From positions 186,001 to 250,000 of the forward strand of contig NZ_JAHVJQ010000001.1 in the NCBI RefSeq assembly GCF_019801145.1: 64,000 nt of DNA, read 5' to 3'. The notes below the pieces were generated by a model that was not told the DNA's origin, ran no database searches, and saw nothing but the letters and a program-made list of their open reading frames with translations. This document shows, piece by piece, positions 1-64,000 of the stretch (position 1 is the stretch's first letter; every line of letters begins with the position of its first letter). This DNA is from Leisingera aquaemixtae (GTDB taxonomy: Bacteria > Pseudomonadota > Alphaproteobacteria > Rhodobacterales > Rhodobacteraceae). Both the position numbers and the translations under genes were made by a program.

Positions 1-224
1 TGTTCCAGGATGATCTCGGTGGCGCTGAGGCCGCCGAGCTTGGGCATGTTCAGATCCATCAGCACCACGTCAGGCGCCAGGCGGCCCATCTGCTCCACCG
101 CGTCGCGCCCGTCGGTCAGGGAGCCGACAACCTCGATGTCGTCGTAGCTTTCCAGGATCGACTGGATGCCCTCGGCCACCATCGGGTGGTCATCCACGAT
201 CAGAACTTTAACCGGATCAGCCAT
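1..224 (-). CDS. Response regulator, receiver domain (3' part outside window)
   Basis: Only the N-terminal part of a two-component response regulator lies in the window; the gene runs off the left edge. The visible residues form a CheY-like receiver domain starting ADPVKVLIVDDHPMVAEGI, with the acidic pair (DD) near residues 10-11 and the phospho-acceptor Asp in the VVLMDLNMPK stretch. The DDHPMVAEG pattern is typical of NarL/FixJ-type regulators with a LuxR-like helix-turn-helix C-terminus, which is expected but not visible. It follows the histidine kinase gene on the same strand by about 50 bp and is surely its partner. Two adjacent ATG codons (first bases 227 and 224) follow a GGGGGA box; 224 has the better spacing. 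Confidence 0.88.
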   Translation of the reverse strand, partial: MADPVKVLIVDDHPMVAEGIQSILESYDDIEVVGSLTDGRDAVEQMGRLAPDVVLMDLNMPKLGGLSATEIILE

Positions 225-278
225 CATTCCCCCGATGCAGCTTTCCATTCATCCAAAGGCCGCCGCAGCCTCCTCCGG

Positions 279-1706
279 TCACGGCAATTGCGCAGGTGTG
301 CCTTCCTCGCCCGGTGGCAGCAGGTGGCTCAGCGGCAGGCTGGCCTCGATCACCGTGCCGCTCTGGGTGCCCCGTGATGACAGAATGCGCAAGGTTCCGT
401 CAAGCTGCTCGATCCGCTCCTGCATATTGCGCAACCCGATCCCCGGCCCGCTGCGGGCATCGCGCGGCGGCAGGCCGCGGCCGTTGTCGGAGATCCGCAT
501 GGTGGCGCCGCGGGTGTGGCCGCGCAGGTCGATGCTGACCTTTGTCGCCTCGGCGTGGCGCTCGATATTGGTCAGCGCCTCCTGCGCAATGCGGTAGAGC
601 GCGATCTTGGAATCCTGGTCCAGCCGGTTGCGGAACACCACGGTGGAAAACTCGGTCTCGATGCCGGTGCGGGCGGCGAAATCGTCCGTCAGCGCCTTCA
701 GCGCCGGCCCCAGCCCGAGGTCGTCCAGCACGCCGGGGCGCAGGTCGCGGCTGATCCGGCGCACTTCCGTAATGGCGGTCAGCAGGCTCTCGGTGCCTTT
801 TTCCAGCGGCGCCGCCGCGCCTTCGCCATCGCCGCGCGACAGGCGGCGGCGGGTGTTGTCCAGCGCGTAGCGCACCCCCACCAGCAGCTGGCTGATGCCG
901 TCATGCAGCTCCCGCGCCACCCGGCCGCGCTCTTCCTCCTGGGCGTCGAACACCCGCTGGGTCAGCTCCTTTAGCTTGGCATCCGCCAGCCGCCGCTCGC
1001 GTATGTTCAGGAACATGCCGGAGGCAAAGACCAGCACCAGCGACGTCAGCGTGATCGCCCCGATATACAGGAAGGTGCGCCGCACCCGCGCCTCCACCTC
1101 CGCCCGCGAGGCGGCCACCGTGGCCAGCACATCGTCGATGAAAACCCCGGTGCCGATCGCCCATTGCCAGTCCTGCAGGCCCAGCACATAGGCGATCATC
1201 TGCGCCTCTTCGCCGGTGGAGGGCTTTTCCCAGGTGAAGCTGTGCCAGCCGGCGCCGTCGCGGGCCAGGCGGATGAACTCATCCACCACCGGCACGCCTG
1301 CGCTGTCGGTCAGGCCTGCCCAGTTGCGGTTGATGTATTCGGTCTGCCGCGGGCTCACCAGGTTGGTGCCGTCATAGTCGTAGACGAAAAAGAACCCGTC
1401 CTTGCCGTAGATCATCGCGCTGAGGATCTGGGTGACCTGTTCCTTGGCCGCCGCATCATCCGGCGCCGCCAGGCCATAGATGTGGGCAAAGCCGTTGCGC
1501 GCCTGGGTGACGTAATTGCGCAGCTCCGCTTTCTTGGCTTCCAGCAGCTGCATCTCCAGCGCCTGGATCTCGCGCTCTGCCAGGCTGCGCGACTGGTAGC
1601 CCACCAGCACCGCGATGGCGGTGCCGGCCACGATCAGCGGCAGGGTCATCAGCAGCGACAGCTTCTGCGCGTAGGTGGGGCGCAGCAGGGCGTGAAACAG
1701 GCGCAT
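279..1706 (-). CDS. Sensor histidine kinase, Cache domain, NarL/DegS type
   Basis: Membrane sensor kinase of about 475 residues. A first membrane helix near residues 15-37 is followed by an extracytoplasmic Cache-type sensor region (about 40-215, with YGKDGFFFVYDYDG and the WQWAIGTGVF segment typical of single Cache domains). A second membrane helix follows, then a HisKA_3 dimerisation domain with phospho-acceptor His near 268 (ARELHDGISQ) and a HATPase domain with DNGRGLPP and GIGLRNMQER boxes. The start at 1706 is chosen because a GGAG box lies 5-6 bases upstream; an in-frame ATG at 1772 would add a poor N-terminus. The gene is divergent from the TRAP operon and cotranscribed with the response regulator, so it probably senses the TRAP substrate or a related organic acid (inference). 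Confidence 0.9.
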   Translation of the reverse strand: MRLFHALLRPTYAQKLSLLMTLPLIVAGTAIAVLVGYQSRSLAEREIQALEMQLLEAKKAELRNYVTQARNGFAHIYGLAAPDDAAAKEQVTQILSAMIYGKDGFFFVYDYDGTNLVSPRQTEYINRNWAGLTDSAGVPVVDEFIRLARDGAGWHSFTWEKPSTGEEAQMIAYVLGLQDWQWAIGTGVFIDDVLATVAASRAEVEARVRRTFLYIGAITLTSLVLVFASGMFLNIRERRLADAKLKELTQRVFDAQEEERGRVARELHDGISQLLVGVRYALDNTRRRLSRGDGEGAAAPLEKGTESLLTAITEVRRISRDLRPGVLDDLGLGPALKALTDDFAARTGIETEFSTVVFRNRLDQDSKIALYRIAQEALTNIERHAEATKVSIDLRGHTRGATMRISDNGRGLPPRDARSGPGIGLRNMQERIEQLDGTLRILSSRGTQSGTVIEASLPLSHLLPPGEEGTPAQLP

Positions 1707-1989
1707 CGGCACTCCGCAGCAATTGGTCAGAATCGTGTACCGAATCATTGCCCAGCCGCCCAGCGGAATCAAATGGGGCAGGGCGGATTTCCCTTGATGC
1801 GGGAGTGTGCATTGTTCGCTACCCGCCTGAAATGCGTGCGATTTGCTGCGAAAACCGGCAAAAACGTTCCGTTCTACGCAGTACTAGGTATTCACATAAA
1901 ATCCGCTGCCGCTAGGCTGACCGCACTCGAACCGATCCGCCCCGGGGGGACCCAGGGGCAATCCGAATTGATAATGGGAGGAATAATTA
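1707..1989. promoter_or_regulatory. Divergent intergenic region, sensor kinase / TRAP operon
   Basis: About 280 bp between divergent genes, so it should hold both promoters. The strongest signal is GGGAGGAA at 1976-1983, six bases before the dctP ATG. The 1880-1905 stretch carries GCAGTACTAGGTATTC, including the palindrome AGTACT, and could be a regulator site. I see no site that I can assign with confidence. Confidence 0.4.
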
Positions 1990-3072
1990 ATGGATCGCCG
2001 TTCTTTCTTGAAAACATCCGCGCTGGGCGGGACCGCGGCAGCAGCCAGCACCCTGGCGGCTCCGGCCTATGCCCAGGGCAACCGCACCCTGACCATGGTT
2101 ACCACCTGGGGCCGCGGTCTGGCAGGCGTGCATGACTCGGCGCAATTTGTGGCCGACACCATCACCGCAATGTCTGACGGCACCCTGACCGTTGACGTGA
2201 AAGCCGCAGGCGAGCTGGTCGGCGCGTTCGAAGTGTTCGACGCCGTGACCGCGGGCCAGGCCGACATGTACCACGCCGCTGACTATTACTTCGTCAGCCA
2301 GCATCCGGGCTATGCCTATTTCACCGCCGTGCCGTTCGGCATGACCCCGCAGGAACTGGTGAACTGGTACTACCACGGCGACGGCCACGCGCTGCATGAC
2401 GAGCTGGGCCAGATCTTCGGCCTCAAGTCCTTCATCGGCGGCAACACCGGCCCGCAGGCCGGCGGCTGGTTCAACAAGGAAATCAAAGGCCCCGAGGACT
2501 TTAACGGCCTCAAGTTCCGGATGCCGGGCCTGGGCGGCAAGGCGCTGGGCAAGCTGGGCGCCTCGGTGCAGAACATCCCGGGATCCGAAGTGTATCAGGC
2601 GCTGTCCTCCGGCGCGATTGACGGCACTGAGTGGATCGGCCCCTGGGCGGACGAGAAGGCCGGTTTCCAGGAAATCACCAAGACCTACTACACCGCCGGC
2701 TTCCACGAGCCGGGCGCGGCGCTGTCGGTTGCCACCAACCGCGAAGTGTTCGAAGGCCTGTCGCCTGCCCATCAGAAGATCATCGAGATGGCATCGGCCG
2801 CCGGCCACCAGTGGAGCCTGGCGCAGTTCATGAACAACAACGGTGCAGCGCTGCAGCGCCTGCAGTCCGGCGGTGTGAAGACCCTGGAATTCCCCGACAG
2901 CGTCTGGGATGCCTTCGGTGCAGCCACCAAAGAAACCCTGGACGAGTTCATGGGCGACGAGCTGTTTGCGAAAATCCGCGGCAGCGTCGAAGCGTCGATG
3001 AAAGCCTCCTCCGGCTGGATCACCAAATCCGAAGGCGCCTACCGCGTTCAGCGCGACCGCGTCCTGGGCTGA
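1990..3072 (+). CDS. dctP: TRAP transporter substrate-binding protein DctP
   Basis: Periplasmic solute receptor of a TRAP transporter, 360 residues. The N-terminus has a twin-arginine signal (DRRSFLKTS, hydrophobic stretch, cleavage near AYAQ). The body fits the DctP family, and the GAIDGTEWIGPW segment near residue 215 resembles the TakP/FcbT1 subgroup, whose characterised members bind 2-oxo acids, lactate or aromatic acids; the true ligand cannot be read here. The start is fixed by GGGAGGAA six bases upstream. It is the first gene of dctP-dctQ-dctM and is separated from dctQ by 129 bp holding a hairpin, which suits the usual excess of binding protein over permease. Confidence 0.93.
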   Translation: MDRRSFLKTSALGGTAAAASTLAAPAYAQGNRTLTMVTTWGRGLAGVHDSAQFVADTITAMSDGTLTVDVKAAGELVGAFEVFDAVTAGQADMYHAADYYFVSQHPGYAYFTAVPFGMTPQELVNWYYHGDGHALHDELGQIFGLKSFIGGNTGPQAGGWFNKEIKGPEDFNGLKFRMPGLGGKALGKLGASVQNIPGSEVYQALSSGAIDGTEWIGPWADEKAGFQEITKTYYTAGFHEPGAALSVATNREVFEGLSPAHQKIIEMASAAGHQWSLAQFMNNNGAALQRLQSGGVKTLEFPDSVWDAFGAATKETLDEFMGDELFAKIRGSVEASMKASSGWITKSEGAYRVQRDRVLG

Positions 3073-3093
3073 TCTGCCTGACCGGCATCAACC

Positions 3094-3125
3094 GGATCCT
3101 CCGCTGACAGGCGGGGGATCCTTTT
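3094..3125 (+). terminator. Hairpin plus T-run between dctP and dctQ (partial terminator)
   Basis: GGATCCTCCGC (3094-3104) pairs with GCGGGGGATCC (3111-3121), 11 base pairs including one G-T, with loop TGACAG and TTTT after it. It lies 22 bp after the dctP stop, inside the operon. It probably acts as a leaky terminator or an mRNA-stabilising 3' end that raises binding-protein expression above that of the permeases. Confidence 0.7.
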
Positions 3126-3201
3126 CCAGTTGCGTGACGCGGGCAGTCCGGCCGATGGGCCGCGTGCCTGACCCGCCGCAGCAAAGACCCCCGGGGGAAA
3201 C

Positions 3202-4128
3202 ATGCAGGAAGAGAGTGGCCTCACCTTCTTCGGCGCCATAGCGGGCGGATTGCTCTGGCTGGTCCAGAACATCGCCGGCGCCTTCTATAATTTCGGCTAT
3301 GCCATCACCCATCCGCAGCTCTGGCTCGACTGGTCCGACAAGGCCTCGATCATGCGCTTCGTCTACTACGGCGGCTCGGTCGAGTTCTTCTTTGTCGTCT
3401 TCACCGCCTTCCTGGTGCTGACCGCCGTCGGAATTTACTTCCGCGGCTTCATGTGGGGCATGGTCCGCGGCCTGGAAGGAATGGCCAACACCGTTGGCCG
3501 CTTCTTTGCCTGGGCGGGCCTCCTGATGGTGCTTCAGCAGATCATCATTGTCTTCATGCAGCGGGTGTTCGCCCGGCCCGACATCAGCTTCGGCTTTGGC
3601 ATCCCGTTCAGCCAGGACATCAGCTGGTTTGCCGAAGAACTGAAATTTTACAACGCCTTGGTGGTCTGCCTTTGCGTGACCTACACCTTCGTGCAGGGCG
3701 GCCATGTGCGGGTGGACCTGATCTATTCCGGCATCAGCTTCCGCGCCAAGCGGGTGGTCGACATGCTCGGCTCGCTTTTGTTCATGATGCCCGCCGCGGT
3801 GCTGACGTGGATGTACGGCTGGTTCTTCCTGTGGCGCCATCTGATCGTGCCGAAACCCTCGGCCTCGGACACGCTCGACCGGCTGGTGATGAAATCCCGC
3901 GCCCTGCGCTGGAACGTGGAGACCATCGGCTTCAGCCCCAACGGGTTCAACGCCTACTTCCTGTTCAAGATCCTGCTGATCGCCTTTGCAGGCCTCGTGT
4001 TCCTGCACGCCATCGCCTTCTTCTACCGCTCGTTCCTCGAGTTCGTCGAAGGCCAGGGCAGTGAAAACAAATACCTCGACAAGGACAGCCTTGGAGAGGG
4101 TGAAGAAGCCTACGAAGGCACGCACTAA
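3202..4128 (+). CDS. dctQ: TRAP transporter small permease DctQ
   Basis: Small membrane subunit of the TRAP transporter, 308 residues, clearly longer than the usual 160-220 residues. Hydrophobic segments near residues 60-80, 100-120, 160-180, 195-215 and 255-275 give the four-helix DctQ core plus extra hydrophobic sequence. The VQGGHVRVDLIY stretch in the second half is the DctQ signature region (G-H-V-R-V-D). The soluble C-terminus is acidic. The start follows CCCCCGGGGGAAAC with GGGGGAA at good spacing. dctM begins 16 bp after the stop. The length fits the FcbT2-like subgroup. Confidence 0.9.
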   Translation: MQEESGLTFFGAIAGGLLWLVQNIAGAFYNFGYAITHPQLWLDWSDKASIMRFVYYGGSVEFFFVVFTAFLVLTAVGIYFRGFMWGMVRGLEGMANTVGRFFAWAGLLMVLQQIIIVFMQRVFARPDISFGFGIPFSQDISWFAEELKFYNALVVCLCVTYTFVQGGHVRVDLIYSGISFRAKRVVDMLGSLLFMMPAAVLTWMYGWFFLWRHLIVPKPSASDTLDRLVMKSRALRWNVETIGFSPNGFNAYFLFKILLIAFAGLVFLHAIAFFYRSFLEFVEGQGSENKYLDKDSLGEGEEAYEGTH

Positions 4129-4143
4129 GGGGACGTCGGAAAC

Positions 4144-6498
4144 ATGCTATTTGGACTTGATGGCGTCGAGATCGGCCTGCTCATCGTATTCTTTTGCCTC
4201 TTCGGGGGCATCCTCTCCGGCTTTCCGGTGGCCTTTGCCATCGGCGGCGCCGGGATCATCTCCTTCGGGATCATCGCCGCGCTGGACAGCGCCGGCATCC
4301 TGATCCACCAGGCCATCGACACCTCGTCGCAGGCCTACCGCGACCTGGTGGGGTCGGGCGTCAGGCCCGACAAGATATCTGTATTCCGCTACCCGGACCT
4401 GCCGCGCATGGCGGAACCGGTGTTTGCCCAGGGCTGGGAAGTGGCGCTGGACCGCAACGTCTCCTTCATCGTCAACCGGATGAACGAGCGGGTGCTGGCG
4501 GGCGCGTCGATTGAAACCCTGCTGGCGGTTCTGATGTTCGTGCTGATGGGCATCACCCTGGAACGCTCCAAGATCGCCAACGACCTGTTGACCACCATGG
4601 CGCGCGTCTTTGGCCCGCTGCCCGGCGGTCTGGCGGTGTCGATCGTGGTTGTGGGCGCGTTCCTTGCGGCCTCCACCGGCATCGTCGGCGCCACCGTGGT
4701 GACCATGGGCCTGCTGGCCCTGCCGACCATGCTGCGCAACAACTATTCGCCGGAGCTGGCGACCGGCGTGATCGCGGCCTCGGGAACCCTGGGCCAGATC
4801 ATCCCGCCGTCCATCGTGATCGTTCTTCTCGGCACGCTGGCGGGCGATCTCTACTCCACCGCGCAGGAAACCCGCGCGATGGAGGCAGGCTGCTCCGACG
4901 CGCTCACCTACCTGGGCGAGCCGGCGGTGGTATCGGTCGGCACCCTGTTCCAGGCGGCGCTGCTGCCGGGTATCCTGCTGGCGATCCTCTATGCCACCTA
5001 TGCCTTCGGCTATGCGCTCCTGAACCCGCACAAGGCGCCTGCCGTGACGCTGGATGGCGGCACCGGCGAGGTGATCACCCGCAACGAAGGGCTGATCTGG
5101 TTCCTGGGTGTGCCTGCGGCGCTGATCGGCGGCGCGATCCTGCTCTCCAGCTTCAACGTGATCGGCAGCCAGAACATCACCGTCTCGACCTTCTCGGATG
5201 CGGGTGAAACCGCGTCCCTGCGCACCAGTGTCGGCGCGGAATGCAAGGCCTCGATGATCGAGCTGCACGGGCAGGAAGCCTGGGATGCTGCGGTGGAGGA
5301 GCAGAAGGCCATCAACGAGGCAGGCGGTGTGGCCCTGGCCAAGCGGCTGAGCGACGAGGAAATCGCCGCCGCCCGCGAAGCCAAGATCGCCTCTGCTGCG
5401 CCGATCGGCACCGGCATCACCGTGATCATGGTTCTCCTGGGCCTGGTGCTGGCCTTCGGCCGCGGCGTGGCGCCTTCGCGCGACGCCAAGCCGCTGATCC
5501 TGGGTTCCATCGGCATCCTGCTGATTGCACTGGTGGATCTGGTGGCGATTGCGCCAACCACCTCTGCAGGCGCCACGGTGCTGTGGATTGCCTTGCCGCT
5601 CCTGCTGGCGCTCTGGGGCTGCCGCGAGGCTGCCGCCCGCTGCGCCAAAAACGATCTGATCCGTGTGGTGTTCCCGCCGCTGGTGCTGATCGTTGCGGTG
5701 CTGGGCTCGATCCTGGGCGGCATCACCAACCCGACGCCCGCCGCGGCGCTGGGGGCAGGCGGCGCCATCATGCTGGCGGCCTACCGCAAGCTGCAGGACG
5801 AGGGCAAATCGGGCAGGATCATCATCTGGTCCACCTTCGCGGTGATGATCTGCATCCTGATCGGCATGAACTTCGACCTGCGCGTCAACCAGGGCGGCGT
5901 CTCTGTCGAGAGCTGGATCGCCTTCATCGCCGCCTATGTGATGTACCTCTACGCGCTGTTCGGGCTGCTCTATGGCTGCTGGGTTCTGTTCCGCTCCGGC
6001 GTATTGACCCCGGTGGTGCGGGAAACCGCCAAGGTGACCTCAATGGTCTTCACCATCCTGATCGGCTCGCAGCTTCTGAACCTGGTGGTGATCTCCTTTG
6101 GCGGCGAGCACTACATCCAGCAGTTCCTGAAAAGCTTCGACAACGAGATGACGGTCTTCCTGATCGTGATGCTGGTGCTGTTCTTCCTGGGCTTCGTGCT
6201 GGACTTCCTGGAGATCATCTACATCGTGATCCCGATTGTTGGTCCGGTGATCTATGGCGGGTCGTTCGACCCGAAATGGGTGACCATCATGGTGGCAGTG
6301 AACCTGCAGACCTCCTTCCTGACACCGCCCTTCGGATTTGCGCTGTTCTACCTGCGCGGGGTGGCACCGAAGGAGGTCACGACGGCCCATATCTACCGAG
6401 GGATCGTGCCCTTCGTGCTGATCCAGGTGGTGGGCATCGGTATCCTCTGGATGTTCCCGTCGATTGTGACCATCGTGCCGGCGCTGATCCCGAACTGA
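4144..6498 (+). CDS. dctM: TRAP transporter large permease DctM, oversized
   Basis: Large permease subunit that carries the sodium-driven transport path, 784 residues against about 430 for ordinary DctM. The N-terminal hydrophobic part is interrupted near residues 58-120 by a soluble segment (YRDLVGSGVRPDKISVFRYP onward). The conserved ASTGIVGATVVTMGLLALP and GTLGQIIPPSIVIV segments follow near 180-225. A further soluble insertion (about 345-415) and extra membrane helices sit before the C-terminal DctM half, which ends with NLQTSFLTPPFGFALFYLRG near 715-735. Large permeases of this size occur in the FcbT3-like group. Last gene of the operon; a strong terminator follows. Confidence 0.9.
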   Translation: MLFGLDGVEIGLLIVFFCLFGGILSGFPVAFAIGGAGIISFGIIAALDSAGILIHQAIDTSSQAYRDLVGSGVRPDKISVFRYPDLPRMAEPVFAQGWEVALDRNVSFIVNRMNERVLAGASIETLLAVLMFVLMGITLERSKIANDLLTTMARVFGPLPGGLAVSIVVVGAFLAASTGIVGATVVTMGLLALPTMLRNNYSPELATGVIAASGTLGQIIPPSIVIVLLGTLAGDLYSTAQETRAMEAGCSDALTYLGEPAVVSVGTLFQAALLPGILLAILYATYAFGYALLNPHKAPAVTLDGGTGEVITRNEGLIWFLGVPAALIGGAILLSSFNVIGSQNITVSTFSDAGETASLRTSVGAECKASMIELHGQEAWDAAVEEQKAINEAGGVALAKRLSDEEIAAAREAKIASAAPIGTGITVIMVLLGLVLAFGRGVAPSRDAKPLILGSIGILLIALVDLVAIAPTTSAGATVLWIALPLLLALWGCREAAARCAKNDLIRVVFPPLVLIVAVLGSILGGITNPTPAAALGAGGAIMLAAYRKLQDEGKSGRIIIWSTFAVMICILIGMNFDLRVNQGGVSVESWIAFIAAYVMYLYALFGLLYGCWVLFRSGVLTPVVRETAKVTSMVFTILIGSQLLNLVVISFGGEHYIQQFLKSFDNEMTVFLIVMLVLFFLGFVLDFLEIIYIVIPIVGPVIYGGSFDPKWVTIMVAVNLQTSFLTPPFGFALFYLRGVAPKEVTTAHIYRGIVPFVLIQVVGIGILWMFPSIVTIVPALIPN

Positions 6499-6525
6499 TC
6501 CGGGCCGCAGGACAAGAAAACAAAA

Positions 6526-6551
6526 AAAGGGGTCCCGAGCGGGCCCCTTTT
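6526..6551 (+). terminator. Rho-independent terminator of the TRAP operon
   Basis: AAAGGGG (6526-6532) pairs with CCCCTTT (6544-6550). The pairing extends inward by about three base pairs and a T-run follows. It lies 28 bp after the dctM stop. Confidence 0.88.
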
Positions 6552-6646
6552 GCATGTTCGGAACGGACAGGGGCGCCGCCCCTCTGCGCCGCTGGCGCAT
6601 TCACCCCGGAGTATTTGCGGAAAGATGAAAGGAGGCGGCGCGGGCC

Positions 6647-7030
6647 TCAGGTGAACTGGATCAGGTCCCAGCGGTTGCCGAAGGGGTCGCGCCAGACGGC
6701 GACGGTGCCATAGGGCTCGTGCCGCGGCTCTTCCTCGAAATGGACGCCCTTGGCCAGCATTGCCGCATGGTCGCGGGCAAAATCATCGGTGGCCAGGAAC
6801 AGGCCGATGCGGCCGCCGAACTGATTGCCGGTCACGGCCTGCTGCTCGGGCCCTTCGGCGCGGGCCAGGATCAGGCTGCCCTGTTCGGCCCCGGGCGGCA
6901 GGATCCGCACCCAGCGTTTGCGGCCCTGGTCAACGTCCTCTGCCAGTTGCCAGCCCAGCTGACCGCAGTAGAAGGCGATGGCGGCGTCGTAATCCGGCAC
7001 CAGCAGCGAAACGGCGTGGAGATACTGCAT
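6647..7030 (-). CDS. VOC (glyoxalase-like) family protein
   Basis: Small protein of 127 residues with the vicinal-oxygen-chelate fold. The start [20 protein letters not shown] is the usual first beta-alpha unit of a bleomycin-resistance/glyoxalase monomer, and the end YGTVAVWRDPFGNRWDLIQ is the usual last strand-loop with DPFGN. A glutamate near residue 100-101 and one near the end could be metal ligands, but the enzyme activity cannot be assigned. Its ATG overlaps the stop of the upstream bpt gene by one base (TGATG), so the two are translationally coupled. Confidence 0.85.
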   Translation of the reverse strand: MQYLHAVSLLVPDYDAAIAFYCGQLGWQLAEDVDQGRKRWVRILPPGAEQGSLILARAEGPEQQAVTGNQFGGRIGLFLATDDFARDHAAMLAKGVHFEEEPRHEPYGTVAVWRDPFGNRWDLIQFT

Positions 7031-7854
7031 CAGCCGCCGCGGTGAATGGGCTGTTCGGGCAGCTGGATATTGGCGACCTGCTCGGCAATCGGGTCGGTCG
7101 ACAGCGGGTGGCTGGCGGTCTCGAACTGCTCCGGATCGGTCATCTTCTTCCATTCGCTCTGATGATAGATTTCCAGGCCGGAGAACTTGGCCTTGTAGCC
7201 CATCTTCTGGCTGCCGGGCACCCAGTAGCCGAGGTAGACATAGGGCAGTCCCGCTTCCTGCGCGATCTTGATGTGATCCAAGATCATGAAGGTGCCGAGC
7301 GAGTCCTGCGGCCGGTCCGGGGCGTAGAAGGAATAGACCATGCTGAGGCCGTCCTCCAGCACATCGGTCAGCGACACCGCGGTCAGTTCGCTGCTGCCCG
7401 GCGCTGCATATTCCACCACCCGGCTGCGCACCGGGGTTTCCTCGATCATCGCGGCGTATTCGAACACGTCCATATCGGCCATGCCGCCATCGGCGTGGCG
7501 ACTGTCCAGGTAGCTGCGGAACAGGGCAAACTGGTCCTCCGTCGCCCAGGGCGAGGTGGCGCGCCGCTCCAGATGCGCGTTGCGCTTCAGGGTGCGCTTC
7601 TGGCTGCGGGTGGGGCTGAAGGCGGCCACGTCGATCCGTGCCGAAAGGCAGGCTGAGCATTCCGAGCAGGACGGCCGGTACAGCACGTTCTGCGAGCGCC
7701 GGAACCCCTGCTGGCTGAGGCTGTTGTTGAGCTGCTCCACCCCGTCGCCCTGCAGCGCGGTGAACAGCTTGCGCTCCATCCGGCCCTCCAGATAGGGGCA
7801 GGGCTGCGGCGCAGTCACATAGAACTGCGGTGCAATAGGAAGCGTATGGCGCAT
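7030..7854 (-). CDS. bpt: Aspartate/glutamate leucyltransferase Bpt (arginyltransferase family)
   Basis: Aminoacyl-tRNA-protein transferase, 274 residues. The family adds Leu (bacterial Bpt) or Arg (Ate) from charged tRNA to the N-terminus of proteins beginning with acidic residues, marking them for ClpS/ClpAP degradation by the N-end rule. Seen here: [16 protein letters not shown] near the N-terminus, the cysteine cluster [15 protein letters not shown] near residues 62-76, and the C-terminal domain with [20 protein letters not shown]. The length is normal. It is coupled to the downstream VOC gene. clpS and clpA are not in the window. Confidence 0.93.
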
Positions 7855-7984
7855 TGGAACCCGTCAGCAGTTTCGCGGAACAGGCAGAGCAGTTTGCCTG
7901 TGGTCCCGACGATGATAGCAACGCGGTTCCGGTGCGCCAAGCGGTCTTGTGGAAAATGGTTTAACGGTATCTTGCCGGTTCCGG

Positions 7985-8416
7985 TCAAACCCGCCGGTTC
8001 AGCATCGCCGTGCCCAGGAAGTGGTCCGTCAGCCCCTGGCCGCGCGCGGAGGTCAGCATCAGGATCACCGAGATCACCTGCAGGACCGGCAGCGCCAGAG
8101 ACAGCGAATAGCCCGCGGTGTGCAGTGCCGCCATGCCGCTGTCGAGCCGCTGGCCTGCGCCGTCGCGCAGTTCAATGCCGGCAAAGCGCATGCCCCAGGT
8201 GGCAGAGCCGTTGGCGATGGTCACGGTCCGGTAGGCAAAGCCCACCGCCAGATACAGGAGCGGCCAGATCAGCAGGCCGGTAAAGGCGGTCAGCACCACC
8301 GCGCCGGCGCTGAGCGCAAAGATCAGGATGCTGTCGATGATCCAGGCGATCAGCCGCTTGGCGGGCACAGACGCATAGAATTCTGCCTGGTAGTCGGGAT
8401 CGGGCAGGGCGGTCAT
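7985..8416 (-). CDS. RDD family membrane protein
   Basis: Integral membrane protein of 143 residues with the RDD-domain layout: RLIAWIIDSILIF at the start of the first helix (the Arg and Asp that name the family), a second helix near residues 45-65, then WGMRFAGIELRDGAGQRLD and a final hydrophobic segment. Its function is unknown; some RDD proteins have been linked to ion exchange. It lies downstream of the DUF2852 gene on the same strand, separated from it by a strong terminator, so it may have its own promoter or depend on read-through. Confidence 0.85.
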   Translation of the reverse strand: MTALPDPDYQAEFYASVPAKRLIAWIIDSILIFALSAGAVVLTAFTGLLIWPLLYLAVGFAYRTVTIANGSATWGMRFAGIELRDGAGQRLDSGMAALHTAGYSLSLALPVLQVISVILMLTSARGQGLTDHFLGTAMLNRRV

Positions 8417-8450
8417 GCAGGGGGTCCTTTGCTAAAGGGGGAGGGGGACG

Positions 8451-8477
8451 AAAACCCCGCCCGGACGGCGGGCGGGG
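8451..8477 (-). terminator. Rho-independent terminator after the DUF2852 gene
   Basis: Read on the minus strand, CCCCGCCCG (8477-8469) pairs with CGGGCGGGG (8463-8455) around a five-base loop and is followed by TTTT (8454-8451). It lies about 20 bp after the DUF2852 stop. Confidence 0.85.
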
Positions 8478-8496
8478 CTGCCGAAGGTCAGCGGGA

Positions 8497-8952
8497 TCAG
8501 TGGCGCTTGGGTTCGCCCTGGTCCTCATCTTCGTCCTCCAGGTCCTCGCTGGAGGCGGTACGGGCGCGCTCGTCCATGAACTGGTCGAACTCTGCCTTGT
8601 CCTTGGCCTCGCGCAGGCGGTCCAGGAAAGCCTCGAAATCATGCTGTTCCTGCTCCAGCCGGCGCAGCGTGTCGGCCTTGTAGGCGTCAAAGGCGCTGTT
8701 GCCCGAGGGTTTCATCGCTGAGTAGCCGTGGCGGGCCCAGGACTTGCGGTGGCGGCAGGAGGATTTGCTGAACATGCGTTTGCTCCAGATCATGTAGAAG
8801 AGAAGGGCCAGGCCGACCGGCCAGAAGAACACGAAGCCCAGTACCATGGCGGCGATCCAGGCGCCCTTGCCCTTGCTGTCCAGCCAGGCTTCGCTGCGGG
8901 AAAACCAGCCCTGCACCGGCGCAGCGGGGGCGGTTGGGGTGAAACTCGTCAT
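8497..8952 (-). CDS. DUF2852 domain membrane protein
   Basis: Protein of 151 residues recognised as a DUF2852 member, a family common in alphaproteobacteria and without known function. One strong membrane segment lies near residues 30-55 (GAWIAAMVLGFVFFWPVGLA). A basic region with SSCRHRKSWARHGY follows, then a charged, probably coiled-coil stretch (FDAYKADTLRRLEQEQHDFE, about 88-130) and a very acidic tail. Two copies of a 19-bp inverted-repeat sequence lie 24 and 83 bp upstream of the ATG and may be operators for this gene. Confidence 0.85.
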   Translation of the reverse strand: MTSFTPTAPAAPVQGWFSRSEAWLDSKGKGAWIAAMVLGFVFFWPVGLALLFYMIWSKRMFSKSSCRHRKSWARHGYSAMKPSGNSAFDAYKADTLRRLEQEQHDFEAFLDRLREAKDKAEFDQFMDERARTASSEDLEDEDEDQGEPKRH

Positions 8953-8975
8953 CGGGGTCCTCCAGGTTAGGGTGA

Positions 8976-8994
8976 ATGTAAATCCCTTTCACAT
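8976..8994. promoter_or_regulatory. Putative operator copy 1, 19-bp imperfect palindrome
   Basis: ATGTAAATCCCTTTCACAT. The outer ATGT pairs with ACAT, and the inner AA pairs with TT. An almost identical copy lies 59 bp away at 9035-9053. Both are just upstream of the DUF2852 gene. Confidence 0.5.
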
Positions 8995-9034
8995 GAATGC
9001 ATATCGGAAGCCTCCGGGGGGCTTTCAAGCCCCT

Positions 9035-9053
9035 ATGTAAATCTTTTTCACAT
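9035..9053. promoter_or_regulatory. Putative operator copy 2, 19-bp imperfect palindrome
   Basis: ATGTAAATCTTTTTCACAT differs from copy 1 only in two central bases and keeps all the paired positions. Between the two copies lies a small hairpin, GGGGCTT/AAGCCCC (9018-9033). Confidence 0.5.
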
Positions 9054-9368
9054 TTTTGCGGTAGCGGAGGGCGGAAGGCTGGAAAAGCCTGCGGAAACAG
9101 GGCGCTGTAGCGGGACGCTTCGCGTTGCAGTGCGGGACACTTCAAGTTGCAGCAAACGATTTTTGAAAGATAGCTGGTTTTCAGGGCCTTTTTTCGGTTT
9201 TCCCTGGCAAGACGCTTCGCTTTCGAGACGGGCGGCCGCGCATGTATCTCCGGACACATCGCATTTCAATACCGGGAAGTCTGCACCCAAAATCGTTTAA
9301 AACTGCAGCGGCAGCCGCCCTTTTAGAAGCTCTTTGAACAATAATTGAGAGGGGGCCGAAAACAGTGA
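9054..9368. other. AT-richer intergenic stretch, no gene seen
   Basis: About 315 bp between the DUF2852 promoter region and the end of the unrecognised gene at 9369. Base composition falls from the GC-rich background towards the island gene. I see no gene, RNA or repeat that I can support. Confidence 0.5.
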
Positions 9369-10214
9369 CTATAAGTCTGCTGCACGTAGCGCGAATGCGT
9401 AAGGAGAAGACGTTTCAGGTTTGGGGATTTTAGATTGGATTGTAGAGATCAGCTTCGCACCGCCTAGTCCTGCAATTGCACCTAGAACTGTCCCTGGTAT
9501 TCCTCCAGCGGCAGCTCCGGCGACGGCGGTAGTAATGGCTACAGCATACTCCAATGTTACCAATCCACCTTTGGCTACACTGGCTTGAGCCTTCGTTATG
9601 TACCCGTCAAGCTCATCTTCAAGCCGAGCTTGAGCTTGCAGAAGTGGTTCTTCTTCATCGCTCAGGCTCTGGTATTTTGCGCTCAGTTCATTCAATGCAT
9701 AATGCACGCTTCGAAGGGCACTTAGGTTGTTTTCCCGGAACTCAATGATTTTCTTTGGGTTCACTGTTCCACTTGGTACGGGAAGCTTTTTCGCAAGTTG
9801 CATATGAAGCGCACTTTGACGCGAAACGCCCAAGTCTTCCGAGAGTATGGACAGGTTGGAAATGTTGCCCTCCTCCTCGACCGGAAGCAACGCCCAGTTT
9901 TCTCCAGGTGTGTTGCGTTTGGTTTCGTACAGACGGAGTAACCGCTTATTATTGAGCTGAGTGGAGTAGCTTACCGCGCTCATCGTTTCAAAGTACTGGG
10001 GGATGCCTATGAGATCTTCCTTGTGCAGGGCTATCAACTTCTCAGAGTAGGGCGTCTGAATAAGCCGTGGATTCGTAAGAAGCGGCGCAGCTACATCTTC
10101 CCAATACAGCAAAGCTCGGTTGAGGTTGCTTGACAGCAGCACGTCTCCAGGCATGTAAAAGGAATCCTCTGAACTGATGGAGATCGGAGGCAGAATAACA
10201 CCGTTTTTCAGCAA
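9369..10214 (-). CDS. Unrecognised protein in AT-richer island (possible DUF6236-like)
   Basis: Protein of 281 residues. Codon use and GC are visibly lower than in all neighbours, pointing to horizontal transfer. The start is taken as TTG at 10214 because AGGAG lies nine bases upstream; a GTG at 10247 has no such box. The N-terminus then reads LLKNGVILPPISISSEDSFY, followed by LNRALLYWEDVAAP. This pattern reminds me of DUF6236-type proteins, but that is memory only. The middle is polar, with a helical, acidic stretch near 195-225 (YQSLSDEEEPLLQAQARLED). The C-terminal third holds a Gly/Ala-rich hydrophobic hairpin (AVAGAAAGGIPGTVLGAIAG) that could enter a membrane. No catalytic motif is evident. 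Function unknown. Confidence 0.7.
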   Translation of the reverse strand: MLKNGVILPPISISSEDSFYMPGDVLLSSNLNRALLYWEDVAAPLLTNPRLIQTPYSEKLIALHKEDLIGIPQYFETMSAVSYSTQLNNKRLLRLYETKRNTPGENWALLPVEEEGNISNLSILSEDLGVSRQSALHMQLAKKLPVPSGTVNPKKIIEFRENNLSALRSVHYALNELSAKYQSLSDEEEPLLQAQARLEDELDGYITKAQASVAKGGLVTLEYAVAITTAVAGAAAGGIPGTVLGAIAGLGGAKLISTIQSKIPKPETSSPYAFALRAADL

Positions 10215-10223
10215 GCTTTTGGT

Positions 10224-10228
10224 CTCCT
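10224..10228 (-). promoter_or_regulatory. Ribosome binding site deciding a TTG start
   Basis: AGGAG on the minus strand, nine bases before TTG at 10214. It supports the shorter form of the island gene over the GTG at 10247. Confidence 0.65.
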
Positions 10229-10998
10229 GTAAGCCTAGACGCCACACGTGGACATACCCACTATGTTCAGAAAGTTGCAGAATTCAGTTCCAGGTTCAAA
10301 GGGCAATTACTAGTGCTCTGATTTTCCTAACGTCATGTTTTTTAAGAGCTAACTGTGAACTGGGAAGCAGGCGCCAACTTCACAGCTTATTTCCAAGTTC
10401 GGGAACAGGAGTTCAGAAGCCTTCTGGCCGCCGTATTCTCCTTAAAACCATATTCTACGGGCGTTTCAGGGGGGGGAGCAGTTTGCAATGGGAGATGTCC
10501 TTGATCAGCCTTCAGGCGCCATATGGGCAAATTTGCCGAGTTTTGAAGGACAAAGGCTCCTGGCGGCACTCCGTGCTCATCTCCCCTAAAAGCCCTTCTT
10601 TCTACTGCTCAATCCGGGTTCTTCCGAGTTCTTCCTGCCTCTTCCGGTTACTGCAGTGTCAAGTGTCTCCTAACAGGCGCAGAAGCGAAGGCCGGAACGC
10701 AATGACGACGGGGAACAAGCGCGGTTATGCTCCGGTTGCGACACCGGATGAGGGAGGTTGCAGCGGAAACCTTCCGCTGCCGGGACCGGTCCAAACCGCG
10801 GACTGGTCCAGGCATCCCCGGACAACAAGATACTCAGTAAACCAAAAAAGCTCCGCAACGGGTGCATAACCGTAACGTTAACATTAGCTTAAAATTGGAT
10901 GTTAACCTATTCGGGTATTCCTGACCCAAGGTAAACCTGTGCGGCAGCGCGGCAATTCGGCCATTGACGCGCCCGGGCCGGCGGCACAGTCTCTGTCC
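10229..10998. other. Long non-coding or degenerate stretch before glnE
   Basis: About 770 bp without a convincing gene. GC is lower until about 10650 and then returns to background. A short open frame at 10488-10589 (33 codons, beginning MGDVLDQPSG) has a GGGGAG box nine bases upstream, but nothing else supports it. The segment is probably remnant DNA from the insertion that brought in the island gene, plus the glnE promoter at its right end. Confidence 0.5.
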
Positions 10999-13806
10999 AT
11001 GAAGACTGGCCTGACGATTTTCCGCATTCCCCGCCCCTATGACTCTGACCTTGGCGCCGAGGCGCGCGCGCTGGTGCCGGCCCTGTCCAGCGATCTGGCG
11101 GATCTGGTGGCGGGGGCCTGCGGCTCCAGTCCTTACCTGAAAGAGCTGACAGACCGCGAGGCGGATTGGCTGCCTGAGGCGCTGGAGGACCCGCAAGGCG
11201 CGCTGCAGAAGGTTTTTGCGGACTGCCGCGCGCTGGAAGCGGCGCAGCTGAAACCGGGGTTGCGCCAGGCCAAGCGGCGGCTGGCGCTCTTGACCGCGCT
11301 CTGCGACCTCTCGGGCGGCTGGAGCCTGGAGCAGGTGACCGGGGCGCTTACCGATTTCGGGGCGCTTTGCGCAGACGTTGCGGCCAAGGCGGAGATCGCC
11401 AGCCTGATCCGCCGCAAGAAGCTGCCGGGCCTCACGGAGGACGACGTGGAGACCGCGGGCGGGCTGACCATCCTGGCGATGGGCAAGATGGGCGCGCATG
11501 AGCTGAACTACAGCTCCGACATCGACCTGATCTGCCTGTTCGACGAAACCCGTTTCGACCCGGATGATTTCTATGAGGCGCGCCAGGGAATGGTGCGCGC
11601 GACCAAGAACATGTGCGCCGCTCTCAGCGACCGCACCGGTGACGGCTATGTGTTCCGCACCGACCTGCGGCTGCGCCCGGACCCGGCGGTCACGCCCGTC
11701 TGCCTGGCGATGGAAGCGGCGGAGCGCTACTACGAAAGCCTGGGCCGCACCTGGGAGCGCGCCGCCTATATCAAGGCGCGCCCCTGCGCCGGCGATATCG
11801 CCGCGGGGGAACGGTTCCTGAATTCCCTGCGCCCCTTTGTCTGGCGGCGGCACCTGGACTTTGCCGCGATCCAGGACGCCCACGACATCCGCCTGCGCAT
11901 CCGCGAGAGCAAGGGCACCGGCGGTGCCCTCCACGTGCCGGGCCACGATATGAAGTTGGGCCGCGGCGGCATCCGCGAGATCGAGTTTTTCACCCAGACC
12001 CGCCAGCTGATCGCCGGCGGGCGCGACGAGTCCCTGCGGCTGCGCGGCACTGTTGAAGGGCTGGCGGCGCTGGCGGACAAGGGGTGGGTGCCGCCGGAAG
12101 TGGCCCAAACCCTCAGCGCCCATTACCGCGCCCACCGCGAGGTCGAGCACCGCATTCAGATGGTGCATGACGCCCAGACCCACCGGATGCCGAAATCCGA
12201 GGACGGCATCGCCCGCATTGCCTGCCTGATGGACCGTGATCCGGCGGATCTGCAGGCCGAAATCAAGACCCGCCTGCAAGAGGTGCATGAGCTGACCGAG
12301 GGGTTCTTCTCCCCCGGCGCGGCCCCGCCCCCGGCAGCGCTGCCGGAGGAAACCGCGGAGCTGGACGGCGCCATTATCGCCCGCTGGCCCACCTATCCGG
12401 CGCTGCGCTCGTCGCGCGGCGCGCGCATCTTCGAGGGGCTGAAGCCGGAGCTTCTGTCCCGCGTTGCCAAGACCGCCAAGCCCGCCGAAACCCTGCTTGC
12501 GCTGGACGGCTTTCTGGCCGGGCTGCCTGCGGGCGTCCAGCTGTTCTCGCTCTTGGGCGCCAATCCGCAGCTCATCGACCTGCTGGTCGACATTGCCGGC
12601 ACCTCGCGCGATCTGGCCTCCTTCCTGTCGCGCAACTCCGCCGTTTTTGATGCGGTGATCGGCGGCTCCTTCTTCGATCCCTGGCCGGGAGCGGAGAAGC
12701 TGCGGGCAGAGCTGGCAACGCGGCTGCAGCAGGAGGACGACTATGAAACCCGGTTGGACGCCACCCGCCGCTGGTGCAAGGAATGGCATTTCCGCATCGG
12801 CGTGCATCATTTGCGCGGGCTGATCGACGGCCACCAGGCGGGCGCCCAATATGCGGAACTGGCAGAGGTGGTGATCGCCGGGATTTCGCCGGAGGTGGTA
12901 GCGCATTTCGCCAAGAAACACGGGCCGCCGCCGGGCCGCGGCGCCGCGGTGCTGGCGATGGGCTCGATGGGGGCCGGGCAGATCAATTCGCAGTCCGACC
13001 TCGACCTGATCGTGATCTACGACCCGGCAGGAGTGGACATGTCGGAAGGCAAGCGCCCGCTGGCCACTCGCCCCTATTTCGCCCGCCTGACCCAGGCCTT
13101 TGTCACTGCGCTGTCGGCGCCGATGGCGCAGGGCCGTCTTTACGAGGTCGACATGCGCCTGCGCCCCTCCGGCACCCAGGGCCCTGTTGCGGTCAGCCTG
13201 GCGGGGTTCACGCTCTACCAGCAGAACGAGGCCTGGGTGTGGGAGCATCTGGCCCTGACCCGCGCCCGCACCATCGCAGGCGATGCCAGCCTGACCGCAG
13301 AGATCGAGGATTTCCGCACCGGCTTCCTGTCGGAGCCGCGCGAGTGCGGCAAGGTCCTGCGCGAGGTGGCTAAGATGCGTGAGCGACTTGCTGCGGCCAA
13401 GACACCCGCGGGGGTCTGGGACGCCAAGAACGGCCCCGGGCGGATGATGGACATCGAATTGCTGTCGCAGGCCGGCACCCTTACCTCCGGCTCGGCGGCC
13501 CGCGATGTGGCCTCCGGCCTCAAGGGCGCTGTCGCTGCCGGGTGGCTGAATGACGCGGATGCAGAATACCTCGCCGCCGGTTACCGGCTATTCTGGTCGG
13601 TGCAATGCGCAGCGCGGCTGCTCTCCGGCAAGGCCATCGAGGCCGAAACCATGGGGGAGGGCGGGGCGCAGTTCCTCTGCCGCACCACCGGCTATGCCCG
13701 GCTGGAGACGCTGGAGCAGGAACTGCAGGACCGCTACAGCCGCTGTGCTGCGCTGATTGGCGAAACCTTGGAAAGGGAAGCGGCGGATGAAGAAGGGCAG
13801 CACTGA
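10999..13806 (+). CDS. glnE: Glutamine synthetase adenylyltransferase/removase
   Basis: Bifunctional enzyme that adds AMP to and removes it from glutamine synthetase GlnA in answer to the PII nitrogen signal, 935 residues from this start. The N-terminal nucleotidyltransferase (removase) domain holds ELNYSSDIDLICLFD near residue 171. The linker carries LGRGGIREIEFFTQ. The C-terminal (adenylylase) domain holds INSQSDLDLIVIYD near 662. Both show the paired Asp of the G-S-x-D-x-D type. A GTG at 10939 with AAGG upstream would add 20 residues; the ATG was preferred because the family begins near this point. The 3' end overlaps the next gene by 20 bp. Confidence 0.94.
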   Translation: MKTGLTIFRIPRPYDSDLGAEARALVPALSSDLADLVAGACGSSPYLKELTDREADWLPEALEDPQGALQKVFADCRALEAAQLKPGLRQAKRRLALLTALCDLSGGWSLEQVTGALTDFGALCADVAAKAEIASLIRRKKLPGLTEDDVETAGGLTILAMGKMGAHELNYSSDIDLICLFDETRFDPDDFYEARQGMVRATKNMCAALSDRTGDGYVFRTDLRLRPDPAVTPVCLAMEAAERYYESLGRTWERAAYIKARPCAGDIAAGERFLNSLRPFVWRRHLDFAAIQDAHDIRLRIRESKGTGGALHVPGHDMKLGRGGIREIEFFTQTRQLIAGGRDESLRLRGTVEGLAALADKGWVPPEVAQTLSAHYRAHREVEHRIQMVHDAQTHRMPKSEDGIARIACLMDRDPADLQAEIKTRLQEVHELTEGFFSPGAAPPPAALPEETAELDGAIIARWPTYPALRSSRGARIFEGLKPELLSRVAKTAKPAETLLALDGFLAGLPAGVQLFSLLGANPQLIDLLVDIAGTSRDLASFLSRNSAVFDAVIGGSFFDPWPGAEKLRAELATRLQQEDDYETRLDATRRWCKEWHFRIGVHHLRGLIDGHQAGAQYAELAEVVIAGISPEVVAHFAKKHGPPPGRGAAVLAMGSMGAGQINSQSDLDLIVIYDPAGVDMSEGKRPLATRPYFARLTQAFVTALSAPMAQGRLYEVDMRLRPSGTQGPVAVSLAGFTLYQQNEAWVWEHLALTRARTIAGDASLTAEIEDFRTGFLSEPRECGKVLREVAKMRERLAAAKTPAGVWDAKNGPGRMMDIELLSQAGTLTSGSAARDVASGLKGAVAAGWLNDADAEYLAAGYRLFWSVQCAARLLSGKAIEAETMGEGGAQFLCRTTGYARLETLEQELQDRYSRCAALIGETLEREAADEEGQH

Positions 13807-14059
13807 ACAGGACCCGCGCGGTCTGATCTACGAGGCCTACCGGATCGAGGGCATCACCGATGCCCAGTGCCGCAGCATCTTTTTCGACTGGGCGCTGGGC
13901 ATGGACGCCGCCCGCGACAGCCGCACCGACATCCAGGTGCTGCTGGCGCTGTACGGCGATGCCCAGCCGGAGCACCCGATGACGACGGTGCTGCGCGACG
14001 GCCTGCAAGGCGCTGAAAAGCCGCGCCGCCGCGGCGGCTGGCGCTCGCGCGAGCGGTAA
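13787..14059 (+). CDS. Conserved hypothetical protein downstream of glnE
   Basis: Small soluble protein of 90 residues starting inside the last codons of glnE. It reads KKGSTEQDPRGLIYEAYRIE near the start, a mostly helical middle with CRSIFFDWALGMD, and a basic tail RRRGGWRSRER. I recall similar proteins after glnE in related Rhodobacterales but know no function. Overlap with glnE suggests coupled translation. It has no membrane segment or signal peptide. Confidence 0.75.
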   Translation: MKKGSTEQDPRGLIYEAYRIEGITDAQCRSIFFDWALGMDAARDSRTDIQVLLALYGDAQPEHPMTTVLRDGLQGAEKPRRRGGWRSRER

Positions 14060-14144
14060 GGGCAGCACCGCAGCGCGGAAGTTCCCAAGGACAGGGGTCA
14101 CGCGGCCCCTTTTCCTGTTCCGGGCTTAGGGATAAGAGGGGCTC

Positions 14145-15359
14145 ATGACAGCCTCCTCCGATGCGCTCCAGCGCCCCCGCGTGAAAATGAAGCCCAAGTC
14201 CAACGCCCGCGCCATCCGGCACGGGTTTCCCTGGGTTTATGCCAACGAACTGGTGACCGACCGCCGCACCCGCAAGCTGGCACCCGGCACCCTTGCGGTG
14301 CTGGAGGATGAGGCGCAGCGCCCGCTGGGGCTGGTTTCGGTGAACCCGGAAAGCAAGATCATCGCCCGGATGCTCGATCGCGATCCGGAGGCGGTAATTG
14401 ATCAGGCCTGGTTTGCCGCCCGCCTGTCACGTGCGCTGGAAATGCGCGAGCAGCTCTATGATGCGCCGTTCTATCGTCTGGTTCATGCCGAATCCGACGG
14501 CCTGCCCGGCGTGGTGATCGACCGCTTTGGCGCAGCTTGCGTGGTGCAGCCCAACGCCGCCTGGGCCGAGGCGCATCTGGACCTGCTCACCGCCGCTTTG
14601 GCCGAGGTAACCCGCGCAGAGGTGATCCTGAAAAACGCCTCTGGCCGCACCCGCGGGCTGGAAGGTCTGGATGACGTGAACCAAACCCTGCTGGGTGAGG
14701 CCCCCGCCGCGCCGCTGCCGGTGGTGATGAACGGCGCCACCTATATGGCCGACCTCACCGGCGGCCAGAAAACCGGGCTGTTCTTCGACCAGCGCGAAAA
14801 CCACGCTTTTGCCGCCCGCCTTACTGCGCCGGGCGCCAAGGTGCTGGATGTGTTTTCCCACGTCGGCGGATTTGGACTGGCGATGCTGGCAGGCGGGGCA
14901 GGTCAGGCGACCTGCGTTGACGGCTCCGCCGCGGCGCTGGACCTGGCCGCACAGGGCGCCGAGGCTGCCGGAGTTCAGGACAAATTCACCGCCCGCCAGG
15001 GCGACGCCTTCGACGTGCTGGCGGCGCTGGGGGAAGAGGGCGAAACTTTCGACGTCGTCATCTGCGACCCGCCCGCCTTTGCGCCCTCCAAACAGGCGCT
15101 TGAGGCCGGCCTGCGGGCTTATGAGCGCGTGGCCAAACTGGCGGCGCCGCTGGTCAAGCCGGGCGGCTACCTCGGCCTCTGCTCCTGCTCGCACGCCGCC
15201 GATCTCTCCAGGTTCCGCAACGCCTCGGCCCGTGGCATCGGCAAGGCAGGCCGCCGCGGTGCGCTGATCCACACCGGATACGCAGGCCCCGACCACCCGC
15301 AGCTGCCGCAGCTGGCCGAAAGCGGTTATCTGAAGGCCGTGTTCTTCCGGCTGGACTGA
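14145..15359 (+). CDS. Class I SAM-dependent rRNA methyltransferase, RlmI/RlmK-like
   Basis: Protein of 404 residues of the COG1092 group. An N-terminal PUA-like RNA-binding domain (about 1-75; IRHGFPWVYANELV) precedes the EEHEY-like middle region and a Rossmann methyltransferase domain with the motif KVLDVFSHVGGFGLAMLAGG (near 230-250) binding S-adenosylmethionine. The catalytic motif DVVICDPPAFAPSKQ lies near 303-317. E. coli members methylate 23S rRNA (RlmI makes m5C1962), so this enzyme probably does the same or a closely related job. The downstream PIN gene follows by five bases. Confidence 0.88.
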   Translation: MTASSDALQRPRVKMKPKSNARAIRHGFPWVYANELVTDRRTRKLAPGTLAVLEDEAQRPLGLVSVNPESKIIARMLDRDPEAVIDQAWFAARLSRALEMREQLYDAPFYRLVHAESDGLPGVVIDRFGAACVVQPNAAWAEAHLDLLTAALAEVTRAEVILKNASGRTRGLEGLDDVNQTLLGEAPAAPLPVVMNGATYMADLTGGQKTGLFFDQRENHAFAARLTAPGAKVLDVFSHVGGFGLAMLAGGAGQATCVDGSAAALDLAAQGAEAAGVQDKFTARQGDAFDVLAALGEEGETFDVVICDPPAFAPSKQALEAGLRAYERVAKLAAPLVKPGGYLGLCSCSHAADLSRFRNASARGIGKAGRRGALIHTGYAGPDHPQLPQLAESGYLKAVFFRLD

Positions 15360-15364
15360 CGCGG

Positions 15365-15913
15365 GTGAAGCTGCTCCTCGACACTTGCGTCCTCTACCCG
15401 ACGGTGATGCGGGAAATGCTGCTGGGCGCGGCGCGTCTCGGCCATTTCACCCCGCTCTGGTCCGCGCGGATCCTGGGCGAATGGGAACGGGCTGCGCTGA
15501 AACTCGGCCCCGCGGGCGCGGCGCAGGCCACGGCAGAGATTGCGCTGATCCGCGCCAACTGGCCCAAGGCGGAGGTCGCCCCCGCGCCGGGCATCGAATC
15601 CCGCCTCTGGCTGCCCGACAGCGCGGATACCCATGTGCTGGCCGCAGCTATCGCAGGCCACGCCGACGCCATCGTCACCGTCAACAACAAGGACTTTCCG
15701 CGCCACACGCTGGCAGAGGAAGGACTGGAGCGCCTCGGCCCGGACGAACTGCTCTATGGCTTCTGGCTGCAGAACGGTGCTGGCATGGAAGCGCTGGGGG
15801 CAGAGGTGCTGGCAGAAGCCAACCGCCTGTCCGGCGGCAGCTGGGAAATCCGCCCGCTGCTGAAGAAAGCCCGGCTGCCGCGGCTGGCCAAGGCTCTCTC
15901 TTCTTCTTTGTAA
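15365..15913 (+). CDS. PIN-domain protein (RSP_2648 type)
   Basis: Putative nuclease of 182 residues with a PIN fold. The first acidic residue is in KLLLDTCVLYP at the N-terminus, a second acidic site in RILGEWERAA, and further Asp in LPDSADTHVLAAAIAGHADA and TVNNKDFPR. These four acidic positions usually bind Mg or Mn. It begins with GTG five bases after the methyltransferase stop, so it is cotranscribed. No antitoxin-like gene is beside it, unlike VapC pairs. Its length exceeds the 130-140 residues of VapC and fits the Rhodobacter RSP_2648 group of unknown role. Confidence 0.85.
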   Translation: MKLLLDTCVLYPTVMREMLLGAARLGHFTPLWSARILGEWERAALKLGPAGAAQATAEIALIRANWPKAEVAPAPGIESRLWLPDSADTHVLAAAIAGHADAIVTVNNKDFPRHTLAEEGLERLGPDELLYGFWLQNGAGMEALGAEVLAEANRLSGGSWEIRPLLKKARLPRLAKALSSSL

Positions 15914-15962
15914 GAATACTCCGGGGAGTTTGAGGGGCCGGCCCCTCAACTCTGCTGCTGCC

Positions 15963-16649
15963 TCAGCCCTTGGCCCATTTCGCCTCCAGCCGCTCCAGCG
16001 CGGCGATGCGCTCTTCGGTCTTGGGATGGCTCATCAGCCAGGCCGGGGCCATGCCCGCCCGTTGCTGGGTCAGTGCTTCCAGCTTGGTAAACAGGCTTTT
16101 CTGCGGCGCCAGTCCGATGCCTGCCTTGGTCAGCAGCGCGGCGGCGTATTCATCGGCCTCATATTCATCGCCGCGCGATAGCCTTGCTGCCAGCAAAGAT
16201 GTCAGCACCCCGGCAATCCACGGTCCGATAAAGGGGATGTAGCGGCCCAGGATCATCATCAGCGCGGTGCGCAACGCATTCTGGCCGGAGAAGTCGATCA
16301 TTCGCTTTTTCGCATGCCCCAGCGCCACATGGCCCAGCTCATGTGCAATAACCGAGGCCATTTCCTCGGCGCTGACGTCGCCGTTCTGGTACTTGCGGTA
16401 AAAGCCGCGGGTGATGAAAATCCGCCCGTCCGGCGCCGCCAGCCCGTTCACTGGATCGACCTCGTAGATATGTACCGGGATGCGAGCCACGTTCAGCGCC
16501 GCTGCCAGCCGGTCCGTCAGCTGTTTCAGCCTGGGGTCCGCCAGTTCGGTTGAGCGCTGGTCCAGCTCCCGGTGGGTGCGCCAGACGGAAATCCGGTACA
16601 TCACAAGGCCATAGGCAACGGCCAGCAGAATGGGCAGAAGGCGCAGCAT
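15963..16649 (-). CDS. M48 family zinc metalloprotease, membrane-anchored
   Basis: Protease of about 228 residues related to HtpX and Ste24. It has an N-terminal membrane helix (MLRLLPILLAVAYGLVMYRI), the zinc motif HELGH in ASVIAHELGHVALGHAKKR near residue 118, a second hydrophobic stretch, and the third ligand Glu in RGDEYEADEYAA. It likely degrades membrane or misfolded envelope proteins. The start at 16649 places the membrane helix first; a longer frame to 16781 would add a Cys-rich leader and leave no room for promoters of the divergent thrE-like gene. It is convergent with the PIN gene. Confidence 0.85.
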   Translation of the reverse strand: MLRLLPILLAVAYGLVMYRISVWRTHRELDQRSTELADPRLKQLTDRLAAALNVARIPVHIYEVDPVNGLAAPDGRIFITRGFYRKYQNGDVSAEEMASVIAHELGHVALGHAKKRMIDFSGQNALRTALMMILGRYIPFIGPWIAGVLTSLLAARLSRGDEYEADEYAAALLTKAGIGLAPQKSLFTKLEALTQQRAGMAPAWLMSHPKTEERIAALERLEAKWAKG

Positions 16650-16810
16650 GGCACAGATATGGGCGGAAACACCGGCGGCAGCAAGGGCCTGCGCCCGCGA
16701 AGCCTTGCATTCTGCGCAGGCCGCCATGCAAAATCCGCACTCGCCGCGGCACATCGCATCCTTTAAGGGGAGGCTTCCCAAAGGCTCCAGATAACAACGG
16801 CTTCCGGCTC

Positions 16811-17983
16811 ATGGCACCGCTCTCTCAGCTCCGCAATATCGCCGACACCGGCGAGACCCTGCACCGCAGCGGCTGCGCACCCTACAAGATCGAGAAGTAC
16901 CTGCAGTTCTTTGCCAGGAAACAGGGCATCAATGTGATCGTGCAGGCCACCCCCACCTCGATCTCCTGCCAGTTCCCGGACGAGGACAACCAGTTCATCA
17001 TCCGCCGCCTGGAGCCCGCGCAGATCAACCTCAGCCTGCTGGCGCGCACCATCATCCGCATCAACGCGGTCGAGGACCCGGGGATCGAGGAGCCGGGGCG
17101 CTACCCCGGCTGGCTGATCATGCTGGCCAATATAGCCATCCCGCCGGCTTTCCTGACCTTGATCGGCAGCGCGCTCACTACCATCGCCCTGTCGGCGGTC
17201 TTGGGCTTCCTGGTCTGGCTCTGCCAGCTGTTCTGCCGCGGCGACCGGGTGATCCTGGTGGAGTTTCTGTCGGCTCTGGTCGCGGGGCTGGCGGTCTCGC
17301 TGGTCAGCAGCATGGGGGTGGAGGTGCCGGTCTGGGGCACCTGCATTGCCGCCATCGTGCTGTTCGTGCCGGGGCTGTCGATTGCCAACTCGCTGGAATG
17401 CCTTGCTTTCAACGACGTGATCTCCGGCTCCAGCCTGTTTGCCCAGTCGATCTTCGTGCTGATGAAACTGTTCATCGGCATCTACATCGGCGTCAGCATC
17501 GGTGCAGCACTTTGGGGGGCAACGCCGCATGTGGAGAATGTGAACGGGGTCCTGTGGTGGATGCCCTATCTGGCGCTGCCGGCGCTGTCGTTCTCGATCG
17601 GGGTGATCTTCAACGCCCGGATGGTCGACATCCTGCGGGCGCTGCCGGTCACCGTGCTGGGCATGTGGGGACCGCTGTACCTGGGCTTCGGCGGCGGCTG
17701 GATCGTCGGCACCTGGGTTACTGCCATGTGCATCACGCTTTACGGCACCTGGCTTGCCAAGACGCTGAACCTCACCGGCGCCATCTATATCGTGCAGGGC
17801 ATTCTGATCCTGGTCCCCGGCAGCCGGGTGCTGATGAGCGCCACCCAGTCGCTGTTCAACGAGACCCTGATGGCGGATGCCAGCATCGGCCTGTCGGCGC
17901 TGCTGATGTTCTCGGCCATCGTGGCGGGGCAGGTGACGGCGCTGGCGCTCTATTCACAGAAGAACCGCAACCTCGCCAGCTAG
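16811..17983 (+). CDS. Threonine/serine exporter family protein (ThrE)
   Basis: Integral membrane protein of 390 residues combining both halves of the ThrE family: an N-terminal soluble domain (about 1-95, starting APLSQLRNIADTGETLHRSG) with the ThrE catalytic-like region, five helices of the ThrE unit, then a second five-helix ThrE_2 unit ending near 380. Fusion of the two halves is the usual state of the Corynebacterium exporter family, which exports threonine and serine; substrate here is inferred. Its stop overlaps that of the convergent HD-GYP gene by four bases (CTAG). Confidence 0.88.
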   Translation: MAPLSQLRNIADTGETLHRSGCAPYKIEKYLQFFARKQGINVIVQATPTSISCQFPDEDNQFIIRRLEPAQINLSLLARTIIRINAVEDPGIEEPGRYPGWLIMLANIAIPPAFLTLIGSALTTIALSAVLGFLVWLCQLFCRGDRVILVEFLSALVAGLAVSLVSSMGVEVPVWGTCIAAIVLFVPGLSIANSLECLAFNDVISGSSLFAQSIFVLMKLFIGIYIGVSIGAALWGATPHVENVNGVLWWMPYLALPALSFSIGVIFNARMVDILRALPVTVLGMWGPLYLGFGGGWIVGTWVTAMCITLYGTWLAKTLNLTGAIYIVQGILILVPGSRVLMSATQSLFNETLMADASIGLSALLMFSAIVAGQVTALALYSQKNRNLAS

Positions 17984-19422
17984 GCGCTGCGCTCGGCCGG
18001 CGGCAGCTCCCACTCACCTCCGGGCAGCGGCGCGTCCGAGGCCGAGGGCCAGCCGCTGGCGGTCACTGCATCCTGCAGCGCGGCGTAACACTCCGGGTCG
18101 ATGCCGGGGCCTGCAAGGTCATCCATGATGGCATAGGTCTTCTCCAGCGGCAGTGCCGCGCGGTAGGGGCGGTCGGCGGTCAGCGCGTCAAAGATATCGG
18201 CCACCGCCATCACCCGCATCTCCTGCGTCAGCTGGCTGGCGTCCAGGCCATAGGGGTAGCCCTTGCCGTCCAGCCGCTCGTGATGCGCGGCGCTCACCTC
18301 CGCCAGTTCGCGGAAGGCGGCGATCCGGCTCAGCACCTCATGGCCCAGCACCGGGTGCTGCTTCATCAGGGCAAATTCCTCCTCCGTCATCTTGCCCGGC
18401 TTGTCGAGGATGGTGTTGGAGACCCCAAGCTTGCCGATGTCATGCAAGAGCGCGCCCCGCACCATCCAGCGGCGCCGTTCGGGGGAGTATCCCAGCTGGT
18501 CGCAGATCAGCCCGGTATAACGCGCCACCCGCTGCGAATGGCCGTGGGTAAACGGGCTCTTGGCGTCGATCACCAGCGAAAAGGCCCGCGCGATCTCATC
18601 CAGGTAATCCTCGTCCACCGGATGGATGTGGCGCGCGTGGCGGGTGGCAAACACCTCCGCTTCCAGCCCGGGATCTGTCAGCTCCTGCAGGAAACCCGGG
18701 CGCCGGATCACCGCGGTGAAGACCGGCACCAGATCCGGGTCGAACCAGCTGCCCGCGCGGGCCTCCAGTTCCGCCGCGGCGGCCTCTGCCCCTGCGCTGG
18801 CGGCAAAGACGTCCGCCACCTGCGCCATCAGCGCGATGCGCGAAAACAAGGGGATCGCCGCGCCAGTCAGGCCCTGCGGCTGGCCGCCGCCGTCCCAGTG
18901 CTCATCCAGGCTGGCGATGCCCTCCGCCACATCCTCGGAGAACCGCATCTGCCGGGCGATGCCGGCGCCGCGGTTGCAGCGGGTCTCGATCAACTCGCCT
19001 GCCAGCTGGCCGTTTCTGGCAATCACATGGCCCAGCGTTTTCAGCTTCTGCAGCGGGCTGGCCCCCAGCGCGGTGTTGCGCAGCAGGAATTCGATGCCCT
19101 GGCGGGTGCCGCTCACCGTCTTGAAGCTGTGTTTGAAGGACAGGTCGTCGGTCAGGTACAGCTGGCAGATGCGGGCGGCGTTGGAGCTGCACCCCAGATC
19201 CTTCAGCAGCAATGTGAAATACAGGTCGGAGCGCGCCTGCGGCGGCATCTCCAGCTCCCGCGCAACCTGCATGCCGATCCAGCAGCAGCGGACGCAATGG
19301 CCCTTGGGCTGGCCTTCGGTCAGATCCAGCGCATGGCTGAGCGCGCCCAGCAGCTCCCCCAGCTGCAGGGTATCCTGCGGCGTGGCGCGGGCGGGGCTGA
19401 AAGAGGGGTCCTGACGTGTCAT
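17980..19422 (-). CDS. HD-GYP domain phosphohydrolase (cyclic-di-GMP phosphodiesterase-like)
   Basis: Soluble protein of about 480 residues made of two HD modules. The N-terminal half (about 20-260) is a degenerate HD-like domain with CVRCCWIGMQVARELEMPP. The C-terminal half has an intact HD-GYP core: THGHSQRVARYT, the metal pair in GALLHDIGKLGV and the loop HHERLDGKGYPYGL. The family breaks down cyclic di-GMP and so affects motility and biofilm switching. Two in-frame ATG codons (19455 and 19422) lie exactly in the two arms of a perfect 11-bp inverted repeat. Only the inner one has an AAGG box, which is also inside the repeat, so translation may be gated by the hairpin. Confidence 0.88.
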   Translation of the reverse strand: MTRQDPSFSPARATPQDTLQLGELLGALSHALDLTEGQPKGHCVRCCWIGMQVARELEMPPQARSDLYFTLLLKDLGCSSNAARICQLYLTDDLSFKHSFKTVSGTRQGIEFLLRNTALGASPLQKLKTLGHVIARNGQLAGELIETRCNRGAGIARQMRFSEDVAEGIASLDEHWDGGGQPQGLTGAAIPLFSRIALMAQVADVFAASAGAEAAAAELEARAGSWFDPDLVPVFTAVIRRPGFLQELTDPGLEAEVFATRHARHIHPVDEDYLDEIARAFSLVIDAKSPFTHGHSQRVARYTGLICDQLGYSPERRRWMVRGALLHDIGKLGVSNTILDKPGKMTEEEFALMKQHPVLGHEVLSRIAAFRELAEVSAAHHERLDGKGYPYGLDASQLTQEMRVMAVADIFDALTADRPYRAALPLEKTYAIMDDLAGPGIDPECYAALQDAVTASGWPSASDAPLPGGEWELPPAERSA

Positions 19423-19456
19423 GGGCCTTCTGCAGGTAAGATGCGGAAGGCCCATG
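19420..19456 (-). promoter_or_regulatory. Perfect 11-bp inverted repeat over the start of the HD-GYP gene
   Basis: CATGGGCCTTC (19420-19430) and GAAGGCCCATG (19446-19456) are perfect complements separated by 15 bases. On the mRNA one arm contains the AAGG box and the ATG at 19422, while the other contains the in-frame ATG at 19455. Folding would hide the start. Confidence 0.6.
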
Positions 19457-19574
19457 ACAGCACAGGCAGGCTTAACCTGCCCTTACCCCGGCGCAGGAAA
19501 GGGGCGGGGACTCTGCGCCGGAATTTAGTAAAACTGACCGCACAGGCGCGTCGGCCGGGCACCTGTGTTGCCGG

Positions 19575-19838
19575 TCAGTTGACGCCCAGCTTGCCGGGGA
19601 ACTCTATGTTGATCTCAAGGCTCGACAGCTCGTCGCCGCGCTCCATGCGGATGTCGATCGCCTCGTCGCCGATCTGCATGTGGCGGCGGATCACTTCCAG
19701 GATCTCGCGCTGCAGCTGCGGCAGGCAGTCGGGGCGGGCGGCGCCGCCGCCGCTGCGCTCATGCGCCAGCAGGATCTGCAGCCGTTCCTTGGCGGTGCTG
19801 GCAGAGGCCTTGCGGGGGCGGAGGGAAAATCCGAACAT
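19575..19838 (-). CDS. minE: Cell division topological factor MinE
   Basis: MinE, 87 residues, normal for the family. It stimulates the MinD ATPase and drives the division inhibitor away from midcell. The N-terminal part (FGFSLRPRKASASTAKERLQ, LLAHER) contacts MinD and the membrane; the C-terminal dimer domain follows with LPQLQREILEVIRRHMQI. It starts three bases after the minD stop and is the last gene of the minC-minD-minE operon. Confidence 0.95.
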   Translation of the reverse strand: MFGFSLRPRKASASTAKERLQILLAHERSGGGAARPDCLPQLQREILEVIRRHMQIGDEAIDIRMERGDELSSLEINIEFPGKLGVN

Positions 19839-19841
19839 CGC

Positions 19842-20690
19842 TTACACCGCCCGCCGGAACAGCCGCTGCAGCAAGCCGCGGCGCGGGTCTGCGGCAATCC
19901 GCATCTCGATCTGCTCTCCGATTAGCCGGCCCACCGCGTCCTCATAGGCGGCTGCCGCCGCAGAGGGGTCGTCCAGAACCACCGGCACGCCGAGGTTGGA
20001 GGCGCGCAGCACCGCCTTGCTTTCGGGGATGATCCCCAGCAGCGGTACCGCCAGAACCTCCAGCACGTCCTCCACCGTCATCATCTCGCCGCTGTCGACG
20101 CGGGCCTTGTCATGGCGGGTGATCAGCACCTGCGCCTTCACCGGCTCGGCGCCGGTCTTGCCGGCCCGCTCAGTGATGCTGTTGAGCAGCCCCAGCACCC
20201 GGTCGCTGTCACGCACCGAGGACACTTCGGGGTTGGTCACCACAATCGCCTCATCGGCGAAATGCATCGCCATCTGGGCGCCGCGCTCGATCCCTGCCGG
20301 GCTGTCGCAGATGATGTAGTCGAACTCCTTGCGCAGTTCATCCAGCACCTTCTCGACGCCGTCCTTGGTCAGCGCGTCCTTGTCGCGGGTTTGCGAGGTC
20401 GGCAGCACCGCCAGGTTCTCCAGCCGCCTGTCGCGGATCAGCGCCTGCTTCAGCTTGGCGTCGCCCTGAATGACGTTGATGAAGTCAAAGACCACCCGGC
20501 GCTCGCACCCCATGATCATGTCCAGGTTGCGCAATCCGACGTCGAAATCGATTACAACAGTCTTGTGGCCGCGCCGCGCCAGCTCGGCGCCCACCGCCGC
20601 CGAGGTTGTGGTCTTGCCGACGCCGCCCTTGCCCGAGGTGACAACGATCACCCGGCCCAGCGGTTCTTCCAATGTCAGGTCCTTGCTCAT
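19842..20690 (-). CDS. minD: Septum site-determining ATPase MinD
   Basis: ParA/MinD-type ATPase of 282 residues. The deviant Walker A motif VTSGKGGVGKTTTSA lies near residues 16-30, with VVIDFDVGLRNLDMIMG after it and the Walker B-like YIICDSPAGIE near 127. The C-terminal amphipathic membrane-targeting helix (RRGLLQRLFRRAV) is present. MinD recruits MinC to the membrane and oscillates with MinE. The start at 20690 shares one base with the minC stop (TAATG), indicating translational coupling. Confidence 0.96.
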   Translation of the reverse strand: MSKDLTLEEPLGRVIVVTSGKGGVGKTTTSAAVGAELARRGHKTVVIDFDVGLRNLDMIMGCERRVVFDFINVIQGDAKLKQALIRDRRLENLAVLPTSQTRDKDALTKDGVEKVLDELRKEFDYIICDSPAGIERGAQMAMHFADEAIVVTNPEVSSVRDSDRVLGLLNSITERAGKTGAEPVKAQVLITRHDKARVDSGEMMTVEDVLEVLAVPLLGIIPESKAVLRASNLGVPVVLDDPSAAAAAYEDAVGRLIGEQIEMRIAADPRRGLLQRLFRRAV

Positions 20691-21439
20691 TACAGTGCCT
20701 CCACACACAGCCGGCCGTCGCGCAGGAATACCTGTGCTGCGCGGTTCAATAGCTCCGGCTCCAAATTCTCGTTCGTCCGGTACAGGCCCGCCACCGCCAG
20801 CAGCTCCGCATCCAGCCGCTGGCAGAAGATCCGCGCGCTCTCGTCGCCCTCGGCGCCGGCCATCGCGCGGCCTTTGAGCGGCCCGTAAACATGGATGCTG
20901 CCGCGCGCGATCAGCTCGGCGCCGGAACTGACTGGCCCGACCACCACCAGATCGCCGCCCTCAGCCACCACCGTCTGGCCGGAGCGCACCGGCCGGGTGA
21001 TTAGCACATTCTCAGGCGGGCGCAATTTCTTGGGGATTTCCCGGCGTGTACCCGGTCCGGTGTTGAGAGGCGCATCCTTGCCGCTGGCAATGGCGATCAG
21101 CCCGGCATCCTCTGCCGCGGCCAGCTGGCCGGGGGTTGCGTTCTGCACCCCGAACACCGCCAGCCCGCGGCTGCGCAGGCTGTCTGCCAGCGCCCGCAGC
21201 TCTGCCGGGCGGCTCAGCCCGTGCGCCTGCGCCAGGTCCAGGATCAGCGGCGCGCCGTCAAAGAAATGCGGGCTCCAGCGCAGCTGCGCGTCCAGCGCGG
21301 CGTAAAAAGCCTGGTCCAGCGGCCCGTCCTCTGGCCGCAGCGCCACGGCGGTGAAATACCGGCCGCGGATCTGGAACGGTTTCACGCTTGCGGCAGGCGC
21401 ACTGCCACGCGGTTTTATGTCTTGATGCGGCACGCTCAC
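20690..21439 (-). CDS. minC: Septum formation inhibitor MinC
   Basis: MinC, 249 residues, first gene of the operon. The N-terminal domain (about 20-105) inhibits FtsZ polymerisation. The C-terminal beta-helix domain (about 130-245) carries the conserved RSGQTVVAEGGDLVVVGPVS and GSIHVYGPLKGRAMAG segments that bind MinD and dimerise. The short Ala/Pro-rich N-terminal extension (DIKPRGSAPAASVKP) is not conserved. The 220 bp between this start and the PhoD-like stop should hold the min promoter; no clear box is visible. Confidence 0.94.
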   Translation of the reverse strand: MSVPHQDIKPRGSAPAASVKPFQIRGRYFTAVALRPEDGPLDQAFYAALDAQLRWSPHFFDGAPLILDLAQAHGLSRPAELRALADSLRSRGLAVFGVQNATPGQLAAAEDAGLIAIASGKDAPLNTGPGTRREIPKKLRPPENVLITRPVRSGQTVVAEGGDLVVVGPVSSGAELIARGSIHVYGPLKGRAMAGAEGDESARIFCQRLDAELLAVAGLYRTNENLEPELLNRAAQVFLRDGRLCVEAL

Positions 21440-21662
21440 GCGATGCTCCTGCTCGGGATTGGCGGCCTTGTTTCGCCGCGCCTTTTTCCCTTGGGTAGCG
21501 TCTGGTGGGCAGGCCGTTCAACCGGCGCGGGGCGGCTTCGGCGGACAAGCGCCTGCGGCCGCTTCGGGCGGCGGATTTCCGCATATAATCTGCCTGAGGT
21601 TGCGCAGAAAAGGGTTGCCGTTCCCGCGGACGCCGCGCGGCCGCCCTGCGTCTGCCGCGCGG

Positions 21663-23105
21663 CTAAAGCGGCAGCGGCGCCGACCGGCCGGAGGTTTCCA
21701 GTTCCCAGCTGGCGGACCAGTCAGCACCCTGCCGCTCTAGGATCAGATAGTTCCGCTCCGCCACGTATCGCCCGGCCTGGCCGGGGATTTTGCGGATGCG
21801 GATGGGGTGGCCTGCCAGCGGAGCATCACCAAGCCAGGACAGCAGCCCCAGCACCCGGGCCCAGGCCCGTGGCGGCGCCCGGTGGGCAATGCCGGAGGCG
21901 ACCAGCTGGTGCAGCACCTTGCCGCCGCCAAGCGCCATCTCGCCGCGTGTGGCCAGGTGGATCTCACCGGAGATGGCAGTGACCTGCTGGCCGTCGTGCG
22001 CCGCAATGTCCCGGGTCAGCCGCAGCATCCGCCGCCAGGAGGCCCGGTGCGCCCGGCTCTGCCACTGGTCGCGTAGGTCGTCCTCGTATTTCTGCATCCG
22101 CGGCGTCAGCACCATCAACAGCTCCAGCAGCGACAGCCGCGGCCCCAGCAGCGGCACGCTCGACAGGATCAGGCTGCGCCCGGCAAAGCGCTGCTCCGCC
22201 GCTGCCCTCATCATCCGCCAGCCGCCCCGCGCCATCACCCGGCGCCGGCTGCGCTCGGAACGCAGGTCGGGCGCCAGCAGCCGCAGCCCCGGCGCTTCGA
22301 CGCGCCAGCCCAGATGGGTGCCTTCGGGATCGGCAAAGCGGGCGGGCAGGTCGCCGTCCGCACAGCCGTGCTGAAACAGCAGCGCCGCTTCCCGCGCGGC
22401 CGCAAACAGCGTCTGGCCGACCGGGGAATAGGTGCGCGAACGGCGCAAGGACCCCCAGCCGTCACAGATGTCGTGGTCGTCCCATTGCATCAGCGAGGGC
22501 ACCCGGGCGGCGATCCAGGCAAACTCCGGTGTGCTGTAAGCCGCCAGATACCGCTGCAGGAAACGCTCTCGCAGGTGTCGGTGCAAAGAGACCAAGCCCT
22601 CTTGCGCGGGATCGCGCGGGATGCGCTCCGGCCAGTCCTGGCTCAAGGGATGGCCGCCGGTCACCTCATCCGCATAGACCTGATCGCCGCCGTGCAGGAG
22701 CAGCGAGAAGGGGGCGGCGCGGTGCTCCGCGCCCATCCGCGCCCACATGGCGTTGCGTTCGTCCCCGTCGCGGTCCAGGTCTCCGTGTTCCTCTCCGTTG
22801 CAGGAGGCAAAGGCGATCCGCAGGTCGCCGCCGAACCCGCCGGCCAGCTCAAAGCGCGTGCCGTTCCATTGATAGGCGGTAGGGCAGCCCGCCGGCAGGC
22901 TGAACCGCGCCCGCAGCACCGTATGGGTGCTGTACTCCGCCAGCGGTGCGGGCTGCGCTTCACCGCCGTCCAGCTCAACAGGCGGCAGAGCCGTGCCTTT
23001 GGGCGCAATGAACAAAGCGGCCAGATGCATCCGGCCATCGCGCAGATCATCAAGGATCAGAATGGGTCCGGTGACCGGGCTTGTTGTACGGGTGCTGCTG
23101 CTCAT
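21663..23105 (-). CDS. PhoD-like metallophosphatase
   Basis: Putative phosphatase of about 480 residues related to alkaline phosphatase D. It has an N-terminal beta-rich region (about 15-110), then the metal-binding boxes IAFASCNGEE, LLLHGGDQVYADEV, LMQWDDHDICDGWG and AISGEIHLATRG, which match the calcineurin-like PhoD core. No Tat or Sec signal is visible, unlike classic secreted PhoD, so it is probably cytoplasmic. The ATG at 23105 is preferred to a TTG at 23144. Substrate unknown. It ends 220 bp before minC. Confidence 0.85.
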   Translation of the reverse strand: MSSSTRTTSPVTGPILILDDLRDGRMHLAALFIAPKGTALPPVELDGGEAQPAPLAEYSTHTVLRARFSLPAGCPTAYQWNGTRFELAGGFGGDLRIAFASCNGEEHGDLDRDGDERNAMWARMGAEHRAAPFSLLLHGGDQVYADEVTGGHPLSQDWPERIPRDPAQEGLVSLHRHLRERFLQRYLAAYSTPEFAWIAARVPSLMQWDDHDICDGWGSLRRSRTYSPVGQTLFAAAREAALLFQHGCADGDLPARFADPEGTHLGWRVEAPGLRLLAPDLRSERSRRRVMARGGWRMMRAAAEQRFAGRSLILSSVPLLGPRLSLLELLMVLTPRMQKYEDDLRDQWQSRAHRASWRRMLRLTRDIAAHDGQQVTAISGEIHLATRGEMALGGGKVLHQLVASGIAHRAPPRAWARVLGLLSWLGDAPLAGHPIRIRKIPGQAGRYVAERNYLILERQGADWSASWELETSGRSAPLPL

Positions 23106-23291
23106 GCCGTCACAGCACCTAGGTTCGGTCGGTGGCGCAATCAACCGCTGGCGGCATTACTTTGTGCGGTGGCCGGAGTCTGCGGCAGAAATGCCGGTGG
23201 CGCTTCCTGGGCGGGTATGGTCAGACTGCCCGCAGATTGCCCCTGCCGCCTCCGGCCCGCCCGCAGGCGCCGATTTTTCAGGAGATTTGAC

Positions 23292-23660
23292 ATGCAATGG
23301 AGTTTTCTCGCCGCCGCCTTTCTGGCTGCCCTGTGGATGATTGTTCATGCCTTTGTTGGAGGCCGTGAATGCGCCCGTCCCTTGGCGCAGGACCGGCAGC
23401 TGCCGGATGTAGTGCGCGAGACCACCTTGCTGTGCTGGCATCTGGTCACCGGCTGCCTGGGGCTGATGGCCCTGTTCCTGTTCCTCGGCGCCCGCGGTGC
23501 AGAGGGGATGGCGGTGGCCGGAACTGCAATGGCCGCGATGATGGCGGCGGTTGGCCTGCTGCTGCCGCCGCTGCGCCGGGCGCGCTACGGCCTGCTGCCG
23601 CAGGGCTGGCTGTTTGTGCCTGTGGCAGCTCTGGGTGCCTGGGGGCTGGCGGGCAGTTAA
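23292..23660 (+). CDS. Small four-helix membrane protein, unknown
   Basis: Protein of 122 residues, almost wholly hydrophobic, with four predicted membrane helices near residues 3-22, 43-65, 72-92 and 102-120. The first loop holds GGRECARPLAQDRQLPDVVR, and helix two begins TLLCWHLVTGCLG, which recalls small DUF-type membrane proteins common in Rhodobacterales. The start is set by AGGAG seven bases upstream of the ATG. It is divergent from the PhoD-like gene and is followed by a composite palindromic element. No function can be assigned. Confidence 0.8.
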   Translation: MQWSFLAAAFLAALWMIVHAFVGGRECARPLAQDRQLPDVVRETTLLCWHLVTGCLGLMALFLFLGARGAEGMAVAGTAMAAMMAAVGLLLPPLRRARYGLLPQGWLFVPVAALGAWGLAGS

Positions 23661-23682
23661 CGCCAGATCAAACACCAGGACG

Positions 23683-23846
23683 GCCCTCCCGCCCGTCCAG
23701 CGTGCATGTGGCATGCCCGCCTCCCGGTTGGGCCAGGCGCCGGAGCCGCGGCTCCGGCGCGTATCCTGCCCGTAGGGCAGGATGCCATGCCCAAGGCTGC
23801 CAAGGGGGTGCGGCGCCAGCCGCGCCACCTGCAGGCGCGGGAGGGC
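23683..23846. repeat. Composite palindromic intergenic element, 164 bp
   Basis: Bounded by the inverted repeat GCCCTCCCGC (23683-23692) and GCGGGAGGGC (23837-23846). Inside are a perfect 24-bp palindrome (23737-23760, centred on CCGCGG) and a hairpin ATCCTGCCC-GTA-GGGCAGGAT (23763-23783). It lies between convergent genes and may be a REP/MITE-like repeat as well as a terminator. Confidence 0.6.
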
Positions 23847-23869
23847 TTGGCTGTATGACACGATGCCGC

Positions 23870-25054
23870 CTAGCGGCTCAGCTCCCGCATGCCGCGTTCC
23901 AGGCCATCCAGGGTCATCGGCACCATCCGGCCCTCGAAGATCTCGCGGATCATGCTGATCGAATGGGTGTAATCCCAATACTTTTCCGGCACCGGGTTGA
24001 TCCACAGGTTCGACGCCCAGGCCTCGCGCGCGCGCTGCAGCCAGACCTGGCCCGCTTCCTCGTTCCAGTGCTCGTTGGCACCGCCGGGATAGGCGATCTC
24101 GTAAGGCGACATTGAGGCATCGCCGACGAAGATGCACTTGTAATCCGGCCCGTAGGTGCGCAGCACCTCATGGGTCGGCGTCTTCTCGTTCCAGCGCCGC
24201 CGGTTGTCGCGCCAGACGCCCTCATACAGGCAGTTGTGGAAGTAGTAGTATTCCAGGTGCTTGAACTCGGCGCGGGCGGCAGAGAACAGCTCCTCCACCA
24301 CCTGGATATGCGGATCCATCGAACCGCCCACATCCAGGAACAGCAGCACCTTTACTGCGTTGTGCCGCTCCGGCCGTGTCTTCACATCCAGATAGCCGTG
24401 CTCGGCGGTGGAACGGATGGTGCCGTCCAGATCCAGCTCTTCCTGCGCGCCTTCGCGGACCCAGCGGCGCAGCCGTTTCAGGGCGACCTTGATATTGCGG
24501 GTGCCCAGCTCCACATCGCCGTCGAAATTCCTGAACTCGCGCTTGTCCCAGACCTTGACCGCGCGCTGGTGGCGGCTCTTGTCCTGGCCGATGCGCACGC
24601 CCTCGGGGTTGTAGCCATAGGCGCCAAAGGGCGAGGTGCCGGCGGTGCCGATCCATTTATTGCCGCCCTGATGGCGGCCCTGCTGTTCCTTCAGCCGCTC
24701 CTTCAGCGTTTCCATCAGCGCCTCGAAGCCGCCAAGCGCTTCGATCTCGGCCTTTTCCTCTGCGCTCAGGTGTTTCTCGGCCATCTTGCGCAGCCATTCC
24801 TCGGGAATGTCGACGGCTTCCATCACCGCCTGCGCCGGAATCGCCTCCAGCCCCTCGAAAGTGGCGGCAAAGGCGCGGTCGAACTTGTCGATGTTGCGCT
24901 CATCCTTCACCATCGCGGCGCGGGCGAGGAAGTAGAAGGCCTCGATGTCATAAGTCGCCAGCCCGGCCTTCATCCCCTCCAGAAAGGTGAGGTACTCGCG
25001 CAAGCTGACCGGAATGGACGCCTTGCGCAGGTTTTCAAAGAAGGGCTGGAACAT
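23870..25054 (-). CDS. VWA (CoxE-like) domain protein, partner of MoxR ATPase
   Basis: Cytoplasmic protein of 394 residues with a helical N-terminal half and a C-terminal von Willebrand A-type domain. The metal-ion adhesion motif is LLFLDVGGSMD near residue 240, where the usual D-x-S-x-S is D-V-G-G-S, so the first Ser is Gly. In the N-terminal half, YGYNPEGVRIGQDKSRHQRA is characteristic of the CoxE-like group. MoxR ATPase and VWA proteins act together as chaperones that insert cofactors or metals or remodel complexes. The MoxR gene lies 1.7 kb upstream on the same strand, with two genes between. Confidence 0.87.
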   Translation of the reverse strand: MFQPFFENLRKASIPVSLREYLTFLEGMKAGLATYDIEAFYFLARAAMVKDERNIDKFDRAFAATFEGLEAIPAQAVMEAVDIPEEWLRKMAEKHLSAEEKAEIEALGGFEALMETLKERLKEQQGRHQGGNKWIGTAGTSPFGAYGYNPEGVRIGQDKSRHQRAVKVWDKREFRNFDGDVELGTRNIKVALKRLRRWVREGAQEELDLDGTIRSTAEHGYLDVKTRPERHNAVKVLLFLDVGGSMDPHIQVVEELFSAARAEFKHLEYYYFHNCLYEGVWRDNRRRWNEKTPTHEVLRTYGPDYKCIFVGDASMSPYEIAYPGGANEHWNEEAGQVWLQRAREAWASNLWINPVPEKYWDYTHSISMIREIFEGRMVPMTLDGLERGMRELSR

Positions 25055-25073
25055 CGCGGGCCTCTGTCAGCAA

Positions 25074-25241
25074 TTACGCCAGCACCCGGTGGGTCAGGAT
25101 GGTTGCCAGCAGGCCAAGAATACCAAAGATGATGGCATGGACAGCCCCGTATTGCAGCATGTCCATGGTGTTGCCGCCACGTTTACGGGCCTTCACAGCG
25201 CCAATCAGGGCGCCCAGCAGCACACCGGCAATTACGATCAT
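25074..25241 (-). CDS. Small two-helix membrane protein, conserved hypothetical
   Basis: Protein of 55 residues with two membrane helices: MIVIAGVLLGALIGAVKARK and YGAVHAIIFGILGLLATI, joined by the basic loop KRGGNTMDML. Similar small proteins beside VWA/MoxR genes are, I believe, common in related bacteria. An ATG at 25265 would add eight residues (MRQRTDKT). It lies between the DUF2927 lipoprotein and VWA genes with short gaps (33 bp and 19 bp), so it is part of the same operon. Confidence 0.72.
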   Translation of the reverse strand: MIVIAGVLLGALIGAVKARKRGGNTMDMLQYGAVHAIIFGILGLLATILTHRVLA

Positions 25242-25274
25242 GGTCTTATCCGTCCGTTGTCTCATGTTGCAGGA

Positions 25275-26696
25275 TCAGGAGCCGGAAGGGCGCAGCGCCG
25301 CCACTTCTTCCAGCCGGGCCTCCACCACCCAATCCGGGCCAAACCCGTAACGCGCCCATCCCAGGCTGTCCAGCCTGACCCCGCGCGCCTCTGTCTCGCG
25401 GCCCTCCAGGTCCAGCGCTTCCGCCTGCAGCATCAGCAGGGTCGACAGCAGGGCCGCGTTTTCGTGGGCCGCGGCGGCAGCCACGGCGGGTTTCAGCCGC
25501 GCCAGGGCGGCGGCGCCGTTGCCGGCGGAGATGTCATAGGCTGCCAGCTGCACCGCCAGCTTGGCCTGGTGGATGCCGGTGCCGGGCTGCTGCTGCAGAA
25601 AGCCTTGGGCGGTCTGGAAATGCTGCAGGGCCAGCTCCGGCTCGCGGATGCTCAGCATCCGGCCCAGGGTATAGTGGCTCTGGGCCCGCCGGTGATCGGT
25701 CCAGCCCTGGCTGCGGGCAATCGCGGCCGCCCTGTTGGCTGCGCGCAGCCGTTCCCGCAGCGCCGATTTCGGCCCCAATGCCTGTTCATAGGCAGCGGCC
25801 CAGTCCTGCGGAGTTTCCGGCAGCCATTGGGTGGCATTGCGGGCTCCGCCCGGGTTCAGCCGTGCCAGGATGGCGGGCAGGCGGGCGGCGGCCTCGGCCC
25901 GGGTCATGCCGGTGCGCAGTTCCGGCGCGTAAGTGGCGCGCAGGATCAGCATGTCAAACCCGGTCAGCACCGAATGGGCGTTGTCGTCGTTGAAAATCGA
26001 ATCCGGCAGCCGGTACAGGTCATTGAGCGGCCCGATCGCTTGCGCCAGCTCCTCATGCAGGCAGTCGCGCACTTCCTGCGGGGCAACATCATTGGGGATG
26101 AACACCGCCAGTTTCTCGCGGCTGCGCAGCTGCGTCCAGTTGGTGCGCGGGCTGCGCCGGTTGCGCCGGTATTCCGCCAGCGACGAGACATTGGGCACCA
26201 CGAAACAGGCCGCCTTGGGCAGCGCCCTGCGGATCTCGGCGCGGGAGACCGACTGGATGGTGATGCCGGCGTCGGCGCCGGAAACCCGTCGGACGGATAT
26301 CCCGGCCTCGTTGCGCAGCCGCGCCAGCAGCGCGTCCAGGTCGCGGTTCAGCCCGGGCGCGGGCGTGCCGGTGACGCGCAGGGTGATCGGGGTTTCAAAG
26401 CGGGTGAAGTGGGGCAGGGTGCTGCCGCCTTCCAGCTGGAAATGCAGGTCCAGGAAATCGCGGGCGATCTCGGCATTGGAGCGCTGCGGCGGCGGCGCGG
26501 GGCTCGGTGTGAACACCTTGACAGGCGGCAGCGCCAGCGGCGCTGCAGCGGCCCGTGTCGGCGCTTCGACCCGGGCAGCGGGGGCGGTGCAGCCGGCCAG
26601 CGCCAGCGCTGCCAGAGCAGCCGCAATCCCGGACAGCAGGCGCCACCCGTCTTGGCGGGAGGGCTTGGTCACATGCAAAGCAGCGTCAGCGGGCAC
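25275..26696 (-). CDS. DUF2927 domain lipoprotein
   Basis: Predicted lipoprotein of 473 residues. After a GTG start (AGGAG lies eight bases upstream) comes a signal peptide ending in the lipobox LALAGC. A Pro/Ala-rich linker follows, then the DUF2927 domain (about 75-260). This domain contains CLHEELAQAIGPLNDL and SIFNDDNAHSVLTGFDMLIL, an arrangement that looks like a metallopeptidase helix (H-E-E-x-x-Q) with a missing second His. The C-terminal half (about 290-460) is helical and TPR-like (YTLGRMLSIREPELALQHFQ). It lies between the MoxR and VWA genes. Its function is unknown. Confidence 0.83.
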   Translation of the reverse strand: MPADAALHVTKPSRQDGWRLLSGIAAALAALALAGCTAPAARVEAPTRAAAAPLALPPVKVFTPSPAPPPQRSNAEIARDFLDLHFQLEGGSTLPHFTRFETPITLRVTGTPAPGLNRDLDALLARLRNEAGISVRRVSGADAGITIQSVSRAEIRRALPKAACFVVPNVSSLAEYRRNRRSPRTNWTQLRSREKLAVFIPNDVAPQEVRDCLHEELAQAIGPLNDLYRLPDSIFNDDNAHSVLTGFDMLILRATYAPELRTGMTRAEAAARLPAILARLNPGGARNATQWLPETPQDWAAAYEQALGPKSALRERLRAANRAAAIARSQGWTDHRRAQSHYTLGRMLSIREPELALQHFQTAQGFLQQQPGTGIHQAKLAVQLAAYDISAGNGAAALARLKPAVAAAAAHENAALLSTLLMLQAEALDLEGRETEARGVRLDSLGWARYGFGPDWVVEARLEEVAALRPSGS

Positions 26697-26817
26697 TCAG
26701 GTGTCTCCTACCGGCCGGGCTGGCGCAGCCTGGCTCTGTCTTTCACAGATAGGGGAATGCAGAGGCGATTTGAAGCGAAACAGGCAGGCGCCGGGAACTG
26801 CGCCTGCCGCTGTGCTG

Positions 26818-27657
26818 TCAGCGCCGTCCGCGTGCCATAAAGGCAAGGCGTTCGAACAGATGCACGTCCTGCTCGTTCTTCAACAGCGCCCCGTGCAGCT
26901 TGGGCAGGGCATTGGCGCCGTCGCGGGCCAGGTCCTCTGGACTCAGATCCTCCGCCAGCAGCAGTTTCAGCCAGTCGATCACCTCGGAGGTTGACGGCTT
27001 CTTCTTCAAACCCTGGGTTTCGCGGATCTCGTAGAACTGGGTCAGCGCGGCGGTCAGCAGCGTCTCCTTGATGCCGGGATGATGCACCTCAACGATCTTC
27101 TTCATCGTCTCCGCATCCGGGAAGCGGATGTAGTGGAAGAAGCAGCGGCGCAGGAAGGCGTCCGGCAGTTCCTTCTCGTTGTTGGAGGTGATGATCATCA
27201 CCGGCCGGTGCTTTGCCCTGATGGTCTCGCCGGTTTCGTAGACGTGGAACTCCATCTTGTCGAGCTCCTGCAAGAGGTCGTTGGGGAACTCGATGTCGGC
27301 CTTGTCGATCTCGTCGATCAGCAGCACAACCTTCTCGTCCGCCTCGAACGCCTCCCACAGCTTGCCCTTGCGGATGTAGTTCTTCACATCATGGACGCGC
27401 TCCTCGCCCAGCTGGCTGTCGCGCAGGCGGCTCACCGCGTCATATTCATAGAGGCCCTGCTGCGCGCGGGTGGTGGACTTCACGTTCCACTCGATCATCC
27501 GGAGCCCCAGCGCGCTGGCGACCTGTTTGGCCAGTTCCGTTTTGCCGGTGCCGGGCTCGCCCTTGACCAGCAGCGGACGCTCCAGCGTGACCGCGGCATT
27601 CACCGCCACCTTCAGATCGTCCGTTGCAACATATTCCTTAGTGCCCTGAAATCGCAT
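26818..27657 (-). CDS. MoxR-type AAA+ ATPase
   Basis: AAA+ ATPase of 279 residues. Walker A is GEPGTGKTELAKQVA near residue 37, Walker B is VVLLIDEIDKADIEF near 110-120, and a sensor region VMIITSNNEKELPDAFLRR lies near 150. MoxR ATPases work with VWA-domain partners to mature or assemble other protein complexes. Here the partner is the CoxE-like VWA gene further along the same strand. It is probably the first gene of the four-gene run moxR, DUF2927, small membrane protein, VWA. Confidence 0.92.
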   Translation of the reverse strand: MRFQGTKEYVATDDLKVAVNAAVTLERPLLVKGEPGTGKTELAKQVASALGLRMIEWNVKSTTRAQQGLYEYDAVSRLRDSQLGEERVHDVKNYIRKGKLWEAFEADEKVVLLIDEIDKADIEFPNDLLQELDKMEFHVYETGETIRAKHRPVMIITSNNEKELPDAFLRRCFFHYIRFPDAETMKKIVEVHHPGIKETLLTAALTQFYEIRETQGLKKKPSTSEVIDWLKLLLAEDLSPEDLARDGANALPKLHGALLKNEQDVHLFERLAFMARGRR

Positions 27658-27832
27658 ATCTTTCCCGTATCAGCCGTGGTTGCCGCCTTGTTACCACGCT
27701 TTTAACCAAACCGCGCCACTATTGTGTAGTGACATTCCCTGCCGATAGGGATAAACGCTGCGGAAGAGGGGGAGCCAAAATGTTCAGGTGCAAATTATGA
27801 CCAACATTATGGGCCAGACCGAAGGAGCCGAA

Positions 27833-28255
27833 ATGAAGCAAGAAGTGTTTCTGCCGGACGACTACCGCCCGGCCGAAGATGAGCCGTTCATGAACGAACG
27901 GCAGCTTGAGTATTTCCGACGCAAACTATTGGAATGGAAGCAGGAACTGCTGGCGGACAGCCGCGACACCATTGAGGGGCTGCAGGACAGCACCCGCAAT
28001 ATCCCGGATGTCGCAGACCGTGCCAGCGAAGAGACCGACCGCGCGCTGGAGCTGCGCACCCGCGACCGTCAGCGCAAGCTCGTCGCCAAGATCGACTCGG
28101 CGCTGCGCCGCATCGACGAAGGCGAATACGGCTACTGCGAAGTGACCGGCGATCCGATCTCGCTGAAGCGCCTCGATGCGCGTCCGATCGCAACCATGAG
28201 CCTGGAAGCGCAGGAACGCCACGAGCGCCGTGAAAAAGTCCACCGCGACGATTAA
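27833..28255 (+). CDS. dksA: RNA polymerase-binding factor DksA, single-Cys form
   Basis: DksA-type regulator of 140 residues that binds the RNA polymerase secondary channel and, with ppGpp, adjusts rRNA and amino acid gene transcription. The coiled-coil tip motif D-x-x-D-x-A is present as DVADRA at residues 59-64. The zinc-finger region YGYCEVTGDPISLKRLDARP keeps only one Cys (102) of the four found in E. coli DksA, so zinc binding is unlikely. Such zinc-less forms are known in alphaproteobacteria such as Rhodobacter. The start at 27833 is fixed by AAGGAG five bases upstream. A terminator follows. Confidence 0.93.
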   Translation: MKQEVFLPDDYRPAEDEPFMNERQLEYFRRKLLEWKQELLADSRDTIEGLQDSTRNIPDVADRASEETDRALELRTRDRQRKLVAKIDSALRRIDEGEYGYCEVTGDPISLKRLDARPIATMSLEAQERHERREKVHRDD

Positions 28256-28291
28256 CCGCTGATTTCAGCGGCGGAAACGCACAAAACAATG

Positions 28292-28321
28292 ACGCCGGGG
28301 CCTTTTGCTCCGGCGTTTTTT
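28292..28321 (+). terminator. Rho-independent terminator after dksA
   Basis: ACGCCGG (28292-28298) pairs with CCGGCGT (28310-28316), followed by a run of T. It lies 36 bp after the dksA stop. Confidence 0.88.
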
Positions 28322-28358
28322 GTTCCATTGGGGGCGGGCGGAGAATCTGCTGGAGCCC

Positions 28359-29525
28359 ATGGAACTCAAAGGCCTGAAAATAAACGTCATCGGCGCCGGG
28401 ATCGGCGGCCTGGCCGCGGCGCTGGCGCTGCGCCGGTTTGGCGCCGCTGTCACCGTGCTGGAGCAGGCCGAGGCGATCTCCGAGGTCGGCGCGGGCCTGC
28501 AGATCACCCCCAATGGCGTGGCCGTGCTGAAGGCGCTGGGGCTGGCGGATGACCTGGCCTGGTGCTCGCAGCGGGCGCGCGCGGTGGTGCTGCGCGGCCA
28601 CCGCCGCGGCAATCAGGTGCTGCGGCTGGATCTGGATGAATATGCCGCCGGGCTGCCCTATTACTTCGTGCACCGCTCCGACCTCGTTGGCATCCTGGCC
28701 GGCGCCGCCCGGCGCGAAGGCGTGCAGGTGCGGCTGCTGCAGAAGGCAGAGCGGGTCGAGCCCGGCCCGCAGCCGCTGGTGCACCTCGGCCACGGCGTCC
28801 ATTGCGGCGGCGACCTGGTGATCGGCGCCGACGGGCTGCATTCGAAAACAAGGGTAGCGTTGAACGGTGAGCGCAAACCCTCCTTCACCGGCCAGGTGGC
28901 CTGGCGCGCCACCGTGCCGAACCACCTGAACCTGCCGCCGGAGGCGCAGGTGTTCATGGGGCCGGGGCGGCATCTGGTCGCCTATCCCTTGCGCGACGGC
29001 AGCCTGATGAACCTGGTGGCGGTGCAGGAACGCCGCGCCTGGGCCGAGGAAGGCTGGCATTTCAAGGACGACCCGGCCAACCTGCGCGCGGCCTTTTCAG
29101 GCTTCGGCGGCGCCGCCGCGGCGCTGCTTGAGGCGGTGGAGGAGGTCTTGCTCTGGGGACTGTTCCGCCATCCGGTGGCCGCCAGCTGGCACGGTGAGAA
29201 CACCGCGATCCTGGGCGATGCAGCGCATCCGACGCTGCCGTTCATGGCCCAGGGCGCCAATCTGGCGCTGGAGGATGCCTGGGTTCTGGCCCGCTCGCTG
29301 CAGGAGGCGCCCGGGCTGAAGGCTGGTCTGGCGTTGTACCAGTCGCGCCGCCGCGACCGGGCAGAAAAGGTGGTGAAGGCCGCCAGCGGCAACGCCTGGA
29401 AATACCACCTGCGCGCGCCGCTCAGCTGGCCTGCGCATCAGGTTTTGAAACTGGGCGGCCGTTTTGCGCCGGACCGCATGGTCAGCCAATTCGACTGGAT
29501 CTACCGTCACGACGTCACTGCCTGA
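28359..29525 (+). CDS. FAD-dependent monooxygenase (salicylate hydroxylase-like)
   Basis: Class A flavoprotein hydroxylase of 388 residues. The dinucleotide-binding motif GAGIGGLAAALALRRFG is near the N-terminus, the DG-type motif is VIGADGLHSKTRVAL near 155-170, and the second FAD motif is ILGDAAHPTLPFMAQGANLA near 285-305. The family hydroxylates aromatic or related substrates with NAD(P)H and O2; 3-hydroxybenzoate 6-hydroxylase and salicylate hydroxylase are typical relatives. There are no catabolic genes nearby to reveal the substrate. ATG 28359 with GGAG three to four bases upstream was chosen over an earlier frame start at 28305 inside the dksA terminator. Confidence 0.88.
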   Translation: MELKGLKINVIGAGIGGLAAALALRRFGAAVTVLEQAEAISEVGAGLQITPNGVAVLKALGLADDLAWCSQRARAVVLRGHRRGNQVLRLDLDEYAAGLPYYFVHRSDLVGILAGAARREGVQVRLLQKAERVEPGPQPLVHLGHGVHCGGDLVIGADGLHSKTRVALNGERKPSFTGQVAWRATVPNHLNLPPEAQVFMGPGRHLVAYPLRDGSLMNLVAVQERRAWAEEGWHFKDDPANLRAAFSGFGGAAAALLEAVEEVLLWGLFRHPVAASWHGENTAILGDAAHPTLPFMAQGANLALEDAWVLARSLQEAPGLKAGLALYQSRRRDRAEKVVKAASGNAWKYHLRAPLSWPAHQVLKLGGRFAPDRMVSQFDWIYRHDVTA

Positions 29526-29621
29526 GGCGCCAAGGGGAGGCTCCCGCCCGGTTCCGATTCATTGAAATGAACCGGAGCAGGTTGGGCATGGCGCCGCGCT
29601 GGCGCGCGGCGCGGATGGCGC

Positions 29622-30428
29622 TCAGTTATCCAGTTCGACCCAGACGGGGACGTGGTCGGAGGGCTTTTCGCGGCCGCGCACGTCTTTGTCGATCCGGCAG
29701 TCCAGCAGCAGGTCGGCGGCCTGCGGTGTCAGCAGGAAATGATCGATGCGGATACCGTCGTCGCGGTTCCAGGCGCCGGCCTGGTAGTCCCAGAAGGAGT
29801 ACTGCCCCGGCCCCTGGTGGCGGGCGCGGAAGGCCTCGGTAAAGCCCAGGTTGACGATCCGCTGAAACGCGGCGCGGCTTTCCGGGCGGTGCAGCGCGTC
29901 CTCGATCCAGGCTTCGGGCCGCTTGGCGTCCTCGGCCTGCGGGATGATGTTGTAATCGCCAGCCATTAGCGCAGGCATCTCCTCGGCCAGCAGCGCCTGC
30001 GCCCGGGCCTTCAGCCGCTCCATCCAAGCCAGCTTGTAGGCGTATTTTCCGCCCGCCACCGGGCTGCCATCGGCTTCCAGCTCCACCGGGTTGCCATTGG
30101 GCAGGTAGAGGCCGCAGATCCGGATCGCCTGTTTGCCCACCACGGTGGCCTCGATCCAGCGCGCCTGCTCGTCGCTGTCGTCGCCGGGCAGTCCGCGGGA
30201 TACATCCTCCAGCGGCAGTTTCGACAGGATTGCCACGCCGTTGAAGCTTTTCTGGCCGTGTGTTTCGACGTTATAGCCGCGCTCCTCGAAGATCTCGCGC
30301 GGGAAGGCCTCATCCACCGACTTGATTTCCTGCAGCAGCACAACGTCGGGCTGCGCCTCGTCCAGCCAGTCCGGCAGCGCCTGCGCCCGGGCCTTGATGC
30401 CATTGATATTAAATGTGGCGATTTTCAT
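29622..30428 (-). CDS. xthA: Exodeoxyribonuclease III
   Basis: DNA repair nuclease of the EEP superfamily, 268 residues, normal for XthA. It cuts at abasic sites and removes 3' blocking groups. Seen here are the N-terminal FNINGIKARA, the metal-binding Glu in VVLLQEIKSVDEAFPRE, the YLPNGNP loop, the AGDYNIIPQ Asp/Asn pair and the C-terminal IDHFLLTP and SDHVPVWVEL with the catalytic Asp-His. Its terminal region is convergent with the monooxygenase, with a weak 7-bp inverted repeat (29548-29575) between them. Confidence 0.94.
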   Translation of the reverse strand: MKIATFNINGIKARAQALPDWLDEAQPDVVLLQEIKSVDEAFPREIFEERGYNVETHGQKSFNGVAILSKLPLEDVSRGLPGDDSDEQARWIEATVVGKQAIRICGLYLPNGNPVELEADGSPVAGGKYAYKLAWMERLKARAQALLAEEMPALMAGDYNIIPQAEDAKRPEAWIEDALHRPESRAAFQRIVNLGFTEAFRARHQGPGQYSFWDYQAGAWNRDDGIRIDHFLLTPQAADLLLDCRIDKDVRGREKPSDHVPVWVELDN

Positions 30429-30602
30429 GGCTTGCCTCCGGCGCAGATTTCTTTATTCCAGCCGACCTATCGCTGAATCAGCGCTCCGGGGCAAGCCCGA
30501 TGCGCGGCACGCGAATCACCTGCGGCCAGGAATTCGGGTCCGTTTTGCGCAGGTGAAAAATAACCCTCAGGTTGAGTTTCCTTATTTTGCAATAATGTGC
30601 GT

Positions 30603-30633
30603 GTGAATAACGCGGTGAATAACCTGTGAATAA
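30603..30633 (+). promoter_or_regulatory. Three helically phased GTGAATAA direct repeats
   Basis: GTGAATAA occurs exactly at 30603-30610, 30615-30622 and 30626-30633, i.e. with 12- and 11-bp steps, about one helical turn. Spacing like this is typical of activator or iteron-like binding sites. They lie 155-185 bp before the repeat gene ATG and about 36 bp upstream of a possible -35 box. Confidence 0.6.
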
Positions 30634-30693
30634 GTCGAATTAATTGAAATTGAGCAAAAAATAGCAGCTTGAAGTTAAAGTAATCTGAGTTAC

Positions 30694-30720
30694 AAAATGC
30701 AATGTAAAATTGCATTTTTT
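30694..30720 (+). terminator. AT-rich hairpin plus T-run in the leader of the repeat gene
   Basis: AAAATGCAAT (30694-30703) pairs perfectly with ATTGCATTTT (30709-30718) around GTAAA, with more T after it. It is terminator-like and 70 bp before the ATG. It may be an attenuator, the end of a short leader RNA, or simply a DNA site overlapping the promoter. Confidence 0.45.
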
Positions 30721-30787
30721 GTTTGCGCTGCGCGATTGCCGTGCCAGCGTCAAGGAACCTTTTGTCTCTAACGAATGGGGTTCCAAC

Positions 30788-31456
30788 ATGACTGCTCAGC
30801 GTAAAATCCAGACCATCCGCGCAACCCGCCCGGCCGCAGGTGCCAGCCTGTACGGGGGCGAGGCGACGGAGATGTTCTCCTCCGGTTCGGCGCCCGAATG
30901 CACTGCGGATCTGTCTGCAGGGGAGGGTGTTTCGCTGTTCTCCTCTGGCTCCATGCCGCAGATGTCGGACAGCTGGGCAGGCGGCGAAACCGGCCTGTTC
31001 TCCAGCGGCTCAGCCACTGCGGCCCGCAGTGATACCGCTGCCGGCGATTTGGTGGAGATGTTCTCATCCGGCTCCGCCCCGGCGGTGCGGGCGGCTGCTG
31101 CTGAGGGGGATCTGGTGCAGATGTTCTCCTCCGGATCGGCGCCTGTTTTGCAATCTGAGATTGCGGAAGGCGGTTTGACGGAAATGTTCTCCTCCGGCTC
31201 CGCCCCGGCGGCAGAAAATGTAGCCGCAGCTGGCGATCTGACAGGCATGTACTCCTCCGGCTCCGCACCCGCGGCGCAGGCCGGAACCGGGGCTGGCGAA
31301 GGGGTGGAGATGTTCTCTTCCGGCTCGGCCCCGGCAGCCACGGCGGAGGCTGGCGCGGGCGAAGGAACGCATCTGTTCTCCTCCGGCTCCGCGCCGGCGG
31401 CAGAGGCCCGTACCAGCGACGGCGACGCAACCCGGCTGTTCTCCTCGGGCAGCTGA
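30788..31456 (+). CDS. FSSGS tandem-repeat protein, candidate precursor/scaffold peptide
   Basis: Protein of 222 residues with no signal peptide and no membrane segment. A 20-residue leader-like N-terminus (MTAQRKIQTIRATRPAAGAS) is followed by ten tandem units of 20-21 residues. Consensus: small residue-G-E/D, three variable residues, M/L, then FSSGSAP and a variable Ala-rich tail. The aromatic residue is at 30, 51, 71, 92, 113, 134, 155 (Tyr), 176, 197 and 218; the last unit ends in FSSGS at the stop codon. There is only one Cys (39). Ser codons in the motif switch between TCN and AGC, so the motif itself is under selection. No enzyme domain. A hairpin and two cooriented genes follow. A ribosomal-peptide precursor or a multivalent binding protein are both possible; function unknown. 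Confidence 0.85.
   Translation: MTAQRKIQTIRATRPAAGASLYGGEATEMFSSGSAPECTADLSAGEGVSLFSSGSMPQMSDSWAGGETGLFSSGSATAARSDTAAGDLVEMFSSGSAPAVRAAAAEGDLVQMFSSGSAPVLQSEIAEGGLTEMFSSGSAPAAENVAAAGDLTGMYSSGSAPAAQAGTGAGEGVEMFSSGSAPAATAEAGAGEGTHLFSSGSAPAAEARTSDGDATRLFSSGS
30848..31453 (+). repeat. Ten 60-63-nt tandem coding repeats (FSSGS units)
   Basis: The unit is 21 codons, except unit two, which has 20. The TTC-TCC core is very similar at DNA level, but third positions and Ser codon families vary, e.g. TCCAGCGGCTCA in unit three and TCCTCGGGCAGC in unit ten. The variable tails differ strongly, so the array is not a recent perfect duplication. Confidence 0.9.
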
Positions 31457-31463
31457 TCAGCGC

Positions 31464-31487
31464 GGGGCCGGCCTCCCTCCCGGCCCC
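31464..31487 (+). terminator. GC hairpin after the repeat gene (attenuator-like)
   Basis: GGGGCCGG (31464-31471) pairs perfectly with CCGGCCCC (31480-31487) around an eight-base loop, starting eight bases after the repeat gene stop. There is no T-run, so it is more likely an mRNA 3' end stabiliser or leaky attenuator than a full terminator. It would favour more repeat protein than downstream products. Confidence 0.55.
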
Positions 31488-31543
31488 GGATCTCCGGGCG
31501 GCTCCAGGCCGGGGCCGCCCTCAGCCGCGCCGCATCCATCCGC

Positions 31544-31549
31544 AGGAGG
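31544..31549 (+). promoter_or_regulatory. Perfect AGGAGG ribosome binding site
   Basis: AGGAGG ends five bases before the ATG at 31555 and fixes the start of the 353-residue gene. Confidence 0.85.
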
Positions 31550-31554
31550 TTTCC

Positions 31555-32616
31555 ATGGCCCAGATCATTCCGTTCTTCTCTCCCGCCGCCCGTCAGTCCC
31601 GGGCGGCCGCGCATGAGGCGCTGATTGCCGGTTTCTCGACGCACCGGCGCAGCCAGGAGGACGTGTTCTGGCTCAAGGAAAACGCCGAACTGCTGAACAT
31701 CCTGGAGTGCACCGGGGCCGATGTCGCCCCTGAAGCCCTGGCGCCGCTGCAGATGTTCTATGACGGCGCGGCGCGGCATATCAGTTTCTTCCGCCAGTAT
31801 TACCGTTTCATCCTTTCGATCTGCCTGGATCTGGAGGATTTGGGCCTGCCCGGGGAAACCGGGGCGCAGCTGGCGGCATGGGTCCAGGCGCAGGGGCTGG
31901 CGCAGGCAGAGCTGTCGGACCTGCAACGCGCCGAAGCCCGCCGCCTGCTTGCGCGCCGCGGTGAAAACTTGCGCGACGACGGGCTGGACGACCGGCTGCG
32001 GGCCTTCATCTGCTGCCCGCGGACCTTTGCCATCCCGAATAAGAAGGCGGCATACGAACTGACCCACATCGTTTTTTACCTGTCGGAATACGGCCGCCGC
32101 GACCCGCAGCTGCCGCAGGCCGCGCTGACCAGCCTGGAGTTCGCCGGCCTGGTAGCCTTCCTCGACCAGAACGCCGATCTGCTGGCCGAGATCTGCATTG
32201 CGCTGCGCTATGCCGGGCAGCAGCCGCCTGGCGCCTGGGAGCGCTGGCTTGACAGGCAGGTTTCCGCTTTTATTCTATCAGAACGAGAATTTTCTGGACT
32301 TCACGATTCTTATCACGAGTATTTTGTTGCCAACTGGCTCATGATCCTGTCCGGGCGAAAACCTTTCCGGCAGGCGGTTCCCGCAGGGGGCGTGCATGTG
32401 TCAGCTGTACGGGGAGGAAGTATTTTGAAAAGCCTTTCAGAAGCCGTTTTTGATGCCGGAGCAGCCCGCGCGAGCTGGAGCGCGGTCAAGGTGCACGCCG
32501 AAGCCCTGCTGAATGAGGAAGAACACCGGTTGCTTGCCGCGGCTGAGCGCAGCTGCGCCGGGTTTCCCGGCTTTTTCGAAGGTTTTGCCCGCGCGGGCAG
32601 CGCAGGGGCGGCGTGA
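31555..32616 (+). CDS. Unrecognised helical protein, partner of FSSGS repeat gene
   Basis: Soluble protein of 353 residues, predicted almost all helical, with no signal peptide. I recall a family in Rhodobacteraceae with this look (possibly DUF6902) and no known function. Distinct stretches are HISFFRQYYRFILSICLDLE (75-94), KKAAYELTHIVFYLSEYG (163-180), FLDQNADLLAEICIALRYAG (202-221) and SGLHDSYHEYFVANWLM (247-263). His 171, 250 and 254 and Cys 90, 153 and 154 are candidate metal or catalytic residues, but no known motif is met. The T-H-x-V-F-Y pattern resembles uncharacterised proteins near natural-product genes, as far as I remember. The next gene overlaps its stop by one base. Confidence 0.8.
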   Translation: MAQIIPFFSPAARQSRAAAHEALIAGFSTHRRSQEDVFWLKENAELLNILECTGADVAPEALAPLQMFYDGAARHISFFRQYYRFILSICLDLEDLGLPGETGAQLAAWVQAQGLAQAELSDLQRAEARRLLARRGENLRDDGLDDRLRAFICCPRTFAIPNKKAAYELTHIVFYLSEYGRRDPQLPQAALTSLEFAGLVAFLDQNADLLAEICIALRYAGQQPPGAWERWLDRQVSAFILSEREFSGLHDSYHEYFVANWLMILSGRKPFRQAVPAGGVHVSAVRGGSILKSLSEAVFDAGAARASWSAVKVHAEALLNEEEHRLLAAAERSCAGFPGFFEGFARAGSAGAA

Positions 32617-33533
32617 TGCAGTGCGCACGCAGGCAGGCGCTGGCGGGCGCGCTGCTGGTGGTGGTCTACACCGGGCTCATCGCCTCCGCTGACGGGATCA
32701 CGAAATTGCTGGCGGGCCAGTATGCTGCGGCGCAGCTTTATGCGCTGTCCGGCGCCATGGTGGCAGTCTTCTGCCTGCTGGCCGACCGGCTGCCGGGCCA
32801 GCGCGGCGGGTTCCGCACGGCCTGCCCGCGGGCGATGGCGCTCAGGTCGGTGGCGACGCTGATTGCCGCCGTGTGCTTCTTCTATGCCTTCCGGCTGCTG
32901 CCCTTTGCCGAGGTGTTCGTGTTCATCGGGCTGATGCCGCTGCTGGCAGGCGCGATGTCCGGGCTGGTGCTGAAGGAGCCGGTGCGCCCGGCGGCCTGGA
33001 TTGCGCTGGCGGCGGGATTTGCGGGGGTGCTTTTCCTGCTGCCCCACAACGACGGCGGGGCGCATGCGGACTGGGGCCACATCATCGCATTTGGCGCAGT
33101 GGTCTCCGGCACGTTTTCCATGACCATGGCACGGTTTATCGGGCGTTATGAAAGCAACGCGCTGGCGCAGGTGCTTTATCCGAACCTGACCCTGTGCGCG
33201 GCGATGCTGCTGGTGCTGCCCTTTGTCTGGCTGCCGATGCCGCTGGCGGATGTGGCCTGGGCTGCGGCCTATGCGTTCCTCTTGTTCGGGGCGCGCTGGC
33301 TGCTGGTGGTGGCGCTGCGGCTGCTGGCGTCTTATGCGGTGACGCCGCTGATGAACCTGCAGTTCATCTGGATGGCGGTGATCGGCGCGGTGTTCTTCGG
33401 GGAGTTCCCGTCAGCCTCCACCTATCTCGGCGGTGCCATCGTGATTGCCTCCGGCCTTTATCTGGTCTGGGATCAGTTTGCCCCGGCGATGCCGCGGCTG
33501 CGCAGCGCCGGGCGGCTGCGGACCGATCCGTAG
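32616..33533 (+). CDS. DMT-superfamily EamA transporter
   Basis: Membrane protein of 305 residues with ten helices in two EamA repeats (about 10-140 and 155-285). RAMALRSVATLIAAVCFFYA starts the middle of the first repeat, and PLMNLQFIWMAVIGAVFFGE the end of the second, with the Glu near the last helix common in the family. EamA proteins export small metabolites and amino acids rather than large peptides. ATG 32616 overlaps the TGA of the 353-residue gene; GTG at 32613 is an alternative. This coupling ties it to the repeat-peptide operon, where it may export the product or a derived small molecule. Confidence 0.88.
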   Translation: MQCARRQALAGALLVVVYTGLIASADGITKLLAGQYAAAQLYALSGAMVAVFCLLADRLPGQRGGFRTACPRAMALRSVATLIAAVCFFYAFRLLPFAEVFVFIGLMPLLAGAMSGLVLKEPVRPAAWIALAAGFAGVLFLLPHNDGGAHADWGHIIAFGAVVSGTFSMTMARFIGRYESNALAQVLYPNLTLCAAMLLVLPFVWLPMPLADVAWAAAYAFLLFGARWLLVVALRLLASYAVTPLMNLQFIWMAVIGAVFFGEFPSASTYLGGAIVIASGLYLVWDQFAPAMPRLRSAGRLRTDP

Positions 33534-33644
33534 CACCTGAGCCCTGATCCGCAGCGCTCCGCAACGGGCGCCGGACGCAGGCGGTAATTCCGGCCCGGCA
33601 AGCACGCGCTTACCGGACCGTATTCTCTGCCGGAAAAGGCGGGG

Positions 33645-33968
33645 TCAGATCGAGAACGAGGTGCCGCAGCCGCAGCTGGAGGTGGCGTTGGGGTTCTCGA
33701 TGGTGAACCGCGCGCCGATCAGCTCTTCGGTGAAGTCAATCACTGCGTTTTCCAGAAACGGCAGGGAGACGCTGTCGACCACGACTTTTTCGCCCTGGCC
33801 TTCGAGCACCAAATCGTCCTCTTTGGCCTCATCCAGCGCGATCTCGTACTGGAAGCCGGAGCAGCCGCCGCCCTCCACCGCGACCCGCAGCACCTGGCCT
33901 TGGTCCGCGGCGCCGATCTCGGCCAGCCGGGCAAAGGCACGGTCGGTGACTTTCGGAGGCAGGTTCAT
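33645..33968 (-). CDS. erpA: Iron-sulfur cluster insertion protein ErpA (A-type carrier)
   Basis: A-type Fe-S carrier of 107 residues that delivers clusters to apo-proteins. The three cluster-binding Cys are present: one in VEGGGCSGFQYE (about 36) and two in SSCGCGTSF (99 and 101) at the C-terminus. Among the A-type proteins (IscA, SufA, ErpA) this isolated gene, not in a suf or isc cluster, is best called ErpA. It is divergent from the dGTPase gene with about 85 bp between. Confidence 0.9.
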   Translation of the reverse strand: MNLPPKVTDRAFARLAEIGAADQGQVLRVAVEGGGCSGFQYEIALDEAKEDDLVLEGQGEKVVVDSVSLPFLENAVIDFTEELIGARFTIENPNATSSCGCGTSFSI

Positions 33969-34040
33969 GGGGTTTCTCCACGGGCGTAGGTTGCAGTGCA
34001 AAGCTTTATATAGAAAGGTGCAATTCAAGCGGCAAGATGT

Positions 34041-34044
34041 GGAG
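34041..34044 (+). promoter_or_regulatory. Ribosome binding site deciding a TTG start
   Basis: GGAG eight bases before TTG at 34053. It supports a TTG start for the dGTPase gene; the next ATG (34092) would cut into the conserved N-terminus. Confidence 0.55.
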
Positions 34045-34052
34045 CCCTGGCT

Positions 34053-35222
34053 TTGGTTAAAAGATTTGAACTGCACGCACCTTATGCCACGATGCCGGAC
34101 CGCAGCCGCGGGCGGCAGGTGCCGGAGGAGGAAAGCTCCTTCCGCTCGCCCTATCAGCGCGACCGCGACCGGATCATCCACGCCAGCGCCTTCCGGCGGC
34201 TGAAGCACAAGACGCAAGTTTTCGTGGAGCATGAGGGCGACAATTACCGCACCCGGCTGACCCATTCCATCGAGGTCGGGCAGGTTGGGCGGACGATCGC
34301 CGGAGCATTGGGGCTGAACCAGGAACTGACCGAGGCGGTGGCGCTGGCGCATGACCTGGGTCACACGCCCTTCGGGCACACCGGCGAGGATGCGCTGCAT
34401 GCGCTGATGGCGCCCTACGGCGGCTTTGACCACAATGCCCAGGCGATCCGCATCGTGACCTGCCTGGAGCGCCATTACGCTGAATTCGACGGGTTGAACT
34501 TGACCTGGGAAACCCTTGAAGCGATTGCCAAACATAACGGCCCGGTGGTGGGGGAGCTGCCCTGGGCGCTTGCCGAATGCAATGCTGCCATCGACCTGGA
34601 ACTGCACACCCATGCCAGCGCTGAGGCGCAGGTGGCGGCACTGTCGGATGACATCGCCTATAACAACCACGACCTGCACGATGCGCTGCGGGCCGGGCTG
34701 TTCAGCGACGATGATCTGGCGCGGCTGCCGCTTTTGGACAAGGCCTATGGCGAAGTGGACCGGCTCTATCCCGGCCTAGACCTGAACCGCCGCCGGCACG
34801 AGGCGCTGCGCCGCTTTTTCGGGGTGATGGTGGGGGATGTGATCGCTACCTCCCGGAGCCTGCTGGCGGACACCGGCGTGCAAAGCGTCGAGGAGGTGCG
34901 GGCGCTGGACCATCCAGTGGTGCAGTTCTCGCCGCAGATCTGGGAGGGGCTGAAGGAAATCCGCGCCTTCCTGTTCACCCGCATGTATCGGGCGCCCTCG
35001 GTGATGGAGAAGCGCGCCAAGGTCGCCAAGGTGGTCGAGGCGCTGTTTCCCTATTTCCTGGACAATCCTCAGGACATGCCGGAGCGCTGGCACGCCGAAA
35101 TTGCGGCTGCACAGGACCGCACAGCGCTGGCGCGGATCGTGTCCGACTATATCGCCGGCATGACCGACCGATTTGCGCTGCAGCTGCATGAGCGGCTGAT
35201 CGGGGTGAAAGTCGAGGTGTAA
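34053..35222 (+). CDS. Deoxyguanosinetriphosphate triphosphohydrolase-like protein
   Basis: HD-domain dNTP triphosphohydrolase of 389 residues. Conserved N-terminal RSPYQRDRDRIIHASAFRRL, then the HD metal residues RLTHSIEVGQ and AHDLGHTPFGHTGE, and later LSDDIAYNNHDLHDALRAG. The family cleaves dGTP or other dNTPs to nucleoside and triphosphate, limiting dNTP pools. The start is TTG at 34053, with GGAG upstream; the usual N-terminal APYA-type sequence would be lost with the ATG at 34092. It is the type-2 (shorter) Dgt form common in alphaproteobacteria. Confidence 0.92.
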   Translation: MVKRFELHAPYATMPDRSRGRQVPEEESSFRSPYQRDRDRIIHASAFRRLKHKTQVFVEHEGDNYRTRLTHSIEVGQVGRTIAGALGLNQELTEAVALAHDLGHTPFGHTGEDALHALMAPYGGFDHNAQAIRIVTCLERHYAEFDGLNLTWETLEAIAKHNGPVVGELPWALAECNAAIDLELHTHASAEAQVAALSDDIAYNNHDLHDALRAGLFSDDDLARLPLLDKAYGEVDRLYPGLDLNRRRHEALRRFFGVMVGDVIATSRSLLADTGVQSVEEVRALDHPVVQFSPQIWEGLKEIRAFLFTRMYRAPSVMEKRAKVAKVVEALFPYFLDNPQDMPERWHAEIAAAQDRTALARIVSDYIAGMTDRFALQLHERLIGVKVEV

Positions 35223-35599
35223 GGGTTTCCGGCTGCTGTTTCTTTCCTTTCACATGTGCCGTTCAGTGGCCGGGTAAAGATGGCGGCGCCGCCAACGGGG
35301 GCGGAGGATAGGGCCGGAACGCCAGCGCGGCCCGGGTCCGGTCAAAAGCTTCATCCGTCAGACGCCCCTGCACCTTTTGTGGAGGTGGTCTTGGGGGTCC
35401 TGGTCTCCTCATGCGCGCGGGGTGCCAGACCCGCGCGGTGTGCTGCAGCGGGGGTGACAATCGCATAGTCCGGTTAAGGCCGCGCAAGCGGGGCGTGCGC
35501 AGCTGCTGGTCTTTGCGCAACGCCTTTCGGCGGCTTGTTCGGCGGTCAATGTTCCTGTAATGTTCTTGCCAAATTTCATTGAACAGAAGGATTACCGGA
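35223..35599. other. Intergenic stretch without a supported gene
   Basis: About 375 bp between the dGTPase stop and the GFA gene. GC-rich, with no open frame of credible composition and no clear repeat. The AAGG near 35587-35590 serves the next gene. Confidence 0.5.
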
Positions 35600-35992
35600 A
35601 TGATTGAGGGAAGCTGCTGCTGTGGCGCGGTCAGGTTTGAATTGTTGGCGCAGCCCGGTTTGATGGGCACCTGCCATTGCTCGCGCTGCCGCAAGGCCGG
35701 AGCCAGCACCATCGTCTTTGTGAAAAAGGCCGATTTGCGCTGGGTTGCGGGCAAGGAGGAGGTGGCGCTGTACCAGCCCGCGCCGCCCTATAAATACGGC
35801 CGCTGCTTTTGCCGGATCTGCGGCAGCTCCTTGGGGGAGATCCTGTCTGAGGAAGAGAGCTTCCCGATCGCCGCAAATGCGCTGGACGGGGCGCTGGAGG
35901 TTCGCAACAGCTTCCATGAGTTCGTGGGTGAGAAGCCCGGATGGTACGAAATCTGCGACGGGGCAAAGCAGTCGCAGGGGCATCCGGCCTAG
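35600..35992 (+). CDS. GFA family (CENP-V/glutathione-dependent formaldehyde-activating) protein
   Basis: Zinc protein of 130 residues. The Cys sites of the GFA domain are all visible: GSCCCGAVRF at the N-terminus, GTCHCSRCRKAGAS near 34-47 and FCRICGSS near 80-87. The family name comes from an enzyme that helps form S-hydroxymethylglutathione, but most members are uncharacterised. ATG 35600 is used because an AGAAGG box lies upstream; an earlier TTG at 35579 precedes that box. Confidence 0.88.
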   Translation: MIEGSCCCGAVRFELLAQPGLMGTCHCSRCRKAGASTIVFVKKADLRWVAGKEEVALYQPAPPYKYGRCFCRICGSSLGEILSEEESFPIAANALDGALEVRNSFHEFVGEKPGWYEICDGAKQSQGHPA

Positions 35993-36141
35993 TCCGGGGT
36001 TCTTTGCGAGCGGGAGCGTCGTCCGCACCCCGGTTCCTGCATCGCGCTGCAAATTGGCCGTAAGCCGTGTTATGATCTGGCCCTATGATGCCGCGGGGCA
36101 TCGGCGGTATCCGCGAAAGGAGGCAGAACGAGGGGAAAGCC

Positions 36142-36441
36142 ATGGCACGCTGGACCGTCACATTCACGGACAAGCCCGACATGGACCGGGTGCGCAGCGA
36201 CAGGAAGCGGCGCGAGGCGCATATCGCCTTTGTGCGCTCGCGGCCCGAGCTGCAGATCGGCGGCGGGCTGGCGATGCGGCCGATGCAGGACTTCCCCGGT
36301 GCGATCTGGAACGTGGAGGCCGAAACCCGCCAGGATGTGGAGCGGCTGATCCTGCAGGACCCCTATTACGTGGCGAGCTTGCGCACCTACAAGATCACCG
36401 AATGGGGCACGGCCTCTGCCGTTCAGGGAATGCTGTCATGA
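36142..36441 (+). CDS. YciI-like family protein, copy 1
   Basis: Protein of 99 residues with the ferredoxin-like YciI fold: ARWTVTFTDKPDMDRVRSDR at the start, a helix with RREAHIAFVRSRPELQIGGG, and the end PYYVASLRTYKITEWG. The function of the family is unknown, though some members act as dehalogenases. The gene after it is a paralog, and its ATG overlaps this TGA (ATGA), so both are made together and may form a heterodimer. Confidence 0.83.
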   Translation: MARWTVTFTDKPDMDRVRSDRKRREAHIAFVRSRPELQIGGGLAMRPMQDFPGAIWNVEAETRQDVERLILQDPYYVASLRTYKITEWGTASAVQGMLS

Positions 36442-36776
36442 CCGCACCTCAGGAAATCTCCAAATCCGCCCCGGCGCTGACCCGCTGGGCGGTGCTGTTC
36501 CGCGACGCGCCCGCGATGATGGATGTTCGCGCCGACAGGGCCCGGCGCGATGCTCATGTGGCCTATGTCGAGGATCATCCCGAGCTGCGCATCGGCGGCG
36601 GGCTGAAGCCGGACACCGACGGCGACTTCTGCGGCGCCTTGTGGATTGTCGAGGCCGAGGACCGGATCGAGGTGGAGCATCTGATCCATGGCGATCCGTT
36701 TTATGTGCCCGCTTTCCGCTCCTACGAGATCTTCACCTGGGGCAAGATCCTGGAAGACCGCACCGCGGTGCTGTGA
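36438..36776 (+). CDS. YciI-like family protein, copy 2
   Basis: Protein of 112 residues, paralogous to the gene before it. Matching elements are TRWAVLFRDAPAMMDVRADR, RRDAHVAYVEDHPELRIGGG and PFYVPAFRSYEIFTWG. Copy 2 has about 14 extra N-terminal residues. The two copies are roughly half identical by eye, pointing to an old tandem duplication. Translation is coupled by a four-base overlap. A perfect 24-bp palindrome follows 60 bp downstream. Confidence 0.83.
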   Translation: MTAPQEISKSAPALTRWAVLFRDAPAMMDVRADRARRDAHVAYVEDHPELRIGGGLKPDTDGDFCGALWIVEAEDRIEVEHLIHGDPFYVPAFRSYEIFTWGKILEDRTAVL

Positions 36777-36835
36777 GACGGGGCTGTGAGGCCGGCGCCG
36801 CGGCAGCGGCGCAATTTGCTTCAGCCGGAAAACAG

Positions 36836-36859
36836 GCCGGAAAATCCGGATTTTCCGGC
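36836..36859. repeat. Perfect 24-bp palindrome upstream of argS
   Basis: GCCGGAAAATCC (36836-36847) is followed directly by its exact complement GGATTTTCCGGC (36848-36859). It may end the YciI pair transcript or form part of the argS regulatory region. There is no T-run. Confidence 0.6.
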
Positions 36860-36954
36860 GCCGCCGGCCCGAGGCCCCGGGCATCCCCTGCAATCCTGTT
36901 GACCCTGCCTCTGGCCCCCGGTATCCGCAGTGCTGAACAGTTGGGACGCCAGAT

Positions 36955-38700
36955 ATGAACCTCTTTACCGATATCCGATCGCTTGTGATTGACAGCCTGA
37001 CCGCCATGACCGGCGAAGGCGTGCTGCCCGAGGGGCTCGATTTTGCCAATGTGGCGGTGGAGCCGCCGCGCGATGCCGCCCATGGCGACATGGCGACCAA
37101 TGCGGCGATGGTGCTGGCCAAGCCCGCCAAGATGAAGCCGCGCGACATTGCCGAGGCGCTGGCCGCGAAACTGGCCGCGGACGAGCGGATCACCTCCGCC
37201 GAGGTCGCGGGCCCCGGCTTCCTCAACCTACGGCTGGCGCCGGTGATCTGGCAGGGGATTCTGAAATCGGTCCTGGACGCAGGCACGGATTACGGCCGCT
37301 CCGCCATGGGCGAAGGCAAGCGGGTCAATGTGGAATATGTCTCCGCCAACCCGACCGGGCCGCTGCATGTGGGTCATACCCGCGGTGCGGTGTTCGGCGA
37401 TGCGCTGGCGGCGCTCTTGGCTTATGCCGGCTATGACGTCACCCGCGAATATTACATCAACGACGGCGGCGGCCAGGTCGATGTGCTGGCGCGCTCTGTC
37501 TACCTGCGCTACCTGGAGGCGCACGGGCAGGAGATCGCTTTTGCCGACGGCACCTATCCCGGCGACTACCTGGTCCCGGTGGGGCGGGCGCTGAAGGACA
37601 AGGTGGGCGATGCCTATCTGGAACAGCCGGAAGAGGTCTGGCTGGCGGATGTGCGCGAGTTCTCCACCGATGCGATGATGGCGCTGATCCGCGAGGATCT
37701 GGCCCAGCTCGGCATCGAGATGGACAAGTTCTATTCCGAGAAGTCGCTCTATGGCACCGGCAAGATCGAGGCGGCGCTGGCCAGCCTGGAAGCCAAGGGG
37801 CTGATCTATCAGGGCGTGCTGGAGCCGCCGAAGGGCAAGAAGCCCGACGACTGGGAGCCGCGCGAGCAGACCCTGTTCAAATCCACCGATCACGGCGACG
37901 ACGTTGACCGGGCGGTGAAGAAATCCGATGGCTCCTGGACCTATTTCGCGCCGGATATCGCCTATCACTACGACAAGGTGGAGCGCGGCTTTGACGAGCT
38001 GATCGATATTTTCGGCGCCGACCACGGCGGCTATGTCAAGCGTATGAAGGCGGCGGTTTCGGCGCTGTCCGATGGCAAGGTGCCGCTGGACATCAAGCTG
38101 TGCCAGCTGGTCAAGCTGTTCAAGGATGGCCAGGAATTCAAGATGTCCAAGCGGGCAGGGACCTTTGTCACCCTGCGCGATGTGGTCGATGCCGTCGGCC
38201 CCGATGTCACCCGCTTCATGCTGCTGACGCGCAAGAACGACCAGGGCTTCGACTTCGACCTCGACAAGGCGCTGGAGCAGTCCAAGGACAACCCGGTGTT
38301 CTATGTGCAATACGCCAATGCGCGGATCTGCTCGACCCTGCGCAAGGCGGAGGAGCAGGGTATTGCCGCGGATGACGCCACCCTGAACGCTGCCGACCTC
38401 AGCCTGATCGCCGATCCGGCGCAGCTGGCAGTGGCCAAGAAGCTGGCCGAATGGCCGCGCCAGGTGGAAATTGCCGCCCGCACCCATGAGCCGCACCGGG
38501 TGGCCTTCTACCTCTACGACCTCGCCTCCGAGCTGCACGGGCTCTATCACCTGGGCAAATCGAATGAAGGTTTACGTTTTGTTAACGAAAGCAGCCAATT
38601 GGCAACACATGCAAATTTGGCGCTGGCGCGGGCCGTTTCCGTTGTCATTTCCGCAGGTCTTGGTATTCTTGGCGTGAAACCGGCAGAAGAGATGCGATAA
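36955..38700 (+). CDS. argS: Arginyl-tRNA synthetase
   Basis: Class I aminoacyl-tRNA synthetase charging tRNA-Arg, 581 residues, normal length. The N-terminal Arg-specific domain (about 1-110) is followed by the HIGH signature in [19 protein letters not shown], the KMSKS counterpart [12 protein letters not shown] near 398, and the C-terminal DALR anticodon-binding domain with [11 protein letters not shown]. The gene is followed by a SPOR protein and nagZ on the same strand, an arrangement common in Rhodobacterales. Confidence 0.96.
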
Positions 38701-38817
38701 CCAAAGGGGCGCAAGCCCCTGCAGGCATAAATCGCGCATTCCGCCGGATTGAGGCAGTTCAAGAGACCTGGGAGCGCGGTGCCGGAAGGCGCCGCCGTCT
38801 GGGCAGTGAGGCGGACA

Positions 38818-40026
38818 ATGGCGTATTTTGCGCAGGCGGGCCAGGGGCACGCCTATACACAGGGCGGTGGCCGGCAGCAGGACACCGCAACTGGCGGCCC
38901 CTATGGGCAGCAGTACTCCGATCAGCAGTATGCAGAACAGCAGTATACCGGGCCTGGTGCCGAGCCGGACTACGGCTACGCCGGCCCCGCCTATGGCTAC
39001 CAGCCGGACGCGCAGGGCTATGAGGATGACGGCTACGCCGCCTATGCTGCTGCCCCAGCCGGGCTGCGGGCGCGGTTTTCCAAAGCGCTGAGCGTGCTGG
39101 GCGCGGCGGCCTCCATCGCGCTGGTGGCTGGCGTCGGTTTCTGGGGTTACAAGCTGGTGATGCGCGATGTGAGCGGCGTGCCGGTGGTGCGGGCCGCCGA
39201 AGGCCCGATGCGCGAGCAGCCGGAGAACCCGGGCGGGTCGCAGGCCGACCATCAGGGGCTGGCGGTGAACGCCGTGGCCGCCAGCGGCAGCGCCGCGGCG
39301 CCGGCCGACCGGCTGACCCTGGCGCCGCCGGCCATTGAACTTACCGAAGATGACAAGCCGCTGCCGGAACTGGCGGCGGAGGCCGCGCCGGCCGTTGAAG
39401 CTGCCGCGCTGCCATCCGCTCCGGCGGAGCCGGACATACCGGCGGCGCCGGGGGCGGATGCCGCGGTCAGCGAGGCGGCGGTGGCTTCTTTCCAGAACGG
39501 CGACATTGATGCGCTGGTGGCGGAGCTTGCGCGTGAGGCGGAGACGCTTTCGGCTGCGGTGCCCGCCTCGGCAGCAGCGCCTGCGATCGTGCAGCCGGAA
39601 CCGCTGCAGCCGGCCCTGGCCGCTGCTGCGCCGTCTCCGGCGCTGCTGAACGCGCCCGGCGTCAAGGTCTCGCTGCGGCCCTCGGCCCGGCCGGCACGGT
39701 TCAGCCCCGCTCCGGCCGCAGCCGCACCGGCAACGCGGGCCGCCACCGTGGATGTGGATCCGGCTGCCCTCCCGGCCGGCACCAGGCTGGCGCAGCTGGG
39801 TGCCTATGAAAGCCCGGAAGTGGCGCGCGCCGAATGGGACCGCATCCGGTCGCGCTTCCCGGACTACCTGGAAGCCAAGCAGCGGGTGATCCAGCGCGCC
39901 GAAAGCGGCGGCCGCACCTTCTACCGCTTGCGGGCGATGGGCTTTGACGGGCTGTCGGACGCGCGCCGGTTCTGTTCGGCGCTGGTCGCGGGCAATGCCG
40001 ATTGCATTCCGGTGACCACCCGTTAA
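38818..40026 (+). CDS. SPOR domain envelope protein
   Basis: Bitopic inner-membrane protein of 402 residues. The cytoplasmic N-terminus is Gln/Tyr/Gly-rich (QQYSDQQYAEQQYTG). One membrane helix lies near residues 90-115 (LSVLGAAASIALVAGVGFWG). A long Ala/Pro-rich periplasmic linker follows, then a C-terminal SPOR domain (about 325-400; TRLAQLGAYESPEVARAEWD, FYRLRAMGFDGLSDARRFC). SPOR domains bind denuded peptidoglycan at the division septum. The next gene, nagZ, recycles peptidoglycan. Start 38818 has GAGG seven bases upstream. Confidence 0.88.
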   Translation: MAYFAQAGQGHAYTQGGGRQQDTATGGPYGQQYSDQQYAEQQYTGPGAEPDYGYAGPAYGYQPDAQGYEDDGYAAYAAAPAGLRARFSKALSVLGAAASIALVAGVGFWGYKLVMRDVSGVPVVRAAEGPMREQPENPGGSQADHQGLAVNAVAASGSAAAPADRLTLAPPAIELTEDDKPLPELAAEAAPAVEAAALPSAPAEPDIPAAPGADAAVSEAAVASFQNGDIDALVAELAREAETLSAAVPASAAAPAIVQPEPLQPALAAAAPSPALLNAPGVKVSLRPSARPARFSPAPAAAAPATRAATVDVDPAALPAGTRLAQLGAYESPEVARAEWDRIRSRFPDYLEAKQRVIQRAESGGRTFYRLRAMGFDGLSDARRFCSALVAGNADCIPVTTR

Positions 40027-40144
40027 GCTTTCCGCCGATCCGATTTTCCGCCCGGCCGCCAGGCCGGGCAGCGCCCGTCCCGCCCCCCACGGGGCGGGCG
40101 CAGTCCTTTCCGAGACACAGCCAGGGGCATTGCAGAGGTCCATC

Positions 40145-41149
40145 ATGACTTACGGAGCCACCATCCTTGACGCCGACGGCCTGCGCCTGAGCGCAAATGA
40201 AAAGGCGTTCTTCCGTGACGCCGACCCCTTCGGCTTCATCGTGTTTGCCCGCAACATCGAAGACGCGGAACAGGTGCGCGCCCTGTGCGGCGATTTCCGC
40301 GAGGCAGTGGGGCGCGAGTGTCCCATCACCATCGATCAGGAGGGCGGCCGGGTGCAGCGGCTGCGCAAGCCGCTGGCCCGGGAATGGCTGCCGCCGCTGG
40401 AGCATGTGCAGCGGGCAGGCCCGGGCGCGGTCCGCGCCATGTATCTGCGCTACCGGCTGATTGCGCACGAACTGCACGGCCTTGGCATCGACAGCAACTG
40501 CGCCCCGATTGCCGATGTGGCCTGCGCGGACACCCATGAATTCCTGAAGAACCGCTGCTATGGCGAAGACACCCAGGCCGTCGCCGCCATCGGCCGCGCG
40601 GTGGCGCAGGGGCACCTGGACGGCGGCGTGCTGCCGGTGCTGAAGCACATCCCCGGCCATGGCCGCGCCACCGCCGACAGCCACCTGGACCTGCCGCATG
40701 TGGACAGCGCCGCGGAGACACTGGAGCAGAACGATTTCGCGGCCTTCAAAGCGCTGAACGATCTGCCGCTGGGGATGACCGCGCATCTGGTCTATGACGC
40801 CTATGACAACCGGCCCGCCACCACCTCGCCGGTGATGATGCAGCTGATCCGCGAGCAGATCGGCTTTGACGGGCTGGTGATGACCGATGACATCTCGATG
40901 AAGGCGCTGCAGGGATCGCTGACGGATATCACCCAGGACTCGCTGGCGGCAGGCTGCGACGTGATCCTGCTGTGCAACGCGCCGCTGGCAGACCGCATTG
41001 CCGTAGCAGAGGCCGCGGGCGCCATGACAGCGGCGGCACAGACCCGCGCAGAGGCCGCACTGGAGGCCCGCCGACCGCCCGCAGACCTTGACATTCAGGC
41101 TGCCGAAGACGAACTTGCCGCCCTCATGGGCGGACAGGTTTATGGCTGA
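40145..41149 (+). CDS. nagZ: Beta-N-acetylhexosaminidase NagZ
   Basis: Cytoplasmic glycoside hydrolase family 3 enzyme of 334 residues that removes N-acetylglucosamine from murein breakdown products. It shows PITIDQEGGRVQRL with the substrate-binding Asp and Arg, the NagZ signature KHIPGHGRATADSHLDLP near 170-187 with the His acid/base loop, and the nucleophile Asp in GLVMTDDISMKAL near 252. The start at 40145 has GAGG eight bases upstream. Its end overlaps the scpA start by eight bases. Confidence 0.94.
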   Translation: MTYGATILDADGLRLSANEKAFFRDADPFGFIVFARNIEDAEQVRALCGDFREAVGRECPITIDQEGGRVQRLRKPLAREWLPPLEHVQRAGPGAVRAMYLRYRLIAHELHGLGIDSNCAPIADVACADTHEFLKNRCYGEDTQAVAAIGRAVAQGHLDGGVLPVLKHIPGHGRATADSHLDLPHVDSAAETLEQNDFAAFKALNDLPLGMTAHLVYDAYDNRPATTSPVMMQLIREQIGFDGLVMTDDISMKALQGSLTDITQDSLAAGCDVILLCNAPLADRIAVAEAAGAMTAAAQTRAEAALEARRPPADLDIQAAEDELAALMGGQVYG

Positions 41150-41936
41150 GCAGACACTCTTTTCAGATCAGGACACATCGGTAGAGGAACGGCTGGCGGC
41201 CGAGGCCCTGATCGTGGATGTGGACGGGTTCGAAGGGCCGCTCGACCTGCTTCTGACGCTGTCGCGCACCCAGAAGGTGGACCTGCGCCGGATCTCTGTG
41301 CTGGAGCTGGCGAAACAGTACCTGGCCTTTGTCGAGAAGGCCAAGGAGCTGCGTATTGAACTGGCGGCCGACTATCTGGTGATGGCGGCCTGGCTGGCGT
41401 TCCTGAAATCCCGCCTGCTGCTGCCGCCGGACCCGGAGGAAGAGGGGCCGTCGGGCGAGGAACTGGCGGCGCACCTGGCGTTCCAGCTGGAACGGCTGCA
41501 GGCGATGCGCGACGCGGCCGCGCGGCTGATGGGCCGCGACCGGCTGGGCCGCGACTTCTTTGCCCGCGGCGAGGAAGAGAGTGTCGCCAGGATCAAGACC
41601 GTCACCTATACCGCCAACCTTTTGGACCTGATGCAAGCCTATGCCCGTATCCGCACCAAGGAGGATTTCCGCCCCTTCGTGATGGATCGCGACTCGGTCT
41701 TCACCATGGAGGAGGCGCTGGACCGGATGCGCCACCTGCTGGGCTTTACCGGCGACTGGACCGATCTGATCAGCTATCTGCCGGATGGCTGGCACAGCGA
41801 TCCGGTCAAGCGGCGGTCGGCCACTGCGGCGACCTTTGCCGCCTCGCTGCAGCTGGTCAAGGAAGGCAAGGCCGAGCTGCGCCAGAGCGAAACATTTGCG
41901 CCGATCCAGCTGCGCAGCTTGAACGAGGATAGCTGA
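41142..41936 (+). CDS. scpA: Segregation and condensation protein A
   Basis: Kleisin subunit of the SMC-ScpAB condensin, 264 residues. N-terminal FEGPLDLLLTLSRTQKVDLR is the classic ScpA signature that contacts the SMC neck; the acidic middle binds ScpB; the C-terminal winged helix contacts the SMC head. The ATG at 41142 lies inside the end of nagZ, and the stop overlaps the scpB ATG by one base (TGATG). smc itself is not in the window. Confidence 0.93.
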   Translation: MAEQTLFSDQDTSVEERLAAEALIVDVDGFEGPLDLLLTLSRTQKVDLRRISVLELAKQYLAFVEKAKELRIELAADYLVMAAWLAFLKSRLLLPPDPEEEGPSGEELAAHLAFQLERLQAMRDAAARLMGRDRLGRDFFARGEEESVARIKTVTYTANLLDLMQAYARIRTKEDFRPFVMDRDSVFTMEEALDRMRHLLGFTGDWTDLISYLPDGWHSDPVKRRSATAATFAASLQLVKEGKAELRQSETFAPIQLRSLNEDS

Positions 41937-42619
41937 TGGAAGACCAGATCATGGACGGCCACGGCCAGGGCGCCCCCGTCCGCGAGGACAATGACACGTT
42001 GTTCGACGCGCCGCCGATGGCGGAGCAGGAGCGGATGGTGGAAGCGGTGCTGTTTGCCAGCGCCGAGCCGGTGACCTTGCGTGACCTGGAAGGGCGGATG
42101 CCGCATGGCTGCAACCCGCGCGAGGCGCTGGAGCATCTGCGCAAGCGCTATGAGGGGCGCGGCGTGCGGGTGGTGCGTTTGGGCGATGCTTGGGCGATCC
42201 GCACTGCGCCGGATCTGGGATTCCTGATGCAGAAGGAAACCACCGAACTGCGCAAGCTGAGCCGCGCCGCAATCGAAACCCTGGCCATCGTCGCCTATCA
42301 CCAGCCAGTGACCCGAGCGGAGATCGAGGAGATCCGCGGCGTGTCGGTGTCGCGCGGCACCATCGACCAGCTGATGGAGATGGACTGGATCCGCCTAGGC
42401 CGCCGCCGGATGACGCCGGGCCGCCCGGTGACCTTTGTGGTGACGCCGGATTTCCTGGACCATTTCGGACTGGAAAGCGCCCGTGACCTGCCGGGCCTCA
42501 AGGAACTGCGTGCCGCGGGCCTATTGGAAAACCGGCCGCCGCCAGGCAGCCTGCCGCTGGGGCAGGGTGGCGACGAGGACGACGAGGCGGAAGAACAGGC
42601 GGAACTGTTCGAGGAATAA
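41936..42619 (+). CDS. scpB: Segregation and condensation protein B
   Basis: ScpB, 227 residues, forms a dimer of winged-helix proteins that binds ScpA and regulates SMC. Seen are VEAVLFASAEPVTLRDLEGR, the long helix TTELRKLSRAAIETLAIVAY, HQPVTRAEIEEIRGV and GRPVTFVVTPDFLDHFGLES. The C-terminus is acidic. Translation is coupled to scpA. In many relatives tatABC follow; here a short hypothetical gene follows instead. Confidence 0.94.
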   Translation: MEDQIMDGHGQGAPVREDNDTLFDAPPMAEQERMVEAVLFASAEPVTLRDLEGRMPHGCNPREALEHLRKRYEGRGVRVVRLGDAWAIRTAPDLGFLMQKETTELRKLSRAAIETLAIVAYHQPVTRAEIEEIRGVSVSRGTIDQLMEMDWIRLGRRRMTPGRPVTFVVTPDFLDHFGLESARDLPGLKELRAAGLLENRPPPGSLPLGQGGDEDDEAEEQAELFEE

Positions 42620-42696
42620 CCCGCTGCCCCTGGCGCCCGGAAATTGCCGCAATCCGCTGCCATTGTGGCTGGCGGAAGCAGGGAGGGTTTGAGGTC

Positions 42697-42882
42697 ATGA
42701 ATGCGAACTGGATCATCCGCATGGTGCTGCGCCGCCTGATCGGGCGCGCGGTCAATGCCGGGCTGCGCCACGCCGCGGGCAGCGGCAAGCGCCGCCCTCA
42801 GAAAGACGCAGGCCTGAGCCCGCAGCGCAAGCTGCGCAGTGCAACATCGCGCATCCCCAGGATCAAACCGGGGCGCTGGTAG
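42697..42882 (+). CDS. Small basic protein downstream of scpB
   Basis: Protein of 61 residues, strongly basic, beginning NANWIIRMVLRRLIGRAVN with an amphipathic, possibly membrane-associated helix and ending in a disordered Arg/Lys-rich tail. A GAGG box lies four bases before the ATG. I recall similar short genes after scpB in related genomes. Its last 20 bases overlap the end of the convergent MFS gene. Function unknown. Confidence 0.62.
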   Translation: MNANWIIRMVLRRLIGRAVNAGLRHAAGSGKRRPQKDAGLSPQRKLRSATSRIPRIKPGRW

Positions 42883-44017
42883 GCAGCGCACCGGGCTGGC
42901 GCCGGAGGCCAAGCGCCTCTGCCGCGCCGCTGAGCGCCAGCAGCGCGGACAGCATCAGGCAGCCCGCCAGTCCCCAGCCTGCGAACAGCAGCCCGCCGGC
43001 AAAAGGCGCAGCAAAGACGCAGAGGTAGGTGACGGTACTGTAAAGACCCATGATCGCGCCGCGCTGCGACGGATCCAGCGCAGTGAGCCGCGCCACCAGC
43101 AGATTGAGTGCAAGATGCTGGAACACGCCCCACACCAGAGCGGCCCCCAACAGTAGCCAGTAGTGCGGCGCCACGGCCATCATCAGCACGTAGCTGGCCG
43201 CGACCACCAGCAGAACCGGTGCGGTGGCGCGTGCAAGCCCCAAGCGGTCCAGCAACGGATCCAGAAGCACCGCGAGGCCAAAGCCGATGCCGTAGAACAG
43301 CGGCAAGAGGCCGGCCTGGGTGGTGCTGAGGCCAAGTGCTTGGGTGATATGGGCGCCAGTGAAGAAATAGCTGGTGTAAAAACCCAGCATCAGCAGGCCG
43401 GTTGCCAACAGGCCGCGGAAGATCCCGGACACCCGCAGCGCCGTCAGCGGCGAGGTGGCCTGGCCGCTGGGACTGCCTGCGGCGCGCAGCGAAGCGGAGG
43501 CGGCCCACAGCAGCAGCGCCACGCCCGCCAGCGTGCCGTAGACCGCGCGCCAGCCTGCCAGGTCGGTGGCCCAGGCGCTGACGCTGACACCCAGCACCAT
43601 TGACACGGTCCATCCGGCCAGCACATAGCCCAGCACCCGCGCCTCGCGCCCCTTGGGGGCAATCACCATCGCCAGCGTGTAGATTGAGGGCAGGGCAGCC
43701 CCGGCTGCCAGTCCGCAGGCCGCCTGTGCTGCCATCAGCCACCACGCATCCGGTGCCGCGGCGCTAGCGCCCAGCCCGGCCCCAAGCAGCAGGAGGGCGG
43801 CGCGCATCACTCGCCCGGCGCCGATCCGGTCACCCAGCGGCGCCAGCAGCAATGCCGCCGCCGCAACCCCCAGGCCATAGGCGCTGGCGGCCCGCATCAC
43901 CTCTGCCGTGGAGGCATTCAGGGTTTCGCTGACAGCCGTCACCACCGGCGACAGCAGCAGGGAGTTCGCGCCAATCACGCCAATCGCGCTCATCAGGATC
44001 AGAATCGGGGTTCGCAT
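42863..44017 (-). CDS. MFS transporter
   Basis: Twelve-helix major facilitator of 384 residues, DHA1-like. Helix 1 is IGVIGANSLLLSPVVTAVSE. The loop between helices 2 and 3 has APLGDRIGAGRVMR, a version of the MFS signature. A stretch near 150 reads AGWRAVYGTLAG. It likely exports a drug or metabolite. The Lrp-type regulator gene is divergent, about 70 bp away, and probably controls it. Confidence 0.9.
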   Translation of the reverse strand: MRTPILILMSAIGVIGANSLLLSPVVTAVSETLNASTAEVMRAASAYGLGVAAAALLLAPLGDRIGAGRVMRAALLLLGAGLGASAAAPDAWWLMAAQAACGLAAGAALPSIYTLAMVIAPKGREARVLGYVLAGWTVSMVLGVSVSAWATDLAGWRAVYGTLAGVALLLWAASASLRAAGSPSGQATSPLTALRVSGIFRGLLATGLLMLGFYTSYFFTGAHITQALGLSTTQAGLLPLFYGIGFGLAVLLDPLLDRLGLARATAPVLLVVAASYVLMMAVAPHYWLLLGAALVWGVFQHLALNLLVARLTALDPSQRGAIMGLYSTVTYLCVFAAPFAGGLLFAGWGLAGCLMLSALLALSGAAEALGLRRQPGALPTSAPV

Positions 44018-44088
44018 GGGTTTACCTTGAAGAATGTTCGGGTATCTTTGCTATGTTCTGAATGAGGTTCTGTGAAGGGCAGGCGGAA

Positions 44089-44622
44089 ATGGTCAGGGAA
44101 AAAACAGATGAGGTTCGGAGGAACGGCGGGGCCGCCCGTGTTCTTGATGCTTTGGACCGAAAAATATTAGGCGCGCTGAGCGTCGATGCGACGCTGTCCT
44201 ACGCGGCCATCGGCCAGGAGGTGGGCCTGTCGGCCCCGGCAGTGCATGAACGGGTCAAGCGGCTCAGGGCCTCTGGCGCGATCCGGGCGACAGTGGCGCA
44301 GCTGGATGGGCCTGCGGTGGGCAAGCCGATGCTGGCCTTCATCCATGTGGACACGGTGGGCTGGGGCAAGACGGCAGAGCTGCTGTCGCTGGAAGCCTGG
44401 CCGGAAGTGGAAGAGATCCACACCGCCACCGGCGACACCTGCCTGATCCTCAAAGTGCGGGTGGCCTCGCCGCATGCGCTGGAGGGGCTGCTGGCCCGTA
44501 TCTATGACGTCGAAGGGGTGCGCGGCACCCGCACCTACATGACGCTCTCCACCCATCTGGAGCGCACCGTGCAGGCCGACGTCAGTGCGGAGCTGGAAGA
44601 GGAGCTGTATATCAAGCGCTGA
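44089..44622 (+). CDS. Lrp/AsnC family transcriptional regulator
   Basis: Regulator of 177 residues with an N-terminal helix-turn-helix (LDRKILGALSVDATLSYAAI, GLSAPAVHERVKRLRASG) and a C-terminal ligand-binding domain (AVGKPMLAFIHVDTVGWGKT, then VEEIHTATGDTCLILKVRV). Such proteins sense amino acids and often control a divergent transporter, here the MFS gene. The ATG at 44089 has AGGCGGAA upstream; an earlier in-frame ATG at 44062 lacks a good box. Confidence 0.9.
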   Translation: MVREKTDEVRRNGGAARVLDALDRKILGALSVDATLSYAAIGQEVGLSAPAVHERVKRLRASGAIRATVAQLDGPAVGKPMLAFIHVDTVGWGKTAELLSLEAWPEVEEIHTATGDTCLILKVRVASPHALEGLLARIYDVEGVRGTRTYMTLSTHLERTVQADVSAELEEELYIKR

Positions 44623-44666
44623 GGGTGCGGATGTCGCGGCCCGGCGGTGCCGCCGGGCGAAAGGGG

Positions 44667-45746
44667 TCAAGCAGGCGTCTTGAAATGCTTCGACAGCTTC
44701 AGCCCCTGGCCCTGGTAGTTGGAGGCAATGCCGGCGCCATAAAGCTGCTCCGGCACCTCGGCCATCTTCTCATAGACCAGGCGGCCCACGACCTGGCCGT
44801 GCTCCAGCACAAACGGCGCCTCGTGGCAGCGCACTTCCAGCACCCCGCGCGAGCCGGTGCCGCCGGCGGCGTCATGGCCGAAGCCGGGATCGAAGAAGCC
44901 CGCGTAATGCACCCGGAACTCGCCGACCATCGCCAGATAGGGCGCCATCTCGGCGGCAAAAGCGGGCGGGATATGCACTGCCTCGCGGCTCACCAGGATG
45001 TAGAACGCGCCGGGGTCCAGGATGATGCGGCCGTCCTTGGTGCGCACTTCCTCCCAGTATTCCTGAGGGTCGTATTCGCCGATCCGGTCCAGGTCGATGA
45101 CGCCGGTATGCGGCTTGGCACGGTAGCCTACCAGGTCGGTGCCGGGCAGCTTGAGATCGACGGAGAAGCCCAGCCCGTCCTCGATCACCGCCTCGCCATC
45201 AACCAGAGGAGAGCCGGCGTGCAGCATCTTCAGCTCCGCGTCGGACAGCACCGCTTGGCCGGTGCGGAACCGGATCTGGTTGAGGCGCATGCCCGGGCGG
45301 ACCAGCACCGAGAAGGAGCGCGGGCAGATCTCTGCATAGAGCGGGCCAGTGTAGCCGGGCTTGATGCGGTCGAACTCTTCGCCGCCGTCGGTGATGGTGC
45401 GGGTCAGCAGGTCCAGCCGCCCGGTGGAGCTTTTGGCGTTGGCGACGGCGGAGACATCCTGCGGCAGCGCCAGCCCCTCCATCAGCGGCACCACGTAGAC
45501 GCAGCCCTTTTCCAGCACCGCGCCGCCATCGAGGCTGATGCGGTGCATCTCGAATTCCGTCAGCCGGTCGGAGACGCTGCGGCCCTGGCCTGCCAGAAAG
45601 GAGGCGCGCACCCGGTAGGCCACCTTGCCCAGCCGCAAATCAAGGCTGGCGGGCTGCACCTGACCTTCGACCAGCGGGGTGCTGACGGTGATCTCACCGC
45701 GCTGCAGCATGTTTTCAATGGTTTGGCTGGGCAAAACGCCTGTCAT
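44667..45746 (-). CDS. dcd: dCTP deaminase, long (two-lobed) form
   Basis: dUTPase-superfamily enzyme of 359 residues that makes dUTP from dCTP; classic Dcd is about 190. The N-terminal half has PLVEGQVQPASLDLRLGKVA, and the second half repeats the fold with HAGSPLVDGEAVIEDGLGFS and later VREFRVHYAGFFDPGFGHD-type sequence (VGEFRVHYAGFFDPGFG). Double-length forms are common in Rhodobacterales and related groups. It is followed by tRNA-Pro region only on the upstream side; its own transcript ends near the Lrp stop. Confidence 0.9.
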   Translation of the reverse strand: MTGVLPSQTIENMLQRGEITVSTPLVEGQVQPASLDLRLGKVAYRVRASFLAGQGRSVSDRLTEFEMHRISLDGGAVLEKGCVYVVPLMEGLALPQDVSAVANAKSSTGRLDLLTRTITDGGEEFDRIKPGYTGPLYAEICPRSFSVLVRPGMRLNQIRFRTGQAVLSDAELKMLHAGSPLVDGEAVIEDGLGFSVDLKLPGTDLVGYRAKPHTGVIDLDRIGEYDPQEYWEEVRTKDGRIILDPGAFYILVSREAVHIPPAFAAEMAPYLAMVGEFRVHYAGFFDPGFGHDAAGGTGSRGVLEVRCHEAPFVLEHGQVVGRLVYEKMAEVPEQLYGAGIASNYQGQGLKLSKHFKTPA

Positions 45747-45834
45747 TTCCTGTCCCCCTCCGCGCGCCGGCTTTGCGGCGATGCTGGCTCAATTGGCCCC
45801 GTTGCGCAATCGCCAAAGCCTTGCGCCGGATACG

Positions 45835-45869
45835 AAAACGCCCGGGTGCATGAACACCCGGGCGTTTTT
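45835..45869. terminator. Strong bidirectional terminator beside tRNA-Pro
   Basis: AAAACGCCCGGGTG (45835-45848) pairs perfectly over 14 bp with CACCCGGGCGTTTT (45855-45868), loop CATGAA. Each strand ends in a T-run. On the minus strand it begins five bases after the encoded CCA of tRNA-Pro. Confidence 0.93.
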
Positions 45870-45873
45870 CATA

Positions 45874-45950
45874 TGGTCGGGCTAGCAGGACTCGAACCTG
45901 CGACCTTCCGTCCCCCAGACGGACGCGCTACCAGGCTGCGCCATAGCCCG
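45874..45950 (-). tRNA. tRNA-Pro (anticodon GGG)
   Basis: A 77-nt cloverleaf with encoded CCA. The acceptor stem is CGGGCTA with TAGCCCG, the D arm is GCGC...GCGC, the anticodon stem is TCCGT/ACGGA with loop CTGGGGG (anticodon GGG), and the T arm GCAGG-TTCGAGT-CCTGC is intact. The discriminator is A. GGG reads CCC and CCU proline codons. A terminator follows directly. Confidence 0.97.
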
Positions 45951-46081
45951 TTGAAGAGCCTTCTAACCGTTTTCACAGCGGGGGCAAGAGGGGGCGGCAA
46001 GATTTTTTACGCGCCCCGCCAAAAATCCTGACGGCTGAGGGCATTGCCCCGTTTTCCCGCAAGGGCCGTCCGGTTCCCGGT

Positions 46082-47620
46082 TCAGGAATCGCCGCCCGCC
46101 AGCTCCCGCAATTCCTCTGCGCAGGCCGCAATTTCCACAACAGCGTGCAGCGGCAGGCTGCTGGTTGCGGCCAGAAGGGTGAGGATGCCGGACTGCTGCC
46201 GGGGTGGGGCGGCGGCGGGCTGCTCCTGCGCGGGCGCCGGTTTCAGCGGCTCCAGCTCAGCCGGTTCATCCTCGGCCCCATCCGTCTCTTCTGTTTCCGG
46301 CTGGCCGTCGTCGTCTTCTGCCTCATCACCGCCGCCGTTGAAGCCGCCGACGAACTCCAGCGCGTCGACGCGGCGCGCGGCCTCGTCCAGATCATGCGGC
46401 GGGAAGGCGGCAGCAGGATCGGAAGGCGTCTCTGGCTCGGGTTCGGGCTCAGGATCGGGCTCTGCTCCTTCAAAGGTGAAGGCCAGCGGCTCCTCGGGCT
46501 GCAGGCCCGCGGCGGCGGCCAGCGTGTCCTCTGCCGGGCCAGGCTCCGCCGGCAGTTCAGGTTCCAGTTCCCCGGCTTCGGTGCCGGCTGCATCAGGCGC
46601 CGGGTCTTCTGCCGGGGCCATGCCGGGGGCAGGGCTGTCGTCCTCCGCGAACTCCGCCTCAGCCGCAAGGGCGGCGCCGGCAGTCTCCTCCCGATCCGCC
46701 AGCGGCGCAATGTCTTCAACCGGTGCCGGGGCGGCCTCTGGTTCCGGCGCCAGCTCTGCCGCCAAACTGTCATCTGCAGTGGCTCGTTCCTGCGGCGGTT
46801 CTGGCAGCGTTCCGGCGTCGGTCTGTGTCTCCGCCTCAGCCTCTGCGGCAGCGGGCTGCTCCGGCGCTGAGGCAGGGGCGAGGCCTCCGGCCTCCGGCTG
46901 GTCATCCATCAGCGCAGTTTCCGAGGTCGGCTCAGAAGCGTCCTCTCCAACGGGGGCCTCTTCCGGTATTGCCGGGGTGTCCTGCAGGCTGGCGGCGACA
47001 GGCGCGCCGGGGTCCGGCTCCGCCTCAGTCTCGCGCAGCTCTTCTGCGCTTTCAGCTGCGATGTCTTCTTCCGCGGGCGCACCATTTTGCGGAGCGACGG
47101 GCTCCAGATCCATCTGCATTTGCGGGGCGGCGGCGGCCTCGGGCCTCGGGGATGCGGGGGCGGCCGGTGCAGGCGGCGGCGCTTCCGCACCGGCGGGCTG
47201 CGGGAAGCCGAGCACGTTGCTGTCTTCGGAGCTGTCTTCGGGCGTCTCCTGCGCGGCCTGTGCCGACAGTTCCAGCGAGCCCTGCCAGTCATCGCCCAGC
47301 TTGTCCGCAGGCGGCACGGGGGCGGGTTTTTCCGCAGCCTCGCCGTCCAGCGGGTGCGACAGGCCGGCGACATGGGCGGTGCCATGCTCGCGCAGCAGCG
47401 CCTGCACTTCCTTGATTGCCATGCCGTCGTCGTGCAGCAGCTTCCTGATCCCGCCCAGCAGCTGCATATCCGCAGGCCGGTAGTAGCGCCGCCCGCCGGC
47501 GCGCTTCACAGGTTTGACCTGGGTGAACTTGCTCTCCCAGAAGCGCAGAACATGCGCCTGCACGCCCAGCCAATCCGCAACTTCGCTAATTGTGCGGAAG
47601 GCGTCCGGTGATTTCGACAT
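46082..47620 (-). CDS. MerR family regulator with long acidic disordered tail
   Basis: Protein of 512 residues. The N-terminal MerR helix-turn-helix is clear ([40 protein letters not shown]), residues about 8-80. Residues 100-460 are a low-complexity, Ala/Glu/Pro-rich acidic tail, probably disordered. A conserved-looking end ([20 protein letters not shown]) closes the protein. Most MerR proteins are 120-150 residues and carry a C-terminal sensor domain; here it is replaced by the tail. The gene follows ihfA by 18 bp, as in many alphaproteobacteria. Confidence 0.87.
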
Positions 47621-47638
47621 GGCTCAATTGGTCCCGTT

Positions 47639-47941
47639 TTACTTACGGTTGCCGTCTGCCACGCGGTCTTTCATCAGGTGGGAGGGCCGGAAGGTCAGCA
47701 CGCGGCGCGGCTGGATCGGCACTTCTTCACCCGTCTTCGGGTTGCGTCCGACCCGGGCTGATTTGTCCCTAACGCTGAATGTCCCGAACGAGGAGATTTT
47801 CACCTGTTCACCGCGCACCAGGGCGTCCGACATATGCTGCAGCATGCTTTCCACCAGCTGCGCGCTTTCGTTGCGCGACAAACCGACTTCCCGGAAAACA
47901 GCTTCACTCAAATCCATTCGTGTCAGTGTTTTTTCGCCCAT
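47639..47941 (-). CDS. ihfA: Integration host factor subunit alpha
   Basis: DNA-bending protein of 100 residues, alpha chain of IHF. It shows [20 protein letters not shown] at the start, [13 protein letters not shown] on the DNA-binding arm, and [20 protein letters not shown] with the Pro that intercalates in the minor groove. The start at 47941 follows a GGGGA box; an ATG at 47968 would add nine residues. It is placed between fabH and the MerR gene. Confidence 0.93.
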
Positions 47942-48042
47942 ACCAATCCCCGTTGTTTGCCAAAGCATAGGGCGTTGGGAATTTCCCTGTCAATATCAAT
48001 GAATTGCGCCGGGGAATTCGGGCGGAAATTAGGGCTGCGCGG

Positions 48043-49014
48043 TTACCAGCGCAGCACAACTGCGCCCCAGGCCAAGCCGCCGCCGATGGCCTCGGTCACG
48101 ATCAGATCGCCTTCTTTGATCTGGCCGCGCTCTTTGCCGACGGAAAGGGCCAGCGGAATGGAGGCGGCGGAGGTATTGCCGTGATCCTGCACGGTTACCA
48201 CCACGTTGTCCATGCTGAGGCCCATTTTCTTGGCGGTGCCCTGGATGATGCGGATATTGGCCTGATGCGGCACGATCCAGTCGACATCATCTGCAGACAG
48301 GCCGGCGCGGTCCAGCGCGGTGTTGGCGGTGGAGGCCAGTTTCTCGACCGCGTGGCGGAACACCTGGTTGCCCTGCATCCGCAGGTGGCCGGTGGATTGG
48401 GTCGAAACGCCGCCGTCGACGTACAGCAGGTCTTTGTAGCGGCCGTCCGAATTGAGGTCGGTCGACAGGATTCCGCGGTCCTTGTTGGTGCCCGCCAGCT
48501 CCTGGCCCTCGAGCAGCAGCGCGCCGGCGCCGTCGCCGAACAGCACGCAGGTGGAGCGGTCGGTCCAGTCCATGATCCGGCTGAAGGTCTCAGCCCCGAT
48601 CACCATCACCCGGTTTGCCTGGCCCGAGGCGATCAGCGCGCTGGCATTGGACAGCGCATAGACAAAGCCTGCGCAGACCGCCTGAACGTCAAAGGCAAAG
48701 CCCCTGGTCATGCCCAGTTTGGACTGCACCATGGTGGCGGCAGAGGGGAAGGTGAGGTCCGGGGTGGAGGTGGCAACGACAATGGCGTCCACATCATCAG
48801 CCGTCAGGCCCGCGTCCGCCAAAGCGCGTGTCGCTGCCTTGGCGGCCATGTCGGATGTGGTCTCTCCCTCGGCGGCGAAATGGCGGCGTTCGATGCCGGA
48901 CCGGCTGCGGATCCATTCGTCCGATGTATCCAGCGTGGCTTCGAATTCCGCGTTTTCAACCACCCGCTTTGGGAGATAGTGTCCTGTGCCAACAACTACC
49001 GCGCGTCGCGTCAT
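48043..49014 (-). CDS. fabH: 3-oxoacyl-ACP synthase III
   Basis: KAS III of 323 residues, which starts fatty acid synthesis by joining acetyl-CoA and malonyl-ACP. The catalytic triad is visible: Cys114 in DVQAVCAGFVYAL, His250 in WIVPHQANIRI and Asn280 in QDHGNTSAAS. The C-terminal GDLIVTEAIGGGLAWGAVVL ends the fold. It follows plsX by 17 bp on the same strand. Confidence 0.96.
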   Translation of the reverse strand: MTRRAVVVGTGHYLPKRVVENAEFEATLDTSDEWIRSRSGIERRHFAAEGETTSDMAAKAATRALADAGLTADDVDAIVVATSTPDLTFPSAATMVQSKLGMTRGFAFDVQAVCAGFVYALSNASALIASGQANRVMVIGAETFSRIMDWTDRSTCVLFGDGAGALLLEGQELAGTNKDRGILSTDLNSDGRYKDLLYVDGGVSTQSTGHLRMQGNQVFRHAVEKLASTANTALDRAGLSADDVDWIVPHQANIRIIQGTAKKMGLSMDNVVVTVQDHGNTSAASIPLALSVGKERGQIKEGDLIVTEAIGGGLAWGAVVLRW

Positions 49015-49031
49015 TCGTCTGCCTGCCTATA

Positions 49032-50144
49032 TCAGTCTTTTTCAGTGGCCGTCCGCATCTCGCGGGCAGCAGTATTATCTTGGGTATGGGCGCCTGCAGA
49101 TGCAACCCGCGCCGCCAGTTTTTCGGCGAAACCGTGCTGGGCCAGGCGGAAAGCCAGCTTGACCGCGGCGGAAACGCCGGTGGCATCGGCGCCGCCGTGG
49201 GATTTCACCACGGTGCCGTTGAGGCCCAGGAACACGCCGCCGTTCACCCGGCGCGGGTCCATGCGCTTGGACAGCCGCTTGAGCGAGGTCATCGCCAGAA
49301 CTGCGGCAATCTTCGACAAGAACGAGTACTCGAACGCCTCGCGCAGGGCCGTGCGCATCACCCGCGCAGTGCCTTCGCCGGTCTTGATCGCCACATTGCC
49401 GGTAAAGCCGTCGGTGACGATCACATCGACCGCATCGCCGGGAATGTCGCTGCCTTCGACGAAGCCGACAAATTCATAATTCGCCTGCGCCGCATTTTCC
49501 GCAATCAGCCCATAGGCCTCTTTCAGCTCGGCGCGGCCTTTGTGCTCCTCGGTGCCGACGTTCAGGAGGCCCACCCGCGGGCGGGCGAGGTCCATCGAGT
49601 TGCGCACGTAGGAGGTGCCCATCAGGGCGTATTGCAGCAGATCCTCGGCGTCCGCCTTCACGTCGGCGCCGACATCCAGCATCACGTTGAAGCCTTGCGG
49701 GTTCAGCGAGGGCCAGAGGATTGCAATCGCGGGGCGGTTGACGCCGGGCAGCTTGCGCAGGCGCAGCATCGACAGGGCCATCAGCGCACCGGTATTGCCG
49801 CAGGAAACAGCCCCGGCAGCTTCGCCGTTCTTGACCGCTTCCAGCGCCGACCACATCGAGGTGCCCTTGCCGTTGCGCATCACCTGGCTCGGCTTGTCCT
49901 CCATCGTCACCACGTCGCGGGCATCGCGAAACTCGACGCGGCCCTTGAGCGCGCGCTTCTTGGCAACCAGAGAGGTCAGCTGTTCGGAAGGCCCGTGCAG
50001 GATGAACCCGATATCCGGGTTCTTTTCCGCAGATATGGCAATGCCGGCCACCACAACTGCGGGGCCGGCGTCTCCGCCCATGGCGTCAACAGAAATGATG
50101 ATACGGCCGGCTTTTGCCTGATTTTGATCGGGTTTACCCGTCAT
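49032..50144 (-). CDS. plsX: Phosphate acyltransferase PlsX
   Basis: Peripheral membrane enzyme of 370 residues that forms acyl-phosphate from acyl-ACP for phospholipid synthesis with PlsY. Typical segments are ISVDAMGGDAGPAVVVAG near the start, GNTGALMALSMLRLRKLPGV in the middle and IVTDGFTGNVAIKTGEGTAR near 250. About 25 residues of extra C-terminal tail are present. It lies between rpmF and fabH in the common order. Confidence 0.95.
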   Translation of the reverse strand: MTGKPDQNQAKAGRIIISVDAMGGDAGPAVVVAGIAISAEKNPDIGFILHGPSEQLTSLVAKKRALKGRVEFRDARDVVTMEDKPSQVMRNGKGTSMWSALEAVKNGEAAGAVSCGNTGALMALSMLRLRKLPGVNRPAIAILWPSLNPQGFNVMLDVGADVKADAEDLLQYALMGTSYVRNSMDLARPRVGLLNVGTEEHKGRAELKEAYGLIAENAAQANYEFVGFVEGSDIPGDAVDVIVTDGFTGNVAIKTGEGTARVMRTALREAFEYSFLSKIAAVLAMTSLKRLSKRMDPRRVNGGVFLGLNGTVVKSHGGADATGVSAAVKLAFRLAQHGFAEKLAARVASAGAHTQDNTAAREMRTATEKD

Positions 50145-50181
50145 GCGAAAGCCTGCCTGGCATCAGGATCCTGTCCGTGGC

Positions 50182-50388
50182 TTACGCCGCGTCCTCGTCG
50201 ATCTCGATCTCGTCAGCCGCTGCGACGATTTCCTTGTCGTCGTAATGGCCGCAGGACGGGCATACGTGGTGCGGGCGCTTCAGCTCGCCGCAGTTGCCGC
50301 ATTCGTTCGGGTTCGCAGCAACCAGTGCATCGTGCGCGCGGCGGTTGTTGCGGCGCGATTTGGATACTTTGTTCTGTTGGACGGCCAT
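50182..50388 (-). CDS. rpmF: Ribosomal protein bL32
   Basis: Large-subunit protein L32 of 68 residues. [20 protein letters not shown] is the classic start, and a zinc-ribbon is seen with [17 protein letters not shown]. The acidic tail EIEIDEDAA is usual in alphaproteobacteria. It precedes plsX by 37 bp. Confidence 0.97.
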
Positions 50389-50613
50389 GTCTCAACCTTT
50401 GTCTGTTTGGGCCTTGGGGGGCAGCCCCGCGGCGCGATTGCATTCTGTTCGATCAGTCTGACGTGCGTTTAGGCGTCTGCCCAAACATTGTCCAACCAAA
50501 AATTCCGATGAGCGCGCGAAAATACTGCGAATCTCCGCTGGCGCAAGCTGTTTTTTAAGACAGGCAGGGCGGCGGCGCCAGAGGCGATTTTCTGCGCTGC
50601 AAAAATTCTGCGC

Positions 50614-51150
50614 TCAATCGTCACCTTTCAGCTGGCCGCGCAGCGCAGCCAGGCCGGCAAAGGGTTTGGTGTCCTCGTCGCGCATCGGCTGCACGCCGTC
50701 CTCGGCATAGACTGCCTCGCCCAGCTCGGCGCCGTCCTTGCGCGGGTAGGCGGGAATGTGCAGCGCCAGCGCCTCGGCCATCACCGCCGCCGGGTCGATA
50801 TGTGTGCCCAGCGGCTCGATGCTGTCGTCCTCGGGCATTTCCACCTCGGCGCCTTCCGGGCTCTCGAACCGGGCCAGATAGGTGATCTCCACTGGTTCTT
50901 CGATGCGGGTGGTTACCGGCTCCAGCGTCACCACGCAGTCCTGCACCACTGTGGCGCCCAGGCGGCCCGCCAGCTTCCAGTCTTTCTTGCCCATGGCCTT
51001 GATCTCGCCTGCAAAGCGGAGCTTGCGCAGGGCGTTTACCCCCAGTTCCGCGGCCAGCGCGGCCAGCTCTGCCTTGTCCGGGGTGATTTCAAAGGCGGTG
51101 GGGGCGTTTTGCGGCAGATCCGCGACCCGCAGGGCGGTGCTGTCAGACAT
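50614..51150 (-). CDS. YceD/DUF177 family protein
   Basis: Protein of 178 residues of the YceD family, which is linked to 23S rRNA processing and usually lies upstream of rpmF, as here. DCVVTLEPVTTRIEEPVEIT and the acidic DDSIEPLGTHIDPAAVMAEA are the conserved part. The Cys of the family's CVVTLEP motif is present. About 225 bp separate it from rpmF, so rpmF may have its own promoter. It is divergent from bamE. Confidence 0.9.
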   Translation of the reverse strand: MSDSTALRVADLPQNAPTAFEITPDKAELAALAAELGVNALRKLRFAGEIKAMGKKDWKLAGRLGATVVQDCVVTLEPVTTRIEEPVEITYLARFESPEGAEVEMPEDDSIEPLGTHIDPAAVMAEALALHIPAYPRKDGAELGEAVYAEDGVQPMRDEDTKPFAGLAALRGQLKGDD

Positions 51151-51250
51151 ATTCGGGAACTTTCGTTTCTTGAACCGGAAGCGGTCATTAGGTAATCGGG
51201 TTCAAAGACGTATTCAAGCCGCAGTTCGAAGCGGAGACTGGGGGGCAGTC

Positions 51251-51724
51251 ATGATCGGCAAGACGTTTCACACGAAGAGGGTGCTGCGCGGCGCGGTGCT
51301 GGCAGCGGCGGTACTGGCGATTGCGGCCTGTGCCCCGGTTTACCGCAAGCACGGTTATGTGCCGACGCCGGACCAGCTGGCCGAGGTGGTGCCGGGCGTT
51401 GACACGCGGGATTCGGTGGCCGAAAGCATTGGCATCCCGACCTCGACCGGTGTGCTGAACGAGAGCGGCTATTACTATGTGGCCACCCGCTTCCGCCACT
51501 ATGGCGCGGCAGCGCCCAAGCCGGTGGCACGCGATCTGGTTGCGATCAGCTTTGACGCGGCCGGGGTGGTGCAGGGGATTGAGCGCTACAGCCTGGAAGA
51601 CGGCAAGGCAGTGCCGCTGGAACGCCGGGTGACCAGTTCCGGGGTGCAGGACAACACCTTCCTGCGCCAGCTGCTGGGCAACCTGGGCACCTTCAACCCG
51701 GGTCAGTTCCTGGACAACGAATAG
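51251..51724 (+). CDS. bamE: Outer membrane protein assembly factor BamE
   Basis: Lipoprotein of 157 residues with a signal peptide ending in the lipobox LAIAAC near residue 29. The SmpA/OmlA domain is seen with GYVPTPDQLAEVVPGVDTRD and SIGIPTSTGVLNESGYYYVA. BamE belongs to the BAM complex that folds outer-membrane proteins. It is divergent from yceD, which is a common arrangement in this group. Confidence 0.9.
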   Translation: MIGKTFHTKRVLRGAVLAAAVLAIAACAPVYRKHGYVPTPDQLAEVVPGVDTRDSVAESIGIPTSTGVLNESGYYYVATRFRHYGAAAPKPVARDLVAISFDAAGVVQGIERYSLEDGKAVPLERRVTSSGVQDNTFLRQLLGNLGTFNPGQFLDNE

Positions 51725-51788
51725 GCCGGTTTCACAGGCTTGCCGCAGTGACTGTGCTAATGGCTGAGCCCGAAACGGGGAGGCCGCG

Positions 51789-52529
51789 GTGGCGGAACCT
51801 GTGATTTTGCTGAGCAAGGGGCGCTACCGCGCCCGTCTGGCGGCGGGGGCAGCGGATCTGGCTGCGGCGCAGGCGCTGCGGTCCTTTTGCTTTCAAACCG
51901 CGAGCCCTGACGGCGATGCTTTTGACCCTATTTGCAGCCATGTGCTGGTGGAGGAGCAGGCCGGCGGTGCGCTGGTCTGCTGTTTCCGGCTGCTGATGCT
52001 GGCGAGCGGTGCAGAGCTGGCGCGCAGCTATGCGGCGCAATTCTATGACCTGACTGCGTTGCAGGCCTTTGCGGGCCGGATGGCAGAGCTGGGCCGCTTT
52101 TGCATCCATCCTGAATGGCGCGACCCGGACATTCTGCGGCTGGCCTGGGGCACAATGACGGGCCTGGTTGACGGGCAGGGGGTGCAGATGCTGATCGGCT
52201 GCTCGTCCTTCGCAGGCACCTCCGCTGCGCCTTACCTCGACGCATTTGCGCTGCTGCGGCAGCGGCATCTTGCTCCGGTGCAATGGCTGCCGGAGGAGAA
52301 GGCGCCTGAGGTGGTCCGCTATGCGGCGGAGCTGCCGCAGGAGGCGGATACGAAGAAAGCGCTGCAGGTGATGCCGCCGCTGTTGCGGACCTATCTGGCG
52401 ATGGGCGGCTGGGTCAGCGACCATGCGGTGGTGGACCGGCAGATGAACACGCTGCATGTGTTCACCGGTCTGGAAACCGGAGCAATCCCGGAATCCCGCA
52501 AACGGCTGCTGCGGGCGGTTGCCGGGTGA
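51789..52529 (+). CDS. OlsB-like GNAT acyltransferase
   Basis: N-acyltransferase of 246 residues resembling OlsB, which links a 3-hydroxy fatty acid from ACP to ornithine to give lyso-ornithine lipid. GRYRARLAAGAADLAAAQAL starts the fold, and AELGRFCIHPEWRDPDILRL (about 98-117) is the family's diagnostic core. GlsB, the glutamine-lipid enzyme of roseobacters, is related, so the amino acid acceptor is not certain. The start is GTG with GGGAGG five bases upstream. No olsA gene follows; the next gene is uup. Confidence 0.85.
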   Translation: MAEPVILLSKGRYRARLAAGAADLAAAQALRSFCFQTASPDGDAFDPICSHVLVEEQAGGALVCCFRLLMLASGAELARSYAAQFYDLTALQAFAGRMAELGRFCIHPEWRDPDILRLAWGTMTGLVDGQGVQMLIGCSSFAGTSAAPYLDAFALLRQRHLAPVQWLPEEKAPEVVRYAAELPQEADTKKALQVMPPLLRTYLAMGGWVSDHAVVDRQMNTLHVFTGLETGAIPESRKRLLRAVAG

Positions 52530-52598
52530 TTTTGAGTATTTTTGGAAAGATGAAAGCGGAGCGTTGACGCGATTTTGCCGCCGGGGTAGCTGGCTGGC

Positions 52599-54407
52599 AT
52601 GGCACGTATTCCTCTTTTGCAGATGTCCGGCATTTCCCTCACATTCGGGGGCGATCCGGTTTTTTCGAACCTCGATCTGGTGGTGCAGCCCGGCGACCGG
52701 GTGGCGCTGGTGGGCCGAAACGGCTCTGGAAAATCCACGCTGATGAAGGTGATGGCGGGGATTGTTGAAGCCGATCAGGGCGACATCGTGGTGCCGCCGG
52801 GCAAATCCGTCGGCTACATGGAGCAGGACCCGAAGATGGAGGGGTTTGCGACGCTGGGCGATTTTGCCGCCAGCGAACTGGACCCCGGTGAGATGTACAA
52901 GGTGGAACGTGCAGGCGAGGGTCTGAAGTTCGACCCGGCACGCCCGGTGGAAACCGCCTCCGGCGGGGAGCGCCGCCGCGCGGCGCTGGCCAAACTGATG
53001 GCCGAAGCACCGGACCTGATGCTGCTGGACGAGCCCACCAACCACCTGGATATCGAGGCGATCACCTGGCTGGAGAATGAGCTGCAGGCCACCCGCGCGG
53101 CTTTTGTGCTGATTTCGCACGACCGGGCGTTCCTGCGGGCATTGACCCGCGCGACGCTGTGGGTCGACCGCGGCGAGGTGCGCCGTCAGGAGAAGGGATT
53201 CGAGCATTTCGAGGCCTGGCGCGACAAGGTCTGGGAAGACGAGGACATGCAGCGCCACAAGCTGAACCGGCTGATCAAGTCGGAAAGCCGCTGGGCGGTG
53301 GAGGGCATATCGGCCCGGCGCAAGCGCAACATGGGCCGGGTGCGGGCGCTGCAGGACCTGAAGGCGGAACGCGCGGGCCAGATCAAGCGCCAGGGTGCTG
53401 CCGAGATGGCGCTGGAGGCAGGCCCCAAGTCGGGCCGCAAGGTGATCGAGGCCGAGGGGCTGAGCAAGGCGTTCGGCGGCAAGGAGATTGTCAGGGATTT
53501 CTCGCTGAAGGTGCAGCGCGGCGACCGGGTGGCCTTTGTCGGCCCTAATGGCGCGGGGAAAACCACGCTGTTGAAGATGCTTCTGGGCATGGAAGACCCG
53601 GATGCGGGTTCTGTGCAGCTGGGCACCAACCTGGAAATCGCGCTGTTCGACCAGACCCGCGACCAGCTGGATGGCGATTCGACCCTGTGGGAGAATCTGA
53701 CCGCGGATCCGCTGTTGGGGATTTCCGGGAAGGCCGATCAGGTGATGGTGCGCGGCCAGCCCAAGCATGTGGTGGGCTACCTGAAGGAATTCCTGTTCGA
53801 CGAACGTCAGGCGCGGGCGCCGGTTCGGTCGCTGTCGGGCGGCGAAAAGGCGCGGCTCTTGCTGGCGCGGCTGATGGCGCGGTCCTCGAACCTGCTGGTC
53901 TTGGATGAACCGACCAACGATCTGGATGTCGAGACGCTGGACCTGCTGCAGGAGCTGCTGGACAATTATGACGGCACTGTGCTGCTGGTCAGCCACGACC
54001 GGGATTTCCTGGACCGGGTGGCGACCACGACCATCGCGATGGAAGGCAACGGGCGGGCCACGGCTTATGCCGGCGGGTGGAGCGACTACATCGCGCAGCG
54101 CGGGCCGCTGGAGGCAGTGGAAAAGGCGGAAAAGGTGAAGCCTGCAAAGCCCAAGCCGAAACAGGAAAGCCAGCCCAAGGACGGCCTGAGCTTCAAGGAA
54201 AAGCACCGGCTGGAAGCGCTGCCTGCGGAGATCGAGCGGCTGGAGGCGGAGATCGGCAAGCTGCAGGAGCTGATGAGCGATCCGGAACTGTTCACCCGCG
54301 AGCCGGTCAAGTTCAAGAAGGCCACCGAGGCGCTGGTGGAGCGGCAGGAAAAACTGGCCGCCGCCGAAGAGGAATGGCTGGAGCTGGAGGAAAAAGCCGG
54401 GGGATAA
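52599..54407 (+). CDS. uup: ABC-F ATPase Uup
   Basis: Soluble protein of 602 residues with two ATP-binding cassettes and no membrane domain. Walker A motifs are GRNGSGKST and GPNGAGKTT, signatures are SGGERRRAAL and LSGGEKARLL, and Walker B motifs are LMLLDEPTNHLD and LLVLDEPTNDLD. The C-terminal 90 residues form the basic coiled coil typical of Uup, which binds DNA and ribosome-related structures. Uup affects transposon excision and ribosome quality control. Confidence 0.92.
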   Translation: MARIPLLQMSGISLTFGGDPVFSNLDLVVQPGDRVALVGRNGSGKSTLMKVMAGIVEADQGDIVVPPGKSVGYMEQDPKMEGFATLGDFAASELDPGEMYKVERAGEGLKFDPARPVETASGGERRRAALAKLMAEAPDLMLLDEPTNHLDIEAITWLENELQATRAAFVLISHDRAFLRALTRATLWVDRGEVRRQEKGFEHFEAWRDKVWEDEDMQRHKLNRLIKSESRWAVEGISARRKRNMGRVRALQDLKAERAGQIKRQGAAEMALEAGPKSGRKVIEAEGLSKAFGGKEIVRDFSLKVQRGDRVAFVGPNGAGKTTLLKMLLGMEDPDAGSVQLGTNLEIALFDQTRDQLDGDSTLWENLTADPLLGISGKADQVMVRGQPKHVVGYLKEFLFDERQARAPVRSLSGGEKARLLLARLMARSSNLLVLDEPTNDLDVETLDLLQELLDNYDGTVLLVSHDRDFLDRVATTTIAMEGNGRATAYAGGWSDYIAQRGPLEAVEKAEKVKPAKPKPKQESQPKDGLSFKEKHRLEALPAEIERLEAEIGKLQELMSDPELFTREPVKFKKATEALVERQEKLAAAEEEWLELEEKAGG

Positions 54408-54437
54408 GGCGGCTTCCTGAGGCAGGTCAGCGTGCCT

Positions 54438-54471
54438 GACCAAATGTTTCGCGCGCGAAACATTTGGTCAA
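54438..54471. terminator. Perfect 34-bp palindrome between convergent genes
   Basis: TGACCAAATGTTTCGCG (54438-54454) is followed directly by its exact complement up to 54471. It lies between the uup stop and the convergent acetyltransferase stop, so a bidirectional terminator is likely, although no long T-run follows. Confidence 0.65.
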
Positions 54472-54541
54472 AGAGGCTGCCGTAAAACTTTGGAATTCAT
54501 CAAGAAAGATGAAGCGGATATAAAGCGGGCGGACGCCGGCT

Positions 54542-55099
54542 TTACCGTTTCGCTACCGGTGCAGCAGGGTTGCCGGTGACGGTTTTTCCTGCGGCGACGT
54601 CCTTGGTCACCACTGCGCCCGCTCCTACAATTGCGCCATCACCGATGGTGACACCGGGCAGCAGGATGGCACCGCCGCCGATCCAGACGTCTGCACCGAG
54701 GGTGACGGGATAGGCGATCTCCAGCCCCTGGGCCCGCAACGCCCTGTCCTTGTGGTGCTGGGCGCAGTAGATCTGCACATTCGGCCCCAGCATGGTGCCA
54801 TCGCCGATGGTGACGGGGGCGGTGTCCAGAATTGTGCAGCCTGCGTTCATGTAGACGTTGCGGCCCAGGCGGATGTTGATGCCGTAGGCGCAGTGGAAGG
54901 GCGCCTCGATCAGGCAGTTTTCACCGTGGGCAGCAAAGAGCGCTGCCAAGGCTGGGCTGAGGTGCTCCGCCGGATCAGGGGGCGCTGTATTGTGCTGATG
55001 CACCGCAACCCGGGCTTGATGGCGCAACGCCGAGAGTTCGCTGTCCAGGCAACAGTACCAGTCGCCGGCCTGCATCTTCTGCCGTTCGGTTTTGGTCAT
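54542..55099 (-). CDS. Sugar O-acetyltransferase (maltose acetyltransferase family)
   Basis: Left-handed beta-helix acetyltransferase of 185 residues. An N-terminal Mac domain ([20 protein letters not shown]) precedes hexapeptide repeats ([31 protein letters not shown] with the catalytic His, and [20 protein letters not shown]). It moves acetyl from CoA to a sugar such as maltose or galactoside. AGGAG six bases upstream fixes the start. Confidence 0.93.
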
Positions 55100-55437
55100 C
55101 GGTGTCTCCTTGCCGGGGAGAGGACACCGGGCGCGGCGGCTTGTCAATTGGCGGAGGGCTCCCGCGCCCGCAGATGCCCTGGCTGCGCCAAGGCATCTTT
55201 GTGCGGCCTTGGGCCGGGCGCTGCTTGCGCAGCGTCGAAGGATTTGCAGAGAAGCGCTTGAGGAGCAGGTGTGCCCCTCAAGTCGCCCAATCGAGTGCGT
55301 TAGCGGCTGGTTGCGCGTCAAGGGTGAGCTACGCTGCGCACGGCGGCTTGGGGCTCCGCCCGTTCGCAAGCGAAACGCTCCCACAGAGCGTTTCCAGGTA
55401 GCTTGCTCACTCCTTGACCCGTAACCAGCAACAGAGG
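55100..55437. other. Intergenic stretch holding a palindromic element, no gene
   Basis: About 340 bp upstream of the acetyltransferase and downstream of the SDR gene. Apart from the nested palindrome at 55306-55429 I see no gene. The acetyltransferase promoter must lie at the left end. Confidence 0.5.
55306..55429. repeat. Nested palindromic element, 124 bp
   Basis: Left arm 55306-55329 (GCTGGTTGCGCGTCAAGG...) and right arm 55405-55429 are imperfect complements with two mismatches and one extra base. Inside, GAAACGCTC (55372-55380) and GAGCGTTTC (55386-55394) form a perfect nine-bp hairpin. It looks like a small repeated or mobile palindrome and lies just past the SDR stop. Confidence 0.6.
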
Positions 55438-56193
55438 TCAGCGCATGCGCAGGGCGCCGTCGATGCGGATCACTTCGCCGTTCAGGTAACCCATCTCGAC
55501 GATGAAGCCGGCGAGGCGGCCGTATTCGCGCGGGTCGCCCAGGCGGGCGGGGTTGGGGACGTCGGCGGCCAACTGCTGCTGCACCTCTTCCGGCAGGCCG
55601 GCCAGCATCGGGGTCATGAAGATGCCGGGTGCGATGGTCATCACCCGGATGCCGGAAGACGCGAGATCGCGCGCCATCGGCAGGCACATGCCGGCAACCC
55701 CGCCCTTGGAGGCGGCATAGGCGGCCTGGCCCTTTTGCCCGTCAAAGGCGGCAATCGAGGCGGTGTTGATAATCACGCCGCGGGCGTTGTCCGCATCGGG
55801 GGTGTTCTTGGCAATCTCGACAGCGGCCAGGCGGGCCACGTTGAAGGTGCCGACCAGATTGATGTCGATGGTGCGCTTGTAGGCATCCAGCGGATGCGCG
55901 CCCTCCTTGCCCACGGTCTTGGCGCCGATGGCGATGCCTGCGCAGTTCACGCAAGCGGTGATCTTGCCCATCTTTTCTGCCGCATGGGCGATGGCGGCTG
56001 AAACCGACTCCTCGCTGGTCACGTCGGTCTGGGCAAAGTGGCCGCCGATTTCATCTGCCACCTGAGCGCCGCGCTCTGCGTCGCGGTCGAGGATGGTGAC
56101 CTGGGCGCCTTGTTCGGCAAAATAGCGCGCGGTGGCCTCACCCAGGCCCGAAGCGCCGCCGGTGATGACGGCTGCGGTGTCTGCAAGTTTCAT
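55438..56193 (-). CDS. SDR oxidoreductase, 3-hydroxyacyl-CoA dehydrogenase type 2-like
   Basis: Short-chain dehydrogenase of 251 residues resembling HSD10. It has the NAD-binding motif [16 protein letters not shown] near residue 10, Asp after the second strand (LDRDAER) favouring NAD over NADP, the NCAGIA motif, and the catalytic Ser-Tyr-Lys in [10 protein letters not shown] and [13 protein letters not shown]. Members act in fatty acid or branched-chain breakdown. GGGAGGAG lies upstream. A TGAACA-TG-TGTTCA site sits in the leader and may bind a TetR-type regulator. Confidence 0.92.
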
Positions 56194-56216
56194 GAGCGGG
56201 GCTCCTCCCGGTTATC

Positions 56217-56230
56217 TGAACATGTGTTCA
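56217..56230. promoter_or_regulatory. Putative TetR-type operator upstream of the SDR gene
   Basis: TGAACATGTGTTCA: perfect six-base arms TGAACA/TGTTCA around two bases. It is 24 bp before the SDR ATG, next to ATTATA (minus strand), a possible -10 box. This size and symmetry are typical of TetR-family operators in fatty-acid degradation genes. Confidence 0.5.
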
Positions 56231-56281
56231 TATAATGGAGAGGCCGGGCGCCTGTCCAGCGGGACGGGGCGTCGCGGATGT

Positions 56282-57199
56282 TCAGGCGCCCATCAGGCGG
56301 CGGTCGAGACGTGCTAGCGGGCGTAAGATGCTGCCGAGCGGCGGCCACAGGCCCCAGGTGCCGCCCAGGCGGTGCAGATGGGCGCCAGTGCCGAGTTTGA
56401 AGCGGGCAAGGCCCGCGGCGTCCTCGGTATTGATGAGGCCGAGGTCGAGGCGGCAGATGCTCTTGGCGGCGAGCCAATTGGCGGCCTCCCACAGCAGCAG
56501 GGTATGAGCGCTGAGCTGTTTGCCGCGGGCGGTGGTGTGGGCGATGTGATAGGTAGCGCCGCTGCCATGGGAGAGGATCAGGATGGCGGCGACCGCTTCC
56601 TTGCCCTCAAACGCCTGGAAGAGTTTCGCGTGCCCTTTGTTCTCGCGCGCATAGGCGAGTGTGAGGTCGATGGGCCAGCTGCGATAGCCGCGCAGTGTTT
56701 GCTGTTTTGCGTCGGCCTGGAACAGCCAGTGGCGCACGTCATGCGGCAGGTTCTGGCGGGTGAGGCGGAGGTTCTGCGCCGCGCCGTGCTTCAGCCGGTT
56801 GCGCCATTTCTGGTGCAGCGCGGCGCGGCGCTGGTCCAAGTCGCCGCTGAGGTCCCATATCGCTGCATGAGCGGGCGTGACCAGCGGCACTGCGCCGAGG
56901 CGGGAGAGATGCAGGGCGGGGGTCTCCGGCGACAGGATCAGCGGTGTGCGGGCGAAGCCGTTCTCGCGCAGGGCGGCCAGCAGCGGGGCGGGATCAGCCA
57001 GATCCGCCCGATTCACCATCGCCAGCCGCAGCCCGCCGGGGAAGCGGCGGCGCAGAACCAGCGTATCCCCCAGCATCAGCGGGTCCTGACCGCAGGCCAT
57101 CAGCGCTCGGGCAAACTCCGGCGATTGCTGCAGGGCGCGGGGCCGGGGGCAGCTGGTTGCTGTTGCGGGCAATTCGGGATCAGGGGCGCTGTCGAACAT
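56282..57199 (-). CDS. GNAT/FemAB-like acetyltransferase
   Basis: Protein of 305 residues with a C-terminal acetyltransferase domain of the BioF2/CelD type (about 120-270; HQKWRNRLKHGAAQN, LILSHGSGATYHIAHTTARG, LLWEAANWLAAKSICRLDLG). Such proteins join amino acids or acyl groups to envelope polymers or small molecules, but the substrate is unknown. The start is placed at 57199, with GGAG just two bases upstream, which is short. Upstream alternatives encode an unlikely N-terminus. Confidence 0.8.
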   Translation of the reverse strand: MFDSAPDPELPATATSCPRPRALQQSPEFARALMACGQDPLMLGDTLVLRRRFPGGLRLAMVNRADLADPAPLLAALRENGFARTPLILSPETPALHLSRLGAVPLVTPAHAAIWDLSGDLDQRRAALHQKWRNRLKHGAAQNLRLTRQNLPHDVRHWLFQADAKQQTLRGYRSWPIDLTLAYARENKGHAKLFQAFEGKEAVAAILILSHGSGATYHIAHTTARGKQLSAHTLLLWEAANWLAAKSICRLDLGLINTEDAAGLARFKLGTGAHLHRLGGTWGLWPPLGSILRPLARLDRRLMGA

Positions 57200-57245
57200 G
57201 TCTCCATTAACGCGCTGGAAACCTAAATCATGGTTAATTTCACAT

Positions 57246-57383
57246 ATGAAGAAAGCAAAACAGATCATGGGGCATACGGCCGCCGCCCCGCGGATGACCA
57301 AGGCGGCGGCGCTGCTGATCGCCATCGGTCTGTCGGTGCCGGTGTTTCTGGTGCTGACACTGGTGGAGGCGCTGTTTCTTTGA
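57246..57383 (+). CDS. Possible small membrane protein
   Basis: Open frame of 45 residues: a basic start KKAKQIMGHTAAAPRMTK followed by one clear membrane helix (AAALLIAIGLSVPVFLVLTL). It is divergent from the GNAT gene by 46 bp. No good ribosome binding site is seen before the ATG. Composition suits a real single-helix protein, but support is weak. Confidence 0.4.
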   Translation: MKKAKQIMGHTAAAPRMTKAAALLIAIGLSVPVFLVLTLVEALFL

Positions 57384-57633
57384 GGCAGGATGATTTGCTG
57401 AGAGGCGTTTAAGGTCAGGTCTGCCCATAAGCGCCTTTACAAGTGTATCCCGGCCAACCCCTGCCTCAAGGATAAACCGCGCTGCGCACGGTCGCATGGC
57501 CGGCCCTTGACCCGGGGCTGGCCTGACTGGGCCTTTGATTGAAACCGCTGGCGCGCCGCGCAGCGGCGCCCGGCCCAACCGTGAGGACCCGTCTTTGACG
57601 GGGCTGGAAGGGGCGGGAGCATTTGCGGGCAAC

Positions 57634-57663
57634 AAAAAAGGGAGCGCAAAGCCTCCCTTTTTC
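57634..57663 (-). terminator. Rho-independent terminator after tyrS
   Basis: On the minus strand AAAAAGGGAG pairs with CTCCCTTTTT around an eight-base loop and runs into more T. GGGAG is at 57640-57644 and CTCCC at 57653-57657 (plus strand). It lies 19 bp after the tyrS stop. Confidence 0.88.
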
Positions 57664-57681
57664 CGGCTTATGCCAAAGAAC

Positions 57682-58938
57682 TTAACCGTCCAGCTTGACC
57701 AGCGCGTGGCGTTTCTTGCCGGCGCTCAGCTTGATCGGCGAGGACAGCGCGCCTGCGTCGATCATCAGGCCTGCATCGGTCAGCGGCTGGTCGTCGATCT
57801 TGGCGCCATTCTCGGAGATCAGCCGCTTGGCGTCCTTGCCGGATTTGGCGAGACCGGATTTCACGATCAGCTGCACGATCGAGATGCCGTCGCCCAGATC
57901 GGCAGGCGTGAGCGACAGGGTGGGCAGGTCATCGCCCACACCGCCCTTTTCGAACACCTCGCGGGCGGTGGCTTCTGCGGTGGCGGCTGCCTCGGCGCCG
58001 TGCAGCAGGGTGGTCACCTCATTGGCGAGGATCACCTTGCCCTCGTTTATCTCGGAGCCTTGCAGGGCACCGATACGCTCGCATTCCTCCACCGGCAGTT
58101 CGGTGTAGAGCTTGAGGAAGCGGCCGACGTCGGCATCCGTTGTGTTGCGCCAGAACTGCCAGAACTCATACGGGGAGCGCATGTCGGCGTTGAGCCAGAT
58201 CGCGCCTTCGGCGGTCTTGCCCATTTTCTTGCCGTCAGAGGTGGTCAAGAGCGGCGAAGTGAGGCCGTAGACCTCATTGTCGATCACCCGGCGGGTGAGG
58301 TCGATGCCGTTGACGATATTGCCCCACTGGTCGGAGCCGCCCATCTGCAGGATGCAGCCGTAGCGGCGGTTCAGCTCCATGAAGTCGTAGGCCTGCAGGA
58401 TCATGTAGTTGAATTCGAGGAAGCTGAGCGACTGCTCGCGGTCGAGGCGGGATTTCACGCTTTCGAACGACAGCATCCGGTTCACCGAGAAATGGCGGCC
58501 GATGTCGCGCAGGAATTCCAGGTAGTTCAGCCCGTCCAGCCATTCGGCGTTGTTCAGCATCAGCGCCTTGTTCGGCGCGTCGGTTTCATAGTCGATGTAG
58601 GCGGAGAACACCTTCTTGATGCCCGCAATATTGTCGTCGATCTGCGCCTCGGTCAGCAGCGGCCGTTCGTCGGCGCGGAAGGAGGGGTCGCCCACCTTGG
58701 TGGTGCCGCCGCCCATCAGGGTGATCGGCTGGTGGCCGGTCTTCTGGAACCAGCGCAGCATCATGATCTGGATCAGCGAGCCGACGTGCAGCGAATTTGC
58801 CGTCGCGTCAAAGCCGATATAGGCCGGGCGCACACCTTGCAGCAGGGCTTCGTCCAGGCCCTGATAATCGGTGCAGTCCGCGAGGAACCCGCGTTCCATC
58901 ATGACTGCGACGAAATCCGATTTCGGTGTGTAGGTCAT
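57682..58938 (-). CDS. tyrS: Tyrosyl-tRNA synthetase
   Basis: Class I synthetase of 418 residues charging tRNA-Tyr. [18 protein letters not shown] holds the HIGH variant; the KMSKS counterpart is [17 protein letters not shown] near 235. A C-terminal S4 RNA-binding domain ([20 protein letters not shown]) is present. ATG 58938 has GAGG seven bases upstream. It is divergent from anmK. Confidence 0.96.
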
Positions 58939-59081
58939 AACATGCCTCGGTCTATGGTTTTGCACCATGCCCTATAAATCGCATTGGCGCCGGTTGGAAC
59001 CTGTTTTCCCGGCAAAATATGCGCTGTATTGTGGCGCGCAAACGGGCGGGACGGCCCGGTTCTCTGGAAGGGGCAGGGGCG

Positions 59082-60191
59082 ATGAGCAAGGCCATTGCAA
59101 AAACGGGTGCGGTCAGGGCGCTGGGCGCGATGAGCGGCACGTCGCTAGACGGGGTGGATGCGGCGGTGGTGGTGACCGACGGCGCGCGCATTCACGGGTT
59201 CGGCGAGAGCAGTTACCGCGAGTATTCCTCGGAGGAGCGCAGCGTGCTGCGCGCGGGCCTGGGCAAATGGACGGGGCCGGAGGTAGATGCCGCGGCAGCG
59301 GTCTGCGACGCGGCCCATGCGGCGGCGCTGGCGGAGTTCCGGGATGTGGAGATCATCGGCTTTCACGGCCAGACCCTGGCCCATGCGCCGCGGCTGCAGG
59401 GAACCCTGCAGGTGGGCGACGGCGCGGCGCTGGCCGAACACCTGGGCAAGCCGGTCGTCTGGGACTTCCGCAGCGACGATGTGGCGATGGGCGGCGAGGG
59501 CGCGCCGCTGGCGCCGTTCTTTCACTTTGCCTGCGCCAAATACATCGGCGCCGAACGGCCCTTGTGCTTCCTGAACCTGGGCGGGGTCGGCAACCTTACC
59601 TATGTGGACCCGCGGTTCGACAGGCCGGAGGAGCCGGGCGCGCTTCTGGCCTTTGACACCGGTCCCGCCAATGCGCCGGTCAATGATCTGGTGCAGAAGC
59701 GGCTGGGCATTCCCTGGGATGCGGATGGCAAGGTGGCGCGTTCCGGCACCGTGGAAACCGGCGCGCTGGAGTTGTTCCTGGCCGAGCCCTATTTTTCAAG
59801 AATGCCGCCCAAGTCGCTGGACAGGAACGATTTTGCCGAGATGGTCGGGTTGGTGAACGAGCTGAATGATGCTGATGCGGCGGCAACCCTGATAGCCATG
59901 TGCGCGGCCGCCGTGGCGCAGGGCATGGAGCATTGCCCGGAGCCGCCGGAGGTGGTGCTGGTGACCGGCGGCGGGCGGCATAACCCGGTGCTGATGGAGA
60001 TGCTGCGGGTGTCGCTCGACTGCTTGGTGAAACCGGTGGAGGACGTCGGCCTGGACGGCGACATGCTGGAGGCGCAGGCCTTTGCCCACCTGGCGGTGCG
60101 GGTGGCGCGCGGGATGCCGACGTCGGCGCCTGGCACCACCGGGGTGAGCGCCTGTGTGGGCGGCGGCGTGGTCAGCGTGCCGGGGGTATGA
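59082..60191 (+). CDS. anmK: Anhydro-N-acetylmuramic acid kinase
   Basis: Cytoplasmic kinase of 369 residues that opens and phosphorylates anhMurNAc during murein recycling. [17 protein letters not shown] near the N-terminus is the phosphate-binding signature, [11 protein letters not shown] and [18 protein letters not shown] carry the catalytic Asp region, and [17 protein letters not shown] is near the C-terminus. Together with nagZ in the same window it covers two steps of murein recycling. The start has AAGGGG upstream. Two palindromes follow its stop. Confidence 0.94.
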
Positions 60192-60208
60192 GCCTGAGAC
60201 TTGGCAGC

Positions 60209-60252
60209 CAAGAAACTTCGAAGTTTCTTGCCAAATTTCTTCGAAGAAATTT
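60209..60252. terminator. Two adjacent perfect palindromes between convergent genes
   Basis: A 22-bp palindrome (60209-60230, half CAAGAAACTTC) and a 20-bp palindrome (60233-60252, half AAATTTCTTC), both centred on TTCGAA. They lie between the anmK stop and the desaturase stop and probably serve as terminators in both directions. Confidence 0.65.
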
Positions 60253-60270
60253 ATGCGGACGGCGGTCCGT

Positions 60271-61173
60271 TCAGCGGGCCAGTTCCCTTACATAGTCTGC
60301 AGTGAACTCGCCGTATCCATTTGACGTCGATATTAAATGGTCCTGAGTGATTGCATGGAAAGCAGGCAACTGGTGGAAGGGCACATTTGGAAAGGCGTGA
60401 TGCTCGGCGTGATAGGGCATGTTCCAGGCCAGAAAGCGCACAATCCGGTTGGTGAATGTGGTGCGGGAATTTTCCAGCATGTTGGCGACAGATGGGCAGA
60501 GACCGTGCTCTGCCAGCAGGTAGGCGCGCAGGAAAGGCTGCCCGATCAAGAGCGGCACGATCCACAGCCACAGGATCAGCGGTGACGCTATGAGGCTCAC
60601 CAGCGCGGCAGCGTAGAGGGCCAGCAGCAGCCGCGCCTCCAGCCGCATATCAGCGTGGCGCCGTTCGGGCAGGTATGGCGCGCTGATGGTGCCGAAGGCG
60701 TTGCGCCAGAGGGTTCCGCCCATGCCGCGCCAGTAGCCCCAGCCGCTCAGGTATCTGAGCCACTGCGGCAGGGTCGCTGGACGCCCGCCGTGTTCCAGCT
60801 CCGGGTCGCGCTTGGGGTCATTGGTGTATTTGTGATGCGCCAGGTGGAAATAGCGGAACCAGACGAAGGGCAGCGCGATGGCAAGGGCGCAGGAATGGCC
60901 CAAGACCTCATTCAGCCATTTGCTGCGGAAGGGTGTCTGGTGCGTGCATTCGTGGCTGAGGGTGAAGAGAAAGACCAGCAGTATGCCTTGCGGCAGCATC
61001 AGCAGCGGCCAGAGGGGTATTTGCAGAGCGATACCCGCGGTGCAGGCGGCGAGGGCGGCGAGATACAGGGCCAGATGCCGCAGGCCCGCCGCATCGGAAC
61101 GGGCCGTCAAGGCGGCCTTTGCCTCTGGCGGCAGCGATTTGATCAGGGCTGTGTGATCCAGTGCGGCAGGCAT
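60271..61173 (-). CDS. Fatty acid desaturase family protein
   Basis: Membrane di-iron enzyme of 300 residues. The three His boxes are HECTH (about residue 74), HLAHH (about 110) and HAEHH (about 256), with hydrophobic helices near 33-55, 60-75, 90-108 and 185-220. Such enzymes insert double bonds or hydroxyl groups into fatty acids, sterols or carotenoids; the compact HLAHHKYTNDPKRDPEL stretch is typical of bacterial acyl-lipid desaturase-like proteins. Substrate not known. Confidence 0.9.
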   Translation of the reverse strand: MPAALDHTALIKSLPPEAKAALTARSDAAGLRHLALYLAALAACTAGIALQIPLWPLLMLPQGILLVFLFTLSHECTHQTPFRSKWLNEVLGHSCALAIALPFVWFRYFHLAHHKYTNDPKRDPELEHGGRPATLPQWLRYLSGWGYWRGMGGTLWRNAFGTISAPYLPERRHADMRLEARLLLALYAAALVSLIASPLILWLWIVPLLIGQPFLRAYLLAEHGLCPSVANMLENSRTTFTNRIVRFLAWNMPYHAEHHAFPNVPFHQLPAFHAITQDHLISTSNGYGEFTADYVRELAR

Positions 61174-61215
61174 AGGGCAGTCTTGGCCGCCCGCCGATTC
61201 GCCGCAAGGGGCCGG

Positions 61216-61635
61216 TCAGCCGCGCGGGATGTCGAAGCCTGGAGCAGCCAGTTCAAACCCCTCAAACTCGAACCCCGGCGACACCGTGCAACTGACCAGC
61301 GTGTAGTCCCCGGTGCTGCGGGCGGCTTGCCAGTGGCCCTGTGGTACGATCAGCTGCGGCGCGCCTTTGGCCAGGTCCGGGGTCAGCAGATGGTCCTGCG
61401 CCGGGCCTTCACCGGTGGCCGCCAGCGACAGCACTAGCGGCGCGCCGGCATGGTAGAGCCAGATCTCGGCGGCATCCACACGGTGCCAGTGGCTGGCCTC
61501 GCCGGCTTTCAAAAGGAAGTAAATACAGGTGCCTGTGGGGCGGCCCTCATTCTCCGCGCGCCAGGTTTCCTTGTACCAGCCGCCCTCCGGGTGCTGCTGC
61601 AGGCCCAGGTGCTCGATGATCCGGTCCGCGTCCAT
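61216..61635 (-). CDS. Cupin domain protein (DUF985)
   Basis: Small beta-barrel protein of 139 residues. [34 protein letters not shown] and [19 protein letters not shown] are the family's hallmark stretches; His residues in SHWHRV and the Glu in [11 protein letters not shown] are possible metal ligands. Function unknown. It is divergent from selO with 57 bp between. Confidence 0.9.
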
Positions 61636-61692
61636 TGCTGCTTCCTCCGCATTGGTGCTGGTAAATCTGTGTCCCAGTCATATGTTTGGGCC

Positions 61693-63111
61693 ATGACACT
61701 CACGATCCCCTTTGACAACACCTATGCCGCCCTGCCGGGGCAGTTCTACTCCAAACTGTCGCCGCAGGCGGTGAAGGCGCCGCGGCTGGCGGCGTTCAAC
61801 GAGGACCTGGCGCGGATCATGGGGATCACGCCCGGTGAGGCCGGAGAGATGGCAGAGGTGTTCGGCGGCAATCAGGTGCCTGAGGGGGCTGATCCGCTGG
61901 CGCAGCTTTATTCCGGGCATCAGTTCGGCACGTACAATCCGCAGCTGGGCGACGGGCGCGCGATCCTGCTGGGGGAGACGGTGGGCACGGACGGCAAGCG
62001 CCGGGATATCCAGCTGAAGGGCTCCGGCCGCACGCCCTATTCGCGGAACGGCGATGGGCGGGCCTGGCTGGGGCCAGTCTTGCGCGAATATGTGGTGAGC
62101 GAGGCGATGCACAGCTTAGGCATCCCGACCACCCGGGCGCTGGCGGCGGTGGAGACCGGCGAGACCGTCTGGCGCGAGGGCGGTCTGCCCGGTGCGGTGC
62201 TGACCCGGGTGGCGGCGAGCCATCTGCGGGTGGGGACCTTCCAGGTGTTTGCCGCACGCGGCGACAAGGAGAGCCTGCAGCGGCTGACAGCATACGCCAT
62301 TGCGCGCCATTATCCGGATGCGGACGGGCCGATGGGGCTGCTCAGCGCGGTGCGCGATGCGCAGTCGGAGCTGATTGCCGCCTGGATGGCGGTGGGCTTC
62401 ATCCACGGCGTGATGAACACCGACAACTCTGCGATCTCCGGCGAGACCATCGATTATGGCCCGTGCGCCTTCATGGATGTTTATCACCCGCATACGGTGT
62501 TTTCCTCGATCGACCGGGGGCGGCGCTATGCCTATGCCAACCAGCCCGCAATTGCGGTCTGGAACCTGGCGCAGCTGGCGACCGCGCTGATCCAGCAGAT
62601 GGACGACCCGCAGGCCGGGGTCGAGCAGGCGACGGAGATCGTGCATGCGATGCCCGCGCTGACCGAGTCGGCCTGGCTGCGGCGCTTCCGGGCCAAGCTG
62701 GGGATCACCACGGAGCGGGACGGCGATCTGGAGCTGATCACCGCACTGCTGGGCCGGATGGCGGAGAACCAAAGCGATTTCACCAACACCTTCCGCGCCC
62801 TTGCCGGTGGCTCGGCGCGCGACCAGTTCACCGATCCGGCGGCTTTTGACACCTGGGAGCAGGATTGGCAGGCGCGGCTGGAGGGAGAGCCCGATCCCGT
62901 AACGGTGATGCGCGCGGCGAACCCGGCCTTTATTCCGCGCAACCACCGGATCGAAGAGATGATCGCAGGCGCGGTGGCCGGCGACTATGCGCTGTTCCAC
63001 CGGCTGAGCGCGGTGCTGGCCACCCCGTACGAGGAGCAGCCAGAGCACAGCGATCTGCAGCGCCCGCCGCTGCCGGAGGAAGTGGTGCAGGCGACCTTCT
63101 GCGGCACCTGA
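61693..63111 (+). CDS. selO: Protein adenylyltransferase SelO (YdiU)
   Basis: Pseudokinase-fold AMP-transferase of 472 residues that AMPylates proteins on Ser, Thr or Tyr, linked to redox stress. [33 protein letters not shown] and [20 protein letters not shown] (metal Asn/Asp) are family signatures. The antepenultimate residue is Cys (FCGT end), at the place of selenocysteine in the animal protein. Normal length. No strong ribosome binding site precedes the ATG. Confidence 0.94.
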
Positions 63112-63264
63112 TCCTGTTATTCGGCCCAGGATATCCTCAAGGGTGACTGGAGCCACTGGCTCAAGAGGAGGCAGGCGGCCCGCCCATTCGCAGCCTGCGG
63201 CGTGTTGCCGGTTGTGCTCAAGCTGTGATCTGGCCACACTTGCGGCAGGACCCGGGACAAGCAG

Positions 63265-63969
63265 ATGCCAAAGACACCCCCACCGGACTCGCTGCGGATT
63301 GCCACCTACAACATCCAGAAATGCGTCGGCCTGGACCTGCGCCGGCGGCCGGAGCGCATTTTGCAGGTGCTGGCCGGGCTGAAGGCGGATGTGGCCGTGC
63401 TGCAGGAAGCCGACAAGCGGCTGCCGCCGCGCCCGGCCGCGCTGCCGCATTTCCTGGTCGAGGAGACCGGCTGGCGGGCGGCGGACCTGGGCGGCGCGGG
63501 GTCGCTGGGCTGGCATGGCAACGCGGTGCTGTACCGCAACGGGGTGCAGCTGCGGGCCAAGGGCCATATCGCGCTGCCGGGGCTGGAGCCGCGCGGCGCG
63601 GTCTGGGTGGAGCTGGAAACCGCGCTCGGCCCGGTGCGGGTGATCGGCGCCCACCTGGGGCTGACAGGGCGGGCACGGCGCGAACAAATGCATGCGCTGG
63701 CGCGGGCCGCCAAGCGCGATGACGCGGCGGTGGTGCTGGCGGGGGATTTCAATGAATGGTCGCGCACACCGGTGCTGGAGCATATCGCCCCGGCGCTGAC
63801 CTTTCTGCCGCCGCGGCCCAGCTTTCCGGCGCTGCGGCCCCTCGGGGCGCTGGACCGGATTGCCCATTGCAACCGGCTGAAGGCGGTGGCGCACGGGGTG
63901 CATGGGGGGCGGCCTGCGCATATCGCCTCCGACCATCTGCCGGTCTGGGCGGATTTGCGGGCGGTCTAA
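63265..63969 (+). CDS. Endonuclease/exonuclease/phosphatase family protein
   Basis: EEP-superfamily protein of 234 residues, cytoplasmic by sequence. LRIATYNIQKCVGLD holds the first Asn, VAVLQEADKRLPP the metal Glu, GAHLGLTGRARREQ the His, VLAGDFNEWSRTP the Asp-Asn and IASDHLPVWADL the final Asp-His. Related proteins are nucleases or phosphodiesterases for lipids and nucleotides; which applies is not known. The gap before it (63112-63264) contains a small 13-bp palindrome, GAGCCA-C-TGGCTC. Confidence 0.9.
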   Translation: MPKTPPPDSLRIATYNIQKCVGLDLRRRPERILQVLAGLKADVAVLQEADKRLPPRPAALPHFLVEETGWRAADLGGAGSLGWHGNAVLYRNGVQLRAKGHIALPGLEPRGAVWVELETALGPVRVIGAHLGLTGRARREQMHALARAAKRDDAAVVLAGDFNEWSRTPVLEHIAPALTFLPPRPSFPALRPLGALDRIAHCNRLKAVAHGVHGGRPAHIASDHLPVWADLRAV

Positions 63970-64000
63970 AGGGCTGAGATCTCCCGCGCCCGAAGGGGCT

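Follow-up and report, generated by a model that had tools for sequence, protein, structure and literature searches.

A candidate multicore RiPP-like locus with a DUF6902 protein in Leisingera aquaemixtae and other Rhodobacteraceae

Graspetide/microviridin, cyanobactin and dikaritin precursors consist of a leader and several near-identical cores with spacers between them, and a dedicated enzyme is encoded next to the precursor. We analyzed a locus in a 64,000-nucleotide stretch of the Leisingera aquaemixtae genome (hereafter, the window) whose first gene resembles such precursors in its leader, its spaced cores and its adjoining candidate enzyme. Unlike in graspetides, cyanobactins and dikaritins, the usual RiPP enzyme families were not found at the locus, and its cores, about five residues long and present in 2-20 copies per precursor across relatives, set it apart from these multicore RiPPs.

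Two reported epimerases are the closest points of comparison for the candidate enzyme, a DUF6902 protein. The first is known from a title cited in PMC13352647 (Shi et al. 2026), according to which an epimerase of the DUF6895 family takes part in modifying lasso peptides; at the DUF6902 locus we saw no lasso genes. The second, MslH, the epimerase of MS-271, is described in PMC10406935 as epimerising a C-terminal residue by metal-dependent acid/base chemistry that uses His/Asp pairs. Its likeness to DUF6902 lies only in how the two may work, as MslH is described there as having a calcineurin-like fold, whereas the DUF6902 model is all-helical and matches nothing in the PDB at E ≤ 0.001.

The features of the locus, all on the forward strand, are as follows.

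30788..31456, +, precursor-like multicore repeat protein (222 aa; leader MTAQRK...; ten [FY]SSGS units)
30875..31453, +, core array of ten cores (F/Y at residues 30, 51, 71, 92, 113, 134, 155, 176, 197 and 218)
31457..31554, +, intergenic region with GC-rich inverted repeats and the Shine-Dalgarno sequence AGGAGG
31555..32616, +, DUF6902 (PF21843) protein, candidate peptide-modifying enzyme, a distant relative of DUF6895 (PF21836)
32616..33533, +, predicted EamA-family exporter (305 aa), overlapping the DUF6902 stop

The window locus and its repeat array

The layout seen in the initial annotation was confirmed. The repeat protein has ten units, nine with FSSGS and one with YSSGS, and its N-terminus, inspected by eye, lacks a hydrophobic stretch, in agreement with the claimed absence of a signal peptide. 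The 353-aa partner (ORF 31555-32616) is preceded by a perfect AGGAGG at 31544-31549. Its TGA lies at 32614-32616 and the EamA gene starts at GTG 32613 or ATG 32616, so the two genes overlap as described. The hairpin after the repeat gene is present in the sequence, as a GC-rich inverted repeat between the first two genes, but its folding energy has a z of -0.87 against dinucleotide shuffles (37 of 200 fold equally well or better) and no T-run follows it. We therefore gave it little weight and rejected it as a special RNA element for processing.

The ten cores are spaced by 21, 20 and then seven times 21 residues, and the window precursor terminates exactly at the last of them. In each of the ten units, core positions 2-5 read SSGS and a Gly stands six residues ahead of the core, while the flanking positions are far less similar and the Ser codons differ between units (TCC, TCT, TCG, TCA and AGC). 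The dissimilar flanks and varied codons indicate conservation at the amino-acid level rather than recent duplication. Across relatives, the last majority core forms the precursor's C-terminal end in 108 of 157 precursors. The family unit follows the consensus G-[DE]-x-[VT]-x-[MLA]-F-x-[ST]-x-x-[AG]-P, and the leader pattern MxAxxK occurs in 93 of 138 precursors (L166 was excluded from the unit-consensus, leader and core-position-3 counts). Ser or Thr occupies core position 3 in 97% of the units with the majority core, as scored by a script that accepted only S, T, A, C, G or P at this position. No second precursor copy was found elsewhere in the same genome, nor were orphan precursors found in nine of 16 empty-site gaps.

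Distribution and genomic context

The DUF6902 gene was detected in 82 of 295 sampled genomes of the family, corresponding to 81 of 294 sampled genera. The script placed a repeat ORF upstream of it at 78 of the 83 sampled loci and at 79 of the 80 named ones, and these loci show the arrangement expected of a RiPP, in which a precursor carrying leader and core(s) adjoins a dedicated, here putative, enzyme. The 78 include L166, for which the script took the wrong ORF and whose three units were recognized by reading the locus; at L140, the DUF6902 gene is present and no precursor is recognisable. A complete trio with different flanking genes was found in another class (L190). The proposal that the three genes form one unit is supported by the precursor upstream in nearly all relatives examined, by the finding of exporter orthologues in partner-carrying genomes only and by the recurrence of the trio in another class. 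If the reading developed below is true, more than one quarter of the sampled genera of this abundant marine bacterial family make an undescribed small peptide.

The coupling of the exporter is less strict. EamA orthologues (E ≤ 1e-45) were detected in 41 of 198 genomes, all 41 of which carry DUF6902, but of the 80 sampled loci 17 lack the gene downstream (one further locus had no room for it), as do 10 of the 80 named loci. The earlier claim of a coupled exporter stands in that orthologues were found only in partner-carrying genomes, and needs correction in that some loci lack the exporter. Pfam assigns an EamA domain to the protein. This domain is shared with YddG, an EamA/DMT exporter, to which there is a weak NCBIfam match far under the cut-off (14 vs 300 bits); unlike YddG, the subfamily of the window exporter was found in DUF6902 carriers only.

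As the initial annotation had noted, known RiPP enzymes (YcaO, LanB/M, radical SAM and ATP-grasp) were not found at the locus, and the same is true of a lasso cyclase. In Pfam, the three genes match nothing but DUF6902/DUF6895 and EamA. Scans of the ten neighbours in the window and of four proteins representing recurrent neighbours placed all of them in families other than RiPP enzymes, and the remaining recurrent clusters were judged by eye. We saw no protease or further enzyme recurring beside the genes in 80 loci; a lasso macrolactam synthetase and leader peptidase were neither among the ten window neighbours nor seen to recur in the 80 loci. No relative was found on viral contigs, plasmids searched with the DUF6902 query gave no match, and the three proteins hit 0 PADLOC anti-phage defence families at E up to 0.1. 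The RiPP literature search for Rhodobacteraceae with a precursor peptide and core peptide retrieved no paper.

Kinship of the DUF6902 partner

The partner was first described as an unknown helical protein. Its predicted structure is indeed all-helical, but the family is already catalogued in Pfam as DUF6902 (PF21843; 467.8 bits vs a cut-off of 27, 2.6e-140, profile positions 1-351 of 351). The partner also matches DUF6895 (PF21836; 80.9 bits vs a cut-off of 23.8, 1.3e-22), covering only profile positions 18-232 of 289. A profile comparison of DUF6902 with eight DUF6895-type proteins gave a probability of 97.5 and an E of 5.7e-12 over 182 columns. DUF6902 is thereby a distant relative of DUF6895. 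Members of the wider DUF6895/DUF6902 superfamily occur in Actinomycetota, in Bacillota and in two or more classes of Pseudomonadota. DUF6902 and DUF6895 share the motifs Y-x-x-[TS]-H-x-x-F...[DE]-x-G, D-x-x-x-E and Y-H, and the conserved polar residues of DUF6902 (H171, E178, D208, E212 and Y253-H254), together with G180, align with invariant positions of those eight proteins.

Neither Pfam nor NCBIfam assigns the partner a cofactor domain, be it ATP-binding, radical SAM or another. A PDB sequence search found no relative at E up to 1, and Foldseek against the PDB with the DUF6902 model gave none at E ≤ 0.001 and weak matches to helical proteins only, so the structure lends the chemistry no support. 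The literature searched contained no paper on DUF6902, and for DUF6895 nothing beyond the one reference title.

Among 13 DUF6895/DUF6902-type loci outside Rhodobacteraceae, seven have a small peptide ORF directly upstream; no such peptide was seen there in the other six (L189 and L191-L195). The DUF6895-type loci L119, L120, L186, L187, L188 and L196 resemble the DUF6902 loci in this placement, but their peptides differ from the DUF6902 precursors in bearing one or two tails that contain W, and they lack a long array of equal cores. The DUF6895 kinship and the upstream peptide ORFs in the outside loci strengthen the proposal of unit modification by the partner.

Core switching and the candidate mechanism

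FSSGS is present in the window as first reported, yet it is only one among 42 core labels of the relatives. Core positions 2-5 were identical in 1938 of 2127 unit pairs (91%) within precursors and in 43049 of 200000 sampled unit pairs (22%) between precursors, whereas flanking 4-mers within precursors were identical in 296 of 2127 and 262 of 1686 unit pairs (14-16%); the masked L059 and L077 were left out of the comparison. Some arrays are mosaic, with 31 of 582 units deviating from the majority core of their own precursor. At least 60 core changes were placed on a tree of 141 enzymes; 19 identical enzyme sequences had been removed beforehand, as had L122, L172 and L173, which are divergent or lie at a contig edge. 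Core labels for L166, L150, L023 and L077 were assigned by eye, the script having taken the wrong ORF for L166 and the wrong register for L150. L054 (FSSGS x6) and L062 (FTSGS x7) have enzymes 95% identical, and position 2 is Ser in all units of the one and Thr in all units of the other; their first and last units retain their own flanks, and the last cores are one base apart. From these comparisons, whole arrays seem to have been switched together between peptide sequences during species divergence. The uniform cores and coordinated switching point to a cellular need for a single homogeneous small peptide, e.g., a signal or competition factor, and such change across array copies offers a clean case for how repeated cores co-evolve.

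The locus is very probably a multicore peptide-maturation cassette. Judging from sequence comparison, we regard a RiPP-like system with many cores as probable: DUF6902 would modify every core, perhaps epimerising it, and EamA would export the product. The precursor bears a leader, and one short core, F-x-[ST]-x-x, recurs in it many times, with G-[DE]-x-x-x-[MLA] ahead of each core as an apparent recognition site and mostly [AG]-P after it. The DUF6902 protein would recognise each unit and modify its core, as suggested by the kinship, the co-occurrence and the conserved polar residues. A protease encoded outside the cassette would free the units, and the EamA transporter may export the product, given the gene overlap and co-occurrence. 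Our first choice for the chemistry, at somewhat less than even odds, is that the residue at core position 3 or 5 is epimerised from L to D through acid/base catalysis by the conserved His and acidic side chains; epimerisation is what the title cited above reports for the DUF6895 protein. If this reading is right, the 42 natural core labels offer a ready set of substrates for such a putative epimerase.

A different DUF6902 reaction within the same architecture, e.g., cyclisation, dehydration or proteolytic release of units, is a serious contender, though somewhat short of an even chance. Ser and Thr are usual targets of several RiPP chemistries, which fits their prevalence at core position 3; the His/Asp/Glu set is compatible with several reactions, and no recurring protease was seen nearby. 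Against it, epimerisation is the only activity reported, by title, in the related family, and the partner lacks the cofactor domains sought in Pfam and NCBIfam. Improbable, in our view, is a plain multicopy peptide signal whose cores are cut out and exported unmodified, with DUF6902 serving in regulation, immunity or sensing: recognition by a matching receptor would fit the coordinated switching and the single uniform core of each species, but no receptor-like gene was seen recurring at the locus (partly judged by eye), and DUF6902 conserves active-site-like residues common to a family reported to contain an enzyme. The unmodified multivalent scaffold or binding protein raised in the initial annotation, with DUF6902 as binding partner or chaperone, would suit the all-helical partner model, the regular spacing of 20-21 residues and the indirect case for unit modification, but it is likewise improbable and was rejected as the main explanation because the cores switch in concert between species: a binding motif would be expected to stay constant, most arrays are uniform within themselves despite the many labels and changes, near-identical enzymes pair with FSSGS and FTSGS arrays, and an exporter is coupled in most loci.

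A bolder form of the RiPP-like reading, which we regard as speculative and rather unlikely, is a new RiPP class in which all-helical enzymes lacking known cofactor domains put D-residues into arrays whose identical five-residue cores number up to about 20. EamA would then release one species-specific short peptide, and the cores would be a code switching in all copies together, akin to a roseobacter pheromone or competition signal.

The repeat precursor, DUF6902 and EamA genes as a co-inherited unit

The repeat precursor, the 353-aa partner and the EamA exporter constitute a widespread, co-inherited unit, which is best read as a RiPP-like peptide system of multicore type, built around a candidate enzyme yet to be characterised; its modification, protease, product and role are putative. 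The ten-unit repeat protein, the partner and the exporter overlapping the partner's stop were all found as the initial annotation had described them:

30788-31456, same strand as the other two genes: repeat protein, 222 aa
31555-32616, same strand: partner protein, 353 aa (Pfam DUF6902)
end at 33533, start overlapping the stop of the partner gene, same strand: EamA-type transporter gene

The initial annotation also listed a hairpin after the repeat-protein stop; this inverted repeat does not stand out from what DNA of such high GC content would be expected to form.

The window partner exceeded the Pfam cut-off of DUF6895 as well as that of DUF6902. Partner homologues were detected in 82 of 295 sampled Rhodobacteraceae genomes (73 of 260 good-quality ones), and a Pfam search of 289 genomes of the class gave a match in 4, of which three belong to Rhodobacteraceae and the remaining one scored below the threshold. 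A pattern scan of a species-genome collection returned 361 candidate stretches, 352 of them encoding a partner relative, from which the best 80 were retained; among these, the closest eleven loci (9/11 Leisingera) had partner identities of 79-89%. Two locus sets, sampled (n=83) and named (n=80), were profiled; they share genomes, and their 160 usable loci represent 141 distinct enzyme sequences.

The expectation that the three genes would co-occur in Rhodobacteraceae held for the precursor and in part for the exporter. An upstream precursor is nearly universal for DUF6902 loci: by script, a repeat ORF lies directly 5' of the gene in 78/83 sampled and 79/80 named loci (median gap 69 nt). The exceptions include two loci with a masked stretch in which an FTSWSGP unit is still discernible (L023, L077), a divergent homologue (L122) and two loci at contig edges (L172, L173), and no recognisable precursor was seen upstream of the DUF6902 gene of L140, which has no EamA gene downstream either. 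Two small repeat ORFs precede the DUF6902 gene of L171, one with LFTSGS-type and the other with LFGSSC-type units. EamA is absent downstream in 17/80 sampled loci (one more is without room) and 10/80 named loci, so the enzyme and precursor make up the minimal unit. An EamA orthologue (E ≤ 1e-45; in many genomes scoring covered only 11 of the first-look candidates) was detected in 41 of 198 genomes, every one a DUF6902 carrier, that is, 41/55 carriers vs 0/143 others when the 198 genomes are taken as G000-G197.

The cassette occupies a recurrent slot. Among the 80 named loci, exonuclease III is encoded 5' on the opposite strand in 76, followed by precursor, DUF6902 and EamA (70/80), then erpA, dgt and argS (argS in 63/80). 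Exonuclease III genes were found in 18 of 20 DUF6902-negative genomes (19 loci, L198-L216), and erpA adjoins them at 30-1347 nt in 16/19, indicating that this slot either contains the cassette or lacks it; the remaining three had no erpA within the available stretch. Several larger gaps of these empty sites contain other open frames.

The trio also occurs in another class of the phylum (L190), with precursor units FGCYT/LGCYT/YGCYT, a DUF6902 gene scoring 343 bits at 39% identity and an overlapping EamA gene at 37% identity, among genes unrelated to the window-type neighbours.

Core uniformity within and divergence between precursors

The window repeat protein contains nine FSSGS units and one YSSGS unit. 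Core positions 2-5 are identical in 10/10 units and Gly at -6 is invariant, whereas the flanks are far less similar and the Ser codons varied. Across 966 majority-core units from 138 loci, conservation reached 95% for Gly -6, 92% for Phe at position 1, 97% for Ser/Thr at position 3 and 84% for Pro two residues past the core. These percentages depend on the motif that the script selected, in which positions 1 and 3 were open to certain residues only.

Between precursors the cores differ, with variants including FSSGS, FTSGS, FTSGA, FTSGL, FTSSL, FTSSM, FTSWS, FVSWS, FPSWS, FCSAS, FTSCA, FSTSC and FTTSC. In total there are 42 core labels (positions 2-5), and mapping them onto a FastTree phylogeny of the enzymes takes no fewer than 60 changes; deep placement in that tree is uncertain owing to long branches. 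Within 78 named loci, 551 of 582 units carry the majority core of their own precursor. Core positions 2-5 were identical in 1938/2127 within-precursor pairs vs 43049/200000 sampled between-precursor pairs, and the four-residue flanks on the N- and C-terminal sides of the core matched in 296/2127 and 262/1686 within-precursor pairs, respectively. The enzymes of loci L054 and L062 are 95% identical, yet position 2 is Ser in 6/6 units of one and Thr in 7/7 of the other; the first and last units retain their own flanks, and just one base distinguishes the two last cores. Such uniform array switching is hard to obtain from array duplication alone and suggests that a single uniform product is under selection. 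Counter to this, 31/582 units are off the majority core and a few arrays (e.g., L042, L072, L094, L096) hold two core types, such as FSTSC between FSSGS units or FTSGS alternating with FTTSA. These mosaics perhaps yield two products, or represent switching caught at an intermediate stage.

DUF6895-type relatives and possible chemistry

The partner was modelled with high confidence as an all-helical protein (pLDDT 91.8, pTM 0.91); the model had no PDB match at E ≤ 0.001 and the sequence no PDB relative. Profile comparison related DUF6902 to eight DUF6895-type proteins with a probability of 97.5, four of them Pfam-confirmed (L119, L120, L187, L196) and four (L186, L188, two of L189) admitted by tblastn or neighbouring similarity plus motif. 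Partner residues H171, E178, D208, E212 and Y253-H254 align with invariant positions of these eight and are invariant or nearly so among 66 DUF6902 proteins. According to its title, as cited in PMC13352647, Shi et al. 2026 report an epimerase of the DUF6895 family that acts in the modification of lasso peptides. MslH, an epimerase of a different fold from the partner, employs His/Asp pairs and Ca(II) on a C-terminal residue, according to PMC10406935; its likeness to the partner is an analogy and would not imply membership.

A small peptide ORF lies directly 5' in 7 of 13 DUF6895/DUF6902-type loci outside Rhodobacteraceae (L119, L120, L186, L187, L188, L196 and the L190 array). L189 has a 62-aa ORF farther upstream, and no small upstream peptide ORF was seen in the partial matches L191-L195. 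The short ORFs 5' of DUF6895-type genes are possible uncharacterised RiPP precursors. Those of L119, L120, L186-L188 and L196 occur in Pseudomonadota, Actinomycetota and Bacillota, and several of them have a stretch resembling GLhDxxxTL along with a W-containing tail.

At core positions 3 and 5 Gly is not among the most frequent residues, whereas it accounts for 60% at position 4; this tentatively favours position 3 or 5 as the target of the putative modification. At L119:4119-9741, genes for an MFS transporter, an O-methyltransferase, a C39/C70-type cysteine peptidase, a short peptide and a DUF6895 protein are adjacent to one another and make up a candidate gene cluster for a peptide.
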